Shown here: positions 1 to 64,000 of the stretch, piece by piece
Layout of the letters: the number at the start of each line of letters is the position of its first letter
How positions within the stretch are numbered: position 1 is the first letter of the stretch
Source of the DNA: Betaproteobacteria bacterium
GTDB lineage: Bacteria; Pseudomonadota; Gammaproteobacteria; Burkholderiales; Burkholderiaceae_C
DNA: 64,000 bases
NCBI GenBank assembly: GCA_947453725.1
Contig: CANGHH010000006.1
Coordinates: 1-64,000, forward strand
Direction: 5' to 3'
Notes under the pieces: model-generated
The model's input: only the letters and a program-made list of their open reading frames with translations
Database searches by the model: none
Told to the model about the DNA's origin: nothing
Made by a program: the position numbers and the translations under genes

Positions 1-274
1 GCGCAGGCCGGTGAGAGGGGTTGAACCATGAGTACATGGGCTCAACCGGGGCGCCTCCGGCGGCCTGGCAAGGGCCTGAAGACAGTAGAGAAATCAGCCA
101 ACAGCCAATTCAGCAAACCGCCTCACACACAGAATTTCGGACACCCCCCAATTCTGCGAAATCGATGCCGCAAAGCTGCCGCACCTGGATCGCCTGGCCG
201 TTACGAACTCCGTGAACGCGAGCGACCCCTCCGTCCATCAGCCGCAACCGCGGTGATGAAGCGGTGGAGTGGGG
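1..274. other. left-edge stretch with no supported gene
   Basis: No convincing reading frame is seen here. The only structure is an interrupted inverted repeat at 19-47: outer arms GGTTGA and TCAACC, inner arms CCATG and CATGG, loop AGTA. It could be the foot of a transcript entering from the left, but it has no T-run and so is not a convincing intrinsic terminator. Confidence 0.3.
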
Positions 275-637
275 TCAGCGCATGCCTGAAACGGGGCGCT
301 TGCTCGTACCTTTGGTGGCCGCCTTCTTGACTGGCAAAGGAAGTTCAGCTGCGGAGATCTTGACCAGTTGGCCCAGCCAGTCTGCGTCATCCCAACGCTC
401 GCCAGATACGAAGAAGTAGGGCTTGGCACCTTTGTAGGGTGGCGCCTCCGTGACTTGGCCAAGATAGGCCTTGCCCGCCTGGGTCGGTTTGACGAAAAGC
501 TTGTCCTCGCAAACCAATGCCACCAGCCGTTCATCGCAATAGATGGCGTATTCGCCGAACATCTTTCGACCGGTCACCACACCGGCGCTCCGCATCTGCT
601 CAACGATGAAGTCAACGGTGCTGGGTTGCGAGGCCAT
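275..637 (-). CDS. TfoX/Sxy N-terminal domain protein
   Basis: This 120-residue protein matches the TfoX N-terminal fold almost end to end, with the characteristic RKMFGEYAIYCD segment at residues 24-35. The family includes competence regulators (Sxy/TfoX), but many single-domain members like this one have no known role. The C-terminal TfoX domain of the classical regulator is absent and the last 20 residues are basic and low-complexity. It lies 6 bp downstream of the VOC gene on the same strand, so the two are probably co-transcribed. Family membership is firm; any link to competence is inference. Confidence 0.85.
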   Translation of the reverse strand: MASQPSTVDFIVEQMRSAGVVTGRKMFGEYAIYCDERLVALVCEDKLFVKPTQAGKAYLGQVTEAPPYKGAKPYFFVSGERWDDADWLGQLVKISAAELPLPVKKAATKGTSKRPVSGMR

Positions 638-643
638 GTGGTT

Positions 644-1036
644 TCAGGCAGGAATCGGGGAGCAGATTTCGACCAGAAAGCCGTTGTTGTCGCGTACGTA
701 GCCCACGAGCTGCCCCCAGGGCTTCCGTTCGGGGCGCTTGACCACCACCGCCCCAGCAGCGACCGCACGTTCAAAGTCTGCTTCCACGCGTTCTGTGACG
801 AGGCCCAGTTCAACCGGCGGTGCTGCCTTGCCTGGTGCGGCGGCCTCGAACGGAACGTTGGTCAGCCCTTTGACGAAGTGATTCGCAGCGAAGGCCAGCT
901 TCGTGTCGCCGGTCTGCAATTCACCGTACTCGTTCGCCTCCGTGACCATTCCGCGCACGAGACCAAAGGCCTCTTCGTAGAACGCGATGGTCTCCGCGAC
1001 CGACTCGACGTAGAGAATGGTGTATCCGAGCTTCAT
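644..1036 (-). CDS. VOC (glyoxalase/bleomycin resistance-like) family protein
   Basis: The 130-residue product has the paired beta-alpha-beta-beta-beta modules of the vicinal oxygen chelate superfamily, starting MKLGYTILYVESV and ending with the FLVEICSP strand that carries the usual C-terminal glutamate ligand. The first module has Tyr where many VOC enzymes have a metal-binding His, so metal catalysis is uncertain. It starts 66 bp from the divergent tetR gene, whose product is the obvious candidate regulator. Glyoxalase, dioxygenase or antibiotic-binding roles cannot be told apart from sequence alone. Confidence 0.85.
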   Translation of the reverse strand: MKLGYTILYVESVAETIAFYEEAFGLVRGMVTEANEYGELQTGDTKLAFAANHFVKGLTNVPFEAAAPGKAAPPVELGLVTERVEADFERAVAAGAVVVKRPERKPWGQLVGYVRDNNGFLVEICSPIPA

Positions 1037-1102
1037 GACTAGTCTGACAGTTGCCTACTCCTGCTGGAGCCTAAGCTAGACTAACAAGTCAGTCAACTAG
1101 TT
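1037..1102. promoter_or_regulatory. divergent promoter region with putative TetR operator
   Basis: Between the VOC and tetR starts there are two related sequences in opposite orientation. One is ACTAGTCTGAC at 1038-1048. The other, near 1086-1101, reads ACTAGTTGACTGACTT on the minus strand. Repeated AGTC/GACT half-sites facing each other are typical of TetR-family operators. This is seen in the sequence; that TetR binds it is inference. Confidence 0.4.
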
Positions 1103-1717
1103 ATGAAGGTCCCTATGGGTCGGCCAGCTACAGACAAGCGGGCGCGCCTGGTTGCGGCGGCGGTTCAACTGTTTCACCACAAGGGATATGCCCGCACGAG
1201 CATCGCCGATGTCGCGAAGACTGCGCGTATGCCTGCCGGCAATGTCTTCTACTTTTTCAAAGCCAAGGAGGACTTGGCGCGCGCAGTAGTTGATGACTGG
1301 TGCCGGATGCTTGCCGACTACTTGGCCGTTCACGACTCGCAGCCCGACTACGAAAGCCGCATCGAAGGATTCATCGAGAACGCCTGCGCCATCAGCGGCA
1401 TGTACGTTTCACTGGGCTGCCCGCTCGCGGGCCTAGCTCGCGATCTCCGTCACGAAGGCAACGCACTGACGGCCGAGGCCAGTCGCGTATACGCGGTCCA
1501 GTTTGAATGGCTGATTGGCCAGTTCACGCTTGGCGGCTACTCGGTGCCAGAGGCGACTGCGCACACGAGACTTCTGATGGCGGGCTACCACGGCGCCATC
1601 TTGATGGCCCACGCACAGGGTGATCCGACCTTGATCGCCGATGAGGTGGCCCACTTGAAAAGCTGGCTGAAGAACCTGCCTCGGCCTGCCAGCAGGTCGA
1701 CCCGTAGAAGGGCATGA
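1103..1717 (+). CDS. TetR/AcrR family transcriptional regulator
   Basis: The product is 204 residues, a usual TetR length. An N-terminal helix-turn-helix (TSIADVAKTARMPAGNVFYFF, in two pieces across residues about 33-53) is followed by a helical ligand domain containing GCPLAGLARDL. The start at 1103 is chosen for length; an in-frame ATG at 1115 (MGRPATDKR) also fits family N-termini and could be the real one. It is divergent from the VOC/TfoX pair, the classic arrangement for a repressor of the neighbouring operon and itself. The C-terminus is basic (STRRRA). The ligand is unknown. Confidence 0.88.
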   Translation: MKVPMGRPATDKRARLVAAAVQLFHHKGYARTSIADVAKTARMPAGNVFYFFKAKEDLARAVVDDWCRMLADYLAVHDSQPDYESRIEGFIENACAISGMYVSLGCPLAGLARDLRHEGNALTAEASRVYAVQFEWLIGQFTLGGYSVPEATAHTRLLMAGYHGAILMAHAQGDPTLIADEVAHLKSWLKNLPRPASRSTRRRA

Positions 1718-2617
1718 GACGCTTGAAGTGCGCTGCCCGAATCCTGACCTTCGCGAACGGCTGGATGGGGTCGCCAACGGACATTCGACCTGCCTGCCTG
1801 CAGCGGCGACTCGGACCTGGATACCGCCATGACAGCGTGGCTTGCGCCTGTGGTCACGCCGGGGCATGCCGTCGCCAGCCCTCGTGGGTAACTTCGCCAC
1901 CGTGCGTCGCCAGGCAGCGCACCGCCTCATCAGCAGGTTCAGCTTGTCGACCGTCACTCGGCCTGGGCTGTGCTGCGGAACCGGCCCGGCCACCGTCGGC
2001 TTGGTGGTCCCGACGGCGGCCTTCATCCACATCTCGCCGGACTTCACAGCTTCGCGCACCGCGGGCGTGGCCTGGGCAGCAACTACCTTGGCCTGGCGGA
2101 TCCTGCGGTCGCTGACGTCAGCCGCCTGGGCCATCTGCGCCGAGGTCTGATGAGCGGAACCAGGTTCCGCTCCTGCGGCCAGGTTCTTGTCAGCGCCATG
2201 GGGCTTCCACTCGTTGCAGGGCCACCCCGGCCAGCGCACGGCTGCAAGCCGTCATGCGCCGGCGGGCAGCTCGACCATGCCACTGGAGGGCTGCCGACGA
2301 TCGGGCTGAAGCGCCGGCCACCATCAGCCTGGATTGCCATCTGCACGAGGACTCGATGGCTCAGTCGCGCGTCGGCACGCCGTGCAGCAGACCGTCGGCT
2401 GGCACTTCGTAGCCGTAGGCGGCCAGGCTGCTGAAGTTCCGTCGCCTGTTCGAAACTTGGAAGTTGTCGCTGCCGCGCTCAGATCGCCGGCGGACCAGTC
2501 GTGGCCGATGCCGCCAACATCGCTTTCCAACAAGACCGACGCGTGCGAGCGGCAGCACCTGGTAGGCTGCAGAGCGCCAATTCTGCTCAAGTCGGTCGCC
2601 GGCCGCCCGCCTCTGAG
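1718..2617. other. decayed accessory stretch with no intact gene
   Basis: About 900 bp between tetR and the large helicase gene has only short, mutually overlapping frames. The one recognisable fragment is the ParB/KorB-like remnant described separately. Pieces of protein-like sequence on the minus strand around 2361-2500 (for example FSSLAAYGYEVPADGLLHGV) suggest further broken coding DNA but match nothing recognisable. The pattern is that of an eroded mobile-element boundary. Confidence 0.45.
1985..2200 (-). pseudogene. remnant of a ParB/KorB-like DNA-binding protein
   Basis: In the minus frame, residues resembling a ParB-type helix-turn-helix region can be read: SAHQTSAQMAQAADVSDRRI, then RQAKVVAAQATPAVREAVKS, then GEMWMKAAV. 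The pattern 'AE-LGVSxRTIxRAKxV' followed by 'AVxxGExSVxAA' is common in ParB-like proteins of plasmids and integrative elements. There is no intact N-terminal ParB domain; upstream the frame dissolves, and downstream it runs antisense into tetR. It is probably the scar of a mobile element. The family call is by eye and tentative. Confidence 0.4.
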
Positions 2618-5600
2618 ATGGACCAGAACACCGAGTACTACAACCAGAACGCCAGCGGCTTCTTCGTCTCCACGGTCGCCGTGGATATGTCGGCGCTGCA
2701 GGAGGCGTTTCTCGCCAAACTGCCAACCGGCGGTCGGATCCTTGATGCCGGCTGCGGATCAGGCCGCGACGCAAGGGCGTTTGCGGCCAGGGGCTTCGAT
2801 GTAACCGCATTCGATGCATCAAGCGCGCTGGCGAAACTCGCTAGAGAACACTGCGGCTTTGATGTCGCCGTGCGGGCCTTCTCCGATGTAGACGAGGTCG
2901 AGGCCTACGACGGCATCTGGTCGTGCGCCAGCCTGCTTCACGTCAATGCGCGGGAGATGCACAACACTATCGGCGGGCTTTGGCGTGCATTACGGCCCGG
3001 CGGTTGCTTCTATCTAAGCTTCAAGCTTGGAGCGGGCGAGCGCAGCCATGGCGGTCGACGCTTCACCGATGCGAACGACGCCACCCTGAGGGAATGGTTC
3101 GCGGCCCTGCCGCAGGTGTACGCGATCGAGACCTGGGTCACCCCCGACAATCGACCAGATCGCTCCGAGCAATGGATCAATGCGCTGGTAATTCGGTCGC
3201 CCAAGCCGCCCAGAAAGTTGGTTACTGGCGGCGCTGATCCGTTCCTGCCACATCTGTCGCAGGCGATGGCGCGGGCAACCGAAATCGATATCGCCGTCGC
3301 ATTTGTCAAGACCAGCGGCATCCGCTTGCTGTTGCCTGACCTGCTCGCGGCGCTGGAACCGCCCAACGACACCACCGCGCCAACCCGTCGCCTCCGGGTT
3401 CTCACCAGTGACTACCTCGACGTCACCGATCCAGCGGCGCTGCGACTGCTGTTGTTACTTCGCGACCAAGGCGGCGAAGTCCGGGTCTACGCGACGCAGG
3501 GAACCAGCTTTCATCTCAAGGCCTATGTCTTTGCCAGGGCCGTCAATGGCGAGCTGATCGAGGGCACGGCCTTCATTGGATCGAGCAACATCAGCCGGCA
3601 GGCACTGCAGGACGGGTTGGAGTGGAACTATGGCGTCGCCTATCCAGGCGATTTGGGCTTCCTCGAGGCGCGACAGCGCTTCGCTGAGTTGTTCGTGCAC
3701 CCTCGCACCGTTGCGTTGACCGACGGCTGGATCGACGACTACGAGCAGCGCCGCGTGCCCCCGCCGCGGGCGATCGCGCCGGGCAGCCAGGAACAGGATC
3801 CGCCACCTCAACCCACGTCCGTGCAAATCGACGCGCTCGAGGCACTTTCTGCTTCTAGAGCTTCAGGATTTACGCGTGGCCTGGTGGTGCTGGCTACCGG
3901 CCTGGGCAAGACGTGGCTCGCGGCCTTCGATTCCACGCGCATGGGCGCACGCCGCGTTCTTTTCGTAGCCCATCGCGAAGAGATATTGAGCCAGGCGGCG
4001 CAGACCTTCATTCGTATCCGTCCGAAGAGCCGGGTGGGCCTGTATAGGGGTCAAAGTCACGACGCCGAGGCGGACGTGTTGTGCGCCTCTGTCCAGACGC
4101 TGGCACGGACGGCACATCTGGAGCGCTTTGCGCCGCAGCACTTCGACTATGTGGTCATCGACGAGTTTCACCATGCTGCGGCAGCGACCTACCGTCGCCT
4201 GCTCGGGCACTTCGCACCTGCGTTTCTGCTGGGGCTGACCGCAACCCCCGACCGCACGGATCAGTCTGACATCCTGTCCCTGTGTGACGACAACTTGGTC
4301 TTCACGCGCAGTCTCTTCGAAGGCATACAGGCCAAGCTGCTAGCGCCGTTCCACTATCACGGCATCCTCGACGAGTCGGTCGACTACCGCGAGGTTCCGT
4401 GGCGCAACGGGCGGTTCGATCCCGAGCAGTTGTCGAACAAGCTGGCAACACTGGCCCGTGCGCGGCACGCCATTCGGGAGTGGCGTTCACGGGCGCAGCG
4501 GCGTACTTTGGCCTTCTGCGTTTCGATCAGACATGCCGAGTACATGGCATCGCAGTTTCAGAAGGCCGGCATTGCGTCGGCTGCGGTGTACGCGGGCTCA
4601 GCGCTGGGGCGCGCACAGGCGCTGGAGCAGTTGCGTGACGGCCAGCTCAGCGTGATCTTCTCTGTGGATCTGTTCAGTGAGGGCGTTGACCTACCCGGCA
4701 TCGACACGGTGATGATGCTGCGGCCGACCGAGTCGAAGATCCTCTTCCTTCAGCAACTCGGCCGGGGCCTGCGCCTCAGCGACGAGAAGGAAAAGCTCGT
4801 CGTTCTCGACTTTATCGGCAATCACCAGAGCTTCCTGCAGAAGCCGCAGGCGCTGTTCGGCGTGAGTGCGACCTACAAAGCGCTTGCCGCATTCGCGCGC
4901 AAGGCCGAACAGGGTCGGCTCGAGCTTCCGGATGGCTGCTACGTCAACTACGACCTGAAGGTCATCGAGTTCCTGAAGTCGCTGGATAGCGCGGGAACGC
5001 AGAAGGATTACGAAGCGCTGCGCGCCAGTCTCGGCCGGCGCCCTGCGCTGGCCGAGTTCTACCGCGCCGGTGCCAGCATCCAGGCGATGCGCCAGCAACA
5101 TGGCAGCTGGTTCGAACTTGTCGAGACCATGGGCGATCTTCAGGCGGACGAGGCGCGTGCCAGCAAGGCTCTCGGTGGATTGCTGCGCGAGGTCGAGGTC
5201 ACGCCCATGACCAAGAGCTTCAAGATGGTCCTGCTCGAAGCCTGGCTGGAGCTGGATGGACTGGTATCGCCGCCTTCGCTTGCAGACCTTGCGCAGCGGT
5301 CCTGGCAAGTACTGCATCGACGACGCGGCTTGCTCGGCGATCTGCCGCCAGCTATCGCTGAGCTGCCCCATGGGCATGGCGACATCTGGATCCGCTACTG
5401 GCGCGACAACCCGATCAACGCTTGGGTGGGCGGCAACCGCGCTGCGGCCACCTCGGCATTCTTTCGTGTCGCGGACGATCGGCTCGCGCTCGCCCAGCCG
5501 CTGGCGGCTGAAGAGGTCCCGGCCGCAGAGGAATTACTCCAGGAGCTCGCGGCCTACCGGCTCGCGACCTACGAGGTGCGTCGTCCCGTCGATATTGAAG

Positions 5601-6466
5601 CTTCGAACGTCATCCCGTTCACGCCCAAGCAAAGGGCGGAAGTCGAACTGCCTTACTTCCCGAACCTGAAGATCGCTTGCGGGCACTTTCGCGCGGGTCG
5701 CACCGACGCCGAGGAGCACCGCAACTTGCCAACGGCCTACGGCAAGTTGGACGCGACCCGGCACTTCATCGCGCGCGCCTCGGGGGATTCGATGGACGGC
5801 GGCAAAAACCCCATCCGCGATGGCGACTACCTGCTGCTGGAACTGCTCAGCCCCAGCAATGCCGGGTCGATCACCGGCACGGTCATGGCGATCGAACGCC
5901 AAGACGAGACAGGCGGTGACAACCAGTACCTCCTGCGCGTGGTCACCAAGACCAAGGACGGCAGCTACATCCTGAAGGCCAACAACCCTGACTACGAGGA
6001 CTTGCGAGCGACCGACGACATGCGCACCCTGGCGCGGCTGAAGGCGGTGGTCGACCCGCTCGATCTGGTGGTCGGACAGCCCATAGCGCGCGAGGACATC
6101 CCGGCGCTGTTCGGCGAGTCATTCAACCCCGGCAGTTGGAACGTCGGGCATGTCGTGCTGAACGACAAGAAGGTGCACGTCCTGCTGGTGACCTTGAATA
6201 AGCAAGGCAAGGCGGAAGAACATCGGTACCACGACCACTGGATCGACGAGCACACCTTCCACTGGCAGAGTCAGAACGCGACGACGCCGGCAAGCAAGCG
6301 AGGTCAAGAAATCATCGGGCACGCGGCGAAGGGCATCGCCATTCACCTCTTCGTGCGCGAAACCAAGCTGCTGGGCGGCAAAGCCGCTCCCTTCGTCTAC
6401 CGCGGCCGAGTCACCTACCAGTCACATCTCGGGAGCAATCCGATGAGCGTGACGTTCAAGCTTTAG
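2618..6466 (+). CDS. SAM methyltransferase-PLD nuclease-SF2 helicase-S24-DUF3427-like multidomain protein
   Basis: The product is 1282 residues from ATG 2618; the frame is open upstream to 2501, but 2618 begins the methyltransferase. Domains: class I SAM methyltransferase, 1-195 (motif I DAGCGSG at 43-49); PLD-type nuclease, about 205-365 (H299-x-K301, GSSNIS at 321-326); SF2 helicase, about 400-740 (Walker A TGLGKT 427-432, DEFH 515-518, TAT 541-543, motif VI QQLGRGLR 712-719); linker, 750-1005; S24/LexA-like fold, about 1010-1140 (GDSM 1056-1059); DUF3427-like end, about 1160-1282. PLD-helicase-DUF3427 proteins are known and often sit near defence genes; the fused N-terminal methyltransferase looks unusual. 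The methyltransferase resembles TehB-like small-molecule enzymes and lacks an obvious DNA-methylase NPPY/DPPY motif. It is flanked by decayed DNA, suggesting transfer. A defence role is inference. Confidence 0.85.
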   Translation: MDQNTEYYNQNASGFFVSTVAVDMSALQEAFLAKLPTGGRILDAGCGSGRDARAFAARGFDVTAFDASSALAKLAREHCGFDVAVRAFSDVDEVEAYDGIWSCASLLHVNAREMHNTIGGLWRALRPGGCFYLSFKLGAGERSHGGRRFTDANDATLREWFAALPQVYAIETWVTPDNRPDRSEQWINALVIRSPKPPRKLVTGGADPFLPHLSQAMARATEIDIAVAFVKTSGIRLLLPDLLAALEPPNDTTAPTRRLRVLTSDYLDVTDPAALRLLLLLRDQGGEVRVYATQGTSFHLKAYVFARAVNGELIEGTAFIGSSNISRQALQDGLEWNYGVAYPGDLGFLEARQRFAELFVHPRTVALTDGWIDDYEQRRVPPPRAIAPGSQEQDPPPQPTSVQIDALEALSASRASGFTRGLVVLATGLGKTWLAAFDSTRMGARRVLFVAHREEILSQAAQTFIRIRPKSRVGLYRGQSHDAEADVLCASVQTLARTAHLERFAPQHFDYVVIDEFHHAAAATYRRLLGHFAPAFLLGLTATPDRTDQSDILSLCDDNLVFTRSLFEGIQAKLLAPFHYHGILDESVDYREVPWRNGRFDPEQLSNKLATLARARHAIREWRSRAQRRTLAFCVSIRHAEYMASQFQKAGIASAAVYAGSALGRAQALEQLRDGQLSVIFSVDLFSEGVDLPGIDTVMMLRPTESKILFLQQLGRGLRLSDEKEKLVVLDFIGNHQSFLQKPQALFGVSATYKALAAFARKAEQGRLELPDGCYVNYDLKVIEFLKSLDSAGTQKDYEALRASLGRRPALAEFYRAGASIQAMRQQHGSWFELVETMGDLQADEARASKALGGLLREVEVTPMTKSFKMVLLEAWLELDGLVSPPSLADLAQRSWQVLHRRRGLLGDLPPAIAELPHGHGDIWIRYWRDNPINAWVGGNRAAATSAFFRVADDRLALAQPLAAEEVPAAEELLQELAAYRLATYEVRRPVDIEASNVIPFTPKQRAEVELPYFPNLKIACGHFRAGRTDAEEHRNLPTAYGKLDATRHFIARASGDSMDGGKNPIRDGDYLLLELLSPSNAGSITGTVMAIERQDETGGDNQYLLRVVTKTKDGSYILKANNPDYEDLRATDDMRTLARLKAVVDPLDLVVGQPIAREDIPALFGESFNPGSWNVGHVVLNDKKVHVLLVTLNKQGKAEEHRYHDHWIDEHTFHWQSQNATTPASKRGQEIIGHAAKGIAIHLFVRETKLLGGKAAPFVYRGRVTYQSHLGSNPMSVTFKL

Positions 6467-6763
6467 CCGACCTGCCGAACGGGGTGAACCCGGTGAGCCA
6501 GCAAGGCCAGCTGCCGATGACCTTCGGCCATCAAAGTGGACGCCAGCGCGCTGCCGTCGGCGCGGGACGGCACCAACTCGCCGTTCATCAGTCGCAACCG
6601 ACCGCCCACAGCCTCGGCAATCGCTGTCGCCTGCACGGCCAGTGACGCTGCCCGGTCCCGGTCGGCTTCACCCAGCGCCCGACGAATTCATCACCAAATC
6701 CCCTTTGATCGACCGCCCGGACACTGTTCCAATGCCGGCTGACCCGAGCATCCAACAGCAGCC
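6467..6763. other. intergenic stretch with a possible minus-strand coding scar
   Basis: No complete gene is seen in this 297-bp gap. A minus-strand frame from about 6690 down to a stop at 6463-6465 reads like protein (AASLAVQATAIAEAVGGRLR, then LMNGELVPSRADGS) but begins directly after a stop without a good start codon. It may be the tail of a lost gene. No clear promoter for the downstream Bug gene could be chosen. Confidence 0.3.
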
Positions 6764-7759
6764 ATGAAGCAGTCCTTCACATCCTCGCAAGTCCCCCGCC
6801 GCCGTCTGGTGCTTGGCAGCTTGCTCGGCGCCGCGGCGGCGCCGGTGGCCTGGGCCCAGAGCGCGGGCAAGCAGAGCCCGGTTCGCCTGGTGGTGCCGTT
6901 CACGCCGGGCACCGGCATCGATCTGATCGCCAGACAGATCGCAGCCCCGCTGGCCGAGCGCCTGAAACGGCCGGTCTTCGTCGACAACAAGCCCGGTGCC
7001 TCCGGCAACATCGGCACCCAGGACGTCGTCCGGTCGCCCCCGGACGGCAGCACGCTGCTGGTCAGCGTCAACACGCTGGTCATGAACCCGGCGCTGTACC
7101 CGAAGGCCGGCTTCAATCCCTTGACCGACCTGACCCCGGTCAGCTTCACCAGCCGCGGGCAGTTGCTGCTGGTGTCCAGCACCGCGTCGAAGATCGAGAC
7201 GCTGCCAGGGCTGGTCGCGCTGGCCAAGGCAAGGCCAGGCGCGCTGAACTACGGCTCGCCGGGCGCCGGTACGCCGCACCACCTGGCCATGGAACTGCTG
7301 AAGAACCGCGCCCAGGCCTCGCTGACCCACATCGCCTACCGCGGCACTGCACCCGCGCTGACCGACCTGCTGGGTGGGCAGATCGACGTGATGTTCCTGC
7401 CGATCCACGTGGCCCTGCAGCACGTGAAGGCCGGCAAGCTGGTGGCACTGGCCATCAGTTCCGACAAGCCGAACCCGCTGCTGCCGCAGGTGCCGCCGCT
7501 CAGCATGCTCAAGCTCGGCAACCTCAATGTCGACATGTGGTACGGGGTGCTGGCACCCGCCGGCACGCCACCGCCCGACATCGACCGGCTGAACGCTGAA
7601 TTGCGCGACATCCTGGCGCTGCCCGCAGTGGCCAGCGCCTTCGAAGCCCAGGGCATGACGCCTGAGCACAGCACGCCCGAAGCATTCCGCCAGGTGATGG
7701 TGGCCGACGCCAGGCGTTGGTCCGACCTGATCAAGGCGCAAGGCATCACGGCGGACTGA
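6764..7759 (+). CDS. Bug family tripartite tricarboxylate transporter substrate-binding protein
   Basis: The 331-residue periplasmic binding protein has an N-terminal signal with a twin-Arg-like stretch (PRRRLVLGS) and a hydrophobic run ending AWA, giving a mature protein from about residue 32. The Bug (TctC) family pattern follows: RLVVPFTPGTGIDLIARQIA, VDNKPGASGNIG and a central YGSPGAGTPHHLAMELLK. Bug proteins capture carboxylated ligands. No TctA/TctB membrane partners are present, so it is an orphan receptor or pairs with distant genes. It ends 34 bp before the FAD hydroxylase, suggesting that the two act on the same aromatic acid. Confidence 0.9.
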   Translation: MKQSFTSSQVPRRRLVLGSLLGAAAAPVAWAQSAGKQSPVRLVVPFTPGTGIDLIARQIAAPLAERLKRPVFVDNKPGASGNIGTQDVVRSPPDGSTLLVSVNTLVMNPALYPKAGFNPLTDLTPVSFTSRGQLLLVSSTASKIETLPGLVALAKARPGALNYGSPGAGTPHHLAMELLKNRAQASLTHIAYRGTAPALTDLLGGQIDVMFLPIHVALQHVKAGKLVALAISSDKPNPLLPQVPPLSMLKLGNLNVDMWYGVLAPAGTPPPDIDRLNAELRDILALPAVASAFEAQGMTPEHSTPEAFRQVMVADARRWSDLIKAQGITAD

Positions 7760-7793
7760 CCGGCACCCAACAGGCTTGAGGCAGAGAACCGGC

Positions 7794-9449
7794 ATGAACA
7801 TGAACCCCGCAGCCACCAGCCCGCGCGATGCAGAGGTGTTGATCATTGGCGGCGGCCCGGTCGGCATGGGCCTGGCCATCGAACTGGGGCAGCGCGGTGT
7901 GCGCAGCCTCGTCATCGAACGCCACGTCAGGCCGCAGCCGATTCCGAAAGGCCAGAACCTGACGCAGCGGACGATGGAGCACTTCCACTTCTGGGGTGCC
8001 GAGCGGCAGCTGCGCGCCGCGCGCACCATCCCGCCCGAGTACGGCATCGGCGGGCTCACCGCCTACCGCACGCTGCTCAGCCCCCATACCCACGACTGGC
8101 TGCAGCGCGACCTGGTCAAGCCTTACTACCACACCGCCAACGAGCGGCTGCCGCAGTACGCCACCGAAGCCGTGCTGCGCGAAAGGGCGGCGCAGCTGCC
8201 TGCGGTGCAGACGCTGTACGGCTGGGACGTGGTCGAAGTGGCGCAAGACGACGACGGCGTGACGGTGACGGTCAGCGAACGTGCGGGCGGCCCAGAAGGC
8301 GCGAAGCGCAGCCTGCGCGCCGCCTACGCCGTGGGCTGCGACGGCAGCGCGTCGCGCACCCGCGTGCAGGCCGGCCTGACGCAGACGCTCACCGCGCACG
8401 ACCGCGTGATGGTGCTGCTGGTCTTCCGTTCGACGCAGTTGCACGAGCTCTTGAAGCGTTACCCCGGCAAATCGTTCTACAACGTGCTGGACCCGGCGCT
8501 GAAGGGTTACTGGAAGTTCTTCGGCCGCGTCGACCTGGGCAACACCTGGTTCTTCCATGCGCCCGTGCCGGCCGGCACCACGGCCGACAACTTCGACTTC
8601 CGCGCCTACCTGCATGAATCGGTCGGTGCCGAGTTTGAAGTCGAGTTCGAACACATCGGCTGCTGGGACCTGCGCTTTGCCGTCGCCGACAGCTACCGCG
8701 CCGGCCGCATCTTCATCGCTGGTGACGCCGCCCACAGCCACCCGCCCTACGGCGGCTACGGCATCAATTCGGGCCTGGAAGACGCGCGCAACCTGGGCTG
8801 GAAGCTGGCCGCGGTGCTGCAGGGCTGGGGCGGCGAACAGCTGCTCGATGCCTACGACGCCGAACGCCGGCCGGTGTTCAAGTCGACCATCGACGACTTC
8901 ATCGCCAAGTCCATCCAGACCGACGGCGACTTTCTCGAAAACTACAGCGCCGAACGTGACCCGGTGGCCTTCGCGCAGGCCTGGCAGGCGCGTGCGCAAG
9001 GCGCGGTGGGCGAGGTCCATGCCTTCGAGCCGAACTACGAAGGTTCGCCGCTGGTCGCGCAAGCGGCCGGCGTGGCCCGGGTGTGCAGCGCGAAGGGTTC
9101 GCACCGCTTCGAGGCGCGGGCCGGCCACCACCTGGCGCCAGCAGCGCTCGACGCTGGCACCCCCGTCTTCGACCTGCTGGGCGCGGGCTTCACCTTGCTG
9201 GCGCTGGGTGCGCCGGCCACCGCCGTGCAGGCCTTCCGCGATGCCGCGCTGGCCTTGGGCCTCCCGCTGACGGTGGTCGAAGCCCGGGCCGAAGGTGAAG
9301 CGGCGCGCTACGGCGCCAGCCTCGTGCTGGTGCGACCCGACCAGTTCGTGGCCTGGGCGGCCAGCCCCACGGCGCTGCGGGTCGACGAGGCGCGACTGCT
9401 GCTGCGGCTGGCGCAAGGCGCGACCCTTGAACACCCGACGGCGGCCTGA
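7794..9449 (+). CDS. FAD-dependent aromatic monooxygenase (phenol 2-monooxygenase/MhpA-like class A flavoprotein)
   Basis: The product is 551 residues from ATG 7794, chosen because a GAGG ribosome-binding sequence lies at 7779-7782; a TTG at 7776 is in frame but overlaps that site. Features are the Rossmann GGGPVGMG at 19-26, a central substrate domain, and the second FAD motif GDAAHSHPPYGGYGINSGLED from 310. The C-terminal ~150 residues resemble the thioredoxin-like extension of MhpA/PheA-type hydroxylases. These enzymes ortho-hydroxylate phenolic acids using NAD(P)H and O2. It is adjacent to a Bug receptor, and the pair probably starts degradation of one imported phenolic compound. The exact substrate is unknown. 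Confidence 0.88.
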   Translation: MNMNPAATSPRDAEVLIIGGGPVGMGLAIELGQRGVRSLVIERHVRPQPIPKGQNLTQRTMEHFHFWGAERQLRAARTIPPEYGIGGLTAYRTLLSPHTHDWLQRDLVKPYYHTANERLPQYATEAVLRERAAQLPAVQTLYGWDVVEVAQDDDGVTVTVSERAGGPEGAKRSLRAAYAVGCDGSASRTRVQAGLTQTLTAHDRVMVLLVFRSTQLHELLKRYPGKSFYNVLDPALKGYWKFFGRVDLGNTWFFHAPVPAGTTADNFDFRAYLHESVGAEFEVEFEHIGCWDLRFAVADSYRAGRIFIAGDAAHSHPPYGGYGINSGLEDARNLGWKLAAVLQGWGGEQLLDAYDAERRPVFKSTIDDFIAKSIQTDGDFLENYSAERDPVAFAQAWQARAQGAVGEVHAFEPNYEGSPLVAQAAGVARVCSAKGSHRFEARAGHHLAPAALDAGTPVFDLLGAGFTLLALGAPATAVQAFRDAALALGLPLTVVEARAEGEAARYGASLVLVRPDQFVAWAASPTALRVDEARLLLRLAQGATLEHPTAA

Positions 9450-9524
9450 ACGGCCAGCCCGACGGTCACCGACATCACCGTTGGACCCCGTCTCATTCAT
9501 GTGAAATATTCGGATTTGTGCCTA

Positions 9525-9553
9525 TTGACCCGCTGCAAACCCCTGGCTAAGGT
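9525..9553 (+). promoter_or_regulatory. putative sigma-70 promoter of the hydrolase lipoprotein gene
   Basis: TTGACC at 9525-9530 and TAAGGT at 9548-9553 are separated by 17 bp, a good housekeeping-type spacing. The predicted start near 9560 immediately precedes the palindrome at 9561-9580 and leaves a leader of about 70 nt. Confidence 0.5.
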
Positions 9554-9560
9554 CGTGGGC

Positions 9561-9580
9561 GGAGGTGGAAATTTCCCTCC
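9561..9580. promoter_or_regulatory. palindromic operator-like site
   Basis: GGAGGTGGAAATTTCCCTCC carries a perfect core palindrome GGAAATTTCC flanked by GGAGG/CCTCC arms. It sits at the expected transcription start of the promoter at 9525-9553, where a bound repressor would block initiation. The binding protein is unknown; the LysR gene at 12509 is the nearest regulator but is not a typical match for a site in this position. Confidence 0.4.
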
Positions 9581-9631
9581 GTGAGGAAATGCAGAAAATC
9601 CAACGAATATATGTACAGGAGACCGGGTTTC

Positions 9632-11884
9632 ATGATTTCAATTTTCAACAATCAGCGATCGTTGCGCTGGGGCCGCCTGTTACCCCTGGCTGCATTGGCG
9701 CTGGCGGCTTGCGGTGATGGCGGCGGGACCGGGTCGGTGGCGCCTGTGCAGGGCATCACCAGGATTGTCTTTGATACCGTGAACAGTGAAAAGGTCACCT
9801 TTGCCGGTGCCACCTTCGGGACCGGTGGCGCCGTCGGTACCTACGAAAAGGTCCGCGGCACGGCCTATGGGCAGATCGACCCCAATGACCCGAAGAATCA
9901 GATGATCGCCGACATCGCGTTGGCGACGAAGAATCCTTCGACCGGGTTTGTCGAATATTCAGTGGATTTCTTCATCCTCAAGCCTTCTGATTTGAGCAAG
10001 GGTGCGCACAAGGTTTTCTATGAAGCGCCCAATCGCGGCGGCAAGCAATATGGCGGATTTGCCGGCATGACCGGCAATGCCAACAACCCCGGCGCGGGCG
10101 GCGCGGCCGACATCAACAGCGCTGCCACCTACCCGGCATTCCTGCTGAACAAGGGCTACACCCTGGTCTGGTCGGGCTGGGATGCCGAGCCGATGAGTTC
10201 GACCGCCGTCGACTTGGTCAAGGCTGTCCTGCCCTTGGCGCAGAATCCTGACGGATCGGCGATCACCGGTCCGATGTACGAATACATTGTCAATGACAAT
10301 GCAACGACGAAATGCGCGGCGACGTACTACAGCCCGGCCGATACCAGCACTGCCAAGGCCACGTTGACCAAGCGCCAGTCGATGACCGATGCGCCGATCC
10401 CGGTGCCTTCGACCGCCTGGGCCTGGGGTGGTCCGAGCAGTTGCTCGACCAGTTCCACCTCGACCAGCAGCAATTCGATCGCCTTTGTCGACGGCTCGGC
10501 ATTCCAGCAGGGTTGGATCTATGAGTTGAACTACACCGCGCGCGATCCCTATGTGGCGACCGTCGGCCTCGCCGCGATACGCGACTTCATGTCCTTCCTC
10601 CGGAACGCCAAGACTGACAGCATCGGCACGGCCAATCCGATGGCCGGTGACATCAAGAGCATTGCCACCTGGACCAATTCCCAACCGGCTCGGCTGTTCA
10701 ACGACTTCGTCTGGCTGGGATTCAACCAGGCGCTGGACGGGACCAAGGTATTCGATGGCCATCTGAACTTCATTGGCGGCGGCAACGGGCTGGGCATCAA
10801 CTACCGATTCGCCCAGGTCGGCCGCACCGAGCGGAACCGGCAGAACCACATCGCGCAAACCGAGGGCGTTTTCCCGTTCTCGTACACGACGACCACCGAT
10901 GCCCTGACCGGAAAAACCGACGGCCGGAATGTCCGCTGCACGGCGACGAACACCTGCCCCAAGGTGATGAACCTCTATTCGGCCAACGAGCTGTGGGTCA
11001 AGGCCGGTTCCCTGCTGACGACCCATCCGAACACCGGGGCCGATCTGGTCGAGCCGGACAATGTGCGCAACTATTTCGTGTCCAGCGGGCCGCACGGCAG
11101 CGGCGCCACGAACACCACCACTGCGCCGGCGAGCAGCAACTCGCAGTACAACTCCCAGGTCGACGCCCTGCCCCTGCACCGGGCGCTGTGGGTCGCGATG
11201 GACGAGTGGATCACGGCCGGCACCGCCCCGCCGGCGAGCGCCAATCCGAGCGTTGCCGCAGGCACGGCCACCTTCGTTCCGACCAACGGCGCCTACACCG
11301 CGCTCGGTATCGGAGCGGTCGCGCAGGCGGATGTCGGTTACCCCGACATCCCGGCCACGATGAACAAGTTCTCCGGTCTGGTGACGGTGCGCAATTACTG
11401 GAACTTCGGCCCGGACTATGCCAAGGGCATTCTGGCCAATATTCCGGCGATCCCGACCGGCAGTTTCTACAAGAATGCCGTGCCCAAAACCGATGCCTAC
11501 GGCAACGATGTGGCCGGCATCCGCTTGCCTGAAATCGTCGCGCCGATTGGCACCAGTTCGGGCTGGGCCCTGCGGCCCGCCGCTTTTGGCGGCAAGGCCG
11601 ACGGGCTGGATGGCGCTGAAGGTTCGGGCCAGTTCGTGCCCTTTGCCAAGGACGATGCCAGCAAGGTGGCCGGCGATGCGCGGCCCTCGCTGACCGGCTT
11701 GTACGGCACGAAGGCCGCTTTCGTCGCAGCCCGGGTCGCTGCGGCCAGCGCGTTGAAGACTCGCCGCCTGCTGCTCGACGCCGACCAGGCGGCTTATGCC
11801 ACCAATGCGGCCAAGGCGATCACCGTGGCGCCGAATCCCTATTACCCCGGCGCTTATAACTATTCGGCCTTCAGCCTGCCGTGA
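9632..11884 (+). CDS. secreted alpha/beta-hydrolase-domain lipoprotein (Abhydrolase_10-like)
   Basis: The product is 750 residues from ATG 9632 (AGGAG at 9617-9621); in-frame upstream ATGs at 9581 and 9611 are less likely because the signal peptide begins here. A lipoprotein signal ends LAAC with the lipidated cysteine at residue 27, so it is probably anchored in the envelope. The body (YEAPNRGGKQYGGF, YTLVWSGWDAEPM, FNQALDGTKVFDGHLNFIGG) matches the large 'alpha/beta hydrolase domain' family found in bacteria that use plant or terpenoid compounds. A serine-rich insert lies near residues 270-290. It is a single-gene unit with a promoter upstream and a strong terminator after it. The substrate is unknown. 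Confidence 0.8.
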   Translation: MISIFNNQRSLRWGRLLPLAALALAACGDGGGTGSVAPVQGITRIVFDTVNSEKVTFAGATFGTGGAVGTYEKVRGTAYGQIDPNDPKNQMIADIALATKNPSTGFVEYSVDFFILKPSDLSKGAHKVFYEAPNRGGKQYGGFAGMTGNANNPGAGGAADINSAATYPAFLLNKGYTLVWSGWDAEPMSSTAVDLVKAVLPLAQNPDGSAITGPMYEYIVNDNATTKCAATYYSPADTSTAKATLTKRQSMTDAPIPVPSTAWAWGGPSSCSTSSTSTSSNSIAFVDGSAFQQGWIYELNYTARDPYVATVGLAAIRDFMSFLRNAKTDSIGTANPMAGDIKSIATWTNSQPARLFNDFVWLGFNQALDGTKVFDGHLNFIGGGNGLGINYRFAQVGRTERNRQNHIAQTEGVFPFSYTTTTDALTGKTDGRNVRCTATNTCPKVMNLYSANELWVKAGSLLTTHPNTGADLVEPDNVRNYFVSSGPHGSGATNTTTAPASSNSQYNSQVDALPLHRALWVAMDEWITAGTAPPASANPSVAAGTATFVPTNGAYTALGIGAVAQADVGYPDIPATMNKFSGLVTVRNYWNFGPDYAKGILANIPAIPTGSFYKNAVPKTDAYGNDVAGIRLPEIVAPIGTSSGWALRPAAFGGKADGLDGAEGSGQFVPFAKDDASKVAGDARPSLTGLYGTKAAFVAARVAAASALKTRRLLLDADQAAYATNAAKAITVAPNPYYPGAYNYSAFSLP

Positions 11885-11912
11885 TCGACCCGATATAAGG
11901 TGAAAAACCAAA

Positions 11913-11944
11913 CCCCCTCTGGCCCGCTGCCAGAGGGGGTTTTT
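11913..11944 (+). terminator. intrinsic terminator of the hydrolase lipoprotein gene
   Basis: An 11-bp perfect stem (CCCCCTCTGGC / GCCAGAGGGGG) with loop CCGCT is followed by TTTTT. It ends only 5 nt before the ATG of the next gene, so its 3' arm also supplies that gene's only visible purine-rich ribosome-binding sequence. Confidence 0.85.
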
Positions 11945-11949
11945 CAATC

Positions 11950-12411
11950 ATGAAGACAGATTTGATCAAAATTTCCTGCGCCGCCGCCCTGGTGTTGCTG
12001 TGCGCGGGATGTGACCGTCTCGATGCGAGGACCACCTATGCCTGCACGATGGCCGGAGAAACCTTTCGCTACCGGGATGGCCTGCGCCTGGGCGCCCCTG
12101 GCGCAGCGACCTTGAAATTCTCGCTGACCACCTACCGGTGGCAAAAGAATTACGCCATCAGCGGCGCCGACGGCCTGCCCGAACAGGAAACCAGGAAGAT
12201 TTTTCTGGATGCAGCTCGGAGCAGTCCGGTCGAATCGACCTATATTTTCGATGAAACAGACCGGCTGTCGAAAGTGCGGGTTGTCAGCTCGCTGGTCCTG
12301 AATACGGTCAGTGGCGATGCCCGGATTTTTCACCGGCGCTGGGTGCCGCCCGCCGAATGGCGCAACTCGGATCAGTACAGCTACAACGGTCATTGCAAGC
12401 CGCTGAGTTGA
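11950..12411 (+). CDS. small predicted lipoprotein of unknown function
   Basis: The product is 153 residues with a lipoprotein signal (MKTDLIKISCAAALVLLCAG followed by Cys21) and a mature part rich in beta-type sequence, with Cys32 and a near-terminal Cys that could form a disulphide. It is not recognised as a named family. The start sits 5 nt after the T-run of the preceding terminator, and the only ribosome-binding candidate (GAGGGGG) is the 3' arm of that hairpin. Expression would therefore need read-through and hairpin opening, unless translation starts at TTG 11962 or so. The codon use and signal peptide argue that it is a real gene. Confidence 0.65.
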   Translation: MKTDLIKISCAAALVLLCAGCDRLDARTTYACTMAGETFRYRDGLRLGAPGAATLKFSLTTYRWQKNYAISGADGLPEQETRKIFLDAARSSPVESTYIFDETDRLSKVRVVSSLVLNTVSGDARIFHRRWVPPAEWRNSDQYSYNGHCKPLS

Positions 12412-12508
12412 ACCGGGTTGCGGGTGCTGTCCTGATGGCCGACCTCGTTGGCCGCCGGTGGGATACCCCGCATGGTGGCGCCGACCGGGTCTGTGTAAGC
12501 TCGCCGCG

Positions 12509-13417
12509 ATGAATATATCGCTGCGACAGTTGAAGGGTTTTCTCGGCGTGGCCTCTACGGGCAGCTTCACCAAGACCGCGCAGCGCCTGCACCAGAGCCA
12601 GGCCGCGCTCAGCAGCATGATCCGCGAGCTGGAAAAGCAGCTCGGCAGCCGGCTCTTCAACCGTTCAACCCGAAGCGTCGAATTGACCGAAGCCGGCAGC
12701 CGCTTCGTGCCAGTCGCCACCCACATCGTCGAGGCGCTGGAGGCAGCCGCAGTCGACCTCGCCGAGATGGATCGGCAAGCCGGCATCCGCCTGAACATCG
12801 GCGTGACACCGATCATTGCGCAAAGCCTGATCCCCTTGGCGATCAACCGCTTCCGCGAGCGCGCGCCACATGTCCAGCTGGGCGTCGCCGATTGCCCGCC
12901 GGCCGAGTTGCAGCGCATGGTCGAGGCCGGTCAGCTCGATGCGGCTTTCGGCGCGTTTTTCTCGAAGGTCTCGGGGCTCGACCGCGAGCCGGTGTTTCCG
13001 AGCTGGCTGGAACTCGTCAGCGCCAGCGCGCACGACCGCAAGCTGACCGGCGTCGTGCCGTGGAGCCGCCTCGACGGCGAGCGGCTGATCACCGTGCACG
13101 AATCCAGCCCGATCCAGCAACTCGCCGACGCGCAGATCGCGAAGCTGAACATCGTGCCCCGCTCGCGCACCTGTGTGAACCAGCTCGAGACCATGATCGC
13201 CTTCGCCGAGGCCGGCCTCGGCGTCGGCGTGATCCCGTCTTTCGCGCGCGCGGCCTGCGAGCGCTATGCCGTCAACGTGGCCACGCTGACGCCGCCGATC
13301 GAGTACGCCTACCACCGCATCACGCGCGCCGGCCGGCTGGTCTCCAGCTCGCTGCAAAGCTTCACCGCCTTGCTCGGCGAGATCGCCACCGCCCATCAAC
13401 CGGCGGTGGAGGCCTGA
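12509..13417 (+). CDS. LysR-type transcriptional regulator
   Basis: The product is 302 residues. The N-terminal winged HTH is typical (SLRQLKGFLGVASTGSFTKT, HQSQAALSSMIRELEKQLGS, LFNRSTRSVELTEAG), followed by the two-lobed inducer domain. The start at 12509 gives the standard LysR N-terminus; the frame is open to 12458 but that part is not conserved. It faces the end of the minus-strand catabolic operon rather than lying divergent from it, so its target is not obvious. The hydrolase gene upstream or the operon starting near 27048 are both possible. The inducer is probably an aromatic acid, by family habit. Confidence 0.9.
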   Translation: MNISLRQLKGFLGVASTGSFTKTAQRLHQSQAALSSMIRELEKQLGSRLFNRSTRSVELTEAGSRFVPVATHIVEALEAAAVDLAEMDRQAGIRLNIGVTPIIAQSLIPLAINRFRERAPHVQLGVADCPPAELQRMVEAGQLDAAFGAFFSKVSGLDREPVFPSWLELVSASAHDRKLTGVVPWSRLDGERLITVHESSPIQQLADAQIAKLNIVPRSRTCVNQLETMIAFAEAGLGVGVIPSFARAACERYAVNVATLTPPIEYAYHRITRAGRLVSSSLQSFTALLGEIATAHQPAVEA

Positions 13418-13432
13418 GTCTGCGGCGTCGCT

Positions 13433-14440
13433 TCAACTCGGCTTGATGTTGGCGTCCTTGATGATCTTGCCGTAGCGCTCGGTGTCGATCAGAAAGATCT
13501 TGCCGAACTCGGCAGCCGGCGCGTAGGCCGGCTCGATGCCGCCGTCGCGCAGTTTCTGGATCACCTCGGGGTCCGCCATCACCGCGGCGATTTCGCGGTC
13601 CAGGCGCTGCAGGATCGCCGGCGGCGTCTTGGCCGGCAGCATCAAGCCCTGCCAGGCGGCGAGCTCCAGTCCCGGCAGCGTTTCCTTGGTCAGCGCCAGG
13701 TTCGGGAACGGCGGCTGGCCGCGCTTGGCCGCGGTGCTGGCGATCGCCCGTGCCCGACCGGTCTTGACCTGCGGCAGCGCGGCGTTGACGACGTCGAACA
13801 GCAGGTCGATCTGGCCGCCGATCAGGTCGGTCATGGCCGGCGCGTTGCCGCGGTAGGGAATGATGTTGATCTCGACCTTGCCCAGGTGGCGCAGCAGTTC
13901 GCAGCCGATGCCGGGCGTGGCGCCGGCCGAACCGCAGGTCACCTTGCCCGGGTTGCGCCGCGCTTGGTCCAGCAGTTCGGCGAGCGTCGTCGGCGCGAAC
14001 TTCGGCGTCGCGAGCAGCACGAAGGACACTTCGGTCAGTCGCGCGACGGGCAGCAGGTCCTTGCGCGGGTCGAACTTCAGGTCGTAGAGAAACGGGTTCT
14101 GCGCCGCCGTGGGAACCGCGAACAGGACCGTGTAGCCGTCGGCCGGTGCGCGCGCCACGTACTCCATGCCGATGTTGCTGGCGGCGCCCGGGCGGTTGTC
14201 GACGATCACCGCCTGGCCCAGGCGTTCACCGAGCTTCTGGCCGACGACGCGCGCCGTCATGTCGCTGCCGCCACCGGCGGGGAAGGGCACGACGAGCCGG
14301 ATCGCCTGGTTCGGCCAGCTGTCCGCGGCCGGCGCCGCCGCAGCCGCAACCGCAGAGAAGGGCGCCATCCCGGTCAGCAGGCCGGCCACGGTGGCGGCCT
14401 GGGCCAGACGTCTTGCAAGGGTTGTGTTCAAGGGTTTCAT
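13433..14440 (-). CDS. Bug family substrate-binding protein, last gene of the catabolic operon
   Basis: The product is 335 residues from ATG 14440, where a clean Sec signal begins (MKPLNTTLARRLAQAATVAG, cleavage near AVAAAAAPAA); the longer frame to 14554 is not conserved. Bug motifs are present: RLVVPFPAGGGSDMTARVV, VDNRPGAASNIGMEYVA, TCGSAGATPGIGCELL. It binds a carboxylated solute in the periplasm. It lies 41 bp after the UbiD decarboxylase gene and is the second Bug receptor in this operon. No TctA/B permease genes are nearby. Confidence 0.9.
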   Translation of the reverse strand: MKPLNTTLARRLAQAATVAGLLTGMAPFSAVAAAAAPAADSWPNQAIRLVVPFPAGGGSDMTARVVGQKLGERLGQAVIVDNRPGAASNIGMEYVARAPADGYTVLFAVPTAAQNPFLYDLKFDPRKDLLPVARLTEVSFVLLATPKFAPTTLAELLDQARRNPGKVTCGSAGATPGIGCELLRHLGKVEINIIPYRGNAPAMTDLIGGQIDLLFDVVNAALPQVKTGRARAIASTAAKRGQPPFPNLALTKETLPGLELAAWQGLMLPAKTPPAILQRLDREIAAVMADPEVIQKLRDGGIEPAYAPAAEFGKIFLIDTERYGKIIKDANIKPS

Positions 14441-14481
14441 CCGTTTCACGAGAAAAAATGGCTTCAGGCCAGCCCAGCGGC

Positions 14482-16056
14482 TCAGGCCCGCAGGGCCCAG
14501 CGTCCTTCGTCGTCGCGTGTCAAGCGGCCGGCGGCGTGCTGGGTGTCGAGCCACAGCACCAGTTCGCGGCCGTCGCGGCTGCCGGTGGACCGCATCAAGG
14601 CCGCGAAATTCTTGGCCCCGTCGGCCAGCGCCGCCTCGGGCGTGACGGCGGCGGCGGTGCCGGCGGCCAACGGCGGTGTCGGGATGCGGTGTTCGAAGGG
14701 CCTGGTGGCGCCGGGCGCCAGCACCGGCAGCGTCAGGTCGAAGCCGAGCTTGGCGCCGATGCGTGCGCCGGCCAGCGACGGGTCCAGCGGCATCGCGCGC
14801 AGGCCCTCGACCTGCACCAGGTCGCGGCTGGCCTGGAAGCGCGTCGCCAGCGCCCAGTCCATCTCCGAATCGGAAAAGATGTCGATGTCCGGATCGACGA
14901 CGAAGACGTGCTTGATGTTGGCCTGGCAGGCGAAGACCGCAGCGATCGCGTTCTTCGCCTCGCCGGGCACGCGCTGCTGCAAGGCGACGCGCAGGTTGAA
15001 CATGCCGCCGGTCGCCGCCGTCGCGTAGACGGCCTTGATCTCGCGCACGGCCATCTCGATGGCCCGCCAGGCCGTCACTTCGGTGCGCAGCGCGCAGAGT
15101 TGGGCGGTGTCGGTCTGGGCCATCGCGCGGCCACTGATCGTCGCGGTCTGGAACAGCGGATCGCGGCGGTGGGTGATCGCCGTCAGGTGGAACACCGGGT
15201 TGCGCTTGACGCCGCCGTAGTAGCCCAGGAATTCGCCGTAGGGCCCTTCGGGCTCGACGTGGCCGCGCTCGTCGAGGTAGCCCTCGAGCACGAATTCGGC
15301 GTCAGCCGGCACCAGCAGGTCATTCGTGATGCAGCGCACGACGCCGAGCGGCGCGCCGCGCAGCGCCGACAGCAGCGCCAGTTCGTCCTGCGCCAGCCGC
15401 ATCGTTGCCGCGACATAGTCGATCGGGTGGGCGCCGACGACGAAGGCCACCGGCAGCCGCTGGCCGCGCTGGACCTGTTCGAGGTAGATGGCGCGCAGGT
15501 CTGACGGCGCCACCAGGTCGACGCCAGCCGTGCGCCGGCCGCGCAGCATCAGCCGGCGCACGCCGACGTTGGTCCAGCCGGTGGCCGGGTCGCGCGAGAA
15601 ATCGATCGACGCCGAGATGTAGGGCGCGCCGTCGAGTTCGTGCTGCAGGTGGACCGGCAGCTGCGTCAGGTCGGCGGCGTCGCCCTCGAGCACGACCTGC
15701 TGAACCGGTGCCCGGGCGCGCGCCACCTCGACCACGGGCTGCGGCTGGCGCAGGCGTTTCAGCACCTCGGCGACCAGGCCTTCGGCCGTGGTGTCGAAGG
15801 CGCGTGCCAGGCGCGAGCGGCTGCCCATCACATTGCCCGCCAGCGGCAGCGTGCCGCCGGGCTGCTCGAACAGCACGGCCTTCGGGTTGGCTTCGAGCCG
15901 CGCGGCCAGTTCGATCAGGTCGGTGGCTTCAGCGACGGTCTGCAGTTCGTCGGGCCCGAGCTGGTCGAGGAAACGGCGCAGGCCGAAGCGTTCGAGGTCG
16001 GGCTCGCTCGGGGGAGCGGGTTGGGGCTGGTGCTGGGGCGCGTTGGCGGCAGTCAT
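14482..16056 (-). CDS. UbiD family prenylated-FMN-dependent decarboxylase
   Basis: The product is 524 residues with the UbiD three-domain layout. Recognisable segments are TNVGVRRLM (162-170) in the prFMN-binding region, the EGPYGEFLGYYGG loop from 270 that carries acidic catalytic/metal residues, and a C-terminal PDIDIFSDSEMDWALATRFQ block. UbiD enzymes reversibly (de)carboxylate aromatic or alpha,beta-unsaturated acids. They need prFMN made by a UbiX flavin prenyltransferase, and no ubiX lies in this window. Its start overlaps the upstream Bug gene by 4 bp (ATGA), so it is translationally coupled. In this operon it probably decarboxylates a phenolic or heteroaromatic acid; ubiquinone synthesis is unlikely from context. 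Confidence 0.92.
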   Translation of the reverse strand: MTAANAPQHQPQPAPPSEPDLERFGLRRFLDQLGPDELQTVAEATDLIELAARLEANPKAVLFEQPGGTLPLAGNVMGSRSRLARAFDTTAEGLVAEVLKRLRQPQPVVEVARARAPVQQVVLEGDAADLTQLPVHLQHELDGAPYISASIDFSRDPATGWTNVGVRRLMLRGRRTAGVDLVAPSDLRAIYLEQVQRGQRLPVAFVVGAHPIDYVAATMRLAQDELALLSALRGAPLGVVRCITNDLLVPADAEFVLEGYLDERGHVEPEGPYGEFLGYYGGVKRNPVFHLTAITHRRDPLFQTATISGRAMAQTDTAQLCALRTEVTAWRAIEMAVREIKAVYATAATGGMFNLRVALQQRVPGEAKNAIAAVFACQANIKHVFVVDPDIDIFSDSEMDWALATRFQASRDLVQVEGLRAMPLDPSLAGARIGAKLGFDLTLPVLAPGATRPFEHRIPTPPLAAGTAAAVTPEAALADGAKNFAALMRSTGSRDGRELVLWLDTQHAAGRLTRDDEGRWALRA

Positions 16057-17063
16057 TCCGGTTCTATTCCTGCAAGTTTGATGAGGCGACCCCAGCGCTC
16101 GGTCTCGCTGAGCACGCGCTGGCGCAGTTCTTCGGGGGTGGACGCGACGGGTTCGGCGCCGATGCCGCGCATGAAGGCGGCCAGGGCCGGCTCCTTCAGC
16201 GCGCGTTGCACGTAGCCGGCGAGTTTGTCGACTGTGGCTGGCGCCACCTTGGCTGGCAGGAAGACCGCGAACCAGCCGGTCAGGTCGTAGCCGGGCAGGC
16301 CGCTTTCGATCATCGTCGGCACGTTCGGCAGGGCCGCCATGCGCGTGCGGCTGGTCACGGCCAGGGCCTGGACGCGGCCGGCCGCGATCATCGGGATCGC
16401 CAGCGTGGCATCGGCGAAGACCAGCTGGATGCGGCCGCCGAGCAGGTCGGTGATCGCCGGCGGCACGCCCTTGTAGGGCACGCCCAGCAGCTCGAGCCCA
16501 AGCTTGTTCGCGAACACCGCGCCCGAGACCTGGCCGGTCGCGTTGCCGCTGCCATAGATGAACTTGGCCGGGTCGCGGCGCAGTTGCTGCAGCAGCTCGG
16601 GCATGCCCGAGACCTTCAGCGCTTTCGGATCGCAGATCAGCACGAAGCCGAGTTCGGCGACGCTGCCGACCGGGCTGAAGTCACGCACCGGGTCGAAGGG
16701 CAGCTTCTTGAACAGGTGCACATTGGCCGCGTGCGTGGAATTGGGCGTGAACAGCAGGGTGTAAGGGTCGCCGACCGCCGCGGCGACGGCCTGGGCCGCC
16801 AGGTTGCCGAGGGCGCCGGCCCGGTTGTCGACGATCACCGGCTGGCCCGCGTAGGCCTCCAGCTGGCGCGCCAGCTGGCGCGCCGTGGCGTCGATGCCGC
16901 TGCCGGCCGGGTAACCGACCAGCATGCGCAGCGGCCGGCTCGGCCAGGCATCCTGGGCGCGCGCGATACCGGCCAGCGCCAGCGCCGACGCGACCCCGCC
17001 TTGCAGCACCCGGCGGCGCGTGCCGGGCCGCGGCGGACGCGGCGGATGCAGGAGCCGGCTCAT
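16053..17063 (-). CDS. Bug family substrate-binding protein with Tat-like signal
   Basis: The product is 336 residues. The leader PGTRRRVLQGGVASALALAG is a twin-Arg type signal, cleaved around GIARAQ. The Bug pattern follows (RMLVGYPAGSGIDATARQLA, VDNRAGALGNLAAQAV, YGSGNATGQVSGAVFANKLG). It overlaps the enoyl-CoA hydratase gene by 4 bp upstream and the ubiD gene by 4 bp downstream, so it is fully embedded in the catabolic operon. Its ligand is probably the pathway substrate or a related carboxylate. Confidence 0.9.
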   Translation of the reverse strand: MSRLLHPPRPPRPGTRRRVLQGGVASALALAGIARAQDAWPSRPLRMLVGYPAGSGIDATARQLARQLEAYAGQPVIVDNRAGALGNLAAQAVAAAVGDPYTLLFTPNSTHAANVHLFKKLPFDPVRDFSPVGSVAELGFVLICDPKALKVSGMPELLQQLRRDPAKFIYGSGNATGQVSGAVFANKLGLELLGVPYKGVPPAITDLLGGRIQLVFADATLAIPMIAAGRVQALAVTSRTRMAALPNVPTMIESGLPGYDLTGWFAVFLPAKVAPATVDKLAGYVQRALKEPALAAFMRGIGAEPVASTPEELRQRVLSETERWGRLIKLAGIEPE

Positions 17064-17830
17064 CGCGGCTCCGCGTGGCCGCCGGCCGGCGGGCTGTCGT
17101 AGCGCGCCGACAAGGCGGTGCCGGCGATGTGGCTGGCCAGCGCGCTGGCGGCCTGCGGGCTCAGCGCCGGCGCCAGCTGCAGGAACTGCTTGCAGGCGCG
17201 CAGCGCCACCGCGCCGGTGCTGCCGAGCGTTGCCAGCAGCGCCTGCGCCTCGTCCTCCAGTTGCCGGCTCGGCCAGACCGCGCTGAGCAGCCCGGCGGCC
17301 AGCGCATCGACAGCGCGCATCGGGCGCCGGCCGAACACCAGGTAGCTCAAAGTCTTGACGGGCACGCGGTCACACAGCGCGGCCATCACCAGCGTCGGCG
17401 GGATGTCGCGCTCGAGCTCGGGAATCTGGAACACCGCGTTGTCGGCCGCGATCGCGATGTCGCAGACCGCCGCCAGTGCCGTGCCGACGCCGAAGGCGCG
17501 GCCCTGCACGACCGCGACGGTCGGCACCGGCAGCGCCTTGATCGCGTCGTACAGCGCCAGCGCCGGTGCCGCGACGAGCTGGCGCAGCCGCTCGGCCGAG
17601 GGCACGGCGCCGCCCGGTGGCGGTGTCGGCGATTGTCGGCCGGCGCAGAAATCGGCGCCGGCGCCGCGCAGGCAGACGACGCGAACGGCGGCGTCGAGGG
17701 CGGCCAGTTCCTGCACGATGGCGTGGGCCATGGCGGCGTCGATCAGGTTGCCGTTGTCGGGCCGGTTCAGCGTCAGCGTCAGCACAGCGCCGCTGCGCTC
17801 GACGAGCACGGCATTCGATGGGGAACTCAT
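17060..17830 (-). CDS. enoyl-CoA hydratase/isomerase family protein
   Basis: The product is 256 residues from ATG 17830 ([20 protein letters not shown]), chosen because it overlaps the upstream stop by 4 bp like its neighbours. The crotonase fold is clear: LNRPDNGNLIDAAM, the oxyanion-hole segment GADFCAGRQ, and GRAFGVGTALAAVCDIAIAA. The usual catalytic Glu pair is not obvious, so the reaction could be hydration, isomerisation or C-C cleavage of an acyl-CoA. No CoA ligase is in the operon, so its substrate must be activated elsewhere or the protein has diverged. Confidence 0.85.
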   Translation of the reverse strand: MSSPSNAVLVERSGAVLTLTLNRPDNGNLIDAAMAHAIVQELAALDAAVRVVCLRGAGADFCAGRQSPTPPPGGAVPSAERLRQLVAAPALALYDAIKALPVPTVAVVQGRAFGVGTALAAVCDIAIAADNAVFQIPELERDIPPTLVMAALCDRVPVKTLSYLVFGRRPMRAVDALAAGLLSAVWPSRQLEDEAQALLATLGSTGAVALRACKQFLQLAPALSPQAASALASHIAGTALSARYDSPPAGGHAEPR

Positions 17831-20220
17831 GCGGGTACGGGCCTCGGGTTCGAAGAATGAATGGCTTGCCACAAGACCAGCGGCGTGGCCGGCATCGCCA
17901 GCTCGACGGCATCGTTGCCGCGTCCCAGGTGGGCGGCCAGCGCGTCGTGCAGCGCGTTGAAGGTGGCCGCCGTTGCCGGCGTGATGCCGCTCTCGCCGCC
18001 GCCCTTCACGCCCAGCGGGTTGCCGGGCGTCGGGTCGTTGGTCAGCTCGATCGTCAGTTCGGGGATCAGGCCGGCATGCGGCATGCCGTAGTCCATGAAC
18101 GAGCCGGTCAGCACCTGCCCGGTTGCCGGGTCGGTGACATGGGTTTCGCACAGCGCCTGGCCCAGCCCCTGCGCCAGGCCGCCGTGGATCTGGCCTTCGA
18201 CGATCAGCGGGTTGATCGGCGTGCCGACATCGTCGACGGCCGAGTAGCGCACGACCTCGACCTCGCCGGTGTCACGGTCGACCTCCAGCTCGCAGACGGC
18301 GGCGCCGGTCGGGAAGGCCGGCATGCGGCCGTTGAACTCGGCCTCGGCGCCCAGGCTGCGGCGCTGGCGGTCGCCGGCCAAGCCGTGCGTGGCGACGTGG
18401 CCGGCGATCTCGCCCAGCGTCGCCCGGCGGCGGCGCCAGAATTTCAGCCGCCAGCGCGGCGCGGCAAAACCGTCACCGTCGCGGCGCAGCGTTGCGGCAT
18501 CGGCGTCGAACCAGTCGGCCGCTGCCGCGCGGGCCCGTTCCACGAGCTGGGCCGAGGCCTGGACCAGCAGCGTGCCGCCGATCCGCATCGAGCGGTCCGA
18601 GTGGGTGCCACCGCCGACCTTGACGAACTGGGTGTCGCCGGTGCGCAGGCGAACGTTTTCCAGCGCCACGCCGACATGGTCGGCCACCACCTGCGCGAAG
18701 CTGGTCTCGTGGCCCTGGCCCGTGGACTGCGTGCCGGCGACGATGTCGACCCGGCCTTCGCGGTCGACCCGCAGTTCGATGCGCTCGCGCGGCGCGCCGA
18801 CCGGCGACTCGATGTAGTTGGACAGACCAATGCCGCGCAGCTTGCCGCGCTGCAGTGCGCCGCGCTGTCGGCCCGCGAAGCCGGCCCAGTCGGCCATCTC
18901 GAGCACGCGCGCCATGTTGCGCGGAAAGTCACCGGCGTCGTAGGCCAGGCCCATCGGGCTCAGGCGCGGCAGCGTGCTGCGCTGAATCAGGTTGCGGCGC
19001 CGAATCTCGATGCGGTCGATGCCGAGCTCGGCCGCCGCGATGTCGAGCAGGCGTTCGATCGCATGCAGGGTCTCGGGCCGCCCGGCGCCGCGGTAGGGCG
19101 CGGTCGGGACGGTGTTGCTCATCGCCGCGGCGACGTGCACGGCGGCGATCGGCACCTCGTAGACGCTGGTCGTGACGCGCGCGCCGTTGGACATCGGCAC
19201 GTAGGACACCGTGTGCGCACCGACGTTGCCGACGACCTCGTTGTCGAGTGCCAGGATGCGGCCGTCTGCATCGAAGGCCATCGCCGCCCTGAAGACCAGA
19301 TCGCGGCCCTGATAGTCGCTGACGAAGGCCTCGCTGCGGTCACTGGTCCACTTCACCGGCCGGCCGACGCGGCGCGCCGCCCACAGCACGGCCACGGCCT
19401 CGATGTTCAGCGAACTGCGCGGCCCGAAACCGCCACCGACGTCCGGGCAGACCACGCGCATGCGCCCTGGCGGCACCTGGAAGGCGTCGCACAGCCCCAT
19501 CTGCTGGCGGGTCACGCCCTGGCTGCCGGCGATCAGGGTGTAGGCGTCGAGTGCCGCGTCGTGGCTGCCGATCGCCGAACGCGGCTCCATCTGCGCGTTG
19601 ACGACGCGGCTGTTGCGGAATTCGCGGCGCACCACGCAGGCCGCCGTCGCGAAGGCCGCGCGGGCGGCGGCGCGGTCGCCGATCTGCACGCTGAAGCAGC
19701 GGTTGCCAGGCAGGTCGTCCCACAGCTGCGGCGCGCCCGGCTGCAGCGCGTCGTCGCCCCGCACCACCGCCGGCAGCGGCTGGTAGCGCACCACCACCGC
19801 CTCGGCCGCGTCGCGCGCAGCGGTCGGCGTCTCGGCGACGACCATCACCACGGCCTCGCCGACATGGCGCACCGCGTCGGTGGGCAGCGGCAACTGGCGC
19901 CGGTTGTAGACCGAGCCGGTCTCCGAATCGGTGAAGGCCTTGTCCTGGTGGCGCACCGCATCGGCCGGATTCGGGATGTGGTCGATGCCGCGCAGGCCAT
20001 CGGCCAGGTAGTCGGCGCCGGTCAGCACTGCCAGCACGCCGGGCATCGCCAGCGCCGCGGTGGTCTCGATGTCCATGATCCGCGCGTGCGCATGCGGCGA
20101 GCGCAGGAAAGCCGCCCAGACCATGTCCGGCAATTCGATGTCGTCGGTGTAGCGGCCCTGGCCGACGACGAGGCGCTGGTCTTCGCGGCGCGGTATCGGC
20201 TGGCCGACGAAGCCGCTCAT
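17827..20220 (-). CDS. xanthine dehydrogenase/CoxL family molybdopterin-binding large subunit
   Basis: The product is 797 residues from ATG 20220 ([20 protein letters not shown]), the standard N-terminus of the family. Seen are the Moco-binding GGGFGPRS, the active-site AYRGAGRPE loop (about 370-380), STGQGHET and the C-terminal KGGGESG with the catalytic Glu (about 740). The CODH-specific AYRCSFR cysteine loop is absent, so this is a hydroxylase/aldehyde dehydrogenase type, not CO dehydrogenase. One basic run ([11 protein letters not shown], about 590-600) is unlike the family. With the FAD and Fe-S genes just upstream it forms a three-component molybdenum hydroxylase, expected to put OH from water on a heteroaromatic ring or aldehyde. 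Confidence 0.92.
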
Positions 20221-21236
20221 GCCAGCACCTCGGGTGCCGCGAGCGCGGCCTGCCGGACCGCTTCGATGATGTTCACGTAGCCGGTGCAACGGCAGATGTT
20301 GCCCTCGATCGCGGCGCAGATGCTGCGCCGGTCGACAGCCTCGCCAGAGCGCAGCAAGCTGTCGGCCGACATGATCATGCCGGGCGTGCAGAAGCCGCAT
20401 TGCAGGCCGTGGCAGGCGATGAAGGCCTGTTGCAGCGGGTGCAGGCCCTGGCCGGTTGCCAGGCCTTCGATGGTCACGACCTCGCCGCCGCTGGCCTGCA
20501 CCGCCAGCACGGTGCAGGACTTCACCGCCACCCCGTCGAGCCGCACCGTGCAGGCACCGCACTGGCTGGTGTCGCAGCCGACGTGGGTGCCGGTCAGGCG
20601 CAAGTCGCGGCGCAGGAAATCGACCAGCAGCGTGCGGTCGTCGACCTGGCACTGGACCAGCCTGCCGTTGACCTGCAATTGCACATTGGCCGCCGCGTCG
20701 CGCTGCGGTGCAGCGCCCGGCTGGGCCGCCGCGTGGGCCGTCTGGGCACCCGGCCCGGTCGCCGCTTCGTCCAGCGCGCTGCGGCGACCGGCCGTCAGCA
20801 GTTCGTTGAAGCGCGTGAAAAATGCGTCGGCCATCTTGACCGCCACCGTGTTGACCAGCCGCGAACCGATCTGCGCCAGCTTGCCGCCGACCTGGGCCTC
20901 GGCCGAATAGATCAGCCGGGTCGAGCTGGCGTCGTAGGACTCGTCTTCCAGCGTCACGCGGGCCGTCATCTGGCCGAAGCCGGCGATGCCGCCATCGCCC
21001 TCGCCGAGCAGGCTGTAGCCCAGCAGCGGCCGGCGTTCACTGAGCGTCACCGTGCCCTTGAAGCGGGCCTTGACCGGCCCGATGGCGGCGCTGACCACGG
21101 CCGCCCACTGACCATCGCCGATGGTGACGAAGGACTCGCAGCCGTCGATGCAGCGCTGCAGCGTCTCGGGGTCGTTGAGCCCGGCCCAGACGGCCGCGCG
21201 CGAAGCCGCGATGACCTGTGTACCGCTAAATTCCAT
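20217..21236 (-). CDS. fusion of CoxG-like SRPBCC domain and [2Fe-2S] molybdenum-hydroxylase small subunit
   Basis: The product is 339 residues. Residues 1-150 form a CO dehydrogenase subunit G (CoxG, SRPBCC fold) domain starting [21 protein letters not shown] low-complexity Ala/Pro linker (about 155-183) leads to a complete [2Fe-2S] small subunit. Its plant-type ferredoxin cluster is C221, C226, C229 and C241; its second cluster is C280, C283, C315 and C317 (CGFC...CRC). In most organisms these are separate genes, and CoxG acts in membrane attachment or maturation of the enzyme. It overlaps the FAD gene by 11 bp and the large-subunit gene by 4 bp. The fusion may tether the enzyme to the membrane or its assembly factor, which is inference. 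Confidence 0.88.
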
Positions 21237-22050
21237 GGTCGTCTTCCGGGGCTTGCTGGATCGCCGCCAGCGCACGCCGGGCCAGCGTGGCGACCAGGCT
21301 GGCGCGGTAGGCGCCGGTGGCGCTGAGGTCGTCGTTGAGGCCGGCCGGGTCGAGCGCCAGGCCGTCCAGCGCCGCCGGGTTCAGGTCGCTGGCCGCCAGC
21401 CGCTGTTCGGCCGCGGTCCAGCGGAAGGCGCAAGGCCCGGCGCCGGTCACGGCAACGCGGATGCCGTCGCCGGTCTGGGCGATGAAGACACCGGCCACCG
21501 CATAGCCCGACGCCGGGTGGCGTTGCTTGGCGTAGGCGGCGCGGCGCGGCTGCGGGTATTCGATGGCGACCACGACTTCATCGGGCGCCAGCGCGGTCTC
21601 GAACATCGCGACGAACATCGCGTCGGCGGCGATGCGGCGCCGGTCGGTGACGACCGTGGCGCCCAGGCCGAGCAAGCCGGCCGGATGGTCGGCGGCCGGG
21701 TCGGCGTTGGCCACCGAGCCCCCGACCGTGCCGCGGTTGCGCACCTGCTGGTCGCCGATCAGCCCGGCCAGTTCGGCCAACGCCGGCAGCTGCGCGCGGA
21801 CGACCGGCGATGCCGCGATCGCGGCGTGGCGCGCCGCGGCGCCGACGTGCAGCAAGCCGCCGTCGAAGCGGATACCTTGCAGTTCGGGCAGGCGCGTCAG
21901 GTCGACCAGGTGCGACGGTGCGCGCAGGCGCTGTTTCAGCGTCGGCAGCAGCGTCATGCCGCCGGACAAGGCCTTGGCCTCGGGGTGCTGCTGGAGCAGC
22001 GCCAGCGCGTCGGTCAGCCGCTGCGGGCGCAAGTAGGCAAAGGGATACAT
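21226..22050 (-). CDS. xanthine dehydrogenase family FAD-binding (medium) subunit
   Basis: The product is 274 residues, the normal size of the CoxM/CutM medium subunit. [20 protein letters not shown] starts the fold, [16 protein letters not shown] gives the first FAD motif, and [18 protein letters not shown] the second. It transfers electrons from the [2Fe-2S] subunit to an acceptor. It is transcribed just after the alpha/beta-hydrolase gene (19-bp gap) and before the CoxG/Fe-S fusion, with overlapping ends, so the three enzyme components are coupled. Confidence 0.92.
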
Positions 22051-22069
22051 CGGTCGGATTGTCCGGGTC

Positions 22070-22822
22070 CTAGGTGGCGAGCCAGCGCTGCACGCTGCTG
22101 GCCACCGCGATCGGCGCTTCCTGCATCGGGTAATGGCCGGCGTTGCCGATGGTCTCGATCTCGACCTGCGGGTGGTGCAGGCGCCAGCTTCGTTCGGCCA
22201 ATGCGGTTGTGATGCTGGGGTCGTGCTCGCCGAGCAGCAGCTTGACCGGCAGCCGGAGCGTGCCGGCTTCGTCGGCGAAGCCGTCGAAGGCCCACTCCCT
22301 CAGATAGGCCGCCACCGCCTCGGGCCGGTGCGACTGCCAGGAGTCGGCTGCGATGCGGTCGCACCAGGCCTTGCTCAGGCGCTGGCCGGTGGAGAAGTCG
22401 ACGATGCGCGAGCGGATGGCGGCGTCGGCGACGGCCTGCTCGAAGAGCGCGACGCGCGATGCGTCCATGCCGGAGCCGGCCGCCGAGACCGCGGCAATGC
22501 CCAGCAGTCGTTCGACGCGTGCCGGCGCGGCCAGCGCCACGCGCTGCATCGCCATGCCGCCCATCGAGTGGCCGATCAGCGAGAAGCGCGACCAGCCCAG
22601 CGCATCGGCCAACTGCAGCACGTCGCCAGCGGCTTCGTGGAAGGTCCAGGCGCCGGCCAGGCCGCGGCGCGTGCCGTACCCGCGGTAGTCGAAGACCGCG
22701 ACCTCGAAGGCCTGCGCGTCGATGGCGCCGAGGAATTCCTGCCAATGCGCGGCGCAGCCCATCCAGCCGCCCATCACGATGGCCTTGCGCGGGCCCGTGC
22801 CGTGGCGCAGCGCGGGCCTCAT
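22070..22822 (-). CDS. alpha/beta-fold hydrolase
   Basis: The product is 250 residues. The nucleophile elbow GHSMGG (84-89) places Ser86, with Asp201 (GEHDPS) and His230 (GNAGHYP) completing a catalytic triad in the usual order. The HGTG/GGWMG segment near residue 8-22 supplies the oxyanion region. It overlaps the fumarylacetoacetase-family gene by 4 bp. In a ring-cleavage operon it could hydrolyse a C-C bond of a meta-cleavage product, an ester, or (as NicD does) an N-formyl amide; sequence does not decide. Confidence 0.88.
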   Translation of the reverse strand: MRPALRHGTGPRKAIVMGGWMGCAAHWQEFLGAIDAQAFEVAVFDYRGYGTRRGLAGAWTFHEAAGDVLQLADALGWSRFSLIGHSMGGMAMQRVALAAPARVERLLGIAAVSAAGSGMDASRVALFEQAVADAAIRSRIVDFSTGQRLSKAWCDRIAADSWQSHRPEAVAAYLREWAFDGFADEAGTLRLPVKLLLGEHDPSITTALAERSWRLHHPQVEIETIGNAGHYPMQEAPIAVASSVQRWLAT

Positions 22823-24162
22823 GCCCGACCTGCTTCGTTGCCAGGCCAGGCGATGGCCGCGGTGATGCGCCCGCTGCAGGGGCCGAAGCCGATCGACACC
22901 CGGCCGGCCGCGCTGGCCCGCGCGCGCAACTCGATCTCGTCGCCGTCGTGCAGCCAGAGGCGGCTTTCACCGCTGGCCAGCGTCAGCGCGTCGCGGCCCG
23001 CGCTGGTGATCTCGGTCAGGCAGGCGCGGCTGTCGTCGGCCGCGCCCGAAACCGTGCCGCTGCCGAGCACGTCGCCCGGGCGCAAGTTGCAGCCGTTCGA
23101 GCTGTGGTGGGCCAGCATCTGGCCGAAGGTCCACGACAGGTTGGCCAGGTGGGTGGCGCTGATGCGCTGCGCCGGCTGGCCCGCGTCGCGCATCCGCGCG
23201 GTCGACAGCCAGGCTTCCAGCGCGATGTCCAGGCCACCGGCGGCGCGGTTGTGCGCCGAGTCCAGGTGCGGCAGCAGCGGCGGCGCGTCGGGCGCGCGCA
23301 GCGGCGCGGCCGCCACGAAGGGCAGCAAGGCCTCGCTGGTGACGACCCAGGGCGACAAGGTGGTCATGAAACTCTTGCCCAGGAAGGGCCCCAGCATCTG
23401 CTCCCACCACTGCACCGACTTGGCCGACCAGTCGTTGAGCAGCGCGTAGCCGAAGATGTGATCGGGCGCCGCGTCGAGCAGCACCGGGCTGCCCAGCGCA
23501 TTGCCGCGGCCGATCAGGGCCGCCAGTTCCAGTTCGAAATCCAGCGTCTCGACCGGCCCGAAGCGCAGCGTCCCGTCGGCGTCGCGCCATTGGCCGTGCG
23601 GGCGCTGCACCGCGCTGCCGCTGACGCGGATCGACGAGGCGCGGCCGTGGTAGGCCACCGGCAAGGCATGGAAGACCGGCGGCACCGGGTCTTTCAGTTG
23701 CTTGAACTTGCCGTGGCGCGCGGTGTGGTGCAGCGAGGTCAGGAAATCGGTGTAGTCGCCGACCTCGCTGGGCAGCGCCATCTCGACGCTGGCCAGCGGC
23801 CGCAGCAGGCGCTCGGCGCGGGTGCGCAGCGCCGGGTCGCCACCTTCGCGGAGCAGCTCGGACAGACGGGCCCGCAAGGCCGAGGCCGGCCCCGGGCCGA
23901 GCGCCATCAGGCCGTTCAGGCTGCCCGATGCGGCCCGCACCGCGATCGCGGCCTCGGCCTCGAACAGGCCGGCGGCATCGGCGGCGCGCAGGTCGACCAG
24001 GGTGTCGCCGATGGCCACCGCCGGCCGGCGTTCGGTGCCGTCCACGAAGATGCCCAGCGGCAGGTTCTGGACCGGGAAATCGGTCTCGGGCAGGCCCGCA
24101 GCGGGCAGCCAGCTGCGCCGCTGCGGGTCGTGGGTCGGGTTGAGCGGGGCGTCGTGGGTCAT
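22819..24162 (-). CDS. fumarylacetoacetase-family hydrolase
   Basis: The product is 447 residues, close to the roughly 420-440 of true fumarylacetoacetases and much longer than simple FAH-domain proteins. It has the N-terminal SH3-like domain and the catalytic core. By alignment with human FAH, metal ligands are Asp139 (DYTDF), Glu210, Glu212 and Asp244, with His146 as the catalytic base; all are present at matching spacing. It cleaves a beta-diketone such as fumarylacetoacetate. No homogentisate dioxygenase (hmgA) is alongside, so it may act on a related ring-fission product in this operon rather than in tyrosine breakdown. It overlaps both neighbours by 4 bp. Confidence 0.9.
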   Translation of the reverse strand: MTHDAPLNPTHDPQRRSWLPAAGLPETDFPVQNLPLGIFVDGTERRPAVAIGDTLVDLRAADAAGLFEAEAAIAVRAASGSLNGLMALGPGPASALRARLSELLREGGDPALRTRAERLLRPLASVEMALPSEVGDYTDFLTSLHHTARHGKFKQLKDPVPPVFHALPVAYHGRASSIRVSGSAVQRPHGQWRDADGTLRFGPVETLDFELELAALIGRGNALGSPVLLDAAPDHIFGYALLNDWSAKSVQWWEQMLGPFLGKSFMTTLSPWVVTSEALLPFVAAAPLRAPDAPPLLPHLDSAHNRAAGGLDIALEAWLSTARMRDAGQPAQRISATHLANLSWTFGQMLAHHSSNGCNLRPGDVLGSGTVSGAADDSRACLTEITSAGRDALTLASGESRLWLHDGDEIELRARASAAGRVSIGFGPCSGRITAAIAWPGNEAGRA

Positions 24163-24683
24163 GGTCGTCCGGCGTGCCGGCCTTGTTGGTCGGCGGTCCA
24201 GGCCGCGAGCAGGCCGCGCGCCGCCGCGCGGTGGCGGGCGGCGTCGGCCTGGCTCAGCGTCGGCAGCGTGAATTCGAGGCGCAAGCCGTTCGGATCGAAG
24301 AAATAGATCGAGCGGCAGATGTGGTGGTCGGTGACGCCGACGACCTCGATGCCGGCGGCTTCGACGCGGGCCTTCAGCGCCAGCAGCTGCGCCGGCGTGT
24401 CGACGCGCAGCGCGATGTGCTGCACCCAGGGCGGCGTGTTTGGCGAAGGCAGCGGGGCCAGGCCGTCGCCGAGGTCGAAGAAGGCGATGGCCGAGCCGTC
24501 GTTCATCTCGAAGAACAGGTGGACATAGGGGCAGTGCTCGCCGGTGCTGGGCACGTGGTCGAGCCGGATCACGTGGACCAGCGGCATGCCGAGCAGGTCT
24601 TCGTAGAACTGCCGCGTTTCTTCGGCGTCGCGGCAGCGCCAGGCGAAATGGTGCAGGCCTTCGGCTGGATTCAGGCTGTGCAT
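24159..24683 (-). CDS. VOC family protein, possible extradiol dioxygenase
   Basis: The product is 174 residues with two VOC modules. A complete 2-His-1-Glu metal triad can be placed: His12 (LHHFAWRC), His89 (WVQHIALRV) and Glu137 (GLRLEFT). This is the arrangement of type I extradiol dioxygenases and glyoxalases. The motif HHICRSIYFFDPNGLRLEF is typical of the glyoxalase/dioxygenase superfamily. It lies directly before the fumarylacetoacetase-family gene (4-bp overlap), which fits a ring-cleavage step feeding that hydrolase. A small single-subunit dioxygenase is the favoured reading but unproven. Confidence 0.82.
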   Translation of the reverse strand: MHSLNPAEGLHHFAWRCRDAEETRQFYEDLLGMPLVHVIRLDHVPSTGEHCPYVHLFFEMNDGSAIAFFDLGDGLAPLPSPNTPPWVQHIALRVDTPAQLLALKARVEAAGIEVVGVTDHHICRSIYFFDPNGLRLEFTLPTLSQADAARHRAAARGLLAAWTADQQGRHAGRP

Positions 24684-24716
24684 CTCAGGACTTCCCAGGG
24701 CCCAGGCGCCACGCGC

Positions 24717-25904
24717 TCACAGCGCGGCGGTCTCGGCGTTGTATTCGAAGAGCCACTCGTAGCGCGCCTTGACGCGTGCCTCGGTCCATTCGCGGTCGAC
24801 ATAGGCGGCAGCCCCTTCGGCATGCGCCAGTTCGGGGTTGTGGAAACGCGCCGCGTTCTCGGTCGAACCGCGCACGATCTTCGAGGTGCGTTCGATGCGC
24901 GCCGCTTCATAGCGGGCGAGCGCGGCGGGCACGTCACCCGGCTGGGCCGCCAGGCAGCGGGCCAGCACGTAGCCGTCCTCGATCGCCATCACCGCGCCCT
25001 GCGCCAGGAAAGGCAGCGTCGGGTGGCAGGCGTCGCCGAGCAAGGTCACCCGTCCAAGGCTCCAGCGCGGCATCGGTTCGCGCACCATCAGCGCCCACTT
25101 GTACGGGGTGGCGACGGCGCGTATCAGCTGGTGGATGTCCGCGTGCCAGCCCTTGAAGTCGCCAAGGAACTCTTCGGTGCTGCCTTGCTGCGACCAGGAT
25201 TCGACTTCCCAGCCGCTGCGCTCGACCGCCGCCACCAGATTCACCAGCTTGTTGTTGCGCATCGGGTAATGGATGACATGCGCACCCGGCCCGACCCAGT
25301 TGTAGCCATAGGGCTGGCGCAGGTGATCGGGCAGGCGCTCGGCCTCGATCACACCGCGCCAGGCGACGATGCCGGAGAAGCGCGGCGCGTCGTCGCCGAA
25401 CAGGCGGTGGCGCACCGGCGAGTGCACGCCGTCGGCGCCGATCACCAGGTCGGCGGTGGCGATGTCCGCACCCCGGCTGCAGACCACGACCTGCTCGCCC
25501 TCGAAGCGCAGCTCATCGACGTGAATGCCCAGGCGGATCGCGTCCGCGTCCTGCGCCCGCACGCCGTCGGCCAGCGTGCGGTGCAGGTCGCCGCGGTGCA
25601 GCGTCAGGTAGGGGAAGCCGTAACGCTCGCGCGAAACCGCACCGAGGTCGAAGAGGCTCCAGGTCTGGCCGGTGTTCCACAGCCGGACACGCTTGCCCAG
25701 CGGCTCGGATGCCACCGCGGCGATCGGGGCCGCCAGGCCCAGCGCCGCCAGCACGCGGTTGCCGTTCGGGCTGATCTGCACACCGGCGCCGATCTCGCCG
25801 AGTTGCTGCGCCTGTTCGATCACCTGGACCCGGAAGCCCCGCTTCTGCAAGGCCAGGGCGGCCGTCAGGCCGCCGATCCCGGCACCAACCACCACGATGC
25901 GCAT
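24717..25904 (-). CDS. FAD-dependent monooxygenase, salicylate/6-hydroxynicotinate hydroxylase-like
   Basis: The product is 395 residues from ATG 25904, with an AGGGTG ribosome-binding sequence just upstream; the frame extends to 26066 but only into the porin. It is a class A flavoprotein with GAGIGG at 7-12, DLVIGADGVHSPVR in the middle and GDACHPTLPFLAQGAVMAIED from residue 290. This pattern is shared by salicylate 1-hydroxylase and NicC-type enzymes, which often hydroxylate with loss of CO2 (ipso decarboxylation). It is the first catabolic enzyme gene after the porin, 33 bp before the VOC gene. Confidence 0.9.
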   Translation of the reverse strand: MRIVVVGAGIGGLTAALALQKRGFRVQVIEQAQQLGEIGAGVQISPNGNRVLAALGLAAPIAAVASEPLGKRVRLWNTGQTWSLFDLGAVSRERYGFPYLTLHRGDLHRTLADGVRAQDADAIRLGIHVDELRFEGEQVVVCSRGADIATADLVIGADGVHSPVRHRLFGDDAPRFSGIVAWRGVIEAERLPDHLRQPYGYNWVGPGAHVIHYPMRNNKLVNLVAAVERSGWEVESWSQQGSTEEFLGDFKGWHADIHQLIRAVATPYKWALMVREPMPRWSLGRVTLLGDACHPTLPFLAQGAVMAIEDGYVLARCLAAQPGDVPAALARYEAARIERTSKIVRGSTENAARFHNPELAHAEGAAAYVDREWTEARVKARYEWLFEYNAETAAL

Positions 25905-25944
25905 GCGTTCACCCTTCAAGAAAATTCTCCGAGCTCGGGGGGGC

Positions 25945-27048
25945 TCAGAACTGCTGCTGGAAGCCCACGCGCAGCAAGGTCTGCGAGTCGGTGGTCGACT
26001 TCGTGTAGCCGAACAGGCCGGCCAGCGCGCCGGGGCCGTCGGCCTGGACACGGGCCAGCCCGGCATAGACCTGCACCGTCTTCGAAAACAGGTGTGAAGC
26101 GAACAGGTTGATCTGCTGGTAGTGCCGCGTGGTGAAGCTCGAACGCGCGACCGACAGGCCCAGCAGGTCCACTTTGCTGCCGCCGCTGATGTCGATGTTG
26201 ACGCCGGCTTCGTAGTGCCGGAGCGACTCGTTGCCGTTGGCGTTGGCGAGGTTCACGTCGCTGACCAGCACGTGCGGCGTGAAGAGGCCGACCGCGTAAC
26301 TGGCACCCACGCCGGCCGTGCGGAACTTGGTCGTCGTGAACAGGCTGCCGGCGGCGATGTTCTGGCCGAGCAGCGTGCTCAGGTCGAAGATACCGCGCAC
26401 GTCGGCCGTGCGGTCGTGGTACATCGAATAGCCCGCCGCGACGCGCAAGGCCGAGCCGCGGTACTGGGCGCCGACCCCGATCTTGCGGGCGGTCGAAAAG
26501 CCCAGCGCCGATTCGCCGAAGCCGTTCATCGCGCCGAACTGGAAGCCGCCCATCACCGGGCTCTCGTACTTGATCGCGTTGTCCATCTGGAACTGGTTCG
26601 CAAGGTTGTCCAGGTTGCCCGGCGTGAACGACGACGAGATGCCCGGCACCGAGTTGCTGGTCGGCGAGACGTACTCGTACATGAAGTCGGGCATGTGGCC
26701 GGCCGTGACCGTGCCCAGCGTGGCCGAGCGCACGCCGATGATCGAGTAGCGGTTGAAGAACACGTCGGGGCGCGTGTTGGTGCCGGTGTCCAGGTTCAGC
26801 CCGGATTCGAGCTTGAAGAAGGCCTGCAGCCCGCCGCCGAGGTCTTCACTGCCCTGGAAACCGAAGCGGTCCGGGCTGCGGCGGCCCGAGTTCACCGCAT
26901 TCAGCCGACTCCCGCCGGCATTGCTCACGTAGTCCACGCCAGCGTCCACGCTGCCGTAGAGCTGGACGCTGGATTGCGCCAGGGCGGCGCTGCTCAGCGT
27001 GGCGGCGCCCATCAGCGCCAGCAAGGGCGCGGCTGCGGTCTTCTTCAT
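25945..27048 (-). CDS. trimeric gram-negative porin (Burkholderiales OmpC/Omp32 type)
   Basis: The product is 367 residues with a Sec signal (MKKTAAAPLLALMGAATLSS, cleavage after ALA). The mature N-terminus QSSVQLYGSVDAGVDYVSNA and the closing strand LLRVGFQQQF with terminal Phe are classic for neisserial/burkholderial porins and BAM recognition. GGAG lies about 8 nt before ATG 27048. It is the first gene of the minus-strand cluster; a 40-bp gap separates it from the monooxygenase, and no terminator is visible there, so the pathway genes may be transcribed with it. It probably admits the anionic substrate. Confidence 0.93.
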   Translation of the reverse strand: MKKTAAAPLLALMGAATLSSAALAQSSVQLYGSVDAGVDYVSNAGGSRLNAVNSGRRSPDRFGFQGSEDLGGGLQAFFKLESGLNLDTGTNTRPDVFFNRYSIIGVRSATLGTVTAGHMPDFMYEYVSPTSNSVPGISSSFTPGNLDNLANQFQMDNAIKYESPVMGGFQFGAMNGFGESALGFSTARKIGVGAQYRGSALRVAAGYSMYHDRTADVRGIFDLSTLLGQNIAAGSLFTTTKFRTAGVGASYAVGLFTPHVLVSDVNLANANGNESLRHYEAGVNIDISGGSKVDLLGLSVARSSFTTRHYQQINLFASHLFSKTVQVYAGLARVQADGPGALAGLFGYTKSTTDSQTLLRVGFQQQF

Positions 27049-27227
27049 GGTCGGGTCTCCAATCGTTGTTGTGGTGGTTCATCCGCCGGGCTCTGCACCG
27101 GGTTCGGCGGCGACTCTAGGGAGATGCCATTGAAAAGAGAATCACGAATAAGCGATGTTTTGATACAAAAAATGGAGCAATCACAGGTGATCTCGGGTTC
27201 GTGGGGCCGCGGGCGCGCAGTTGCTCC
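27049..27227. promoter_or_regulatory. AT-rich divergent control region of the porin/catabolic operon
   Basis: A markedly AT-rich block (about 27125-27190) breaks the GC-rich background. It contains the inverted repeat TTTTGATACAAAA at 27158-27170 (arms TTTTG/CAAAA), of the kind bound by IclR or LysR-type regulators. It lies about 110 bp upstream of the porin start. The promoter elements themselves were not assigned with confidence. Confidence 0.4.
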
Positions 27228-27261
27228 GCGCGCGACCTTGCGCGCGCGCAAGGTCGCGCGC
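27228..27261. repeat. 34-bp perfect palindrome
   Basis: Arms GCGCGCGACCTTGCG and CGCAAGGTCGCGCGC flank a central CGCG, making a 34-bp perfect inverted repeat. A second small repeat (CTGCC-GCT-GGCAG) follows at 27261-27273. The site is between divergent genes, so an ordinary end-of-gene terminator is not expected; on either strand no T-run follows. It could form a cruciform or a strong hairpin in the leader of the synthetase mRNA. Confidence 0.75.
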
Positions 27262-27318
27262 TGCCGCTGGCAGCAAGATGCGCGGTATCGCGCCGCTTGG
27301 CGTCCCCTTTGAGGTCCG

Positions 27319-27429
27319 GTGGCCCAGTACCGCATCCTGTCGCTGTCCGCGGGTGGCTTCCTGGGTCTGACCACCGCGCTGCTGCTCGACGCCCTGGCCA
27401 GGCGCGCCATCAGGGGCGCGCGCCGGTGA
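27319..27429 (+). CDS. tiny ORF resembling the N-terminus of a patatin-like phospholipase
   Basis: A GTG-started 36-codon frame with GAGG 5 nt upstream reads AQYRILSLSAGGFLGL then TTALLLDALARR. This is the beginning of a patatin-like protein, where the usual oxyanion motif is GGGxRG; here it is AGGFLG, so the Arg is lost. The stop TGA overlaps the GTG start of the acyl-CoA synthetase gene (GTGA). It may be a truncated patatin remnant or a short coupled leader peptide. The nucleophile GxSxG region is not present. Confidence 0.45.
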   Translation: MAQYRILSLSAGGFLGLTTALLLDALARRAIRGARR

Positions 27430-30110
27430 GCATCCGCCATCTCGACCCGATGTTCGACCCGCGGTCGGTGGCCGTCATTGGCGCCAGCGACCGCACGTCC
27501 AGCGTCGGCGCGACCGTCTGGCGCAACCTGCGCCAGGGCGGCTACACAGGCCCGCGCTGGGCGGTCAACCCGCGGCACGCGCAGATCGCGGGCGAGGTCG
27601 CCTATGCCGACGTGGCCAGCCTGCCCGAGGCGCCGGAACTGGCTTTGATCTGCACGCCGGCGGCGACCGTTCCCGGGCTGATCGAGGCGCTCGGCCGGCG
27701 CGGCACGCGCGCCGCGGTGGTGCTCAGCGCGGGCCTGGACGCAGCGCTGCGGCAGGCCATGCTGGACGCCGCCGGCCGCCACCTGCTTCGCATCATCGGC
27801 CCCAACTGCCTGGGTCTGCTGTCGCCGCATGCGCGGCTGAACGCCAGCTTCGCCCACACCGGTGCGCAGCCCGGTTCGCTGGCCTTCGTGTCGCAGTCGG
27901 GCGCGCTGGTCACCGCCGTGCTGGACTGGGCGCAGGGCCGCGGCATCGGCTTTTCGCACTGCATCTCGCTCGGCGAGCACGCCGACGTCGATTTCGGCGA
28001 CCTGCTCGATTGGCTGGCCAGCGACCCCCTGACGCGGTCGATCCTGCTCTACGTCGAGTCGGTCACGGCGGCGCGCAAGTTCATGTCGGCGGCCCGTGCC
28101 GCCGCCCGCAACAAGCCGGTGCTGGTGGTCAAGGCCGGGCGGTCGCCGCTGGGCCAGGCGGCCGCCGCCTCGCACACCGGCGCGCTGGCCGGATCCGACC
28201 TGGTCTACGACGCCGCCATCCGCCGCGCCGGCATGCTGCGCGTCGACACGCTGGAAGACCTGTTCGCGGCCGCCGAGACGCTGGCCCACTTCCACCACCT
28301 GCCGTCCGAAGCGCAGGCCGAGTCGCTCGAAAGGCTGACGCTGCTGACCAACGGCGGCGGCGCCGGCGTGCTGGCCGCCGATGCCGCCGCGCTGGCGGGC
28401 CTGGAGCTGGCGCCCCTGGGCGCGGCCACGCGGCTGGCGCTGGACGCGCTGCTGCCGGCGAACTGGAGCCACGCCAACCCGATCGACATCATCGGCGACG
28501 CGCCGGTGGCGCGCTACGTGGGCACGCTGAAGGCGCTGCTCGACGACCCGGCCAGCGGCACCGTGCTGCTGATGCACGCGCCGACCGCCATCGTGCCCAG
28601 CAGCGAGATCGCCGCCGCGCTGCTGCCGCTGGGCCAGTCTGCGCGCGGACGGCTGCTCGGCTGCTGGATGGGCGACGCGGCGGTGCAGGCCGCGCGGGCC
28701 AGCTTCCACGCCGCCGACATCCCCTGCTACGACAGCCCCGAAGCGGCGGTGCGCGCCTTCGCGATGCGGGTCACCTACCGGCGCAACCAGCAGGAACTGC
28801 TGCAGACGCCGGCCGCCCGGCGGGCCCGCCCCGAGGTCGATTGGGCCAAGGTCCGCGCGCGGGTCGACCAGGTGCTGGCTGAAGGCCGCGAGATGCTCAG
28901 CGAGCCCGAGGCCAAGGACCTGCTGGCCGCGGCCGGCGTGCCGGTGGTGGCCACCCAGGTGGTGGCGCCCAGCGCCAAGGCCGCAGTGGTCGCGGCCCGC
29001 CGCATCGGCTACCCGGTGGTGCTGAAGCTGCTCTCGCCACAGATCTCGCACAAGAGCGACGTCGGCGGCGTCGCGCTCAACCTGGACGGCGACGCCGCGG
29101 TGCGCCGCGCAGCACAAGACATCCAGCGCCGCCTGAGCCGCCTGCAGCCCGACGCCACCTTGACCGGCTACACCGTGCAGGCCATGGTGCGCCGGCCGCG
29201 GGCCCTGGAACTGATCGTCGGTGCCAGCATCGACCCGCTGTTCGGCCCGGTGATCCTGTTCGGCCAGGGCGGCACCGCGGTGGAGGTGGTCGCCGACCGG
29301 GTCATCGGGCTGCCGCCGCTGAACGGGCCGCTGGCCCGCGCGATGATCGCCCGCACCCGCGTGGCCCGACTGCTGGCCGGCTGGCGCGACGTGCCGGCTG
29401 CCGACATCGACGCCGTCGTCGAGGTGCTGCAGGCGGTGTCCGAACTGCTGGCCGCCGAGCCGCGCATCGCCGAGATCGACGTCAACCCGCTGCTGGCCGA
29501 TGCCCAGGGCGTGGTGGCGCTGGACGCCCGTGTCCGCGTCAGCGCGGCAGCGCCGGGCGGCGCCGGGCACTTCGCGATCCTGCCTTACCCCGGCGAACTG
29601 GTCGAAACGCTGACCTGGCAAGGCCGGGCGTTGACGCTGCGCCCGATACGGCCCGAAGACGAGGCGCTGCACCGCCGCTTCCTGGAGCGCCTGGACCCCG
29701 AGGACATCCGCATGCGGGTGTTCTACAGCCGCCGCAGCATCGAGCACAGCGAACTCGCCCGCCTGACGCAGATCGACTACGGGCGCGAGATGGCCTTCAT
29801 CGCCACCGCTGCGGCGCCTGATGGCGGCGAAGGCGGCGAAGAAGCGCTCGGTGTCGCGCGGGCGGTGTGCGACCCCGACAACCGCGACGCGGAGTTCGGC
29901 ATCGTCGTGCGTTCCGACCTCAAGGGCAGCGGCCTGGGCTCGCTCCTGATGCACAAGCTGATCGCCCACCAGACCGCACGCGGCACCCGGCGCCTGGTGG
30001 CCTCGGTGCTGGCCGACAACCGGCGCATGCTGCAACTGGCGCAGGATCTGGGCTTTGCCGTCGAGGCGGCCTGGGACGGCGTGCGCCCGATCTCGCTGGA
30101 CCTGGCCTGA
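27426..30110 (+). CDS. NDP-forming acyl-CoA synthetase / GNAT acetyltransferase fusion (Pat-like)
   Basis: The product is 894 residues from GTG 27426, chosen because VSIRHLDPMFDPRSVAVIG matches the family N-terminus; ATG 27450 would cut it. Domains in order: CoA-binding Rossmann fold, succinyl-CoA-ligase-like domain (IIGPNCLGL, SHTGALAGSD), ATP-grasp (about 490-720), and a C-terminal GNAT domain (about 730-894; SDLKGSGLGSLLMHKLI is the acetyl-CoA loop). The SHTGA histidine typical of active NDP-forming ligases is kept, so ligase activity remains possible. Fused proteins of this kind include the lysine acetyltransferase Pat, which controls acetyl-CoA synthetase. It either activates acids or acetylates enzymes; no partner gene is adjacent. 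Confidence 0.88.
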   Translation: MSIRHLDPMFDPRSVAVIGASDRTSSVGATVWRNLRQGGYTGPRWAVNPRHAQIAGEVAYADVASLPEAPELALICTPAATVPGLIEALGRRGTRAAVVLSAGLDAALRQAMLDAAGRHLLRIIGPNCLGLLSPHARLNASFAHTGAQPGSLAFVSQSGALVTAVLDWAQGRGIGFSHCISLGEHADVDFGDLLDWLASDPLTRSILLYVESVTAARKFMSAARAAARNKPVLVVKAGRSPLGQAAAASHTGALAGSDLVYDAAIRRAGMLRVDTLEDLFAAAETLAHFHHLPSEAQAESLERLTLLTNGGGAGVLAADAAALAGLELAPLGAATRLALDALLPANWSHANPIDIIGDAPVARYVGTLKALLDDPASGTVLLMHAPTAIVPSSEIAAALLPLGQSARGRLLGCWMGDAAVQAARASFHAADIPCYDSPEAAVRAFAMRVTYRRNQQELLQTPAARRARPEVDWAKVRARVDQVLAEGREMLSEPEAKDLLAAAGVPVVATQVVAPSAKAAVVAARRIGYPVVLKLLSPQISHKSDVGGVALNLDGDAAVRRAAQDIQRRLSRLQPDATLTGYTVQAMVRRPRALELIVGASIDPLFGPVILFGQGGTAVEVVADRVIGLPPLNGPLARAMIARTRVARLLAGWRDVPAADIDAVVEVLQAVSELLAAEPRIAEIDVNPLLADAQGVVALDARVRVSAAAPGGAGHFAILPYPGELVETLTWQGRALTLRPIRPEDEALHRRFLERLDPEDIRMRVFYSRRSIEHSELARLTQIDYGREMAFIATAAAPDGGEGGEEALGVARAVCDPDNRDAEFGIVVRSDLKGSGLGSLLMHKLIAHQTARGTRRLVASVLADNRRMLQLAQDLGFAVEAAWDGVRPISLDLA

Positions 30111-30130
30111 GCGCGGCCGACGCCGGTGGC

Positions 30131-30363
30131 TCAGGCGCTGGACTTCAGGTCGACGACGCGGCGCAGCTTGCCGCTGCCCCGCTGCCGCAGCGGCCCGCCG
30201 CCGTCGGCCGGCAAGCGCAGTTCCAGCACGCCGTCCGGCCGCGGTTCGAGCTCCGAGATCAGCTGAACCTGGGGTGTCCAGGGCGGCTCGACGCGGCGAC
30301 GGCGGCCTCGACGCAGCGGCGCGCGATGCGGCGGTCGGTGGCCCGGCGGTCGAAGTGGCGCAT
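30131..30363 (-). pseudogene. frameshifted C-terminal coding remnant, family unknown
   Basis: On the minus strand the frame MRHFDRRATDRRIARRCVEA (from about 30360) continues sensibly only after a one-base shift near 30297 into VEPPWTPQVQLISELEPRPD and RRVVDLKSSA, ending at 30131. The two pieces look like one broken gene tail lying tail-to-tail with the synthetase gene. It is not recognised. Alternatively the downstream piece alone could be a short real ORF. Confidence 0.3.
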
Positions 30364-30438
30364 CCGGCGTCCGACCCCGCGCCAGGAGTTTGCGTTCTCG
30401 CAAGGCTGCTGGCCACCGGCCGGTGTAGCTTGGCGACC

Positions 30439-32172
30439 ATGCCCACACCGAAGCCGCCAGCCGCCATGCCGCTGCCCGACCGGGCCGTTGGCGAGCTCGG
30501 CCTCGAGCAGCAGTCCCGCATGGTCCGTGCCCTGCGGCACCGGCTGGCGGCGCGGCTGGGCGGGGTGGTGGCGCAGATCGAGACCCACATCTCTTTCGTG
30601 CTGGTCGCCGGCGATCACGCCTACAAGGTCAAGAAGGCCTTGCGCACGCCTTTCCTCGACCAGTCCACGCTGGCGCTGCGGCAGCGGGCCTGCCAGGAGG
30701 AACTGCGCCTGAACCGCCGGCTGGCCCCCGATCTCTACCTCGCGGTCGTGCCGATCACCGGTACGCCGGCGCAGCCCGAGCTCGACGGCCCGGCCGCTGC
30801 GATCGACGTGGCGGTGCAGATGCGCGCCTTCGCGCCGGGCGGGCTGTGGGAAGAGCTGGCGGCAGGCGGGCAGCTGGGCGCCGCGCAGATCGACGAACTG
30901 GCGGCGGTGATCGACCGGTTTCACGCTGCGGCCGCTGTGGCCGACCCAGGCGGCCGCCTGGGAACGCCCGACCAGGTTCGCGCGCCCTTGCTGCAGAGCC
31001 TGGATGAACTCGAGGGCCTGGGCCCGGCGGTCGCCCCTGCGGTCCTGTTGCAGTCCATGCGCCGCTGGGAAGCCGCGGCCTTCGAGCGCCTGCGCCCGCT
31101 GCTGGCGCAGCGCCTGGCCCAGGGCCGTGTACGCGAATGCCACGGCGACCTGCACCTGAGGAATGTCACCGTGATCGAGGGTTGCAGCACGGTCTTCGAC
31201 GGCATCGATTTCAACGACGACTTCCGCTGGATCGACGTGATCAGCGAAGTCGCCTTCATGGCCATGGACCTGCACGCCCACGGCCTGCCGCAACTGGCGC
31301 ACCGCTTCATCAACGCCTACCTGGAACGGGGCGGCGACTACGCCGGCGTCCCGGTGTTGAACTACTACCTGGTGCACCGGGCGCTGGTCCGCGCCAAGGT
31401 CCACGGCTGGCGGGCCGCGCAGTGCGCCGCGGCGCCGGCCGGGCTTGCGGAAGGGGGCACGGACGGGACGGCGGCTGGGATCGCTGAAGTGGTGCGTGCA
31501 GCCGCCCGACGCTACCTGGACCTCGCCCGGGACTTCAGCCAGCGAGACCGCCCGGCGGCCTTGCTGATGCTGACCCACGGCTACGCCGGCAGCGGCAAGT
31601 CGACCGCGACGCAGGGCTTGCTGGAAGCCATCGGCGCCATCCGCATCCGCGCCGATGTCGAGCGCAAGCGCCTGGCCAGCCTGCAGCCGCTGGACCGCAG
31701 CGGTGCGCAGCCGGCCAGTGCGCTGTACAGCCCGGCCATGACGGCCGCCACCTACGCGCAACTCGCCCGCCTGGCCGCCCCGGTGCTGGCGGGTGCTTAC
31801 CCGGCGATCCTCGACGCGACCTTCCTGCGGCGCGCCCAGCGCGACGCGGCGCGGCAGTTCGCGGCGCAGCAGGGCGCGCGTTGCGTCATGCTCGACTTCG
31901 ACGTCGACCCCGCGCTGCTGCGCCAGCGGCTGCGCGCGCGCACCGCCCGCGGCAACGATGCATCGGATGCCGACGAGGCCGTGCTCGACATGCAACTGCA
32001 GACCGCCGAGCCGCTACAGCCCGACGAGGTGGAGGCGGTCTTTCATTGCCGGCCTGCGGAGCGCGGCGTGGCCGGCGTCGATGCCGGGGACAGCGCCAGC
32101 GAGGTGGACTGGACGCCCTTGCGGCCCTGGCTGGCGCCCGCTGCAGATCAGGACAGCGGGTCTGGTGCTTGA
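30439..32172 (+). CDS. APH-like kinase / AAA P-loop ATPase fusion
   Basis: The product is 577 residues from ATG 30439 (alternative ATG 30466). The N-terminal half is an aminoglycoside phosphotransferase-like kinase fold with the Brenner motif HGDLHLRN at 235-242 and a downstream FDGIDFNDDFRWIDV metal-binding segment. The C-terminal half is a zeta-toxin/gluconate-kinase-like P-loop domain with Walker A GYAGSGKST at 381-389 and LDATFLRR. This two-part protein is widespread and uncharacterised in proteobacteria, and commonly sits with universal stress proteins, as here. The phosphorylated substrate is unknown; antibiotic resistance should not be assumed. Confidence 0.85.
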   Translation: MPTPKPPAAMPLPDRAVGELGLEQQSRMVRALRHRLAARLGGVVAQIETHISFVLVAGDHAYKVKKALRTPFLDQSTLALRQRACQEELRLNRRLAPDLYLAVVPITGTPAQPELDGPAAAIDVAVQMRAFAPGGLWEELAAGGQLGAAQIDELAAVIDRFHAAAAVADPGGRLGTPDQVRAPLLQSLDELEGLGPAVAPAVLLQSMRRWEAAAFERLRPLLAQRLAQGRVRECHGDLHLRNVTVIEGCSTVFDGIDFNDDFRWIDVISEVAFMAMDLHAHGLPQLAHRFINAYLERGGDYAGVPVLNYYLVHRALVRAKVHGWRAAQCAAAPAGLAEGGTDGTAAGIAEVVRAAARRYLDLARDFSQRDRPAALLMLTHGYAGSGKSTATQGLLEAIGAIRIRADVERKRLASLQPLDRSGAQPASALYSPAMTAATYAQLARLAAPVLAGAYPAILDATFLRRAQRDAARQFAAQQGARCVMLDFDVDPALLRQRLRARTARGNDASDADEAVLDMQLQTAEPLQPDEVEAVFHCRPAERGVAGVDAGDSASEVDWTPLRPWLAPAADQDSGSGA

Positions 32173-32189
32173 AGGCGCCTGACGCCTTC
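32171..32189. terminator. hairpin between convergent genes
   Basis: GAAGGCG-cctga-CGCCTTC forms a 7-bp perfect stem between the stop of the kinase/ATPase gene and the 3' end of the DksA-like gene. No T-run follows on either strand, so termination here would be weak or factor-assisted. Confidence 0.35.
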
Positions 32190-32209
32190 AGCCGCTGCGC
32201 CGCCAGCGT

Positions 32210-32605
32210 TCAGCGGCGGTCGCGCGCAGCTTCCGGCTCGGGTGTGTGCTCGCGCGCGGCCTGGCAACGGGCACAGCGGGACGCCGCCGGCAGCACCAGC
32301 AGGCGTTGCCAGCCGATGGGTTCGCCGCAGTCCGCACAGTCGCCATAGCTGCCGGCATCGAGCCGCCGCAGCGCCGCTTCGACGCCTTCGGCTTCCGCCA
32401 GGTTGCGCCGCTCGGTTTCGTCGGCGAGACCGGCCGACGCGCGCCGCTCGGCCATGTCCTTGAGGTCGCTGACGTCGTCGACCGCCGCCGCCGGTTCGGC
32501 CAGCCGGGCCTGCGCGGCGGCGTGCGTTTCGGCGCGCAAGGCCTGCAACTGCAACACCAGCGCTTCGCGCAGGGTCTTGAGATGGGTTTGGGTGGCCAGA
32601 TCCAT
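32210..32605 (-). CDS. TraR/DksA family zinc-finger protein
   Basis: The product is 131 residues from ATG 32605 with AGGA upstream; the longer frame to 32692 is unlikely. A coiled-coil N-terminal region (about 10-80) precedes a C4 zinc finger, C90-x2-C93 and C111-x2-C114. DksA proteins enter the RNA polymerase secondary channel and work with ppGpp. This one lacks the DxxDxA tip of canonical DksA at the usual place (it has DVSDLKDMA), so it is a paralogue. It lies between stress-type genes, convergent with the kinase/ATPase gene. Confidence 0.88.
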   Translation of the reverse strand: MDLATQTHLKTLREALVLQLQALRAETHAAAQARLAEPAAAVDDVSDLKDMAERRASAGLADETERRNLAEAEGVEAALRRLDAGSYGDCADCGEPIGWQRLLVLPAASRCARCQAAREHTPEPEAARDRR

Positions 32606-32752
32606 GGGCGCGTCCTGTGATCGCTGGGCCTGTCGAGCGCCCGCGACCTGACTGTGCGCAGACCGGACCGGGGCGTGATTGCGCGCGCTCAACCTGCCGG
32701 CAGGTAGCGCCGCAGCGCCGCGCCCAGCGTGCCGGCACTGCGGCCCGCCGCT

Positions 32753-33574
32753 TCAGTGCGCCATCAGCACGGGCAGGGTCATCGAGCGCAGGATGCTGCG
32801 CGAGGCGCCGCCGAGCACCCATTCGCGCGCCCGGCTGTGGCCGTAGCAGCCCATCACCAGCAGCCCGGCGCCGGTGTCGGCGGCCAGCGAGAGCAGGCTC
32901 TCGCCGACATCGCCTGGGCCCAGGCCGTGGGCCCGGACGGCTGCCGCGATGCCCTGCAACTGCAGCCAATGCGTCAGCGCGGCGACCGGCTCGAGGTCAC
33001 CCGCGTCGGCTTCCGGCCGGGTGGCGATGTGCACCGTCTCGGCCTGCCGCAACCACGGCAACGCCGCCGTCAGCGCGCGCGCGGCTTCACGCGTCGGCTT
33101 CCAGGCGATCAGCACCCGGCTCGGCAGGGCTTCGAAGGCCCCGGCGTAGGGCACGACCAGCGTCGGCTTGCCGGTGTCGCTGATCGCCGCGGGCACCAGC
33201 TCGGGCTGCAGCGCGCCGGTCCGCGCGTCGTCGGCGTCGGTCTGGCCGAGCACGAGGAGGTCGGCATACAGCGCGTGCTGCAGCAGGTGCCAGTCGGGCT
33301 CCATGTCGCCGTCGAGCCAGTTCAGGCGGCCGCGGGCCGCCGCCTGTTCGAAGAGGGCGCGGGCCCGTTCGCGCTGCTCGCGGTCGAGGTCGGCCAGCAC
33401 CGCCGCCGCCGCGGCCACGCCTTCGCCGGCGGCCCAGGAACTGGCCAGCAGCGAAGGCAGCACGCCGTAAAAGGCGTTCAGCTCGGCGCCGTGCCGGTCC
33501 GCCAATTCCTGGGCCAGCGCCAGCCGGACTGCCGAGCGCGGCGAGGCGTCGAGGTGCACGAGGATGCTCTTCAT
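32753..33574 (-). CDS. tandem universal stress protein (UspA family)
   Basis: The product is 273 residues with two Usp domains. The second carries the ATP-binding pattern GCYGHSRAREWVLGGASRSI (G-x2-G-x9-G-S/T); the first is degenerate and lacks it. It starts MKSILVHLDASPRS, a typical Usp strand. It lies 27 bp after the BON-protein gene on the same strand, so the two are probably one transcript. Tandem Usp proteins with BON and Mg2+ ATPase genes are often in stress or stationary-phase clusters. Confidence 0.92.
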   Translation of the reverse strand: MKSILVHLDASPRSAVRLALAQELADRHGAELNAFYGVLPSLLASSWAAGEGVAAAAAVLADLDREQRERARALFEQAAARGRLNWLDGDMEPDWHLLQHALYADLLVLGQTDADDARTGALQPELVPAAISDTGKPTLVVPYAGAFEALPSRVLIAWKPTREAARALTAALPWLRQAETVHIATRPEADAGDLEPVAALTHWLQLQGIAAAVRAHGLGPGDVGESLLSLAADTGAGLLVMGCYGHSRAREWVLGGASRSILRSMTLPVLMAH

Positions 33575-33601
33575 GGGGGCCTTCCCGTTGGCTTGCGGCG
33601 G

Positions 33602-34261
33602 TCAGGCACCTGCATCGACCGTCAGGCTGTTGACGACGAGGCCGACGCCCGGTGCGGCCCAGGCCGCCCCCTGCGCGGCTTCGCGCTCGGCCCAGGTGTC
33701 GACCCGGCCGTGCAGGGTGACGGTGGAGCCACTCACGATGACCTCGATGTTCCTGGCTTCACGCTCGGCGTGGCGGGTCAGCGCGTCGCGGATGCGGCTG
33801 CTGATGTTGGACGGCGTCACCGCCGGCTTGAGGGTGATGCTGTTGCTGACGCCGACCACGCCGGTCAGCGCCCGCACGGCCTTTTCGGCCGCTCGGCGCT
33901 GGTACTCCCACTCCAGCTCACCCGTGAGCGCGACCCAGCCCTTCTCGATCCGCACCCGGATGCGGTCAGCGGGAATCATGACATTCCACTTGAAGGCCGA
34001 TTCGATGGCCTCGGCGATCTCGGAGTCGCTGCGCTGGTGGCTGGGTGCCAGCTTGACGTCGAGTTCGACGGCCACGGCCTTGACACCCTCGACGCGCTGC
34101 ACCGCGCGTTCGATGGCGGACTTCTCGGCGAAGGTGTCCAGGTGCCCGGTCAGCGTCACCACGCCGCCCTGGGCCGCGACGCCCACGTGGGCTGCGTTGA
34201 TGAAAGGATCCCATTGCAGTTCATGGGTCACATCGGTCTGCAGCTGTGCGTCGGTCTTCAT
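33602..34261 (-). CDS. BON domain protein with three repeats
   Basis: The product is 219 residues from ATG 34261 (MKTDAQLQTDVTHELQWDP); no signal peptide is seen, so it is probably cytoplasmic. Three BON modules of about 65-70 residues each follow one another, with recurring VxVxxGxVTLxGxV strands (GGVVTLTGHLDT, GWVALTGELEW, GSTVTLHGRVDT). BON domains are thought to bind phospholipid or glycan surfaces and occur in osmotic-shock proteins such as OsmY. It is co-oriented with the Usp gene and divergent from the Mg2+ ATPase. Confidence 0.9.
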   Translation of the reverse strand: MKTDAQLQTDVTHELQWDPFINAAHVGVAAQGGVVTLTGHLDTFAEKSAIERAVQRVEGVKAVAVELDVKLAPSHQRSDSEIAEAIESAFKWNVMIPADRIRVRIEKGWVALTGELEWEYQRRAAEKAVRALTGVVGVSNSITLKPAVTPSNISSRIRDALTRHAEREARNIEVIVSGSTVTLHGRVDTWAEREAAQGAAWAAPGVGLVVNSLTVDAGA

Positions 34262-34476
34262 GGTCTTCCTTTGCGATGCTCGTTGGCGCTTGCGGGCAGC
34301 CGTTCGCGCTGGCTGTCGGCAGCAGGCTGTCCACGGCACATGGTTTGGCGACCGCGGCCGGGCTGCATTGAGTCTGCGCAACGGGGTCGGTCGGTTCGCC
34401 AGCGCCCGGCCGGACAATCGGGCCGGCCGGGCAGGCCTGGTGATCGCTGACCGCCCGGCGAGATCGGGGCATCGCG
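34262..34476. promoter_or_regulatory. divergent BON/mgtA intergenic region with leader hairpin
   Basis: This 215-bp gap holds no gene. A 10-bp perfect stem (GCCCGGCCGG / CCGGCCGGGC, 34404-34432, loop 9) lies 44 bp before the mgtA start. Mg2+ transporter genes often have regulatory leaders, so this hairpin could be part of one. No clear -35/-10 pair was chosen. Confidence 0.35.
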
Positions 34477-37263
34477 ATGAACAGGCTACTCACCCAGGGC
34501 TTCAGCAGCTTCCTGCGCCGCCGCCGCGCGAAGAAGCATTTCGAGCGCCGGCCCCTGCTGGACACGCTGGTGGCGGTGCCCGCACGCCGGCCCGTCCCCG
34601 GCGCGGCGGCCCTCGGGCAGTCCCTGCTGGCGGCGGCAGCGGACGAGCCGGCCGCGGCGCTCGCGCGTCTGCAGTCGCGGGCCGATGGCCTGGACGCCGC
34701 CGAAGCCGCCCGGCGACGGCTGCGCGACGGCCCCAACGAGGTCCAGCACGAAGCGCCGCTGCCGGGCTGGCTGCGCCTGTGGCACTGCTACCTCAACCCC
34801 TTCAACCTGCTGCTGACGGCCCTGGCGCTGCTGTCCTTCCTGAGCGGCGACGCCAAGGCCACGGTGGTGATCGCGGTGATGGTCGCGCTGAGCGTCGGCA
34901 TCCGCTTCGTGCAGGAGGGCCGCTCGCACCGGGCGGCGGAAGGCCTGCGGGCCCTGGTCAGCAATACCGCCACCGTGCACCGCCCGGCCGGCGCTGCGTC
35001 CGCCGCCGGGTCGCCCGCCGCGCAGGAGATCCCGGTGCGCGACCTGGTGGCCGGCGACGTCGTGGCGTTGTCGGCCGGCGACATGATCCCGGCCGACTGC
35101 CGTCTGCTGACGGCGCGCGACCTGTTCGTCGGCCAGGCGGCGATGACCGGCGAATCGCTGCCGGTGGAGAAGTTCGTGCCCGCCGCTGCCGCGGCGGGCG
35201 CATCCGGCAGCGGTCCGCTGGACCGCCTGAACCTGGTCTTCATGGGCACCAACGTCGTTTCCGGCACCGCCACCGCGCTGGTCGTGGCCACCGGTGCGCG
35301 CAGCTATTTCGGCACCCTGGCGGCGCACGCCACCGCCACCGAGGTGGCACCCAACGCCTTCCAGGCCGGCGTCAACAGTGTCAGCTGGCTGCTGATCCGC
35401 TTCGCGCTGGTGATGGTGCCCATCGTCCTCGTGGTCAATGGTGTGACCAAAGGCGACTGGCTCGAAGCCTTCCTGTTCGCGCTGTCGGTGGCCGTGGGGC
35501 TGACACCCGAGATGCTGCCGATGATCGTCACCAGCACGCTGGCCAAGGGCGCGGTGAGCCTGTCGCGCAAGCAGGTGGTGGTCAAGCGGCTGGACGCGAT
35601 CCAGAACTTCGGCGCGATGGACATCCTGTGCACCGACAAGACCGGCACGCTGACCCAGGACAAGGTCGCGCTGGCCCGCCACGCCGACGCCTACGGCCAG
35701 GACACCGACGAGGTGCTGAACTTCGCCTACCTCAACAGCCACTACCAGACCGGGTTGAAGAACCTGCTCGACCGCGCGGTGCTGGACCATGTCGAACTGG
35801 CGGCCGAGTTGCAGTTGAAGGACGCCTACCGCAAGGTCGACGAGATTCCGTTTGACTTCGAGCGCCGGCGCATGTCGGTGGTGGTGGCCGCGCTGGTGGC
35901 CGGCCAGGACCACCACCACGAGCTGATCTGCAAGGGTGCGGTGGAAGAGGTTCTGGCCGCCTGCACGCAGGTGCGCACCCAAGACCGCACCGATGCCAGC
36001 CTGGACGGCAACCGCACGATGCCGACCCAGCCACTCGACGCCGCGCTGCTGGCGCGAACCCAGGCGGTCACGGCGGCGCTGAACGCCGAGGGCCTGCGCG
36101 TGGTGGCGGTGGCCGTCAAGACGCTGCCGCCCAGCCAGACCAGGTACACGGTGGCCGACGAGACCGGGCTGACGCTGATCGGCTACATCGCCTTCCTCGA
36201 CCCGCCGAAGGAATCGGCGGCGCCGGCGCTGCAGCAGCTGGCGGCCCACGGCGTCACGGTCAAGGTGCTGACCGGTGACAACGATCTCGTCACCCGCCAG
36301 GTCTGCCGCCAGGTCGGCCTGCCGGCCGATGCCGTGCTGCTGGGCTCGCAGGTGGAGGCGCTGGACGACCGCGCGCTGCAGGCCGCCGCGGCGTCGCACA
36401 GCATCTTTGCCAAGCTGACGCCGCTGCACAAGGAGCGCGTCGTGCGCGCGCTGCGCGCCAGCGGCCATGTGGTCGGCTTCATGGGCGACGGCATCAACGA
36501 CGCGCCGGCGTTGCGCGCCGCTGACATCGGCATCTCGGTGGACAGCGCGGTGGACATCGCCAAGGAGGCCGCCGACATCATCCTGCTGGAGAAGAGCCTG
36601 CTGGTGCTGGACGACGGCGTGGTCGAAGGCCGCACCACCTTCTGCAACATGCTGAAGTACATCCGCATGACAGCCAGCTCCAACTTCGGCAACGTGCTGT
36701 CGGTGCTGGTGGCCAGCGCCTTCCTGCCTTTCCTGCCGATGCTGCCGTTGCAGCTGCTGGTGCAGAACCTGCTGTACGACATCGGCCAGACCGGCATCCC
36801 CTTCGACAAGGTCGACGCCGAGCTGGTGACCAAACCGCTGAAGTGGAACCCGACCGACATCGGCCGCTTCATGCGCTTCTTCGGGCCGATCAGCTCGCTG
36901 TTCGACCTCATCACCTTCGCCGTGATGTGGTGGGTCTTTCACGCCAACAGCATCGCCCAGCAGGCGCTGTTCCAGACCGGCTGGTTCGTCGTCGGCCTGC
37001 TGACGCAGACGCTGGTGGTGCACATGCTGCGCACGCCCAAGCTGCCTTTCGTGCAGAGCCGTGCCGCCGCGCCGCTGCTGGTCATGACGCTGGCGATCAT
37101 GGCCCTGGGCCTGTGGCTGCCGCTGGGACCGCTGGCCGGCTACTTCAAGTTGCAGGCCCTGCCGGCGGGCTACCACGGCTGGCTGGTGGGCATCCTGCTG
37201 GCCTACTGCACGCTGACCACCGTCATGAAGCGCCTCTACATCCGCCGCTATGGCTGGCAGTGA
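34477..37263 (+). CDS. mgtA: magnesium-translocating P-type (P3B) ATPase
   Basis: The product is 928 residues, the length of MgtA/MgtB. The P-type signature CTDKTGTLTQD places the phosphorylated Asp387; TGES (actuator), MLTGDN-like VLTGDNDLVTRQV and MGDGINDAPALR are all present. The PEMLPMI membrane segment (about 347-353) and NFGNVLSVLVASAFLPFLPM fit the P3B Mg2+ transporters. The N-terminus is basic (FLRRRRAKKHF). It imports Mg2+ at the inner membrane. It is divergent from the BON/Usp pair and followed by no co-directional gene. The family call is strong; mgtA versus mgtB is not resolvable. Confidence 0.93.
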   Translation: MNRLLTQGFSSFLRRRRAKKHFERRPLLDTLVAVPARRPVPGAAALGQSLLAAAADEPAAALARLQSRADGLDAAEAARRRLRDGPNEVQHEAPLPGWLRLWHCYLNPFNLLLTALALLSFLSGDAKATVVIAVMVALSVGIRFVQEGRSHRAAEGLRALVSNTATVHRPAGAASAAGSPAAQEIPVRDLVAGDVVALSAGDMIPADCRLLTARDLFVGQAAMTGESLPVEKFVPAAAAAGASGSGPLDRLNLVFMGTNVVSGTATALVVATGARSYFGTLAAHATATEVAPNAFQAGVNSVSWLLIRFALVMVPIVLVVNGVTKGDWLEAFLFALSVAVGLTPEMLPMIVTSTLAKGAVSLSRKQVVVKRLDAIQNFGAMDILCTDKTGTLTQDKVALARHADAYGQDTDEVLNFAYLNSHYQTGLKNLLDRAVLDHVELAAELQLKDAYRKVDEIPFDFERRRMSVVVAALVAGQDHHHELICKGAVEEVLAACTQVRTQDRTDASLDGNRTMPTQPLDAALLARTQAVTAALNAEGLRVVAVAVKTLPPSQTRYTVADETGLTLIGYIAFLDPPKESAAPALQQLAAHGVTVKVLTGDNDLVTRQVCRQVGLPADAVLLGSQVEALDDRALQAAAASHSIFAKLTPLHKERVVRALRASGHVVGFMGDGINDAPALRAADIGISVDSAVDIAKEAADIILLEKSLLVLDDGVVEGRTTFCNMLKYIRMTASSNFGNVLSVLVASAFLPFLPMLPLQLLVQNLLYDIGQTGIPFDKVDAELVTKPLKWNPTDIGRFMRFFGPISSLFDLITFAVMWWVFHANSIAQQALFQTGWFVVGLLTQTLVVHMLRTPKLPFVQSRAAAPLLVMTLAIMALGLWLPLGPLAGYFKLQALPAGYHGWLVGILLAYCTLTTVMKRLYIRRYGWQ

Positions 37264-37406
37264 GCGGGCTGCTCATGCCGACGGCGATGCACAGCAAGGT
37301 GCTGCGGCGTTCGGCAAGAACTTCGGGCCGAAGGACAGCGTCGAGGCCGGCTGGAATGAAAAACGCGCCCGGCTCGCGAGAGCCGGGCGCGTCGGGCAGC
37401 GGTTCT
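37264..37406. other. short convergent intergenic region after mgtA
   Basis: This space carries the strong hairpin at 37363-37392 and no gene. Short plus-strand frames across it are low quality and overlap the minus-strand small gene. Confidence 0.5.
37363..37392 (-). terminator. intrinsic terminator of the 46-residue peptide gene
   Basis: A 13-bp perfect stem (ACGCGCCCGGCTC / GAGCCGGGCGCGT, loop GCGA) is followed on the minus strand by TTTTTC. It lies 14 bp beyond the stop of the small ORF at 37407, as expected for its own terminator. Read on the plus strand it could also stop mgtA transcripts, though without a T-run. Confidence 0.8.
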
Positions 37407-37547
37407 TCAGCGCTGCTGGACGGCCGTGCTGCAAGCCTTGACCAGAACGGCCAATGGGGTCGCCGCGAAAACTTCGCGCAGCAAGGACAAAGGCACGATC
37501 GGGGCAGCGGGCTTGTAGGTGCGCGAATTCAGGGTCAGGTTGGACAT
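37407..37547 (-). CDS. 46-residue peptide of unknown function with its own promoter and terminator
   Basis: The product begins MSNLTLNSRTYKPAAPIVPL and continues SLLREVFAATPLAVLVKACS to TAVQQR. The C-terminal half is an amphipathic, moderately hydrophobic helix (about residues 18-40) with one Cys; the N-terminus is polar. It is flanked by a near-consensus promoter (37585-37613) and a strong intrinsic terminator (37363-37392), so a transcript of about 220 nt is expected. No clear Shine-Dalgarno is visible, and the RNA might instead act as a small RNA. A longer in-frame start at 37613 overlaps the promoter and is rejected. No family is recognised. Confidence 0.6.
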   Translation of the reverse strand: MSNLTLNSRTYKPAAPIVPLSLLREVFAATPLAVLVKACSTAVQQR

Positions 37548-37584
37548 GGTGAAGCTCGAGAGTTGAAAATTCTGTCTTGGACGA

Positions 37585-37613
37585 ATAATGCGGGTAAACC
37601 CCCGATCTGTCAA
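37585..37613 (-). promoter_or_regulatory. near-consensus sigma-70 promoter of the small peptide gene
   Basis: On the minus strand a perfect -35 TTGACA (37608-37613) is 17 bp from CATTAT (37585-37590). The start would be near 37578, about 30 nt before the ATG at 37547. This is the best-matching vegetative promoter seen in the window. Confidence 0.75.
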
Positions 37614-37708
37614 TACCCATCTGCGACGCCGAGGCGTTCTGGCCGGAGCGGCACGCCGCGCAGGGCGCCCCGCGTGAACTTTTTCCTCATCAGGGCTTAC
37701 CCGAGTCG

Positions 37709-37722
37709 TTGACCCGGGTCAA
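37709..37722. promoter_or_regulatory. Crp/Fnr-type palindrome upstream of oxlT
   Basis: TTGACCCGGGTCAA is a perfect 14-bp palindrome of the TTGA-N6-TCAA class bound by FNR-like proteins. An almost identical site lies at 39979-39994 beside the local Crp/Fnr gene, which supports this being its operator in the oxalate regulon. Confidence 0.65.
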
Positions 37723-37957
37723 GAGTCTCCCGGACCGAAAGTCAGACATTGCGGGCAGGCCCGGCGAGCGACGGCACGGCGGGCAGGGCGCTGACAACCG
37801 GACCCGGCGGGTTCGGTCGAGCGGGAGCCCAGGCCTGTGGTTCAGGCGCCGGTCTCTCCTGCTCAGGCGCCTGTATGGCTGTAACCCCACACCGCTTTGC
37901 GAATCCGCCAAGGTTGCGGACAGGCGGAGCGTTTTCAAGACAAGTCTGGAGATCCGA

Positions 37958-39253
37958 ATGAATCGACCCCTTGATGCTGTGCCAGGCAACGCAGGCGCAG
38001 CCGGCGCTGCCGCGCAGGCCCCTTCGTACCGCTGGGCTCAACTGGTCATGGGCATCGTCTGCATGGCGATGATCGCCAACCTGCAGTACGGCTGGACGCT
38101 GTTCGTCAACCCGATTTCCGACAAGTACGGCTGGAGCCGCGCCGCCATTCAGGTCGCGTTCACGATCTTCGTGCTGACCGAGACCTGGCTGGTGCCGATC
38201 GAAGGCTATCTGGTGGACCGTTTCGGCCCGCGTCCGGTGGTGATGGTGGGCGGCATCCTGTGCGGCCTCGGCTGGGTCATGAACTCCTATGCCGACACGC
38301 TGACCATGCTGTACATCTCGGCAGCCGTCGGCGGTGTCGGCGCCGGTGCGGTCTACGGTACCTGCGTGGGCAATGCGCTGAAGTGGTTCCCGGACCGCCG
38401 CGGTCTGGCGGCCGGCTTGACGGCGGCCGGCTTCGGCGCGGGTTCGGCGTTGACCATCATCCCGATCTCGGCCTACATCAAATCCAGCGGCTATGAAGCG
38501 GCCTTCTTCTATTTCGGCATCGGCCAGGGTCTGGTGGTTTTCCTGCTGTCGTGGTTCCTGACCCGTGCGCCGAAGGCCGAGAAGATGGCCATTTCGACGA
38601 TCAACGTGCAACAGTCCAAGCGCGAGTACAGCCCCGGTGAAGTGGTGCGCAAGCCGGTGTTCTGGGTCATGTACCTGATGTTCGTGATGGTCGCTGCCGG
38701 CGGTCTGATGGCCACCGCGCAACTCGGCCCGATCGCCAAGGACTTCAAGATCGGCGACGTGCCGGTGAACATCATGGGCCTGATGCTGCCGGCGCTGACC
38801 TTCGCGCTGGCCATCGACCGGGTGCTGAATGGTCTGACCCGTCCCTTCTTCGGCTGGGTCTCTGACCAGATCGGCCGCGAGCCGACGATGTTCATCGCCT
38901 TCGCCCTCGAAGCCGTCGGCATCCTGGCCCTGTACACCTTCGGCCAGAACCCGGTGGCCTTCGTGATCCTCACCGGTCTGGTGTTCTTCGCCTGGGGTGA
39001 GATCTACAGCCTGTTCCCGTCGACCTGCGCCGACACCTTCGGCACCAAGTACGCGGCGGCCAACGCCGGCTTGTTGTACACGGCCAAGGGCACGGCCTCG
39101 CTGCTGGTGCCGCTGTCCAGCGTGCTGGCCACCGCCACGGGCAGCTGGCACGCGGTCTTCATCGTCGCCAGCATCATGAATGCCACCGCCGCGCTGCTGG
39201 CCTGGTTCGTGTTGCGCCCGATGCGCAAGAAGCACATGGCCCTGCCGGCCTGA
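37958..39253 (+). CDS. oxlT: oxalate/formate antiporter, major facilitator superfamily
   Basis: The product is 431 residues from ATG 37958 (GGAG at 37948-37951). About 12 membrane segments are visible; the MFS loop motif VDRFGPRPVVMVGG follows TM2-3 and WVSDQIGREPTM lies in the second half. The segments YGWTLFVNPISDKYGWSRAAIQVAFT and FFAWGEIYSLFPSTCADTFG (in parts) are hallmarks of OxlT-type carriers, which exchange external oxalate for internal formate. It lies next to oxc and frc, which make that formate. An FNR-type palindrome precedes it and an intrinsic terminator follows, so it is a separate transcript. Confidence 0.93.
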   Translation: MNRPLDAVPGNAGAAGAAAQAPSYRWAQLVMGIVCMAMIANLQYGWTLFVNPISDKYGWSRAAIQVAFTIFVLTETWLVPIEGYLVDRFGPRPVVMVGGILCGLGWVMNSYADTLTMLYISAAVGGVGAGAVYGTCVGNALKWFPDRRGLAAGLTAAGFGAGSALTIIPISAYIKSSGYEAAFFYFGIGQGLVVFLLSWFLTRAPKAEKMAISTINVQQSKREYSPGEVVRKPVFWVMYLMFVMVAAGGLMATAQLGPIAKDFKIGDVPVNIMGLMLPALTFALAIDRVLNGLTRPFFGWVSDQIGREPTMFIAFALEAVGILALYTFGQNPVAFVILTGLVFFAWGEIYSLFPSTCADTFGTKYAAANAGLLYTAKGTASLLVPLSSVLATATGSWHAVFIVASIMNATAALLAWFVLRPMRKKHMALPA

Positions 39254-39270
39254 CCGATCGCTGAAGTCGA

Positions 39271-39303
39271 AACGGGCGGTGCCGCGAGGCGCCGCCCGTT
39301 TTT
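39271..39303 (+). terminator. intrinsic terminator of oxlT
   Basis: The arms AACGGGCGGTGCC and GGCGCCGCCCGTT (one G-U pair) with loop GCGA are followed by a T-run. It lies 17 bp after the oxlT stop and before the 3' end of the convergent Crp/Fnr gene. Confidence 0.85.
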
Positions 39304-39322
39304 CATGGCCTGGCGCCTGGCT

Positions 39323-39931
39323 TCAGATCACGCCCCGCTTGCGCAGACGGCTCAGCGTCTCGGCCGACAGGTTGAGGTGCGAAGCCAGCTGCTTCTGCGG
39401 AATGCGGTCGACCAGGTCGGGCCGCTTGCGCAGGAAGCGGTGCACGCGGCCTGGCGCGTCGAGCAGGTGCAAGGTGATGGTGTGGCCCATGACTTCGGTC
39501 ATCAGCCGCATCACGGTGCTCTCGAAGAGTTCCTTCGTGGGCTTGTGCCGCTCCAGGAATTCGACCCACTGCGGCATCGGTATGCGCGCCACGCGGGCCT
39601 TGGTGACGCAGACGATGCCGTAGGGGGTGGGCGTGCCCATGCGCCAGGCGGCGTAGCTGGTTTCCATGTCGCCTTCGGCAGCGAAGCGCAGGATCATTTC
39701 CTTGCCCTCGGCGTTGCACACCACGCGCTTGAGCACGCCGCTGAGGATGAAGTACTGCTCCATCTCGCGCACCCCCTGGTGCAGCAGGAAGTCGCCCTTG
39801 TTGCCTTCGACGATCAGCAGGTGTGATTCCAGTTCGGCACGGTCGGACTCGGGCATGCCCTTGAGCACCTCGTTGTGCTGCAACTCGACGCGGATGACGT
39901 TCTGTTCAGGGTGGCTTGAAAGCGGAATCAC
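39323..39931 (-). CDS. Crp/Fnr family regulator, likely controller of oxalate genes
   Basis: The product is 202 residues. A cyclic-nucleotide-binding-like beta-barrel (about 15-120) and a dimer helix precede the winged HTH (QKQLASHLNLSAETLSRLRK). The recognition helix has Glu191, Ser194 and Arg195, the E-x2-S-R pattern by which FNR reads TTGA. Only Cys72 and Cys108 occur, so it cannot hold an FNR-type [4Fe-4S] cluster, and the cAMP-binding residues are not obvious; the signal is unknown. It is divergent from oxc across a 184-bp gap with a TTGACC palindrome, and is probably autoregulated and a regulator of oxc-frc and oxlT. Confidence 0.9.
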   Translation of the reverse strand: MIPLSSHPEQNVIRVELQHNEVLKGMPESDRAELESHLLIVEGNKGDFLLHQGVREMEQYFILSGVLKRVVCNAEGKEMILRFAAEGDMETSYAAWRMGTPTPYGIVCVTKARVARIPMPQWVEFLERHKPTKELFESTVMRLMTEVMGHTITLHLLDAPGRVHRFLRKRPDLVDRIPQKQLASHLNLSAETLSRLRKRGVI

Positions 39932-39961
39932 AGGGGCGGCCGGCGCAGTGTTTGGCCTCGC

Positions 39962-39967
39962 ATTCTA
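39962..39967 (-). promoter_or_regulatory. -10 element of the Crp/Fnr gene
   Basis: On the minus strand TAGAAT is a strong -10 hexamer, 31 bp before ATG 39931. Its -35 position (about 39985-39990) falls inside the palindrome at 39979-39994, so a bound regulator would shut off its own gene. Confidence 0.5.
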
Positions 39968-39978
39968 GTTTTTCGAAA

Positions 39979-39994
39979 GTTGACCGCGGTCAAC
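39979..39994. promoter_or_regulatory. Crp/Fnr-type palindrome between the regulator and oxc
   Basis: GTTGACCGCGGTCAAC is a perfect 16-bp palindrome that shares TTGACC-N2-GGTCAA with the oxlT site. Its centre is about 42 bp before a likely oxc transcription start (from the -10 at 40017-40022), the class II activation position for FNR/CRP proteins. Confidence 0.7.
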
Positions 39995-40016
39995 GGAGAA
40001 AACCGGCTCGACCAAC

Positions 40017-40022
40017 CATAGT
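40017..40022 (+). promoter_or_regulatory. -10 element of the oxc-frc operon
   Basis: CATAGT matches TATAAT at four of six positions and lacks a normal -35; instead the TTGACC palindrome sits centred at about -42. This layout suggests activator dependence. The predicted start near 40029 gives an 87-nt leader. Confidence 0.45.
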
Positions 40023-40115
40023 CTCGCCTCGCGCCAGGGCCCGTGTTCCTTTGTCGAGCACCCCGCAGGCCCCGGCTGCAGCGACAAGAAATTCAATCGA
40101 CGGAGAGACTCCACC

Positions 40116-41846
40116 ATGACGACCGAAACGCAAGCCCTGGCCCCAGCCGCAGAGCTGACCGACGGGTTCCACCTGGTCATCGATGCGCTCAAGCTGAACG
40201 GCATCGACACCATCTTCGGTCTGCCTGGCATTCCCATCACCGACCTGACGCGCAAGGCGCAGGGCGAGGGCATGCGCGTGATCTCTTTCCGCCACGAGCA
40301 GCATGCGGGCAACGCCGCCGCCGCCGCCGGTTTCCTGACGCAGAAGCCGGGCATCTGCCTGACGGTGTCGGCGCCGGGCTTCCTGAACGGCCTGACCGCG
40401 CTGGCCAACGCCACCACCAACTGCTTCCCGATGATCCTGATCAGCGGCTCTTCAGAGCGCGAGATCGTCGACCTGCAGCAGGGTGACTACGAAGAGATGG
40501 ACCAGCTGGCCATCGCCAAGCCGCTGTGCAAGGCCGCCTTCCGCGTGCTGCACGCCGAAGACATCGGCGTGGGCGTCGCGCGCGCCATCCGTTCGGCGCT
40601 GTCGGGTCGCCCGGGCGGCGTCTACCTCGACCTGCCGGCCAAGCTGTTCTCGCAGACCATGCCGGCCGACAAGGGTCTGAAGTCGCTGATCAAGGTCGTC
40701 GACCCGGCGCCGCGCCAGCTGCCCGCGCCCGACACCGTGGCCCGCGCGCTGGACCTGCTGAAGGGCGCCAAGCGCCCGCTGATCCTGCTCGGCAAGGGCG
40801 CCGCTTACGCCCAGGCCGACGACGCGGTCAAGGCCCTGGTCGAGAAGACCGGCATCCCCTACCTGCCGATGTCGATGGCCAAGGGCCTGCTGCCCGACAC
40901 CCACGCGCAGTCGGCCTCCGCTGCCCGTTCCTACGTGCTGGCCGAAGCCGACGTGGTGCTGCTGGTCGGTGCCCGTCTGAACTGGCTGCTGTCGCACGGC
41001 AAGGGCAAGACCTGGGGTCAGGACAAGGGCGCCAAGCGCTTCATCCAGATCGACATCGCGCCGACCGAGATCGACAGCAACGTGGCCATCGAAGCCCCGC
41101 TGATCGGCGACATCGGCTCCTGTGTGCAGGCCCTGCTCGACGGCATGGGTGACGACTGGGTCAAGGCGCCGGCCGACTGGGTTGGTGGCATCACCGACCG
41201 CAAGGACAAGAATCTGACGAAGATGGCTGCCACGCTGGCGCTGAACCCGTCGCCGATGAATTTCCACAGCGCGCTGGGCGCGATCCGCGAGATCGTCAAG
41301 GCCAACCCCGACGCCATCGTCGTCAACGAAGGCGCCAACACGCTGGACTTCGCGCGCAGCATTGTCGACATGTACAAGCCGCGCAAGCGGCTGGACGTCG
41401 GCACCTGGGGGATCATGGGCATCGGCATGGGTTACGCCGTGGCCGCCGCGGTGGTCACCGGCGAGCAGGTCATCGCCATCGAAGGCGATAGCGCCTTCGG
41501 CTTCAGCGGCATGGAAGTCGAAACCATCTGCCGCTACAACCTGCCGATCTGCGTGGTGGTCTTCAACAACAACGGCATCTACCGCGGCATCGACGTCAAC
41601 CAGAGCGGCGGCACCGATGTGGCGCCGACGGTGTTCGTCAAGAACGCGCGCTATGAAATGATGATGCAGGCCTTTGGCGGCGTCGGCGTCGTCGCCAACA
41701 CCCCGGCCGAACTGAGCCTGGCGCTGAACGAAGCCATCGCCAGCGGCAAGCCGACATTGATCAACGCGATCATCGACGAGACGGCCGGCACCGAGAGCGG
41801 GCGCATCACCAGCCTGAACCCGACCGCTGGCGCCAGCAAGAAGTAA
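40116..41846 (+). CDS. oxc: oxalyl-CoA decarboxylase
   Basis: The product is 576 residues, the family length. It is a thiamine-diphosphate enzyme converting oxalyl-CoA to formyl-CoA and CO2. Seen are the N-terminal [15 protein letters not shown] with the ThDP-activating Glu, a central nucleotide-binding-like domain, and the ThDP/Mg2+ motif [20 protein letters not shown] from residue 457 with FNNNGIYRG near 483-491. The segment [18 protein letters not shown] is characteristic of oxalyl-CoA decarboxylases rather than acetolactate synthases. It lies 24 bp before frc, with which it forms the core oxalate cycle. Confidence 0.95.
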
Positions 41847-41870
41847 TCACTGTCCCCTACGGAGCACACC

Positions 41871-43142
41871 ATGAGCAACAGACCCCTCGAAGGCATCAAG
41901 ATCATCGACTTCACCCACGTGCAGGCCGGCCCGGCCTGCACCCAGATGTTGGCCTGGTTCGGCGCCGACGTGATCAAGGTCGAGCGTCCCGGTTCGGGCG
42001 ACGTGACCCGCAGCCAGCTGCGCGACATCCCCGATGCCGACGCGCTGTACTTCACGATGCTCAACAGCAACAAGCGCTCGCTGACGCTGGACACCAAGAA
42101 GCCCGAAGGCAAGCTGGTGCTCGAGAAGATGATCAAGGAAAGCGACGTCATGGTCGAGAACTTCGGTCCGGGCGCGCTCGACCGCATGGGCTTCACCTGG
42201 GAGTACATCCAGAGCCTGAACCCCGGCATGATCCTGGCGTCGGTCAAGGGCTTCAGCGACGGCCACCACTACGAAGACCTGAAGGTCTACGAGAACGTGG
42301 CGCAGTGCGCTGGCGGCGCGGCCTCGACCACCGGCTACTGGAAGGGCGAGAACTCGGGTCCGACCATCTCATCGGCCGCCCTGGGCGACAGCAACACCGG
42401 CATGCACCTGGCGATCGGCATCCTGACCGCTTACATCGGCAAGCAGAAGACCGGCAAGGGCCAGAAGGTGGCCGTGTCCATGCAGGACGCCGTGCTCAAC
42501 CTGTGCCGCGTCAAGATGCGTGACCAGCTGCGCCTGGACCGCATCGGCTACCTCGAAGAGTACCCGCAGTACCCGAACGAGATGGACGCTTTCAAGGACG
42601 GCGTGGTGCCGCGCGGCGCCAATGCCGGCGGTGGCGGCCAGCCGGGCTGGATCCTGAAGTGCAAGGGCTGGGAGACCGACCCCAACGCCTACATCTACTT
42701 CACCATCCAGGGTCATGCCTGGGGCCCGATCTGCGACGCGCTGAGCAAGCCGGAATGGAAGGACGACCCGGCCTACAACACGCCGCGTGGCCGTCAGCCG
42801 CACATCATGGACATCTTCGCGACCATCGAAGACTTCATCAAGGACAAGACCAAGTTCGAGGCGGTCGACATCTTCCGCAAGTTCGACATCCCCTGCGCCC
42901 CGGTGCTGTCGATGAAGGAACTGCTGAACGACCCGTCGCTGCGCGCCAGCGGCTCGATCGTCGAAGTGCCGCACAAGGTGCGCGGCAGCTACTTCACGGT
43001 GGGCAGCCCGATCAAGTTCTCGGACACCAAGCCCGAAGTGACCGCTTCGCCGCTGCTGGGCGAGCACACCGATTCGGTGCTGAGCGAACTCGGCTACAGC
43101 GAATCGCAGATCCAGGAACTGCACGCCGCCAAGGCCGTCTGA
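41871..43142 (+). CDS. frc: formyl-CoA:oxalate CoA-transferase
   Basis: The product is 423 residues, the length of FRC. It is a class III CoA-transferase moving CoA from formyl-CoA to oxalate. The nucleophilic aspartate is Asp173 in [11 protein letters not shown], and the glycine-rich loop [10 protein letters not shown] (about 251-260), which closes over the active site, is complete. The start [20 protein letters not shown] is nearly invariant in the family, and the C-terminal [19 protein letters not shown] block also fits. GGAG lies upstream of ATG 41871. It is co-transcribed with oxc; its product formate leaves by OxlT or is oxidised by the downstream formate dehydrogenase. Confidence 0.95.
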
Positions 43143-43166
43143 CGGGCTGCGCCGCCCCGGGTAAGT

Positions 43167-43187
43167 GGCGCCAACGGGCGCCGTTTT
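43167..43187 (+). terminator. weak terminator-like hairpin after frc
   Basis: GGCGCC-AACG-GGCGCC followed by GTTTT lies 25 bp after the frc stop. The 6-bp stem is short but all G-C. It may cause partial termination between oxc-frc and the PAS/formate dehydrogenase genes. Confidence 0.45.
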
Positions 43188-43224
43188 CCCTTGATGGACG
43201 GCAACTCAAGACAAGGATGGCACC

Positions 43225-43674
43225 ATGAATCCAGCCATCGATTTCCAGCAGCTGGTGGCGGCGGTCGGTGACGCGGTCATCGCGTCCGATGCCAGCGGCG
43301 CCATCACGCTGTGGAATCCGGGCGCGGTCCGCCTCTTCGGCTACAGCGAAGCCGAGGCGCTGGGCCGCAATCTCGACTTGATCACGCCCGACCGGCTGCG
43401 AAAGCGGCACTGGGACGGCTACCACCAGTCGATGGCCACCGGCACCACCAAGTACGGCCACGACCTGCTGCGCGTGCCCGCCACGCACCAGGACGGCAGC
43501 GCGATGTCGATCGCCTTCACGGTCGCGATGCTCTACGACGACGCGCACCGGGTGACGGCCTGCGTGGCTGTGATCCGCGACGAGACCGCGCGTTTCAACG
43601 ACGAGCGTGCGCTGCGCAAGCGGCTGGCCGAGCTGGAAGCCCGGCTGGCGGCGCTGCCAGCCGCTCCGGAATAA
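43225..43674 (+). CDS. stand-alone PAS domain protein, possible haem or redox sensor
   Basis: The product is 149 residues: one PAS domain (about 8-125) and a short C-terminal coiled coil (ERALRKRLAELEARLAAL). There is no output domain, so it must signal through a partner. RHWDGY at 61-66 places His62 where the FixL haem-PAS has its proximal haem ligand (RHDSY, His200), and the FixL-like WNPGAVRLFGYSEAEALG is present. Haem binding is therefore possible but not shown; the RH pair also occurs in other PAS proteins. It sits between frc and the formate dehydrogenase genes and ends 41 bp before fdhB. A role in sensing oxygen for oxalate or formate use is inference. Confidence 0.82.
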   Translation: MNPAIDFQQLVAAVGDAVIASDASGAITLWNPGAVRLFGYSEAEALGRNLDLITPDRLRKRHWDGYHQSMATGTTKYGHDLLRVPATHQDGSAMSIAFTVAMLYDDAHRVTACVAVIRDETARFNDERALRKRLAELEARLAALPAAPE

Positions 43675-43715
43675 GCTGGCCCGAACCGACGCCGGCAACC
43701 GCCCAAGAGAACCCG

Positions 43716-45431
43716 ATGAACCATCCCATCATTCCGATCGCCGTGCTCGACGAGCCCCGCCAGCGCAAGCGCCAGGCGCCGAAAGGCCGCCGCGTCGACC
43801 CGCTCGCCTTGCAACAGGTTCAGGCCCTGCTTGGCAGCGAATCGCGCCAGCCCGACCTGCTGATCGAGCACCTGCACAAGATCCAGGACGCCCACGGCCA
43901 CCTGTCGGCGGCGCACCTGGCCGCGCTGGCCCAGGAGATGAAGCTGGCGCAGACGGCGGTCTACGAGGTCGCGACCTTCTACCACCACTTCGACGTGGTG
44001 AAAGAGGGTGAGCTTGCGCCGGCGCCGCTGACCGTGCGCGTCTGTGACGGCCTGTCCTGCGAGATGGCCGGCGCGCAAGACCTGCTGGCGAGATTGCCCG
44101 CTCTGTTGGGCCGCGAGGTTCGCGTCATCGCCGCGCCGTGCATCGGCCGTTGCGAACAGGCGCCGGCCGTCGTCGTCGGCCAGAACCCGGTTGCACCGGC
44201 CCGTGTCGAAGCGGTCGTGGAAGCCGTCAGCCAAGGTCGCACCAAGCACCAGGCCGACCAGGGTCCGGCCGTCATCGACTACGCCGCCTACCGCGCAGCG
44301 GGCGGCTATGCCACCGCGCAAGCCTGCATCGCCGGGACGGACGGCACGCGCGACGTCGAATCGGTGATCAAGACGCTGGAATCGTCGGGCCTGCGCGGCC
44401 TGGGCGGCGCCGGTTTCCCGGCCGGCCGCAAGTGGCGCATCGTGCGCGCCGAACAGGGCCCGCGCCTGATGGCCGTCAACATCGACGAGGGCGAGCCCGG
44501 CACCTTCAAGGACCGTGTGCTGCTGGAACGCGACCCGCACCGCTTCCTCGAAGGCATGCTGATTGCCGCCTGGGCGGTGGGCATTGCCGACGTCTACATC
44601 TACCTGCGCGACGAGTACCACGGCTGCCGCGCGATCCTGGCGCAAGCCATCGCCGAACTGCAGCGCGAGATGCCCACCGGCGCGCTGCCGACGCTGCACC
44701 TGCGCCGCGGCGCGGGCGCCTACATCTGCGGCGAAGAGTCCGCGATGATCGAATCCATCGAAGGCAAGCGCGGCATGCCGCGCCTGCGCCCGCCCTATGT
44801 CGCGCAGGTCGGCCTGTTCGGCCGGCCGACGCTGGAACACAACTTCGAGACCCTGTACTGGGTCCGCGAGCTGCTCGAGAAGGGCGGCGAGTGGTTCGCC
44901 TCGCATGGCGCCAATGGTCGCAAGGGCTTGCGCTCGTTCTCGGTGTCGGGCCGCGTGGCCCAGCCGGGCGTCAAGCTGGCGCCGGCCGGCATCACCATCC
45001 AGGCGCTGATCGACGACCACTGCGGCGGCATGCTGCCGGGCCACCGCTTTTACGGTTACCTGCCGGGTGGCGCCTCGGGCGGCATCCTGCCGGCCAGCAT
45101 GAACGACATCCCGCTGGACTTCGACACCCTGCAGCCCTACGGCTGCTTCATCGGCTCGGCGGCGGTGGTGGTCCTGTCCGACCACGACACGGCGGTCGGC
45201 GCGGCGCGCAACACGATGCGCTTCTTCGAGCACGAATCCTGTGGCCAGTGCACGCCCTGCCGCAACGGCACAGCCAAGGCCGCGGCGCTGATTGAACAGC
45301 CGAAGTGGGACGTCGAACTGCTGGCCGACCTGTCGGCGGTGATGCGCGACGCGTCGATCTGCGGCCTTGGCCAGGCGGCGCCGAATCCGATCGACTGCGT
45401 GGTCAAGTTCTTCCCGCAGGAATTGGTCTGA
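43716..45431 (+). CDS. NAD-dependent formate dehydrogenase beta subunit, fused NuoE/NuoF-like
   Basis: The product is 571 residues from ATG 43716 (MNHPIIPIAVLDEPRQRKRQ; purine-rich AAGAGA upstream). The N-terminal NuoE-like domain binds [2Fe-2S] through C110, C115, C142 and C146. The NuoF-like remainder has the FMN/NADH segment GLGGAGFPAGRKWR (about 226-239) and a [4Fe-4S] site at C509-x2-C512-x2-C515 plus C549. Fds enzymes of Cupriavidus split these into FdsG and FdsB; the fused form resembles Methylobacterium Fdh1B. It passes electrons from formate to NAD+. It is followed after 38 bp by the catalytic subunit gene. Confidence 0.93.
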   Translation: MNHPIIPIAVLDEPRQRKRQAPKGRRVDPLALQQVQALLGSESRQPDLLIEHLHKIQDAHGHLSAAHLAALAQEMKLAQTAVYEVATFYHHFDVVKEGELAPAPLTVRVCDGLSCEMAGAQDLLARLPALLGREVRVIAAPCIGRCEQAPAVVVGQNPVAPARVEAVVEAVSQGRTKHQADQGPAVIDYAAYRAAGGYATAQACIAGTDGTRDVESVIKTLESSGLRGLGGAGFPAGRKWRIVRAEQGPRLMAVNIDEGEPGTFKDRVLLERDPHRFLEGMLIAAWAVGIADVYIYLRDEYHGCRAILAQAIAELQREMPTGALPTLHLRRGAGAYICGEESAMIESIEGKRGMPRLRPPYVAQVGLFGRPTLEHNFETLYWVRELLEKGGEWFASHGANGRKGLRSFSVSGRVAQPGVKLAPAGITIQALIDDHCGGMLPGHRFYGYLPGGASGGILPASMNDIPLDFDTLQPYGCFIGSAAVVVLSDHDTAVGAARNTMRFFEHESCGQCTPCRNGTAKAAALIEQPKWDVELLADLSAVMRDASICGLGQAAPNPIDCVVKFFPQELV

Positions 45432-45469
45432 GTGCCGGACCCAACCATTGAATTGAAGGCCCCGACACC

Positions 45470-48304
45470 ATGAACGCAGTCAGCCGCAGCGAACTCGCGC
45501 AACTCGCATCGCCCACCGTCAGCTTCGAGCTGAACGGACAGCCCGTGACCGGCCGTGCCGACCGCACGATCATCGAGATCGCGAAGGACGTCGGCATCGA
45601 CATCCCGCACCTTTGCTACAAGGAAGGCCTGGACACGGTCGGCAACTGCCGCGCCTGCGTCGTCGAGATCGCCGGCGAACGCGTGCTGGCGCCTTCGTGC
45701 TGCCGCACGCCCACCGCCGGCATGAAAGTCACCACCGACAGCGAACGCGCCGTCAAGTCGCAGAAGCTGGTGCTGGAACTGCTGCTGTCCGACATGCCCG
45801 AGGCCAGCCACACGCGGCACAACGAGGTCGATCAGTGGGCCGCTAAACTGGGCGTTGGCAAGCCGCGTTTCGCCCCTCGCGAGGCGGTCGCCGCCGATCT
45901 GTCGCACCCGGCCATCGCGGTCAACCTGGACGCCTGCATCCAGTGCACGCGCTGCCTGCGGGCCTGCCGCGACGAGCAGGTCAACGACGTGATCGGCCTG
46001 GCCTTTCGCGGCCACCATGCCAAGATCGTCTTCGACATGGACGACGCGATGGGCGCGTCCACCTGCGTGGCCTGCGGCGAATGCGTGCAGGCCTGCCCGA
46101 CCGGCGCGCTGATGCCGGCGCGCGACGCCGCGCTGGCCGTGCCCGACAAGCAGGTCGATTCGCTGTGCCCCTTCTGTGGCGTCGGCTGCCAGCTGACCTA
46201 CAACGTCAAGGACGACAAGATCCTGTTCGTCAACGGCCGTGACGGCCCGGCCAACCACGAACGCCTGTGCGTCAAGGGTCGCTACGGCTTCGACTACGCC
46301 CACCACCCGCACCGCTTGACCAAGCCGCTGATCCGCCGTGCCGACGCGCCCAAGCGCGGCGACGCCGTGATGGACCCCGACCGCGTGATGGACGTCTTCC
46401 GCGAAGCGAGCTGGGAAGAGGCCCTGGCGATGGCTGGCGGCGGTCTGGCCCGGATCCGCGACACCTTTGGAAAGAAATCACTGGCCGGTTTCGGTTCGGC
46501 CAAGGGCAGCAACGAAGAGGCCTACCTGTTCCAGAAGCTGGTTCGCACCGGCTTCGGCAGCAACAACGTCGACCACTGCACGCGGCTGTGCCATGCCTCC
46601 AGCGTGGTCGCGCTGCTTGAAGGCATCGGTTCGGGCGCGGTCTCGAACCCGGTGATGGACGTGACGCAGGCCGAGGTCATCGTGATCATCGGCGCCAACC
46701 CCAGCGTCAACCACCCGGTCGCGGCCAGCTGGATCAAGAACGCCGTGGCCAATGGCAGCAAGCTGATCGTGATGGATCCGCGGCGCTCGGACCTGGTCCG
46801 TATCGCCCACCGCCACCTGCAGTTCAAGCCCGACACCGACGTCGCGATGCTGAACGCGCTGATGCACGTCATCGTCACCGAGAACCTGGTCGACGCCGAC
46901 TTCATCGCCAGCCGCACCGTGGGCTACGAAGACCTGCGCAAGAACGTCGAGGGTTACAGCCCCGAGGCGATGGCGCCGATCTGCGGCGTCGACGCCGACA
47001 CGCTGCGCTACACGGCGCGGCTGTATGCGCAGAGCAAGGCTTCGATGATCCTGTGGGGCATGGGCGTTTCGCAGCACGTCCATGGCACCGACAACGCGCG
47101 CTGCCTGATCGCGCTGGCGCTGATGACCGGCCAGATAGGCCGTCCGGGCACCGGCCTGCACCCGCTGCGCGGCCAGAACAACGTGCAAGGCGCGTCGGAT
47201 GCCGGCCTGATCCCGATGATGTTCCCCGACTACCAGCATGTCTCGAACGCCGACACCCGCGCGCGCTTCGAAGCCGCCTGGGACGTCGCGCCCGGCTCGC
47301 TGGACGAGCAGCCGGGCCTGACCGTCGTGGAAGTCATGCACGCGATCCAGCACGGCGACGTGCGCGGCCTCTACGTGATGGGCGAGAACCCGGCCATGTC
47401 GGACCCTGACGCCAACCATGCCCGCGCTGCGCTGGCGGCGCTAGACTTGCTGGTGGTTCAGGACATCTTCCTGACCGAAACGGCCTACCTGGCCGACGTG
47501 ATCCTGCCGGCCAGCGCCTTCCCCGAGAAGACCGGCAGCTTCACCAACACCGACCGCCTGGTGCAGATGGGCCGTCAGGCCGTCAACCCGCCGGGCGATG
47601 CACGTCAGGATCTGTGGATCATCCAGCAGATCGCCAAGCATCTCGGCCTGGACTGGCCGCGCAGCCATGTCTCGGAAGTCTTCGACGAGATGCGCCGCAC
47701 CATGCCGAGCATCGGCGGCATCACCTGGGACCGCCTGGAGCGCGAACACGCCGTCACCTACCCCTGCCTGCAGGAAGGCGACCCGGGCACCTCGGTGGTC
47801 TTCACCGAGACCTTCCCGCGTGAAGGCGGGCGCGCGCGCTTTGTGCCGGCCGACATCATCCCGGCCAACGAGCGGCCCGATGTCGACTACCCGATGGTGC
47901 TGATCACTGGCCGCCAGCTGGAACACTGGCACACCGGCAGCATGACGCGGCGCGCGACGATGCTGGACGCCATCGAGCCCGACCCGGTCGCGCTGATCCA
48001 CCCGCTGGACCTGGCCGCAATGGGCGCACAGCCGGGCGATGTCGTCACGCTGGCGTCGCGACGCGGCGAGGTGGTGCTCTACGCGCGGGCCGACGACAGC
48101 TCGCCGCGCGGCGCGGCCTTCGTGCCTTTCTGCTACTACGAGGCGGCGATCAACCGGCTGACCAATGCCGCGCTGGACCCTTTCGCCAAGATCCCGGAGT
48201 TCAAGTACTGCGCGGTCCGCATCACGCTGGGCGGTACGCTGGCCGCACAGTCCAGCTATGGCGGCGGGCAGGCGCTGCGCCGGCTGGAGGCCCAGGCCAG
48301 CTGA
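45470..48304 (+). CDS. NAD-dependent formate dehydrogenase alpha (catalytic) subunit
   Basis: The product is 944 residues. An N-terminal [2Fe-2S] ferredoxin domain (about 20-95), a His-Cys3-type and two [4Fe-4S] ferredoxin sites (CIQCTRCLRAC, CVACGECVQACPTG) and another [4Fe-4S] motif (CPFCGVGC) lead to the bis-MGD (Mo or W) domain. The metal ligand is probably Cys374, followed by His375 (DHCTRLCHASS), as in other Cys-type FDHs. The C-terminal molybdopterin-dinucleotide domain ends the chain. It oxidises formate from the Oxc/Frc cycle to CO2. No fdsD or fdhD maturation gene is in the window, so these must be elsewhere. Confidence 0.94.
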   Translation: MNAVSRSELAQLASPTVSFELNGQPVTGRADRTIIEIAKDVGIDIPHLCYKEGLDTVGNCRACVVEIAGERVLAPSCCRTPTAGMKVTTDSERAVKSQKLVLELLLSDMPEASHTRHNEVDQWAAKLGVGKPRFAPREAVAADLSHPAIAVNLDACIQCTRCLRACRDEQVNDVIGLAFRGHHAKIVFDMDDAMGASTCVACGECVQACPTGALMPARDAALAVPDKQVDSLCPFCGVGCQLTYNVKDDKILFVNGRDGPANHERLCVKGRYGFDYAHHPHRLTKPLIRRADAPKRGDAVMDPDRVMDVFREASWEEALAMAGGGLARIRDTFGKKSLAGFGSAKGSNEEAYLFQKLVRTGFGSNNVDHCTRLCHASSVVALLEGIGSGAVSNPVMDVTQAEVIVIIGANPSVNHPVAASWIKNAVANGSKLIVMDPRRSDLVRIAHRHLQFKPDTDVAMLNALMHVIVTENLVDADFIASRTVGYEDLRKNVEGYSPEAMAPICGVDADTLRYTARLYAQSKASMILWGMGVSQHVHGTDNARCLIALALMTGQIGRPGTGLHPLRGQNNVQGASDAGLIPMMFPDYQHVSNADTRARFEAAWDVAPGSLDEQPGLTVVEVMHAIQHGDVRGLYVMGENPAMSDPDANHARAALAALDLLVVQDIFLTETAYLADVILPASAFPEKTGSFTNTDRLVQMGRQAVNPPGDARQDLWIIQQIAKHLGLDWPRSHVSEVFDEMRRTMPSIGGITWDRLEREHAVTYPCLQEGDPGTSVVFTETFPREGGRARFVPADIIPANERPDVDYPMVLITGRQLEHWHTGSMTRRATMLDAIEPDPVALIHPLDLAAMGAQPGDVVTLASRRGEVVLYARADDSSPRGAAFVPFCYYEAAINRLTNAALDPFAKIPEFKYCAVRITLGGTLAAQSSYGGGQALRRLEAQAS

Positions 48305-48325
48305 CGGCCCCGGGGAACCCGGGGT

Positions 48326-49255
48326 TCAGGCGTCAAAGACCACGCCTTCGCGCAGCGCCAGCACGCCCTGCGCGACGAGTTCCCCGACCACGCGCTCGGC
48401 GAAGTCCGCCAGGCTGCCATCCGGGCAGCCCAGGCGGCGCCACACCGCCTCGTAGAGCGTCACGCCGCTGAACCACGCCAGCAGCTCGGGCCAGCCTTGC
48501 TGCTGCACTTCCAGCAGGTGGAACTTGACCAGCGCCTTCACCGCGTGGTGGGCGTGGCGCTGCGGGTCGGCGCGGAAGCTGGCCAGCCGCGAGCGGGCGC
48601 GCTGCAGCGCCGCGGGCAGGTCGCTGAAGGCGGCGCCATGGCCCGGGATGGCCCAGCGGGCATCGAAGGATTCGATCAGGTCCAGCGTGGCCGCGACCTC
48701 GTCGAAGGCATCGACACCGTCGAGCTCGGGAAAGACCACGCCGAACCCGCGTTCCCACAGCGCATCGGCGGTGATGACCACGCCGCGCTCGGCGTTGAAC
48801 AGGATCAGCGAGTGCGGGTCATGGCCCGGCGCGGCGTGGGCCTGCCAGCGCAGTCGGCCGACGGAGAAGGTCGCGCCGGGCTGCAGCGCATCGTCGGCGG
48901 CGTAGCGCGCGCATTGCTGGCCGGTGGGCGCGTAGCTCAGCGCCACCGCGTCCCAGGCCTGTACCGCGGCGAACTGCCCCGGCGGTACGCTGATGCGGCA
49001 GCCGAAGGCCCGTTGCAGCGTGGCGTTGCCACCGCAGTGGTCCGAGTGCAGGTGGGTGTTGACGATGCGGCTCAGGCCCTCGCCGTTCAGTGCGTGGCGC
49101 ACCAGGGCCACGGTCTGTTCGGCGTGCCGCAGGTGGCCCGTATCGACCAGCACCGCGCCGCCGCCGTCGCCGTGCAGCAGGATGTTGTTCGACGACAGCC
49201 AGCCGCGCTCGAAGATCGTCAGGCCCTGCAGTGCATCGTCGGTGGCGTGTTTCAT
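48326..49255 (-). CDS. MBL-fold metallo-hydrolase
   Basis: The product is 309 residues from ATG 49255; the frame runs open to 49909 only as antisense of greB. The zinc motif THLHSDH gives His68, His70, Asp72 and His73, with further ligands in the HAAPGHDPHS and WAIPGHG segments. A C-terminal helical extension (about 215-309) is of the kind found in glyoxalase II-like and lactonase-like members. It is convergent with the formate dehydrogenase operon (21-bp gap) and divergent from greB. The substrate is unknown. Confidence 0.88.
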   Translation of the reverse strand: MKHATDDALQGLTIFERGWLSSNNILLHGDGGGAVLVDTGHLRHAEQTVALVRHALNGEGLSRIVNTHLHSDHCGGNATLQRAFGCRISVPPGQFAAVQAWDAVALSYAPTGQQCARYAADDALQPGATFSVGRLRWQAHAAPGHDPHSLILFNAERGVVITADALWERGFGVVFPELDGVDAFDEVAATLDLIESFDARWAIPGHGAAFSDLPAALQRARSRLASFRADPQRHAHHAVKALVKFHLLEVQQQGWPELLAWFSGVTLYEAVWRRLGCPDGSLADFAERVVGELVAQGVLALREGVVFDA

Positions 49256-49363
49256 CGGCTGCAATTCTGACCGAGGGCGCGCCGCGGTCACAATCCCGGG
49301 CATGGCCTGCGCAGACTCCTTTTCCCGCGTGATCGGGGCCCCGGACCGGGCCGGTGTGGCCAC

Positions 49364-49927
49364 ATGAACAAGGCCTTCGTCAAGGAGCCGGAAGACGGCG
49401 ATGACGACGAAGACGGCGTGCCTGGCCTGCCGCCGCTGCCAGCCGGTACGCGCAACTACATCACGCCGGCCGGCTACTGGCGTCTGCGCGCCGAACTGAT
49501 GACGCTGCTGGACAGCGAACGCCCGAAGATCGTCGAGATCGTCTCCTGGGCGGCCAAGAATGGTGACCGCTCGGAAAATGGCGACTACCTGTACGGCAAG
49601 AAGCGCCTGCGCGAAATCGATCGCCGCATCCGCTTCCTGACCAAGCGGCTGGACATCGCCGAGGTCGCCGACCCGGCCATGCACCACGGCAAGACGCAGG
49701 TCTTCTTCGGCGCCACCGTGACCTACGCCAACGCGGCGGGCGACGAGCGCACGATCACCATCAAGGGCATCGACGAAGCCGACAGCCTGGCCGGCGAAGT
49801 CAGCTGGATCGCACCGATCGCCCGGGCCTTGCTGAAGGCCCACGAAGGCGACGAGGTGTCTCTGCTGACGCCAGGCGGCGTCGAGCGCATCGAGGTGCTG
49901 GCGGTGCACTACCCCGAGCCCGACTGA
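49364..49927 (+). CDS. greB: transcription elongation factor GreB
   Basis: The product is 187 residues. The N-terminal coiled coil includes the GreB pattern YITPAGYWRLRAELMTLL and AAKNGDRSENGDYLYGKKRL, with acidic residues at the tip that direct RNA polymerase cleavage of backtracked RNA. The C-terminal FKBP-like domain has FFGATVTYAN and ends EVLAVHYPEP. GreB rather than GreA is indicated by NGDYLYGKKRLREIDRRIRF. It is convergent with spoT, a common arrangement in this order. A short acidic N-terminal extension (EPEDGDDDEDG) is present. Confidence 0.95.
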   Translation: MNKAFVKEPEDGDDDEDGVPGLPPLPAGTRNYITPAGYWRLRAELMTLLDSERPKIVEIVSWAAKNGDRSENGDYLYGKKRLREIDRRIRFLTKRLDIAEVADPAMHHGKTQVFFGATVTYANAAGDERTITIKGIDEADSLAGEVSWIAPIARALLKAHEGDEVSLLTPGGVERIEVLAVHYPEPD

Positions 49928-49928
49928 G

Positions 49929-49955
49929 GCCGCCCGGCGCAGGGCGCCAGGCGGC
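49929..49955 (+). terminator. GC-rich hairpin after greB
   Basis: Arms GCCGCCCGGCGC and GCGCCAGGCGGC (one mismatch, loop about AGG) begin 2 bp after the greB stop. No T-run follows, so it is at best a factor-assisted or weak terminator. Confidence 0.4.
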
Positions 49956-49963
49956 TGAGCCGA

Positions 49964-50120
49964 TCAAGCCCGGCGGCGGGCGAGGGCCAGGCTCAGCAAT
50001 GCAATGCCGACCATCGCCAGCGGTGCTGACGCCGTTGTTGGTCGATCCCGTCGTGTTGATCGGGCCCGGGAAAGCCGGGCCGCCATCGATGACGACTGAG
50101 GCCGAGGCGGCCAGCGCTTG
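49964..50120 (-). pseudogene. remnant of a C-terminally sorted (PEP-CTERM-like) surface protein
   Basis: On the minus strand one frame reads ALAASASVVIDGGPAFPGPI then NTTGSTNNGV. After a one-base shift near 50030 the next frame reads SAPLAMVGIALLSLALAR and ends RRA. A polar tail followed by a hydrophobic segment and a basic cluster is the layout of PEP-CTERM and related sorting signals. The start is cut off by a stop at 50121. The gene is broken or is a fragment; no exosortase is in the window. The rest of the greB-spoT gap (358 bp) shows nothing else. Confidence 0.4.
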
Positions 50121-50285
50121 CTATCAGTTTTTGGACAGTGCGGCGCCACGAAGCGCAACCCACGGCTTGTCAGGCACATCGATACCCGCAGCGCTGATCC
50201 ATCACCTCTCGCTTGCCTGTGCCTGCGCATTGCGCGGACGCAGGCTGGCAGACCCAGCTGCGCGACTGGCGACTGGCGACTGTCT

Positions 50286-52577
50286 TCAGTCGGTGCGGTA
50301 GCGCGACACGCGCAGCACCACTGGCGAGCGGCGCATCGCGCGCAGCACGTCGGCCAGGTGGACGCGGTCGCGCACGCTGACGATCAGCCGCAGTTCGATC
50401 GATTCCTCGGCCGGTTCGGGGTCCATGCCCAGGTGGGTGATGTCGGCCTCGGCCGCGCTGATCGCCGAGGCCACCTGGGCCAGCACACCTTTGCCGTTCT
50501 TCACCAGCACCCAGATGTGGGTCTCGAAGGTGCGGCTCAGGTCGTCGGCCCATTCGACCTGCATCCAGCGTTCGCTGTCGCGTTCGAACAGGCGCCGGCC
50601 GGTGGGGCATTCGCGGGTGTGCACCAGCAGGCCTTCGCCGCGGCCCAGGTAGCCGACGATCTCATCGCCCGGTATCGGCCGGCAGCAGGGCGCCAGCTGG
50701 ATCGACGCGCCGGCGCTGCCATCGATGAAGACCACGCCCTGTGTCGGCGTGCTGTCGTCGTGGCCGTAGCGGCCCAGCGTCAGCGTCACGGCGTCGGGCT
50801 TGATGCCGCGTTCGCCCATCAGTTGCGCCAGCCGCTTGGCCACGATGGTGGCGATCTTCTTGCCCAGGCCGATGTCGACCAGCAGGTCGCCGCGGTTGCG
50901 GTTGCCGCTCCAGCGGGTCAGCTGCTGCCACAGCGCCGGGCCGAGCGGGTCGGCCGGGTCGGTGGACGGCGGCTGCAGGCCTTCGGCGCGCAGCGACTGG
51001 GCGAGCAGCTTTTCACCGAGCGAGCGCGACTCGTCGGTTTCCATGTTCTTCAGGTGGTGGCGGATCTTGCTGCGCGCGCGGCCGGTACGCACCATGCTCA
51101 GCCAGGCCGGGTTGGGCTTGGCACCCGGCGCTGTGATGATCTCGACGACGTCGCCGCTCTTCAGTTCGGTGCGCAGTGCCACCGCGTCGCCATTCACCTT
51201 GGCCGCCACCGTGTGCTGGCCGACGTCGGAGTGGATGGCGTAGGCGAAGTCCAGTGGCGTGGCGCCGCGCGGCAGCGCCAGGATCTTGCTGCGCGGCGTG
51301 AAGACGTAGACCGCGTCGGGGTGGAGGTCGATCTTGACGTGCTCGAGGAATTCGGCCGCGTCACGCGTCTCGTCCTGGATGTCGAGCAGGCTCTGCAGCC
51401 AGATTGTCGACAGGCGCTGCGCGTCGGCTGCCGCATTGCCCTTGTCGCCGACCTTGTAGATCCAGTGCGCGGCGATGCCTTTCTCGGCCACCGCGTGCAT
51501 GGCTTCGGTACGTGTCTGGAATTCCACGGCCGTGCCCAGCGGGCTGACCAGTGTGGTGTGCAGGCTCTGGTAGCCGTTGGCCTTGGGAATCGCGATGTAG
51601 TCCTTGAAGCGCCCCGGCACCGGTTTGTACAGTTGGTGCAATACGCCCAAAGCGACGTAGCAGTCGGTCAGCGTCGGCACCACGACGCGAAAGCCGAAGA
51701 TGTCGCTGACCTGCGCAAAGCCGGCGTGCTTCTCGCGCATCTTGTGATAGATCGAATAGATCGTCTTCTCACGGCCGCTGACCTGCACCTTGACCTTGTG
51801 TTCGGTGAAGGCGCGTTCAACGTCCTTCTGGACGCGGTCGACGATGTCGCGGCGGTGGCCGCGTGCGCGCTTCACGGCCTTGGCCAGCGCCGCGTGGCGC
51901 CAGGGGTGCAGGCTCTCGAAGCACAGTTCCTGCAACTCGCGGTAGGTCTGGTTCAGGCCCAGGCGGTGGGCGATCGGCGCGTAGATCTCCAGCGTTTCAC
52001 GGGCGATCCGCTGGCGCTTGTCCAGCGCCATCGCCCCCAGGGTGCGCATGTTGTGCAGGCGGTCGGCCAGCTTGATTAGGATGACCCGCACGTCGCGCGC
52101 CATCGCCAGCAGCATCTTGCGGAAGCTTTCGGCCTGGCCTTCTTCGCGCGTCGTGAATTGCAGCTTGTCGAGCTTCGTCAGACCGTCCACCAGGTCGGCC
52201 GTCGGCGCGCCGAACTTCTCGATCAGCTCGATCTTGGTGACGCCGCAGTCCTCGATGGTGTCGTGGGTCAGCGCGGCGATGATGGCCTGGGCGTCCAGCT
52301 TCCAGTCTGCGCACAGCCCGGCCACCGCAATCGGGTGGGTGATGTAGGGCTGGCCGCTGGCGCGGTACTGGCCCAGGTGGGCCGCGTCGCTGAACTTGTA
52401 GGCCTCGCGCACCTGCTTGAAGTCGGCCTTCGACAGGTAGGCCAGCTTCTCCGACAGCGCGGCGAAGGACGAGGCCTCGTCGGCCGCGGTCAGGTCGCTG
52501 CCGGGCACGGCCACCGTGCGCTGCAATCCATGCAGCGCAACAGGCAGTAATTCAGCGGCGATCGAACGCAGACTCAT
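50286..52577 (-). CDS. spoT: bifunctional (p)ppGpp synthetase/hydrolase SpoT
   Basis: The product is 763 residues. The HD hydrolase domain is intact (His81, His105 and Asp106 in THDTIED), followed by the synthetase with the bifunctional RFKDYIAIPKANGYQSLHT signature and EFQTRT. TGS (VYVFTPRSKILALPRGATPL), helical, conserved-cysteine (LAPCCRPIPGD) and C-terminal ACT domains complete the chain. It makes and degrades the stringent-response alarmone. It follows rpoZ and gmk on the same strand, as in most proteobacteria, though a 121-bp gap with a perfect hairpin separates it from rpoZ. Confidence 0.96.
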   Translation of the reverse strand: MSLRSIAAELLPVALHGLQRTVAVPGSDLTAADEASSFAALSEKLAYLSKADFKQVREAYKFSDAAHLGQYRASGQPYITHPIAVAGLCADWKLDAQAIIAALTHDTIEDCGVTKIELIEKFGAPTADLVDGLTKLDKLQFTTREEGQAESFRKMLLAMARDVRVILIKLADRLHNMRTLGAMALDKRQRIARETLEIYAPIAHRLGLNQTYRELQELCFESLHPWRHAALAKAVKRARGHRRDIVDRVQKDVERAFTEHKVKVQVSGREKTIYSIYHKMREKHAGFAQVSDIFGFRVVVPTLTDCYVALGVLHQLYKPVPGRFKDYIAIPKANGYQSLHTTLVSPLGTAVEFQTRTEAMHAVAEKGIAAHWIYKVGDKGNAAADAQRLSTIWLQSLLDIQDETRDAAEFLEHVKIDLHPDAVYVFTPRSKILALPRGATPLDFAYAIHSDVGQHTVAAKVNGDAVALRTELKSGDVVEIITAPGAKPNPAWLSMVRTGRARSKIRHHLKNMETDESRSLGEKLLAQSLRAEGLQPPSTDPADPLGPALWQQLTRWSGNRNRGDLLVDIGLGKKIATIVAKRLAQLMGERGIKPDAVTLTLGRYGHDDSTPTQGVVFIDGSAGASIQLAPCCRPIPGDEIVGYLGRGEGLLVHTRECPTGRRLFERDSERWMQVEWADDLSRTFETHIWVLVKNGKGVLAQVASAISAAEADITHLGMDPEPAEESIELRLIVSVRDRVHLADVLRAMRRSPVVLRVSRYRTD

Positions 52578-52641
52578 GACTTGAATTTAGCGTGGTTTGC
52601 CCGGCGGCGGCCCGCGATCGCGCCCGGTCGCTTCGTAAAGC

Positions 52642-52678
52642 AAACGGGCGCCCCGTCAAGCCGACGGGGCGCCCGTTT
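52642..52678. terminator. 16-bp perfect-stem hairpin between rpoZ and spoT
   Basis: The arms AAACGGGCGCCCCGTC and GACGGGGCGCCCGTTT with loop AAGCC form a perfect 16-bp stem. On the minus strand it is followed by only TTT before GC. It lies 20 bp after the rpoZ stop and 64 bp before the spoT start, so it should act as a terminator or attenuator within an otherwise single operon. Confidence 0.75.
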
Positions 52679-52698
52679 TCGGGCCGGTCAAGGCTGCG

Positions 52699-52902
52699 TC
52701 AGATCGGCACCTTGCGCAGCATCTCGATGCCGACCTCGCCGGCGGCGATCTCGCGCAGCGCGGTCACGCCGGGCTTGTTCTTGGTCTCGATCTTGGGCGC
52801 GTGGCCCTGGCTCAGCATGCGCGCGCGGTAGGTGGCAGCCAACACCAGCTGGAAGCGGTTGGGGATCTTGACGAGGCAGTCTTCGACGGTGATGCGGGCC
52901 AT
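52699..52902 (-). CDS. rpoZ: DNA-directed RNA polymerase omega subunit
   Basis: The product is 67 residues and begins [20 protein letters not shown], the near-invariant omega N-terminus. [17 protein letters not shown] and [17 protein letters not shown] follow the family exactly. It assists RNA polymerase assembly and forms part of the ppGpp site at the beta'-omega interface, which suits its place beside spoT. It lies 81 bp after gmk. Confidence 0.95.
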
Positions 52903-52983
52903 GGTGTCCTTCGGGGTGATCTTGCCGGTCGCGTGCCGGTGGGGTGCCGGCGGTGTGCCGGCGGTTCGAGCGGGGTCTTCGGA

Positions 52984-53619
52984 TCAGTCCAGTCCCAGTG
53001 CCGCAAACACCTGCGAGCGGTTGCGCAATTGGGCGGCGTACTTCAGGCGCTGGGCGTGAACCACGGCTTTCAGATCGAAAACGGCTTTCTCGAACAGGCT
53101 GTTGATGATAACAAAGTCGAAGTGCCGGGCCTGTGCCACCTCGTGGCGGGCATTGGCCAGCCGCGTGGCGATGACCTCGGGCTGGTCCTCGCCGCGCCGG
53201 TTCAGGCGCTGCGCCAGCTCGTCCCAGCTGGGCGGCAGGATGAAGATCAGCACCGCGTGCTGGAAGATCTGCTTGATCTGCAGTGCGCCCTGCCAGTCGA
53301 TTTCCAGCACCACATCGTCGCCGTGGACGAGCCGTTCCTGGATCGCGCGGCGGCTGGTGCCGTAGTGGTTGCCGTGCACCTGGGCATGCTCGAAGAACTC
53401 GCCGCCTTCGATCATCGCCAGGAAGGTGGCTTCGTCGACGAAGTGGTACTCGCGGCCCTGCACCTCCTGCCCGCGCGGTGCGCGCGTGGTGTGCGACACC
53501 GAGACCGTCAGGTGGGAGTCGATTTCCAGCAGCGCCTTGACGAGGCTGGACTTGCCGGCGCCGCTGGGCGCGGCGACGCAGAAGAGATTGCCGGGGGTTT
53601 CCATCGGCTGATTTTCCAC
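52984..53619 (-). CDS. gmk: guanylate kinase
   Basis: The product is 211 residues. The P-loop APSGAGKSS (18-26) and the GMP-binding [20 protein letters not shown] segment are complete, as is [13 protein letters not shown]. It phosphorylates GMP to GDP. It begins the gmk-rpoZ-spoT run on the minus strand and is divergent from the WYL-regulator gene across 62 bp. yicC, often its immediate neighbour, is displaced by about 3.7 kb here. Confidence 0.96.
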
Positions 53620-53681
53620 CAGATGGCGCTGCCGCTACAGTTGCAGGCGCCCACACCCCGAGTGCGCCAGCTCGCCACCGC

Positions 53682-54668
53682 ATGACCAAGACGGCCCGGG
53701 TCTACAAAATCGAAACGCTCATCCGCAACCGCGGCCATGTGAGCTTCCAGACCCTGCTCGAAGAACTGGAGGTATCGCCGGCCACGCTGAAGCGCGACCT
53801 CGACTACCTGAAGGACCGGCTGGGCGCGCCGATCGTCTACGACCGGGGCCTCAACGGCTACCAGTTCACCCAGGACCGGCGCGGCGAGAAGCACGAGCTG
53901 CCGGGCCTGTGGTTCAACGAGCGCGAGCTCTACAGCCTGTTGATGGCCCACCAGTTGCTGAGCGAGCTGGACACCGAAGGCGTGATCAGCCGCCACCTGC
54001 AGCCGCTGCTCGAACGCATCCACCAGATGTTGGGTCCCGACGAGGGCGATGCCCAGTCGCTGCTCAAGCGGGTGCGCATCATCAATTCCGCGCGCCGGCC
54101 GGTGCCGGGCAAGTTCTTCGAACTGGTGGTCGAGGCCCTGTTGAACCGCCGCCGCATCCGCATGCGGTACCTGACGCGCAGCCGCGCCGAGACCAGCGAG
54201 CGCGAGGTGTCGCCGCAGCGCATGGTGCACCACCGGAACACCTGGTACCTGGACGGCTGGTGCCACCGCAGCGACGGTCTGCGGCGCTTCTCGCTGGACG
54301 CCATCGAGCACGCCGAACTGCTGACGACCATGGCCAAGGTGGTCGCCGCGAAGACGATGGAAGCGGCCATGGACGGCGGCTACGGTATCTACGCCGGTGC
54401 CCAGCGCCATTGGGCGACGCTGGTCTTCGCGGCGCAGGCGGCGCAATGGGTCAGCCGCGAAGAGTGGCATGCCGAGCAGCGCGGGCTGTGGCTGGCTGAC
54501 GGTTCCTTTGAACTGCAGATTCCCTACGTCGACGAAACCGAGATCGCGATGGATATCCTGCGCCACGGCAGCGAGGTGCGGGTCCAGGCGCCCGACAGCC
54601 TGGTGCAGCGGGTGGCCAGCCAGCTCGAGGCGGCGGCCGCACAGTACCGGGCCGCGGCAGGGCCGTGA
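53682..54668 (+). CDS. WYL domain transcriptional regulator
   Basis: The product is 328 residues. An N-terminal winged helix of the HTH_11/DeoR kind (VYKIETLIRNRGHVSFQTLL, VSPATLKRDLDYLKDRLG) is followed by a WYL domain (about 150-235) with RRIRMRYLTRS and the characteristic NTWYLDGWCHRSDGLRRFSL, then the WCX C-terminal extension. WYL domains bind nucleic acid or nucleotides, and such regulators occur in DNA-damage and phage-defence control. It is divergent from gmk. The target is unknown; it is the first gene of an insert between gmk and yicC. Confidence 0.9.
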   Translation: MTKTARVYKIETLIRNRGHVSFQTLLEELEVSPATLKRDLDYLKDRLGAPIVYDRGLNGYQFTQDRRGEKHELPGLWFNERELYSLLMAHQLLSELDTEGVISRHLQPLLERIHQMLGPDEGDAQSLLKRVRIINSARRPVPGKFFELVVEALLNRRRIRMRYLTRSRAETSEREVSPQRMVHHRNTWYLDGWCHRSDGLRRFSLDAIEHAELLTTMAKVVAAKTMEAAMDGGYGIYAGAQRHWATLVFAAQAAQWVSREEWHAEQRGLWLADGSFELQIPYVDETEIAMDILRHGSEVRVQAPDSLVQRVASQLEAAAAQYRAAAGP

Positions 54669-54879
54669 CCAGCGCCCGCGCACCGGGGCGCGGCCACCGT
54701 GGTGACGAGGGCCACGCCCAGGCTGCTGGCGTTCGAGCCGCCCCTCTTCCTTTACAGGCCGGGCTGTGTACGCCTTCAACCGGCCGGGTGGTCTGCGCGG
54801 GCATCCACCAGAGCGAAATCCCCAGCCTGATGTTCGGCAGGCGACAGACCAGCCGCGCCATCGGTGCGAACATGGTCGG
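54669..54879. other. intergenic gap upstream of the SOUL gene
   Basis: No complete gene is seen in these 211 bp. A minus-strand frame with protein-like text (MFAPMARLVCRLPNIRLGIS, about 54800-54872) has no convincing start, length or family and is treated as chance or a remnant. Confidence 0.4.
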
Positions 54880-55542
54880 ATGACACGTCCAAGCCCGCAC
54901 GATCTCTTTCCTCCCCGCCGTGCCTTCGGCGCGGGCCTGCTTGCAGCACTTGCACTGAGCGCCATGCCCATGACCAGTCACGCCACCGAAGAGCCGGCCT
55001 ACCAGATCGTTCGCCAAGTCGCCGGCATCGAGGTGCGGCAGTACGCTGCCTACACGGTGGCCGAAGTCGTGGTCGCCGGCCCGGCTGCTGAAGCCGGCAG
55101 CCAGGCCTTCCCGATCCTGGCCGGCTACATCTTCGGCAAGAACAAGGGCGAGCGGCAGTTCGCGATGACGGCGCCCGTGACGCAGGCCGCCGTGCCGGTG
55201 AAGCTGGAAATGACCGCCCCGGTCACGCAGACCGCCACGCCCGGCGGCTTCCTCGTGCAGTTCGTCCTGCCGCGTGGCGTGACGGTGGCCAGCGCGCCGG
55301 AACCGCTGGACGCACGCGTCCAGCTGCGCGAGGTGCTGCCCAGCCAGGTGGCCGTCATCCGCTACTCGGGCTTCTGGTCCGAGGCGAACGACGGCGAGCA
55401 CCTGGCGAAGCTGCAGGCGGCCCTGCGCAGCGCCGACCTGACCTGGACCGGTGAGGCGGTGTACGCGCGCTACAACGCGCCTTTCACGCCCTGGTTCATG
55501 CGGCGCAACGAGGTCTGGCTGCACTTGGCGCCGGCCCGCTGA
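54880..55542 (+). CDS. exported SOUL haem-binding family protein
   Basis: The product is 220 residues from ATG 54880. A Tat-like signal (PPRRAFGAGLLAALALSAMP) is cleaved near SHA-TEEP. The mature part is a SOUL domain: YQIVRQVAGIEVRQYAAYTV, FPILAGYIFGKNKGERQFAM, a doubled MTAPVTQ motif and VIRYSGFWSE. Bacterial SOUL proteins are small, usually periplasmic, and poorly understood; some bind haem. It stands alone between the WYL gene and a convergent small ORF. Confidence 0.88.
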   Translation: MTRPSPHDLFPPRRAFGAGLLAALALSAMPMTSHATEEPAYQIVRQVAGIEVRQYAAYTVAEVVVAGPAAEAGSQAFPILAGYIFGKNKGERQFAMTAPVTQAAVPVKLEMTAPVTQTATPGGFLVQFVLPRGVTVASAPEPLDARVQLREVLPSQVAVIRYSGFWSEANDGEHLAKLQAALRSADLTWTGEAVYARYNAPFTPWFMRRNEVWLHLAPAR

Positions 55543-55574
55543 GCGCCAGCGGCGCTCAGGCGCCGCACGGCCCT

Positions 55575-55796
55575 TCATTCCAGCAGCACCAGGTGACCGT
55601 GGTCCTGGGCGGCTTCGATCTCTTCGACCGGCAGGGCCACCGAGCTCTGGCCGCGCGCGCCCCAGATGATGTCGATCGAGCGCCCGCCGAAGCTCTCGAC
55701 GAGGCAGGGGCCGATGGGGATGTTCTGTTTTCGGCCACTGCCGGCCCGGTAGGAAACCGGTCCCGTGATCCGTGCGCGTCGTGTCGTGATGTCCAT
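55575..55796 (-). CDS. conserved-looking 73-residue protein of unknown function
   Basis: The start is ATG 55796 (MDITTRRARITGPVSYRAGS), the first Met after which the frame looks protein-like; upstream codons to 55913 do not. It has no signal peptide or membrane segment. The segment RKQNIPIGPCLVESFGGRSI then DIIWGARGQSSVALPVEEI and an acidic C-terminus suggest a compact beta-rich fold. No family is recognised. It faces the SOUL gene tail-to-tail and diverges from cbpA across 191 bp. Confidence 0.65.
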   Translation of the reverse strand: MDITTRRARITGPVSYRAGSGRKQNIPIGPCLVESFGGRSIDIIWGARGQSSVALPVEEIEAAQDHGHLVLLE

Positions 55797-55987
55797 GTCT
55801 TTTTCCGGCTTGCAGAGCAGGAACCAGCCTGCGCGGACCGTGCGGCGTGGTCTGTGCGACAGCGAACGCGCGCTTCGGGGTTCGGGCTCCGCCGGGCGTG
55901 TTCGCTGCCGCACGGTCGGCAGGACCGCGCGCGCTTAGGCTGGCTCTCGATGCGGCTGGTGCATCGACCTGAAGCCGAAAGCCCCGC

Positions 55988-56980
55988 ATGGAATTCAAGG
56001 ACTACTACGCCACGCTCGGTGTCGGGCGCAGTGCGACGCCGGATGAAATCAAGCGCGCCTACCGCAAGCTGGCCCGCAAGTACCACCCCGACGTCAGCAA
56101 GGAGCCCGACGCCGAGGCCCGCTTCAAGGCCGTTGCCGAAGCGCACGAAGCCCTGATCGATGCCGAACGCCGGGCGGCCTATGACGACATCGCACAGCGC
56201 CATGCCAGCGGGCAGCCCTTCGAACCGCCAGCCGGCTGGGACAGCGGCTTCGAGTACACCGGCCGTGGCCCTGGCGGCATGCCGGGCCGCCCGCCCCACG
56301 GCCATGCCGGCGATGCAGGGGACTTCAGCGACTTCTTCGAATCGCTGTTCGGCCGTGGCGATTTCGGCGGTACCGCAGGCCCGCCGCGCCGCAACGCGGG
56401 CGCGGGGCCCGTGCCGGGGCGTGACCACCATGCCAAGGTGGCCATCGACCTGCTGGACGCTTACCAGGGCGGCCGACGCGCGATCTCGCTGCGCATGCCT
56501 GTGGTGGACGCGACGGGGCGCACCACGCTCCAGTCGCGGCAACTCGAAGTCCGGATCCCCAAGGGCGTTCGCGAAGGCCAGCACCTGCGGCTGGCGGGCC
56601 AGGGTGCGGCCGGGCAGGGTGGTGCGCCGGCCGGCGACCTGTACCTGGAACTGCAGATCCTGCCGCACCCGGTCTTCCGGCTGGAAGGCGGCGACCTCAG
56701 CTTCGACCTGCCGGTCGCGCCCTGGGAGGCGGCACTCGGCGCCACGGTGACGGCGCCGACGCCCGATGGCCGCGTGCAGCTCAGCGTGCCGCCGGGGTCG
56801 TCGCAAGGGCGCAGGCTGCGCCTGAAGGGCAAGGGCCTGCCCGGCAAGCTGCCAGGCGACCTCTACGCGGTACTGAGCATCGCCTTGCCGCCCGCGGTGG
56901 CTGAGCCTGAACAGGCGGCTTACGGCGCGCTCGCCCGCGCTTTCGCCACCTACAACCCCCGAGCCGCACTGGAGGCTTGA
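55988..56980 (+). CDS. cbpA: DnaJ-class co-chaperone CbpA
   Basis: The product is 330 residues. The J-domain (1-70) has the HPD triad at 33-35. A Gly/Phe-rich linker (about 75-140) follows, then two CTD beta domains ([40 protein letters not shown]), with no zinc-finger region. This is the class II/CbpA layout. It stimulates DnaK and may bind curved DNA. The cbpM gene follows, its start next to the cbpA stop, which confirms CbpA rather than DnaJ. Confidence 0.93.
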
Positions 56981-56985
56981 AGACC

Positions 56986-57294
56986 ATGGCCGATTTCCAA
57001 GTCCTCGTGCCCGAAGCCCTTGTCATCGAAGAGGAACTGTGTTTCACGCTGTCCGAGTTGTGCCAGGCCGGCGGCGCCCAGCCGGCGCTGGTGCAATCGC
57101 TGGTCGGCGAAGGCCTGCTGCAGCCGACCGGGCGGGGTCCGCAAGAATGGCAATTCCCGGGCGCCGCCTTGCCGCAGACGCGCCGGGTGCTGCGCCTGGC
57201 CCGTGATTTCGAATTGGGCCTGGCGGCCGTGGGCCTGGTGATGGACCTGCTGGCCGAGATCGACCGCCTGCGCGCCGGACTGCACCCGTCTTGA
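56986..57294 (+). CDS. cbpM: chaperone modulator CbpM
   Basis: The product is 102 residues from ATG 56986 with GGAGG at 56971-56975; a TTG at 56977 overlaps the cbpA stop and would add three residues. MerR-like helical text is visible (ELCFTLSELCQAGGAQPALV, VQSLVGEGLLQPTG, RRVLRLARDFELGLAAVGLV). CbpM binds the J-domain of CbpA and inhibits it. Coupling to cbpA ensures paired synthesis. Confidence 0.9.
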   Translation: MADFQVLVPEALVIEEELCFTLSELCQAGGAQPALVQSLVGEGLLQPTGRGPQEWQFPGAALPQTRRVLRLARDFELGLAAVGLVMDLLAEIDRLRAGLHPS

Positions 57295-57328
57295 ACGCGG
57301 GCGGTGCGGGCCGGTTCGTGCCGAGCGG

Positions 57329-58219
57329 CTACTCGATGTTCTGCACCTGCTCGCGCATCTGCTCGATGGCCACTTTCATCTCGACCGAGACGGTGGTCAG
57401 TTCCAGCGCCGCCGACTTCGAGCCCAGGGTATTGGCCTCGCGCTGCAGCTCCTGGATCAGGAATTCCAGCCGTTTGCCGAGTTCGCCGCCGGCCTTCAGC
57501 AGGCGTTCGATTTCGTCGAGGTGCGAAGCCAGCCGGCCCAGTTCCTCGGCCACGTCGATGCGGATGGCGTAAGACGCGGCTTCGCCCATCGCGCGTTCGT
57601 GCAGCGCTTGCTCGGGCACGGCCGCGCCGGCCTGCACCGTGGTCAGCGCTTCGGCCCAGCGTTCCAGGAAGCGCTGCTGCTGGCGCTGCACCACGGCCGG
57701 CACCAGCGGCGCGGCCAGCGCTGCCAGCTCGCGCAGGCGGCCGACGCGTTCGAGCAGGATCGCGGCGAGCCGCGCGCCTTCGCGGGCGCGGGCCTCGCGC
57801 AGGCCTTCGATGCACAGCCTGGCCGCCTCCAGCGCCGGCTCGTCCAGCTTCTGCGCCGTGCTGCCGCCCTGGCACCAGAGCAGCACCTCGTTGACGCTCA
57901 GGCTGCGCGCCTGCGGCAGCCAGCCCTGGATCGCCGACTGCTGGTAGGCCAGGCGGTTCAGTTGGTCGGACGTCGGCGCGGGCAGGGCGCTGTCCGATTC
58001 GCGGGCGGAGGACACGCGCAGTTCGATCTTGCCGCGCCGGAAAGCGCCGGTCAGCTGTTCGCGCAGCGCCGGTTCCAGGCCCCGCAATTCGTCGGGCAGG
58101 CGCAGCGCCAGGTCGAGGAAACGGCCGTTCACCGAGCGCGCTTCCACGCTCACCGAAGCGGCCGTCTCCGAGGCTGTCGAGGCCGCATTCGCGTAACCCG
58201 TCATGCTATAAACAGCCAT
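57329..58219 (-). CDS. yicC: YicC/YloC family endoribonuclease
   Basis: The product is 296 residues. The N-terminus AVYSMTGYANAASTASETAA matches the family (SMTGYAR...), and the C-terminal EANTLGSKSAALELTTVSVE, MKVAIEQMREQVQNIE block is the best-conserved part. E. coli YicC and relatives cleave RNA. It ends on the left toward the cbpM gene (convergent) and is divergent from the Ser/Thr kinase gene with only 29 bp between starts. In many relatives it lies directly beside gmk; here five genes intervene. Confidence 0.93.
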   Translation of the reverse strand: MAVYSMTGYANAASTASETAASVSVEARSVNGRFLDLALRLPDELRGLEPALREQLTGAFRRGKIELRVSSARESDSALPAPTSDQLNRLAYQQSAIQGWLPQARSLSVNEVLLWCQGGSTAQKLDEPALEAARLCIEGLREARAREGARLAAILLERVGRLRELAALAAPLVPAVVQRQQQRFLERWAEALTTVQAGAAVPEQALHERAMGEAASYAIRIDVAEELGRLASHLDEIERLLKAGGELGKRLEFLIQELQREANTLGSKSAALELTTVSVEMKVAIEQMREQVQNIE

Positions 58220-58248
58220 CCTTTTCGCCCCCAGAGTGATCGTCGATT

Positions 58249-59217
58249 ATGTCCAAGCCCAAGCCCGCACCCTTGCCTTCGGGCACCGTGGTGGGCGGCT
58301 ACAAGATCATCAAGAAACTGGCGGCTGGCGGTTTCGGCGTGGTCTACCTGGCGGAGCACGAAAAGGACCATCTGGTCGCGATCAAGGAATACCTGCCGGC
58401 CTCGCTGGCCGAGCGCTCGACCGGTGAACTGACGCCCCGCGTCAAGCCCGACAAGCAGCCGCTTTACCGGCTGGGTCTGAAGAGCTTCTTCGAGGAAGGC
58501 CGCTCGCTGGCGCAGATCAGCCACCCCAGCGTGGTCAGCGTGCTGAACTTCTTCCGCGAGAACGAAACCGTCTACATGGTGATGAACTACCTGCAGGGCG
58601 ACACGCTGCAGGACTTCATCGTCACCGCCCGCGACCTGAAGCGCGACAAGGTGTTCCGCGAGTCGAGCATCCGCAGCCTGTTCGACGAGATGTTGCGGGG
58701 CCTGCGCATCGTGCACCAGCACAAGATGCTGCACCTCGACATCAAGCCGGCGAATGTGTTCGTTACGAACGACAACAAGGCCGTGATGCTGGACTTCGGC
58801 GCCGCGCGCGAGGTGCTGAGCAAGGAAGGCAACTTCATCCGCCCGATGTACACGCCGGGCTTCGCCGCGCCCGAGATGTACCGCCGCGACGGCACCCTGG
58901 GCCCGTGGACCGACATCTACGCCATCGGCGCCTGCATCTACGCCTGCATGCAGGGCTACCCGCCGAACGACGCGCCGCAGCGCATCGAGAAAGACCGTCT
59001 GACGCTGAGCCTTTCACGCCTGCGCAACATCTATTCCGACAACCTGATCGAGGTGACGGAATGGTGCATGTCGCTCGACCCGCTGAGCCGGCCGCAAAGC
59101 GTGTTCGCGTTGCAGAAGGAACTGGCGCGCGAGACCGAGCGCCGCTACACCAAGCTGAGCTTCAGCGAGCGCCTGAAGCTGCAGCTGGAAACGCTGAAGA
59201 CCGGGCAGAAGGCGTGA
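58249..59217 (+). CDS. eukaryotic-type serine/threonine protein kinase
   Basis: The product is 322 residues: a kinase domain with little else and no membrane segment or PASTA repeats. Seen are the Gly-rich loop AAGGFGVVYLAE, Lys46 (VAIKEYLP), the catalytic HLDIKPANV at 162-170 (Asp164, Lys166, Asn169), the DFG at 182-184 and the APEM activation-loop end. It is the first gene of a run with a PP2C phosphatase gene 29 bp downstream, so the pair probably forms a reversible Ser/Thr phosphorylation switch. The substrates are unknown. Confidence 0.93.
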   Translation: MSKPKPAPLPSGTVVGGYKIIKKLAAGGFGVVYLAEHEKDHLVAIKEYLPASLAERSTGELTPRVKPDKQPLYRLGLKSFFEEGRSLAQISHPSVVSVLNFFRENETVYMVMNYLQGDTLQDFIVTARDLKRDKVFRESSIRSLFDEMLRGLRIVHQHKMLHLDIKPANVFVTNDNKAVMLDFGAAREVLSKEGNFIRPMYTPGFAAPEMYRRDGTLGPWTDIYAIGACIYACMQGYPPNDAPQRIEKDRLTLSLSRLRNIYSDNLIEVTEWCMSLDPLSRPQSVFALQKELARETERRYTKLSFSERLKLQLETLKTGQKA

Positions 59218-59246
59218 GCCCGAACCGGCTGGCCCGCTGACGCGCC

Positions 59247-60161
59247 ATGCAGTTTTCCGTTTACCAGGTCAGCCGTCGTGGCGGCCGCGACAAGAACGAA
59301 GACCGCGTGGGCTACTGCTACACGCGGGACGCCGGTCTGTTCGCGCTGGCCGATGGCATGGGTGGCCACCCGGAAGGCGAAGTCGCTTCTCAACTGGCGC
59401 TGCAGACCCTGTCGGCACTGTTCCAGCGCGAAGCCAAGCCGCGACTGCGCGACCCGCTGCGCTTCCTGCAAGACGCCACGCTGGCCGGACATCGCCAGCT
59501 CTTGCGCTACGCCACCGGCCGCGCGCTGCTGGATACGCCGCGCACCACACTGGTGGCCTGCGTGATCCAGGACAACACGGCCTACTGGTCGCATTGCGGC
59601 GATTCGCGCCTGTACCTGGTGCGCGGCGACAAGCTGGTGGCGCGCACCCGCGATCATTCCTACTCCGAGCTGCAGGAGACGCTGGCGCTGGTGGCGCCCG
59701 TCGGCAGCCGCGTCAATCGCAATGTGCTGTTCACCTGCCTGGGCAGCCCGGGCAAGCCCGTTGTCGACACCGCCGGCCCGCTGGCCGTACAGCCCGGCGA
59801 TCGCTTGATGCTGTGCTCGGACGGCCTGTGGGGCGCGCTCAGCGACACCACCATCACCGAGGTGCTGAGCAGCCGGCCCGTGGCCGACGCGGTGCCCGAG
59901 CTGGTCGAGCGCGCACTGCGGGCGGCCGGCGAAAAGAGCGACAACGTCACGGTGCTGGCCCTGGAATGGGAGTCGGCCGAAGAGCTGGACGCGCGCGCCG
60001 GCGTGTCGACCCGGTCGCTCGGCGAAGAGGTCTTCGCCTCCACCATCCAGGCCAGCCTGGCCGATGCGGCCAGCATGGAAGACCTCGATGAAGCCGAGAT
60101 CGAACGTTCGATCCGCGAGATCAACGAAGCCATCGAGCGCAGTTCCAGGAAACGACGCTAG
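59247..60161 (+). CDS. PP2C-family serine/threonine phosphatase
   Basis: The product is 304 residues. The metal-binding motifs NEDR (17-20), ADGMGGH (35-41), CGDSRLYLV and the C-terminal DNVTVLAL give the PPM fold with its acidic ligands. An acidic C-terminal tail ([20 protein letters not shown]) of about 50 residues is extra. It follows the kinase gene with matching orientation and 29-bp spacing, so it is the likely antagonist. It precedes rph by 50 bp. Confidence 0.93.
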
Positions 60162-60211
60162 ACCCACCCTTGCAGCGCCTGCGGCGCTGCCCCGTACCCG
60201 AGAAAGAAAAC

Positions 60212-60940
60212 ATGAGTCTTGAACGTTCTGCCGGCCGCCTGGCCGATGCGCTGCGCCCGGTCACCCTCCAGCGCGGCTATACCCGGCACGCCGAGGGCTC
60301 GGTGCTGGTCTGCTTCGGCGATACCCAGGTGCTGTGCACAGCCTCGGTCGAAGAGAAGGTACCGCCGCACAAGCGCAGCAGCGGCGAAGGCTGGGTGACC
60401 GCCGAGTACGGGATGCTGCCGCGTGCCACCCACACCCGCAGCAACCGCGAGGCCGCGCGCGGCAAGCAGAGCGGCCGCACGCAGGAGATCCAGCGCCTGA
60501 TCGGGCGCAGCCTGCGCACCGTGTTCGACCTCGGCGCGCTGGGCGAGCGCAGCATCCTCATCGACTGCGACGTGCTGCAGGCCGACGGCGGCACGCGCAC
60601 AGCGGCCATCACCGGCGCCTTCGTGGCCGCCCACGACGCGGTCAGCTTCCTGCTGCAGCAGGGCCGCATCGCCAAAAGCCCGATCCGTGACTTCGTCGCG
60701 GCGGTGTCGGTGGGCGTGGTCCAGGGCACGCCGCTGCTGGACCTGGAATACACCGAGGACTCGACCTGCGACACCGACATGAACGTGGTGATGACCGGCA
60801 GCGGTGGCTTCGTCGAGGTCCAGGGCACGGCCGAAGGGCAGCCCTTCAGCCGCGCCGAGATGGACGCGCTGCTCGAGCTGGCCGCCAAGGGCATCCGCGA
60901 CCTCAACGCGTTGCAGAAGCTGGCGCTGGGCATCGCCTGA
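60212..60940 (+). CDS. rph: ribonuclease PH
   Basis: The product is 242 residues from ATG 60212 ([20 protein letters not shown]). It is a phosphate-dependent 3'-5' exonuclease that trims tRNA 3' ends. Family blocks are complete: [51 protein letters not shown] and [20 protein letters not shown]. It overlaps rdgB by one base (TGATG), in the common rph-rdgB-hemW order. Confidence 0.96.
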
Positions 60941-61566
60941 TGCGTCTCGTCCTGGCCTCGAACAACGCCAAGAAGCTCAGCGAATTGCGGGTCTTGCTGG
61001 CCGGTATCGACGTCGAACTGGTGGCCCAGGGCGATCTGGGCATCCCCGAGGCCGACGAGCCTTTCCATACCTTCATCGAGAACGCCCTGGTCAAGGCCCG
61101 GCAGGCGGCGCACGCCTGCAGCGGCGCGGCCATCGCCGACGATTCGGGCGTCTGCGTCGACGCGCTCGGCGGAGAGCCGGGCGTGGCCTCGGCGCACTAC
61201 GCGGTCATCGCCACCGACGAGCCCGACCGCGAGGCGCGGCGCCGCATCCAGGACTCGGCCAACAACGCCCGCCTGCTGCAGCGGCTCGAAGGCGCCAGCG
61301 ACCGCCGCGCGCATTTCGTCAGCACGCTGGTGGCGGTGCGCCATGCGCAGGACCCGCAGCCGCTGGTGGCGGTGGGGCGCTGGCCGGGCGAAATCCTGGG
61401 CGCGCCGCGCGGCGCGCAGGGCTTCGGCTACGACCCGCTGATGTTCATTCCGGAACTGGGCTGCAGCGTTGCCGAGCTGGACGCCGCACAGAAGAACGCC
61501 CACAGCCACCGCGCGCTCGCCTGCGCGCAGATGCGACTGCTGCTGCGCGACGTGTGGCGGCTGTGA
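60940..61566 (+). CDS. rdgB: XTP/dITP diphosphatase (RdgB/HAM1)
   Basis: The product is 208 residues. The N-terminal RLVLASNNAKKLSELRVLLA, the IADDSGVCVDALGGEPGVAS motif and the FGYDPLMFIPELG block are all diagnostic. It hydrolyses deaminated purine nucleotides so that they are not put into DNA. Its start overlaps the rph stop, and its stop overlaps the hemW GTG start, so the three are translationally coupled. Confidence 0.95.
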   Translation: MRLVLASNNAKKLSELRVLLAGIDVELVAQGDLGIPEADEPFHTFIENALVKARQAAHACSGAAIADDSGVCVDALGGEPGVASAHYAVIATDEPDREARRRIQDSANNARLLQRLEGASDRRAHFVSTLVAVRHAQDPQPLVAVGRWPGEILGAPRGAQGFGYDPLMFIPELGCSVAELDAAQKNAHSHRALACAQMRLLLRDVWRL

Positions 61567-62849
61567 AGATCGTCGCGGCGGGCGCCGAGCCGAAATCGGT
61601 GTCGCATTACCTGCGGCCGGGCACCTTGCAGCTCGGCGCGTTGCCGCCCCTGGCGCTGTACGTGCACCTGCCCTGGTGCCTGAAGAAGTGCCCGTATTGC
61701 GATTTCAACTCGCATGAAAGCAGCGGCGACCTGCCCGAGGCGCGCTACCTGGCTGCGCTGCGCGCCGACCTGGAAGCCGCGCTGCCGCTGGTCTGGGGCC
61801 GCCGCGTCGTCAGCATCTTCATCGGCGGCGGCACGCCGAGCCTGTTTTCACCGGCCGGCATCGACCAGCTGATCGGCGACATCCGCGCCCGCCTGCCGCT
61901 GGAGCCTGGCCTCGAGATCACGCTGGAGGCCAACCCCGGCACTTTCGAACGCGAGCGCTTCAAGGCCTTCCGCGCGGCCGGCGTGACGCGGCTGTCGATC
62001 GGCGTGCAGAGCTTCAAGGACTCCGCCCTGCGCGCCCTCGGCCGCGTGCACAGCGCCGATCAGGCGCGGGCGGCCATCGCCGAGGCGCGCGACAATTTCG
62101 ACACCTTCAACATCGACCTGATGTACGCCCTGCCCGGGCAGGACCTGGCCGCGCTGCAGGCCGACCTCGACGAGGCGCTGTCCTGGCAGCCGCCTCACCT
62201 GTCGATCTACCACCTGACCGTCGAGCCCAACACCGTCTTCGCCTCGCGGCCGCCGCAGGCCTTGCCCGACGACGACCTGGCCAGCGACATGCTGGACCTG
62301 ATCACCGCCCGCACCGCAGCGGTGGGCCTGCAGCGCTACGAGGTCTCGGCTTTTGCGCGGCCCGGTCACCGCTGCGGTCACAACCTCAATTACTGGGCAT
62401 TCGGCGACTACCTGGGCATCGGCGCCGGTGCCCACGGCAAGCTGAGCTTTCCGCACCGCGTGCTGCGCCAGGTGCGCTGGCGCGAACCGGCGGCCTACAT
62501 GCAGCAGGCGCTGGCCGGCAAGGCGGTGTCCAACGAGCACGAGGTGGCGCGGCGCGACCTGCCTTTCGAGTACATGCTGGGCGCGCTGCGCCTGCGCGAG
62601 GGCTTCGAGCTGGCGCGCTACACCGAGCGCACCGGGCTGCCGCTGTCCAGCGTCAACGCGGCGCTGGCGCAGGCCGAGGCGAAGGGCTTGATCGAGCGCG
62701 ACGCTGCGACCGACACCGTCCGACCCACGGTGCGCGGCTTCGATTTCCTGTCCGACCTGCAGGCCGGCTTCCTGCCGCCGCAAGACCCCGCTTCCCACCA
62801 CGGAACCGGCTCTGCCGGGCCGTTGACGGACGGCCCCCCCGGCGGGTAG
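61563..62849 (+). CDS. hemW: radical SAM haem chaperone HemW
   Basis: The product is 428 residues from GTG 61563 (GTGA overlap with rdgB). The radical SAM [4Fe-4S] cysteines are Cys39, Cys43 and Cys46 (WCLKKCPYC), and HemW-type text follows (FIGGGTPSLFSPAGIDQL, FNIDLMYALPGQ, GHRCGHNLNYWAFGDYLGIG). HemW binds haem and is often misnamed as an oxygen-independent coproporphyrinogen oxidase, which has a different N-terminus. The last ~25 residues (Pro/Gly/Thr-rich) are a non-conserved tail. Confidence 0.93.
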   Translation: MKIVAAGAEPKSVSHYLRPGTLQLGALPPLALYVHLPWCLKKCPYCDFNSHESSGDLPEARYLAALRADLEAALPLVWGRRVVSIFIGGGTPSLFSPAGIDQLIGDIRARLPLEPGLEITLEANPGTFERERFKAFRAAGVTRLSIGVQSFKDSALRALGRVHSADQARAAIAEARDNFDTFNIDLMYALPGQDLAALQADLDEALSWQPPHLSIYHLTVEPNTVFASRPPQALPDDDLASDMLDLITARTAAVGLQRYEVSAFARPGHRCGHNLNYWAFGDYLGIGAGAHGKLSFPHRVLRQVRWREPAAYMQQALAGKAVSNEHEVARRDLPFEYMLGALRLREGFELARYTERTGLPLSSVNAALAQAEAKGLIERDAATDTVRPTVRGFDFLSDLQAGFLPPQDPASHHGTGSAGPLTDGPPGG

Positions 62850-62872
62850 CGAGCGCCGGCGGGCTCGGGGGA

Positions 62873-63991
62873 TCAAACTCTCGATGTGCTCGCGCCGGCG
62901 TTGGCGCGCAGCCATTCGATCAGGCGCGGCGCGATCTGTACGAGCGGCAGCACCTCGTGCGCCGCGCCGTGGGCGATGGCTTCGCGCGGCATGCCGAAGA
63001 CGACGCAGCTGGCCTCGTCCTGGCAGACGTTCCAGCTGCCGGCTTCGCGCATGGCCCTCATGGCTGCGGCGCCGTCGGCACCCATGCCGGTGAGCATCAC
63101 GCCCAGCGCGTTGCGACCGACGACTCGGGCGGCCGATTCGAACAGCACCTCGACGCTGGGCTTGTGGCGGTTCACCGGCTCGCCGTCCTGCACGCGGGCG
63201 ATGTAGTTCGCGCCCGAACGTTCCACCGACAAATGAAAGCCGCCCGGCGCGATGTAGGCGTGGCCCGGCAGCACGCGTTCGCCGTCGCTGGCCTCGGCCA
63301 CGCGGATGCGCGACAGGCTGTTCAGCCTTGCCGCGTAGCTCTTGGTGAAGCCCGGGGGCATGTGCTGGGTGATCATCACCGCCGGGCAGTCGGCCGGCAG
63401 GTTGACCAGCACCTCGCGGGTGGCTTCGGTGCCGCCGGTCGAGGCGCCGATGAAGATGATCTTTTCCGTCGACAGCCGGCCCATCGCCGCCACCGCCGGC
63501 GCCTTGGGCAGGCTGGCCGCTGCGCCGCTGGCGACGGCGCTGGCCGCAGCGCCGGTCCCGGGCCCCGTGGCCAGCCGGTGGACGCGGGCCTTCGAGGCCG
63601 CTCGAATCTTGTCGGTGATGTCGTTGCCGAGCTGGCGCAGGCCGTCGGCCACGCCGATCTTGGGCTTGGACACGAAGTCCACGGCGCCCAGTTCCAGCGC
63701 CTTCAGTGTCACGTCGGCGCCCCGATCGGTCAGCGTCGACACCATCACCACCGGCATCGGGCGCAGGCGCATCAGGCGCGCCAGGAAGTCCAGTCCGTCC
63801 ATGCGCGGCATTTCCACGTCCAGCGTGATCACGTCGGGGTTCAGCGTGCGGATCATCTCGCGTGCCAGCAACGGGTCGGCGGCGGCGCCGACGCAGATCA
63901 TGTCGGGCTGGCGGTTGATGATCTCGGTGAGCAGGCTGCGCACCAGGGCCGAGTCGTCGACCACGACGACGGTTGTTTTCTGAGGGCTCAT
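62873..63991 (-). CDS. cheB: chemotaxis response regulator protein-glutamate methylesterase CheB
   Basis: The product is 372 residues, apparently complete with its start 9 bp from the window end. The receiver domain has Asp12/Asp13 and the phosphoacceptor Asp58; a Gly/Ala-rich linker (about 140-175) leads to the methylesterase domain with Ser184 (GASTGG), His210 (TQHMPPGF) and Asp306 (GMGADGA). It removes methyl groups from chemoreceptors. The usual chemotaxis partners (cheR, cheD) would lie beyond the right edge. It is convergent with hemW, 23 bp apart. Confidence 0.94.
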
Positions 63992-64000
63992 GCGTTTGTC

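Follow-up and report, generated by a model that had tools for sequence, protein, structure and literature searches.

A SauUSI-type nuclease core joined in one chain to a methyltransferase and a LexA-like domain

Architecture and conservation of the fused protein

The window analyzed here, a stretch of 64,000 nucleotides from a member of the Burkholderiales, carries a gene at positions 2618–6466 of the forward strand in which a single frame, from an ATG at 2618 to a stop codon at 6464–6466, encodes a protein of 1282 aa with the domain order methyltransferase, PLD nuclease, SF2 ATPase, coupler, S24-like domain, and SRA-like domain. The core of this protein is of the SauUSI type (type IV, modification-dependent), and the module around the core is new. 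In relatives, the methyltransferase travels with DNA-cutting enzymes of unrelated kinds, suggesting a modular form of phage defence that has drawn little notice.

The class I SAM methyltransferase (residues 1–193; 2618–3196) was assigned by Pfam (Methyltransf_25, residues 41–129), a PDB sequence search, an AlphaFold2 model, and Foldseek. It is followed by a PLD-family nuclease (residues 203–395; 3224–3802), assigned by PADLOC, the family alignment, and a Pfam match slightly below the cut-off (PLDc_2, residues 258–337; 25.4 vs. 27 bits). The other Pfam matches given here were above cut-off. The SF2 helicase-like ATPase (residues 396–760; 3803–4897) was delimited by Pfam (ResIII, 399–546; Helicase_C, 623–720) and the family alignment, and the coupler (residues 775–985; 4940–5572) by a family-alignment profile; by position, the latter corresponds to the helical coupler of SauUSI as given in the accessible part of its description (PMC7913695). 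The C-terminal part comprises an S24/LexA-like domain (residues 1010–1142; 5645–6043; Peptidase_S24, 1019–1137) and an SRA-like target-recognition domain (residues 1150–1282; 6065–6463; DUF3427, 1150–1270). The catalytic residues named in a preliminary description of this DNA proved invariant in all 37 aligned rows, namely H299, K301, and N324 of the PLD nuclease, the Walker K431, and D515/E516, as well as G45, G47, D66, and H108 of the methyltransferase; one of these rows consisted of the separate methyltransferase and nuclease of a Pseudoalteromonas locus, concatenated for alignment.

That description had read the region as a single polypeptide of methyltransferase, PLD, SF2 helicase, S24, and DUF3427 parts in a combination not known to have been described. 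The open frame and Pfam (with PLDc_2 just under its cut-off) confirmed the polypeptide, and full-text literature searches, mostly of papers outside subscription, returned no description of this fused architecture among the papers listed. The same architecture was present in a single frame at 41 other non-redundant loci (59–80% identity). When one genome of each species was scanned, 60 loci were recovered, 40 of them with methyltransferase, PLD, helicase, S24, and SRA in one frame; together with the window and L090 this makes 42 (tallies of loci exclude duplicates of a genome or of a sub-stretch). Because the domains share a single frame at these other loci too, an assembly error affecting residues 1–195, which had been named as a possible source of the fusion, is ruled out. 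The ATG at 2618 fits as the start, since many homologues align from residue 1. The methyltransferase was found to be under purifying selection, with dN/dS values of 0.23 and 0.17 against two homologues. Distribution was patchy: a full-length match occurred in two of 300 members of the order, including the genome of the window, and one more was truncated at a contig end. The tree requires just one fusion event; 14 fused rows entered the helicase tree, and the methyltransferase tree was built from rows of at least 165 bits plus the 26 fused rows left by thinning at 80% identity.

Nuclease core, S24-like domain, and methyltransferase

The best family match of the protein was the PADLOC model mREase_IV (E 4.9e-120). 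Its C-terminus matched SauUSI, a type IV enzyme of S. aureus (7clg), in sequence (E 1.4e-8) and in fold (E 4e-5), with the SRA proteins SUVH6, KRYPTONITE, and MspJI as weak next fold matches (E 0.009–0.06). SauUSI shares the order of PLD nuclease, SF2 ATPase, coupler, and C-terminal SRA-type domain but, according to the accessible part of its description, is without the N-terminal methyltransferase and the S24 domain; its 5mC pocket is given there as Y831, F841, I842, D858, and W868 (PMC7913695). The pocket residues D858 and W868 correspond to D1206 and W1216, which were kept in all 36 rows having the domain, while in the 7clg alignment Tyr831 is replaced by His1178, and F841 and I842 by Leu and Val. 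Among the DISARM models in PADLOC, considered at E up to 0.01, DrmD alone was matched, weakly and at the level of the helicase (E 0.0014). The nuclease part of the reading developed below is well supported: the enzyme probably shreds foreign modified DNA, a dependence on modification that we infer.

By Foldseek, the S24 fold, including the cleavage-site region, matched LexA, UmuD, and lambda CI (2hnf); the AlphaFold model of the S24 and SRA domains together had a mean pLDDT of 82.6. Cys1021-Gly1022 (5678–5683), present in 53/53 S24 domains, aligned with a Cys-Gly of UmuD (8gmt; E 0.045) that we take to be the UmuD cleavage site, and Ser1058 (5789–5791), at the S24 nucleophile position, was kept in 53/53 S24 domains and 37/37 alignment rows. 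The Ser-Lys dyad of S24 autoproteases was nevertheless incomplete, as the position of the catalytic Lys in LexA, UmuD, and lambda CI is occupied by Arg in 53/53 domains (Arg1107; 5936–5938), the hhalign alignment to the host LexA having a low probability of 14%. A further difference is that the fold is joined to a repressor DNA-binding domain there and to nucleases here. Because Arg replaces the catalytic Lys, we propose that the domain self-cleaves slowly or not at all; such an Arg-type S24 domain would put the LexA fold to a new use. Apart from fragments, the surveys found it in proteins of this kind only, and it was present in all three methyltransferase contexts (PLD-helicase, HNH nuclease, and another SF2 helicase). 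The notion that neither S24 nor the methyltransferase occurs without the other was half wrong, as six loci have the methyltransferase but no S24. SOS control of the fused gene was also rejected, since LexA-type boxes were not enriched: upstream of 49 fused genes no exact box was found and eight had one mismatch (shuffle mean 6.2), and the window's own genome held nine exact boxes, none at the window gene, vs. ten in a reversed-pattern control.

The nearest solved structure to the methyltransferase was RPA2492 (3e23; PDB sequence search, E 1e-38), to which the AlphaFold2 model (pLDDT 95) was matched by Foldseek with a TM of 0.90 and 33% identity. RPA2492 is a stand-alone, uncharacterised methyltransferase that gave no match in the full-text literature search, and the sequence match to it stops at residue 162, short of the conserved RP..R.E.W.N end. 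A DNA-base methyltransferase was rejected as a candidate because inspection by eye of the conserved region around W.CASLLH revealed neither of the classical motifs, (N/D)PP(Y/F) or PC, and Pfam detected no DNA-methyltransferase family in the domain. A viral structure search returned general methyltransferases only, among the matches listed. Single-chain restriction-modification enzymes (type IIG, e.g., RM.BpuSI; type ISP, e.g., LlaGI) likewise hold methyltransferase, nuclease, and, in type ISP, helicase in one chain. Their methyltransferases, however, carry DNA-adenine motifs and a target-recognition domain, whereas that of the window shows no DNA-adenine motif, and to our knowledge their nucleases are not of the PLD family. 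The sole strong defence match of the domain was PADLOC mad2 (53 bits), a model that presumably belongs to a methylation-associated system. It was not accepted as specific and looks like a generic SAM-fold match, because the methyltransferase of L091, from another subfamily, scored as well.

Exchange of partners around the nuclease core

Elsewhere the methyltransferase is encoded by a gene of its own, often overlapping that of its neighbour, which may be a PLD-helicase, an HNH nuclease of unrelated kind, or another SF2 helicase. The possibility that it is always a separate housekeeping gene did not hold: separate genes are found in many species, but most of them adjoin a nuclease. In the survey, one close methyltransferase out of ten (G622) had no nuclease beside it by profile, and the same was true of four among the 17 inspected from plasmids. 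More remote methyltransferases of this general kind (<146 bits) were not nuclease-linked where inspected and may be housekeeping enzymes; of 56 lower-scoring ones, 14 were fetched with 5-kb flanks (contig permitting), and 20, including ten of these 14, were viewed with short flanks, all standing alone among those listed. At one Pseudoalteromonas locus, different nucleases are found next to a constant methyltransferase, which constitutes a natural experiment on the role of this methyltransferase.

In the helicase tree, a clade of 48 rows (SH-aLRT 89) contained 36 rows with a methyltransferase (14 fused and 22 adjacent, that of L091 being the one from another subfamily), six with HIT, and two with MazG. 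Within the same clade, L149 has a methyltransferase next door although its row is unlabelled, the starts of L062 and L013 lie no more than 150 bases from a contig end, and the N-terminus of L069 matches no identified domain. The other 40 rows had no HIT and no methyltransferase of at least 50 bits fused or within 400 bases; near-exceptions were L148, with a methyltransferase-HNH pair 476 bases downstream, and L104, with a methyltransferase-like frame (41 bits) approximately 130 bases downstream.

HIT was recognised by profile as the N-terminal domain of six relatives, with Pfam PF01230 in the three checked. These HIT-PLD-helicases (e.g., L058 from Planctomycetaceae) are the nearest methyltransferase-less relatives of the core (41–48% identity); they carry HIT in the place of the methyltransferase, are without S24, and have SRA in frame in five of six cases, L059 being the one without. 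A HIT gene also overlaps an HNH nuclease on an Aromatoleum plasmid and sits 43 bases ahead of one on a Polaromonas CJ2 plasmid. The MazG matches were barely above the Pfam cut-off of 22 (24.5 in L072 and 23.0 in L073). HIT and MazG enzymes act on nucleotides. Six of the PLD-helicases beside a methyltransferase (L126, L128, L130, L131, L132, and L206) were without SRA as well as S24, and Pfam found no SRA in the HNH partners, so that reading of modified bases by SRA is not general for the module. MutT homologues adjoin SauUSI homologues, according to the accessible part of a published account (PMC7641849).

Functional interpretation and genomic setting

The reading we favour, with a little less than even confidence, is a SauUSI-type shredder of modified DNA coupled to a partner enzyme that is exchangeable and probably acts on nucleotides. 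In incoming DNA, a modified base, most probably a cytosine, would be recognised by the C-terminal SRA domain, after which the SF2 ATPase would translocate and dimerised PLD domains would cut the DNA. The methyltransferase most likely acts on nucleotides or a nucleotide-related small molecule and not sequence-specifically on DNA bases, although occupying the same slot as HIT or MazG need not mean doing the same job. It could save host DNA from destruction by the nuclease by keeping modified nucleotides out of it, or it could spoil the modified-nucleotide supply of the phage. The S24-like domain may be a regulatory or dimerising module coupling the nuclease and the methyltransferase. Two problems still await a solution, namely how modification-dependent nucleases spare the DNA of their host and how cells cope with phages whose DNA is modified, and a partner slot taking methyltransferase, HIT, or MazG is a direct, testable link of nucleotide chemistry to DNA restriction. 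More speculatively, these proteins could form a modular defence class, in which a nucleotide-acting methyltransferase, HIT, or MazG would police the modified-nucleotide pool, an exchangeable nuclease would destroy modified DNA, and the Arg-type LexA-like domain would link both. It is similarly tentative that the nucleases exchanged in such a class would be PLD-helicases with or without SRA, HNH nucleases, and another SF2 helicase, with the window protein as the version that has everything in one chain.

An arrangement of the restriction-modification kind, in which the methyltransferase would place an unusual mark on host DNA and the nuclease would cut DNA lacking or carrying that mark, appears unlikely. 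It agrees with the fused or neighbouring, often overlapping genes at many loci, with the mad2 match, and with nuclease-less copies in viral-catalogued contigs (L202, L205, and L207–L212; 21–258 kb), as with orphan protective methyltransferases. However, the DNA-methyltransferase motifs and Pfam families were not seen, sequence-matched protection leaves unexplained why one methyltransferase family accompanies unrelated nucleases, even at one locus, and the methyltransferase is replaced by HIT or MazG, neither of which is able to methylate DNA as a mark. The self-contained defence or modification system of the preliminary description survives in its restriction-type core and in the defence-gene neighbours of relatives but not in a DNA-modifying role of the methyltransferase, and a self-contained system of this kind is only one of several readings.

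We consider it just as improbable that the methyltransferase is a regulator that methylates or binds the nuclease or S24, silencing it until infection or DNA damage in a toxin-antitoxin-like manner. The co-occurrence of S24 and methyltransferase in three contexts, the persistence of the methyltransferase while the nuclease differs, and the resemblance of its fold to peptide N-methyltransferases such as NTMT1 (TM 0.68) point this way; against it, the HIT or MazG found in that slot is hard to see as a modifier of proteins and no LexA-box enrichment was found upstream (49 regions). Since the methyltransferase also pairs with S24-less nucleases, S24 is not its sole target. A role in DNA repair or damage response instead of defence is very improbable: the helicase resembles the RadD/YejH model (E 9e-31, though at 107 bits vs. 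a cut-off of 720), the S24 fold matches LexA and UmuD, and a protein annotated as SOS response-associated peptidase adjoins one HIT-HNH pair, but the distribution is patchy, the best family is type IV restriction with an SRA domain present, neighbours lie in BREX, McrC, and CRISPR loci, and no SOS box is enriched.

For the favoured shredder of modified DNA, an anti-phage function is what we infer. Methyltransferase-HNH pairs were located at the start of BREX loci, beside McrC, and beside CRISPR genes. The neighbours of 15 fused loci gave 52 PADLOC families among 102 proteins vs. 6 among 85 control proteins, figures that count families, several of them overlapping, rather than proteins, and that omit L032 and L048 (7 of 109 neighbour proteins) and three of the 20 control stretches. 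Proximity to defence genes was found for the fused loci of relatives but not for the window's own copy, whose tested neighbours were metabolic or regulatory genes with no evident defence island. The decayed mobile DNA previously proposed to adjoin the gene was not recovered upstream: three open frames within 1436–2590 had no Pfam family above cut-off and one chance-level match (E 0.078), and positions 1650–2617 had no similar DNA in the plasmid collection, the sole collection searched. Two TfoX-family genes, for which a shared link was discarded because they are not similar at 1e-8, lie near the window gene and near a plasmid copy (L068).

Architecture and SauUSI-like core

A single open frame of 1282 aa spans positions 2618–6466 on the forward strand. 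Pfam, PADLOC, and NCBIfam assigned to it class I methyltransferase, PLD nuclease, SF2 helicase, and S24 domains, followed by the C-terminal portion of DUF3427, which confirmed that these parts are joined in one polypeptide, as the preliminary description had proposed; the catalytic motifs read there were all invariant in 37 rows of the family alignment. The top PADLOC models were of the type IV enzyme mREase_IV and covered residue 209 onward. A scan of species genomes yielded 60 loci, 40 of which, together with the window and one further genome, carried all domains in one frame, with a spread over beta-, gamma-, and alphaproteobacteria. In a cyanobacterial locus (L060), every domain was present, split over two frames. 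In two comparisons, the S24 and SRA domains changed slowest (dN/dS 0.03–0.07), followed by the helicase, coupler, and PLD domains (0.07–0.17), and the methyltransferase was the fastest, though still constrained (0.17–0.23).

The C-terminus aligned to residues 805–917 of the type IV restriction enzyme SauUSI of S. aureus (PDB 7clg, E 1.4e-8). Among the first structural matches to a model of the S24 and SRA domains were SauUSI and lambda CI; the SRA proteins SUVH6, KRYPTONITE, and MspJI were also matched, weakly. According to PMC7913695, SauUSI recognises its target through the SRA domain and cuts S-5mC-N-G-S DNA via translocation and shredding. Pocket residues D858 and W868 of SauUSI correspond to D1206 and W1216, both invariant in the family, and Y831 to His1178. 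The core is of a known, SauUSI-like kind.

Nuclease partners of the methyltransferase

With the methyltransferase alignment alone as query, matches were obtained in 66 of 398 genomes of the phylum, ten of them at ≥170 bits. Two of the ten were fused (the window and G467), seven adjoined a nuclease-type gene, and only G622 had none alongside. The seven partners were PLD-helicase-S24 proteins (G617, G456), another SF2 helicase with S24 (G506), HNH nucleases (G561, G542, G372), and an HNH-S24 protein (G437). No such nuclease was found by profile in the stretches around the 14 (of 56) lower-scoring methyltransferases fetched with flanks. Among plasmids, 66 records matched, and 13 of 17 loci examined contained an HNH nuclease; the remaining four were L140, L146, L147, and L229, with weak HNH-profile matches only, on the opposite strand, in L140 and L146. 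The whole-protein query added three plasmid loci, one fused but cut short (L068) and two beside a PLD-helicase (L067, L149). In the reverse search with the HNH nuclease, counting records with ≥90% coverage, the methyltransferase was in the locus in all 11 Pseudoalteromonas, Marinomonas, and Acinetobacter records, at ≤320 bases in nine (interrupted in L226 and L227) and at 3.6–7.8 kb in two. In these two, hypothetical-protein genes lie between the pair (L221:5760-9000, L274:1395-8959), as if it flanked a cargo insertion site.

In a methyltransferase tree of 84 rows, built by a quick method, the 26 fused rows and one cut-off contig formed one clade (SH-aLRT 97), so that one fusion event is enough, and at least seven changes of nuclease type were needed among paired rows. 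Pseudoalteromonas CuT4-3 (L067) and HL-AS1 (L144) largely have the upstream region in common (67–90% DNA identity), with one extra kind of gene in L144, and their methyltransferases are 78% identical in DNA. Unrelated nuclease genes follow, PLD-helicase-S24 in L067 vs. HNH in L144, after which similarity returns (78–84%). The ABC-F gene, methyltransferase, and downstream stretch are also in common with HL-AS2 (L222). It looks like the nuclease was replaced beside a constant methyltransferase.

Separately, L130–L132 showed a compact two-gene form, in which the methyltransferase overlaps a PLD-helicase without S24 or SRA. Viral-catalogued contigs (L202, L205, L207–L212) had members of this methyltransferase family with no such nuclease, perhaps for counter-defence or DNA hypermodification; ThyX-like and thioredoxin-like genes were recognised by eye in L211.

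The S24 domain and the enzyme slot

The S24 domain has a Cys-Gly pair that aligns with the one in UmuD (8gmt, E 0.045), and both this pair and the Ser were kept in 53 of 53 domains. The dyad Lys position was Arg in all 53, in a column set by an hhalign alignment with the LexA of the host, which had a probability of only 14%; both HNH-S24 proteins had the same residues. A search with S24 alone covered 295 genomes (G314's order) and yielded 20 matches, spread over 19 genomes. Of these matches, 18 sat in nuclease or helicase proteins that either adjoin a methyltransferase or are fused to one (of a different subfamily in G314), and two were fragments of 78–79 aa. Across all loci, omitting the window's own sub-stretch (L231), a script found the methyltransferase in 60 of 64 S24-bearing helicase entries. 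The other four had it in interrupted pieces (L118, L129), lay at a contig end (L013), or were without the N-terminal half (L052). The converse fails, since L126, L128, L130, L131, L132, and L206 have the methyltransferase and neither S24 nor SRA. Arg-type S24 remnants of about 78–115 aa without a nuclease were seen in L232, L233, L252, and L253, that of L252 adjoining a SauUSI-like gene. A third kind of S24 carrier, an SF2 helicase with the S24 cut short in this frame (L183:2078-4996), has an N-terminus that by eye resembles a Vsr/DUF559-type PD-(D/E)XK nuclease, with no such Pfam assignment.

A HIT domain replaces the methyltransferase in six of the nearest methyltransferase-less PLD-helicases (L056, L058, L059, L066, L071, L094), and a MazG domain takes the same slot in L072 and L073. 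The two betaproteobacterial HNH records with high coverage, plasmids of Aromatoleum and Polaromonas CJ2, also have a HIT gene just upstream of the HNH nuclease, and no methyltransferase of the window family was seen in these stretches. In the helicase tree, the enzyme-tagged proteins formed one clade of 48 rows (SH-aLRT 89), although the exact places of L206 and L072/L073, on long branches, are unsure. The enzyme was identified in 45 rows, the others being L013 and L062 (contig ends) and L069. The remaining 40 rows are SauUSI-like; neither a HIT domain nor a methyltransferase of ≥50 bits, whether fused or at up to 400 bases, was found for them, and the MazG search covered the N-termini of six. 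Near-exceptions were a methyltransferase-HNH pair 476 bases away (L148) and a methyltransferase-like frame of 41 bits (L104). A second PLD-helicase of the window's genome (L002, G000:C16:25975-27660), SauUSI-like, without a methyltransferase and 37% identical, was placed among the untagged rows. Apart from this, a nuclease-partner-type HIT gene (L047:4980-5360) lies 1.4 kb ahead of a fused methyltransferase copy.

Possible mechanism, novelty, and genomic setting

On the favoured reading, the system would be a modified-DNA nuclease with a partner acting at the nucleotide level. The nuclease part is proposed because of the likeness to SauUSI, and the partner's chemistry because three enzyme types occupy one slot. 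Two of these are known to act on nucleotides, and by analogy the methyltransferase would do so too. The methyltransferase (METHYLTRANSFERASE) was confidently modelled with a class I fold (AlphaFold2, pLDDT 95.4). Its nearest structure was the uncharacterised RPA2492 (3e23, TM 0.90), followed by small-molecule and peptide methyltransferases, and a tRNA methyltransferase was also among its sequence matches. No DNA-methyltransferase motif was seen in it. Alternatively, it may mark DNA in a restriction-modification-like way or control the nuclease by methylation.

No architecture like that of the window protein was found in the searchable part of the literature, and what seems new is the fusion itself, the pattern of exchange, and the S24 domain of Arg type; a new modular class would be the bold case.

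The suggested defence setting held for the fused relatives (102 neighbour proteins of 15 fused loci matched 52 PADLOC families vs. six families among 85 proteins of 17 arbitrary control stretches), but not for the window gene, whose tested neighbours were metabolic or regulatory (TfoX_N, glyoxalase, TetR, TctC, FAD monooxygenase, hydrolase). Lamassu, Mokosh, and defence reverse transcriptases were among the 25 PADLOC families listed of the 52. Methyltransferase-nuclease pairs head BREX loci in L223 and L227, and adjoin WYL and McrC genes in L226, a type I-F CRISPR system in L142, and an ABC-three-component system in L067.
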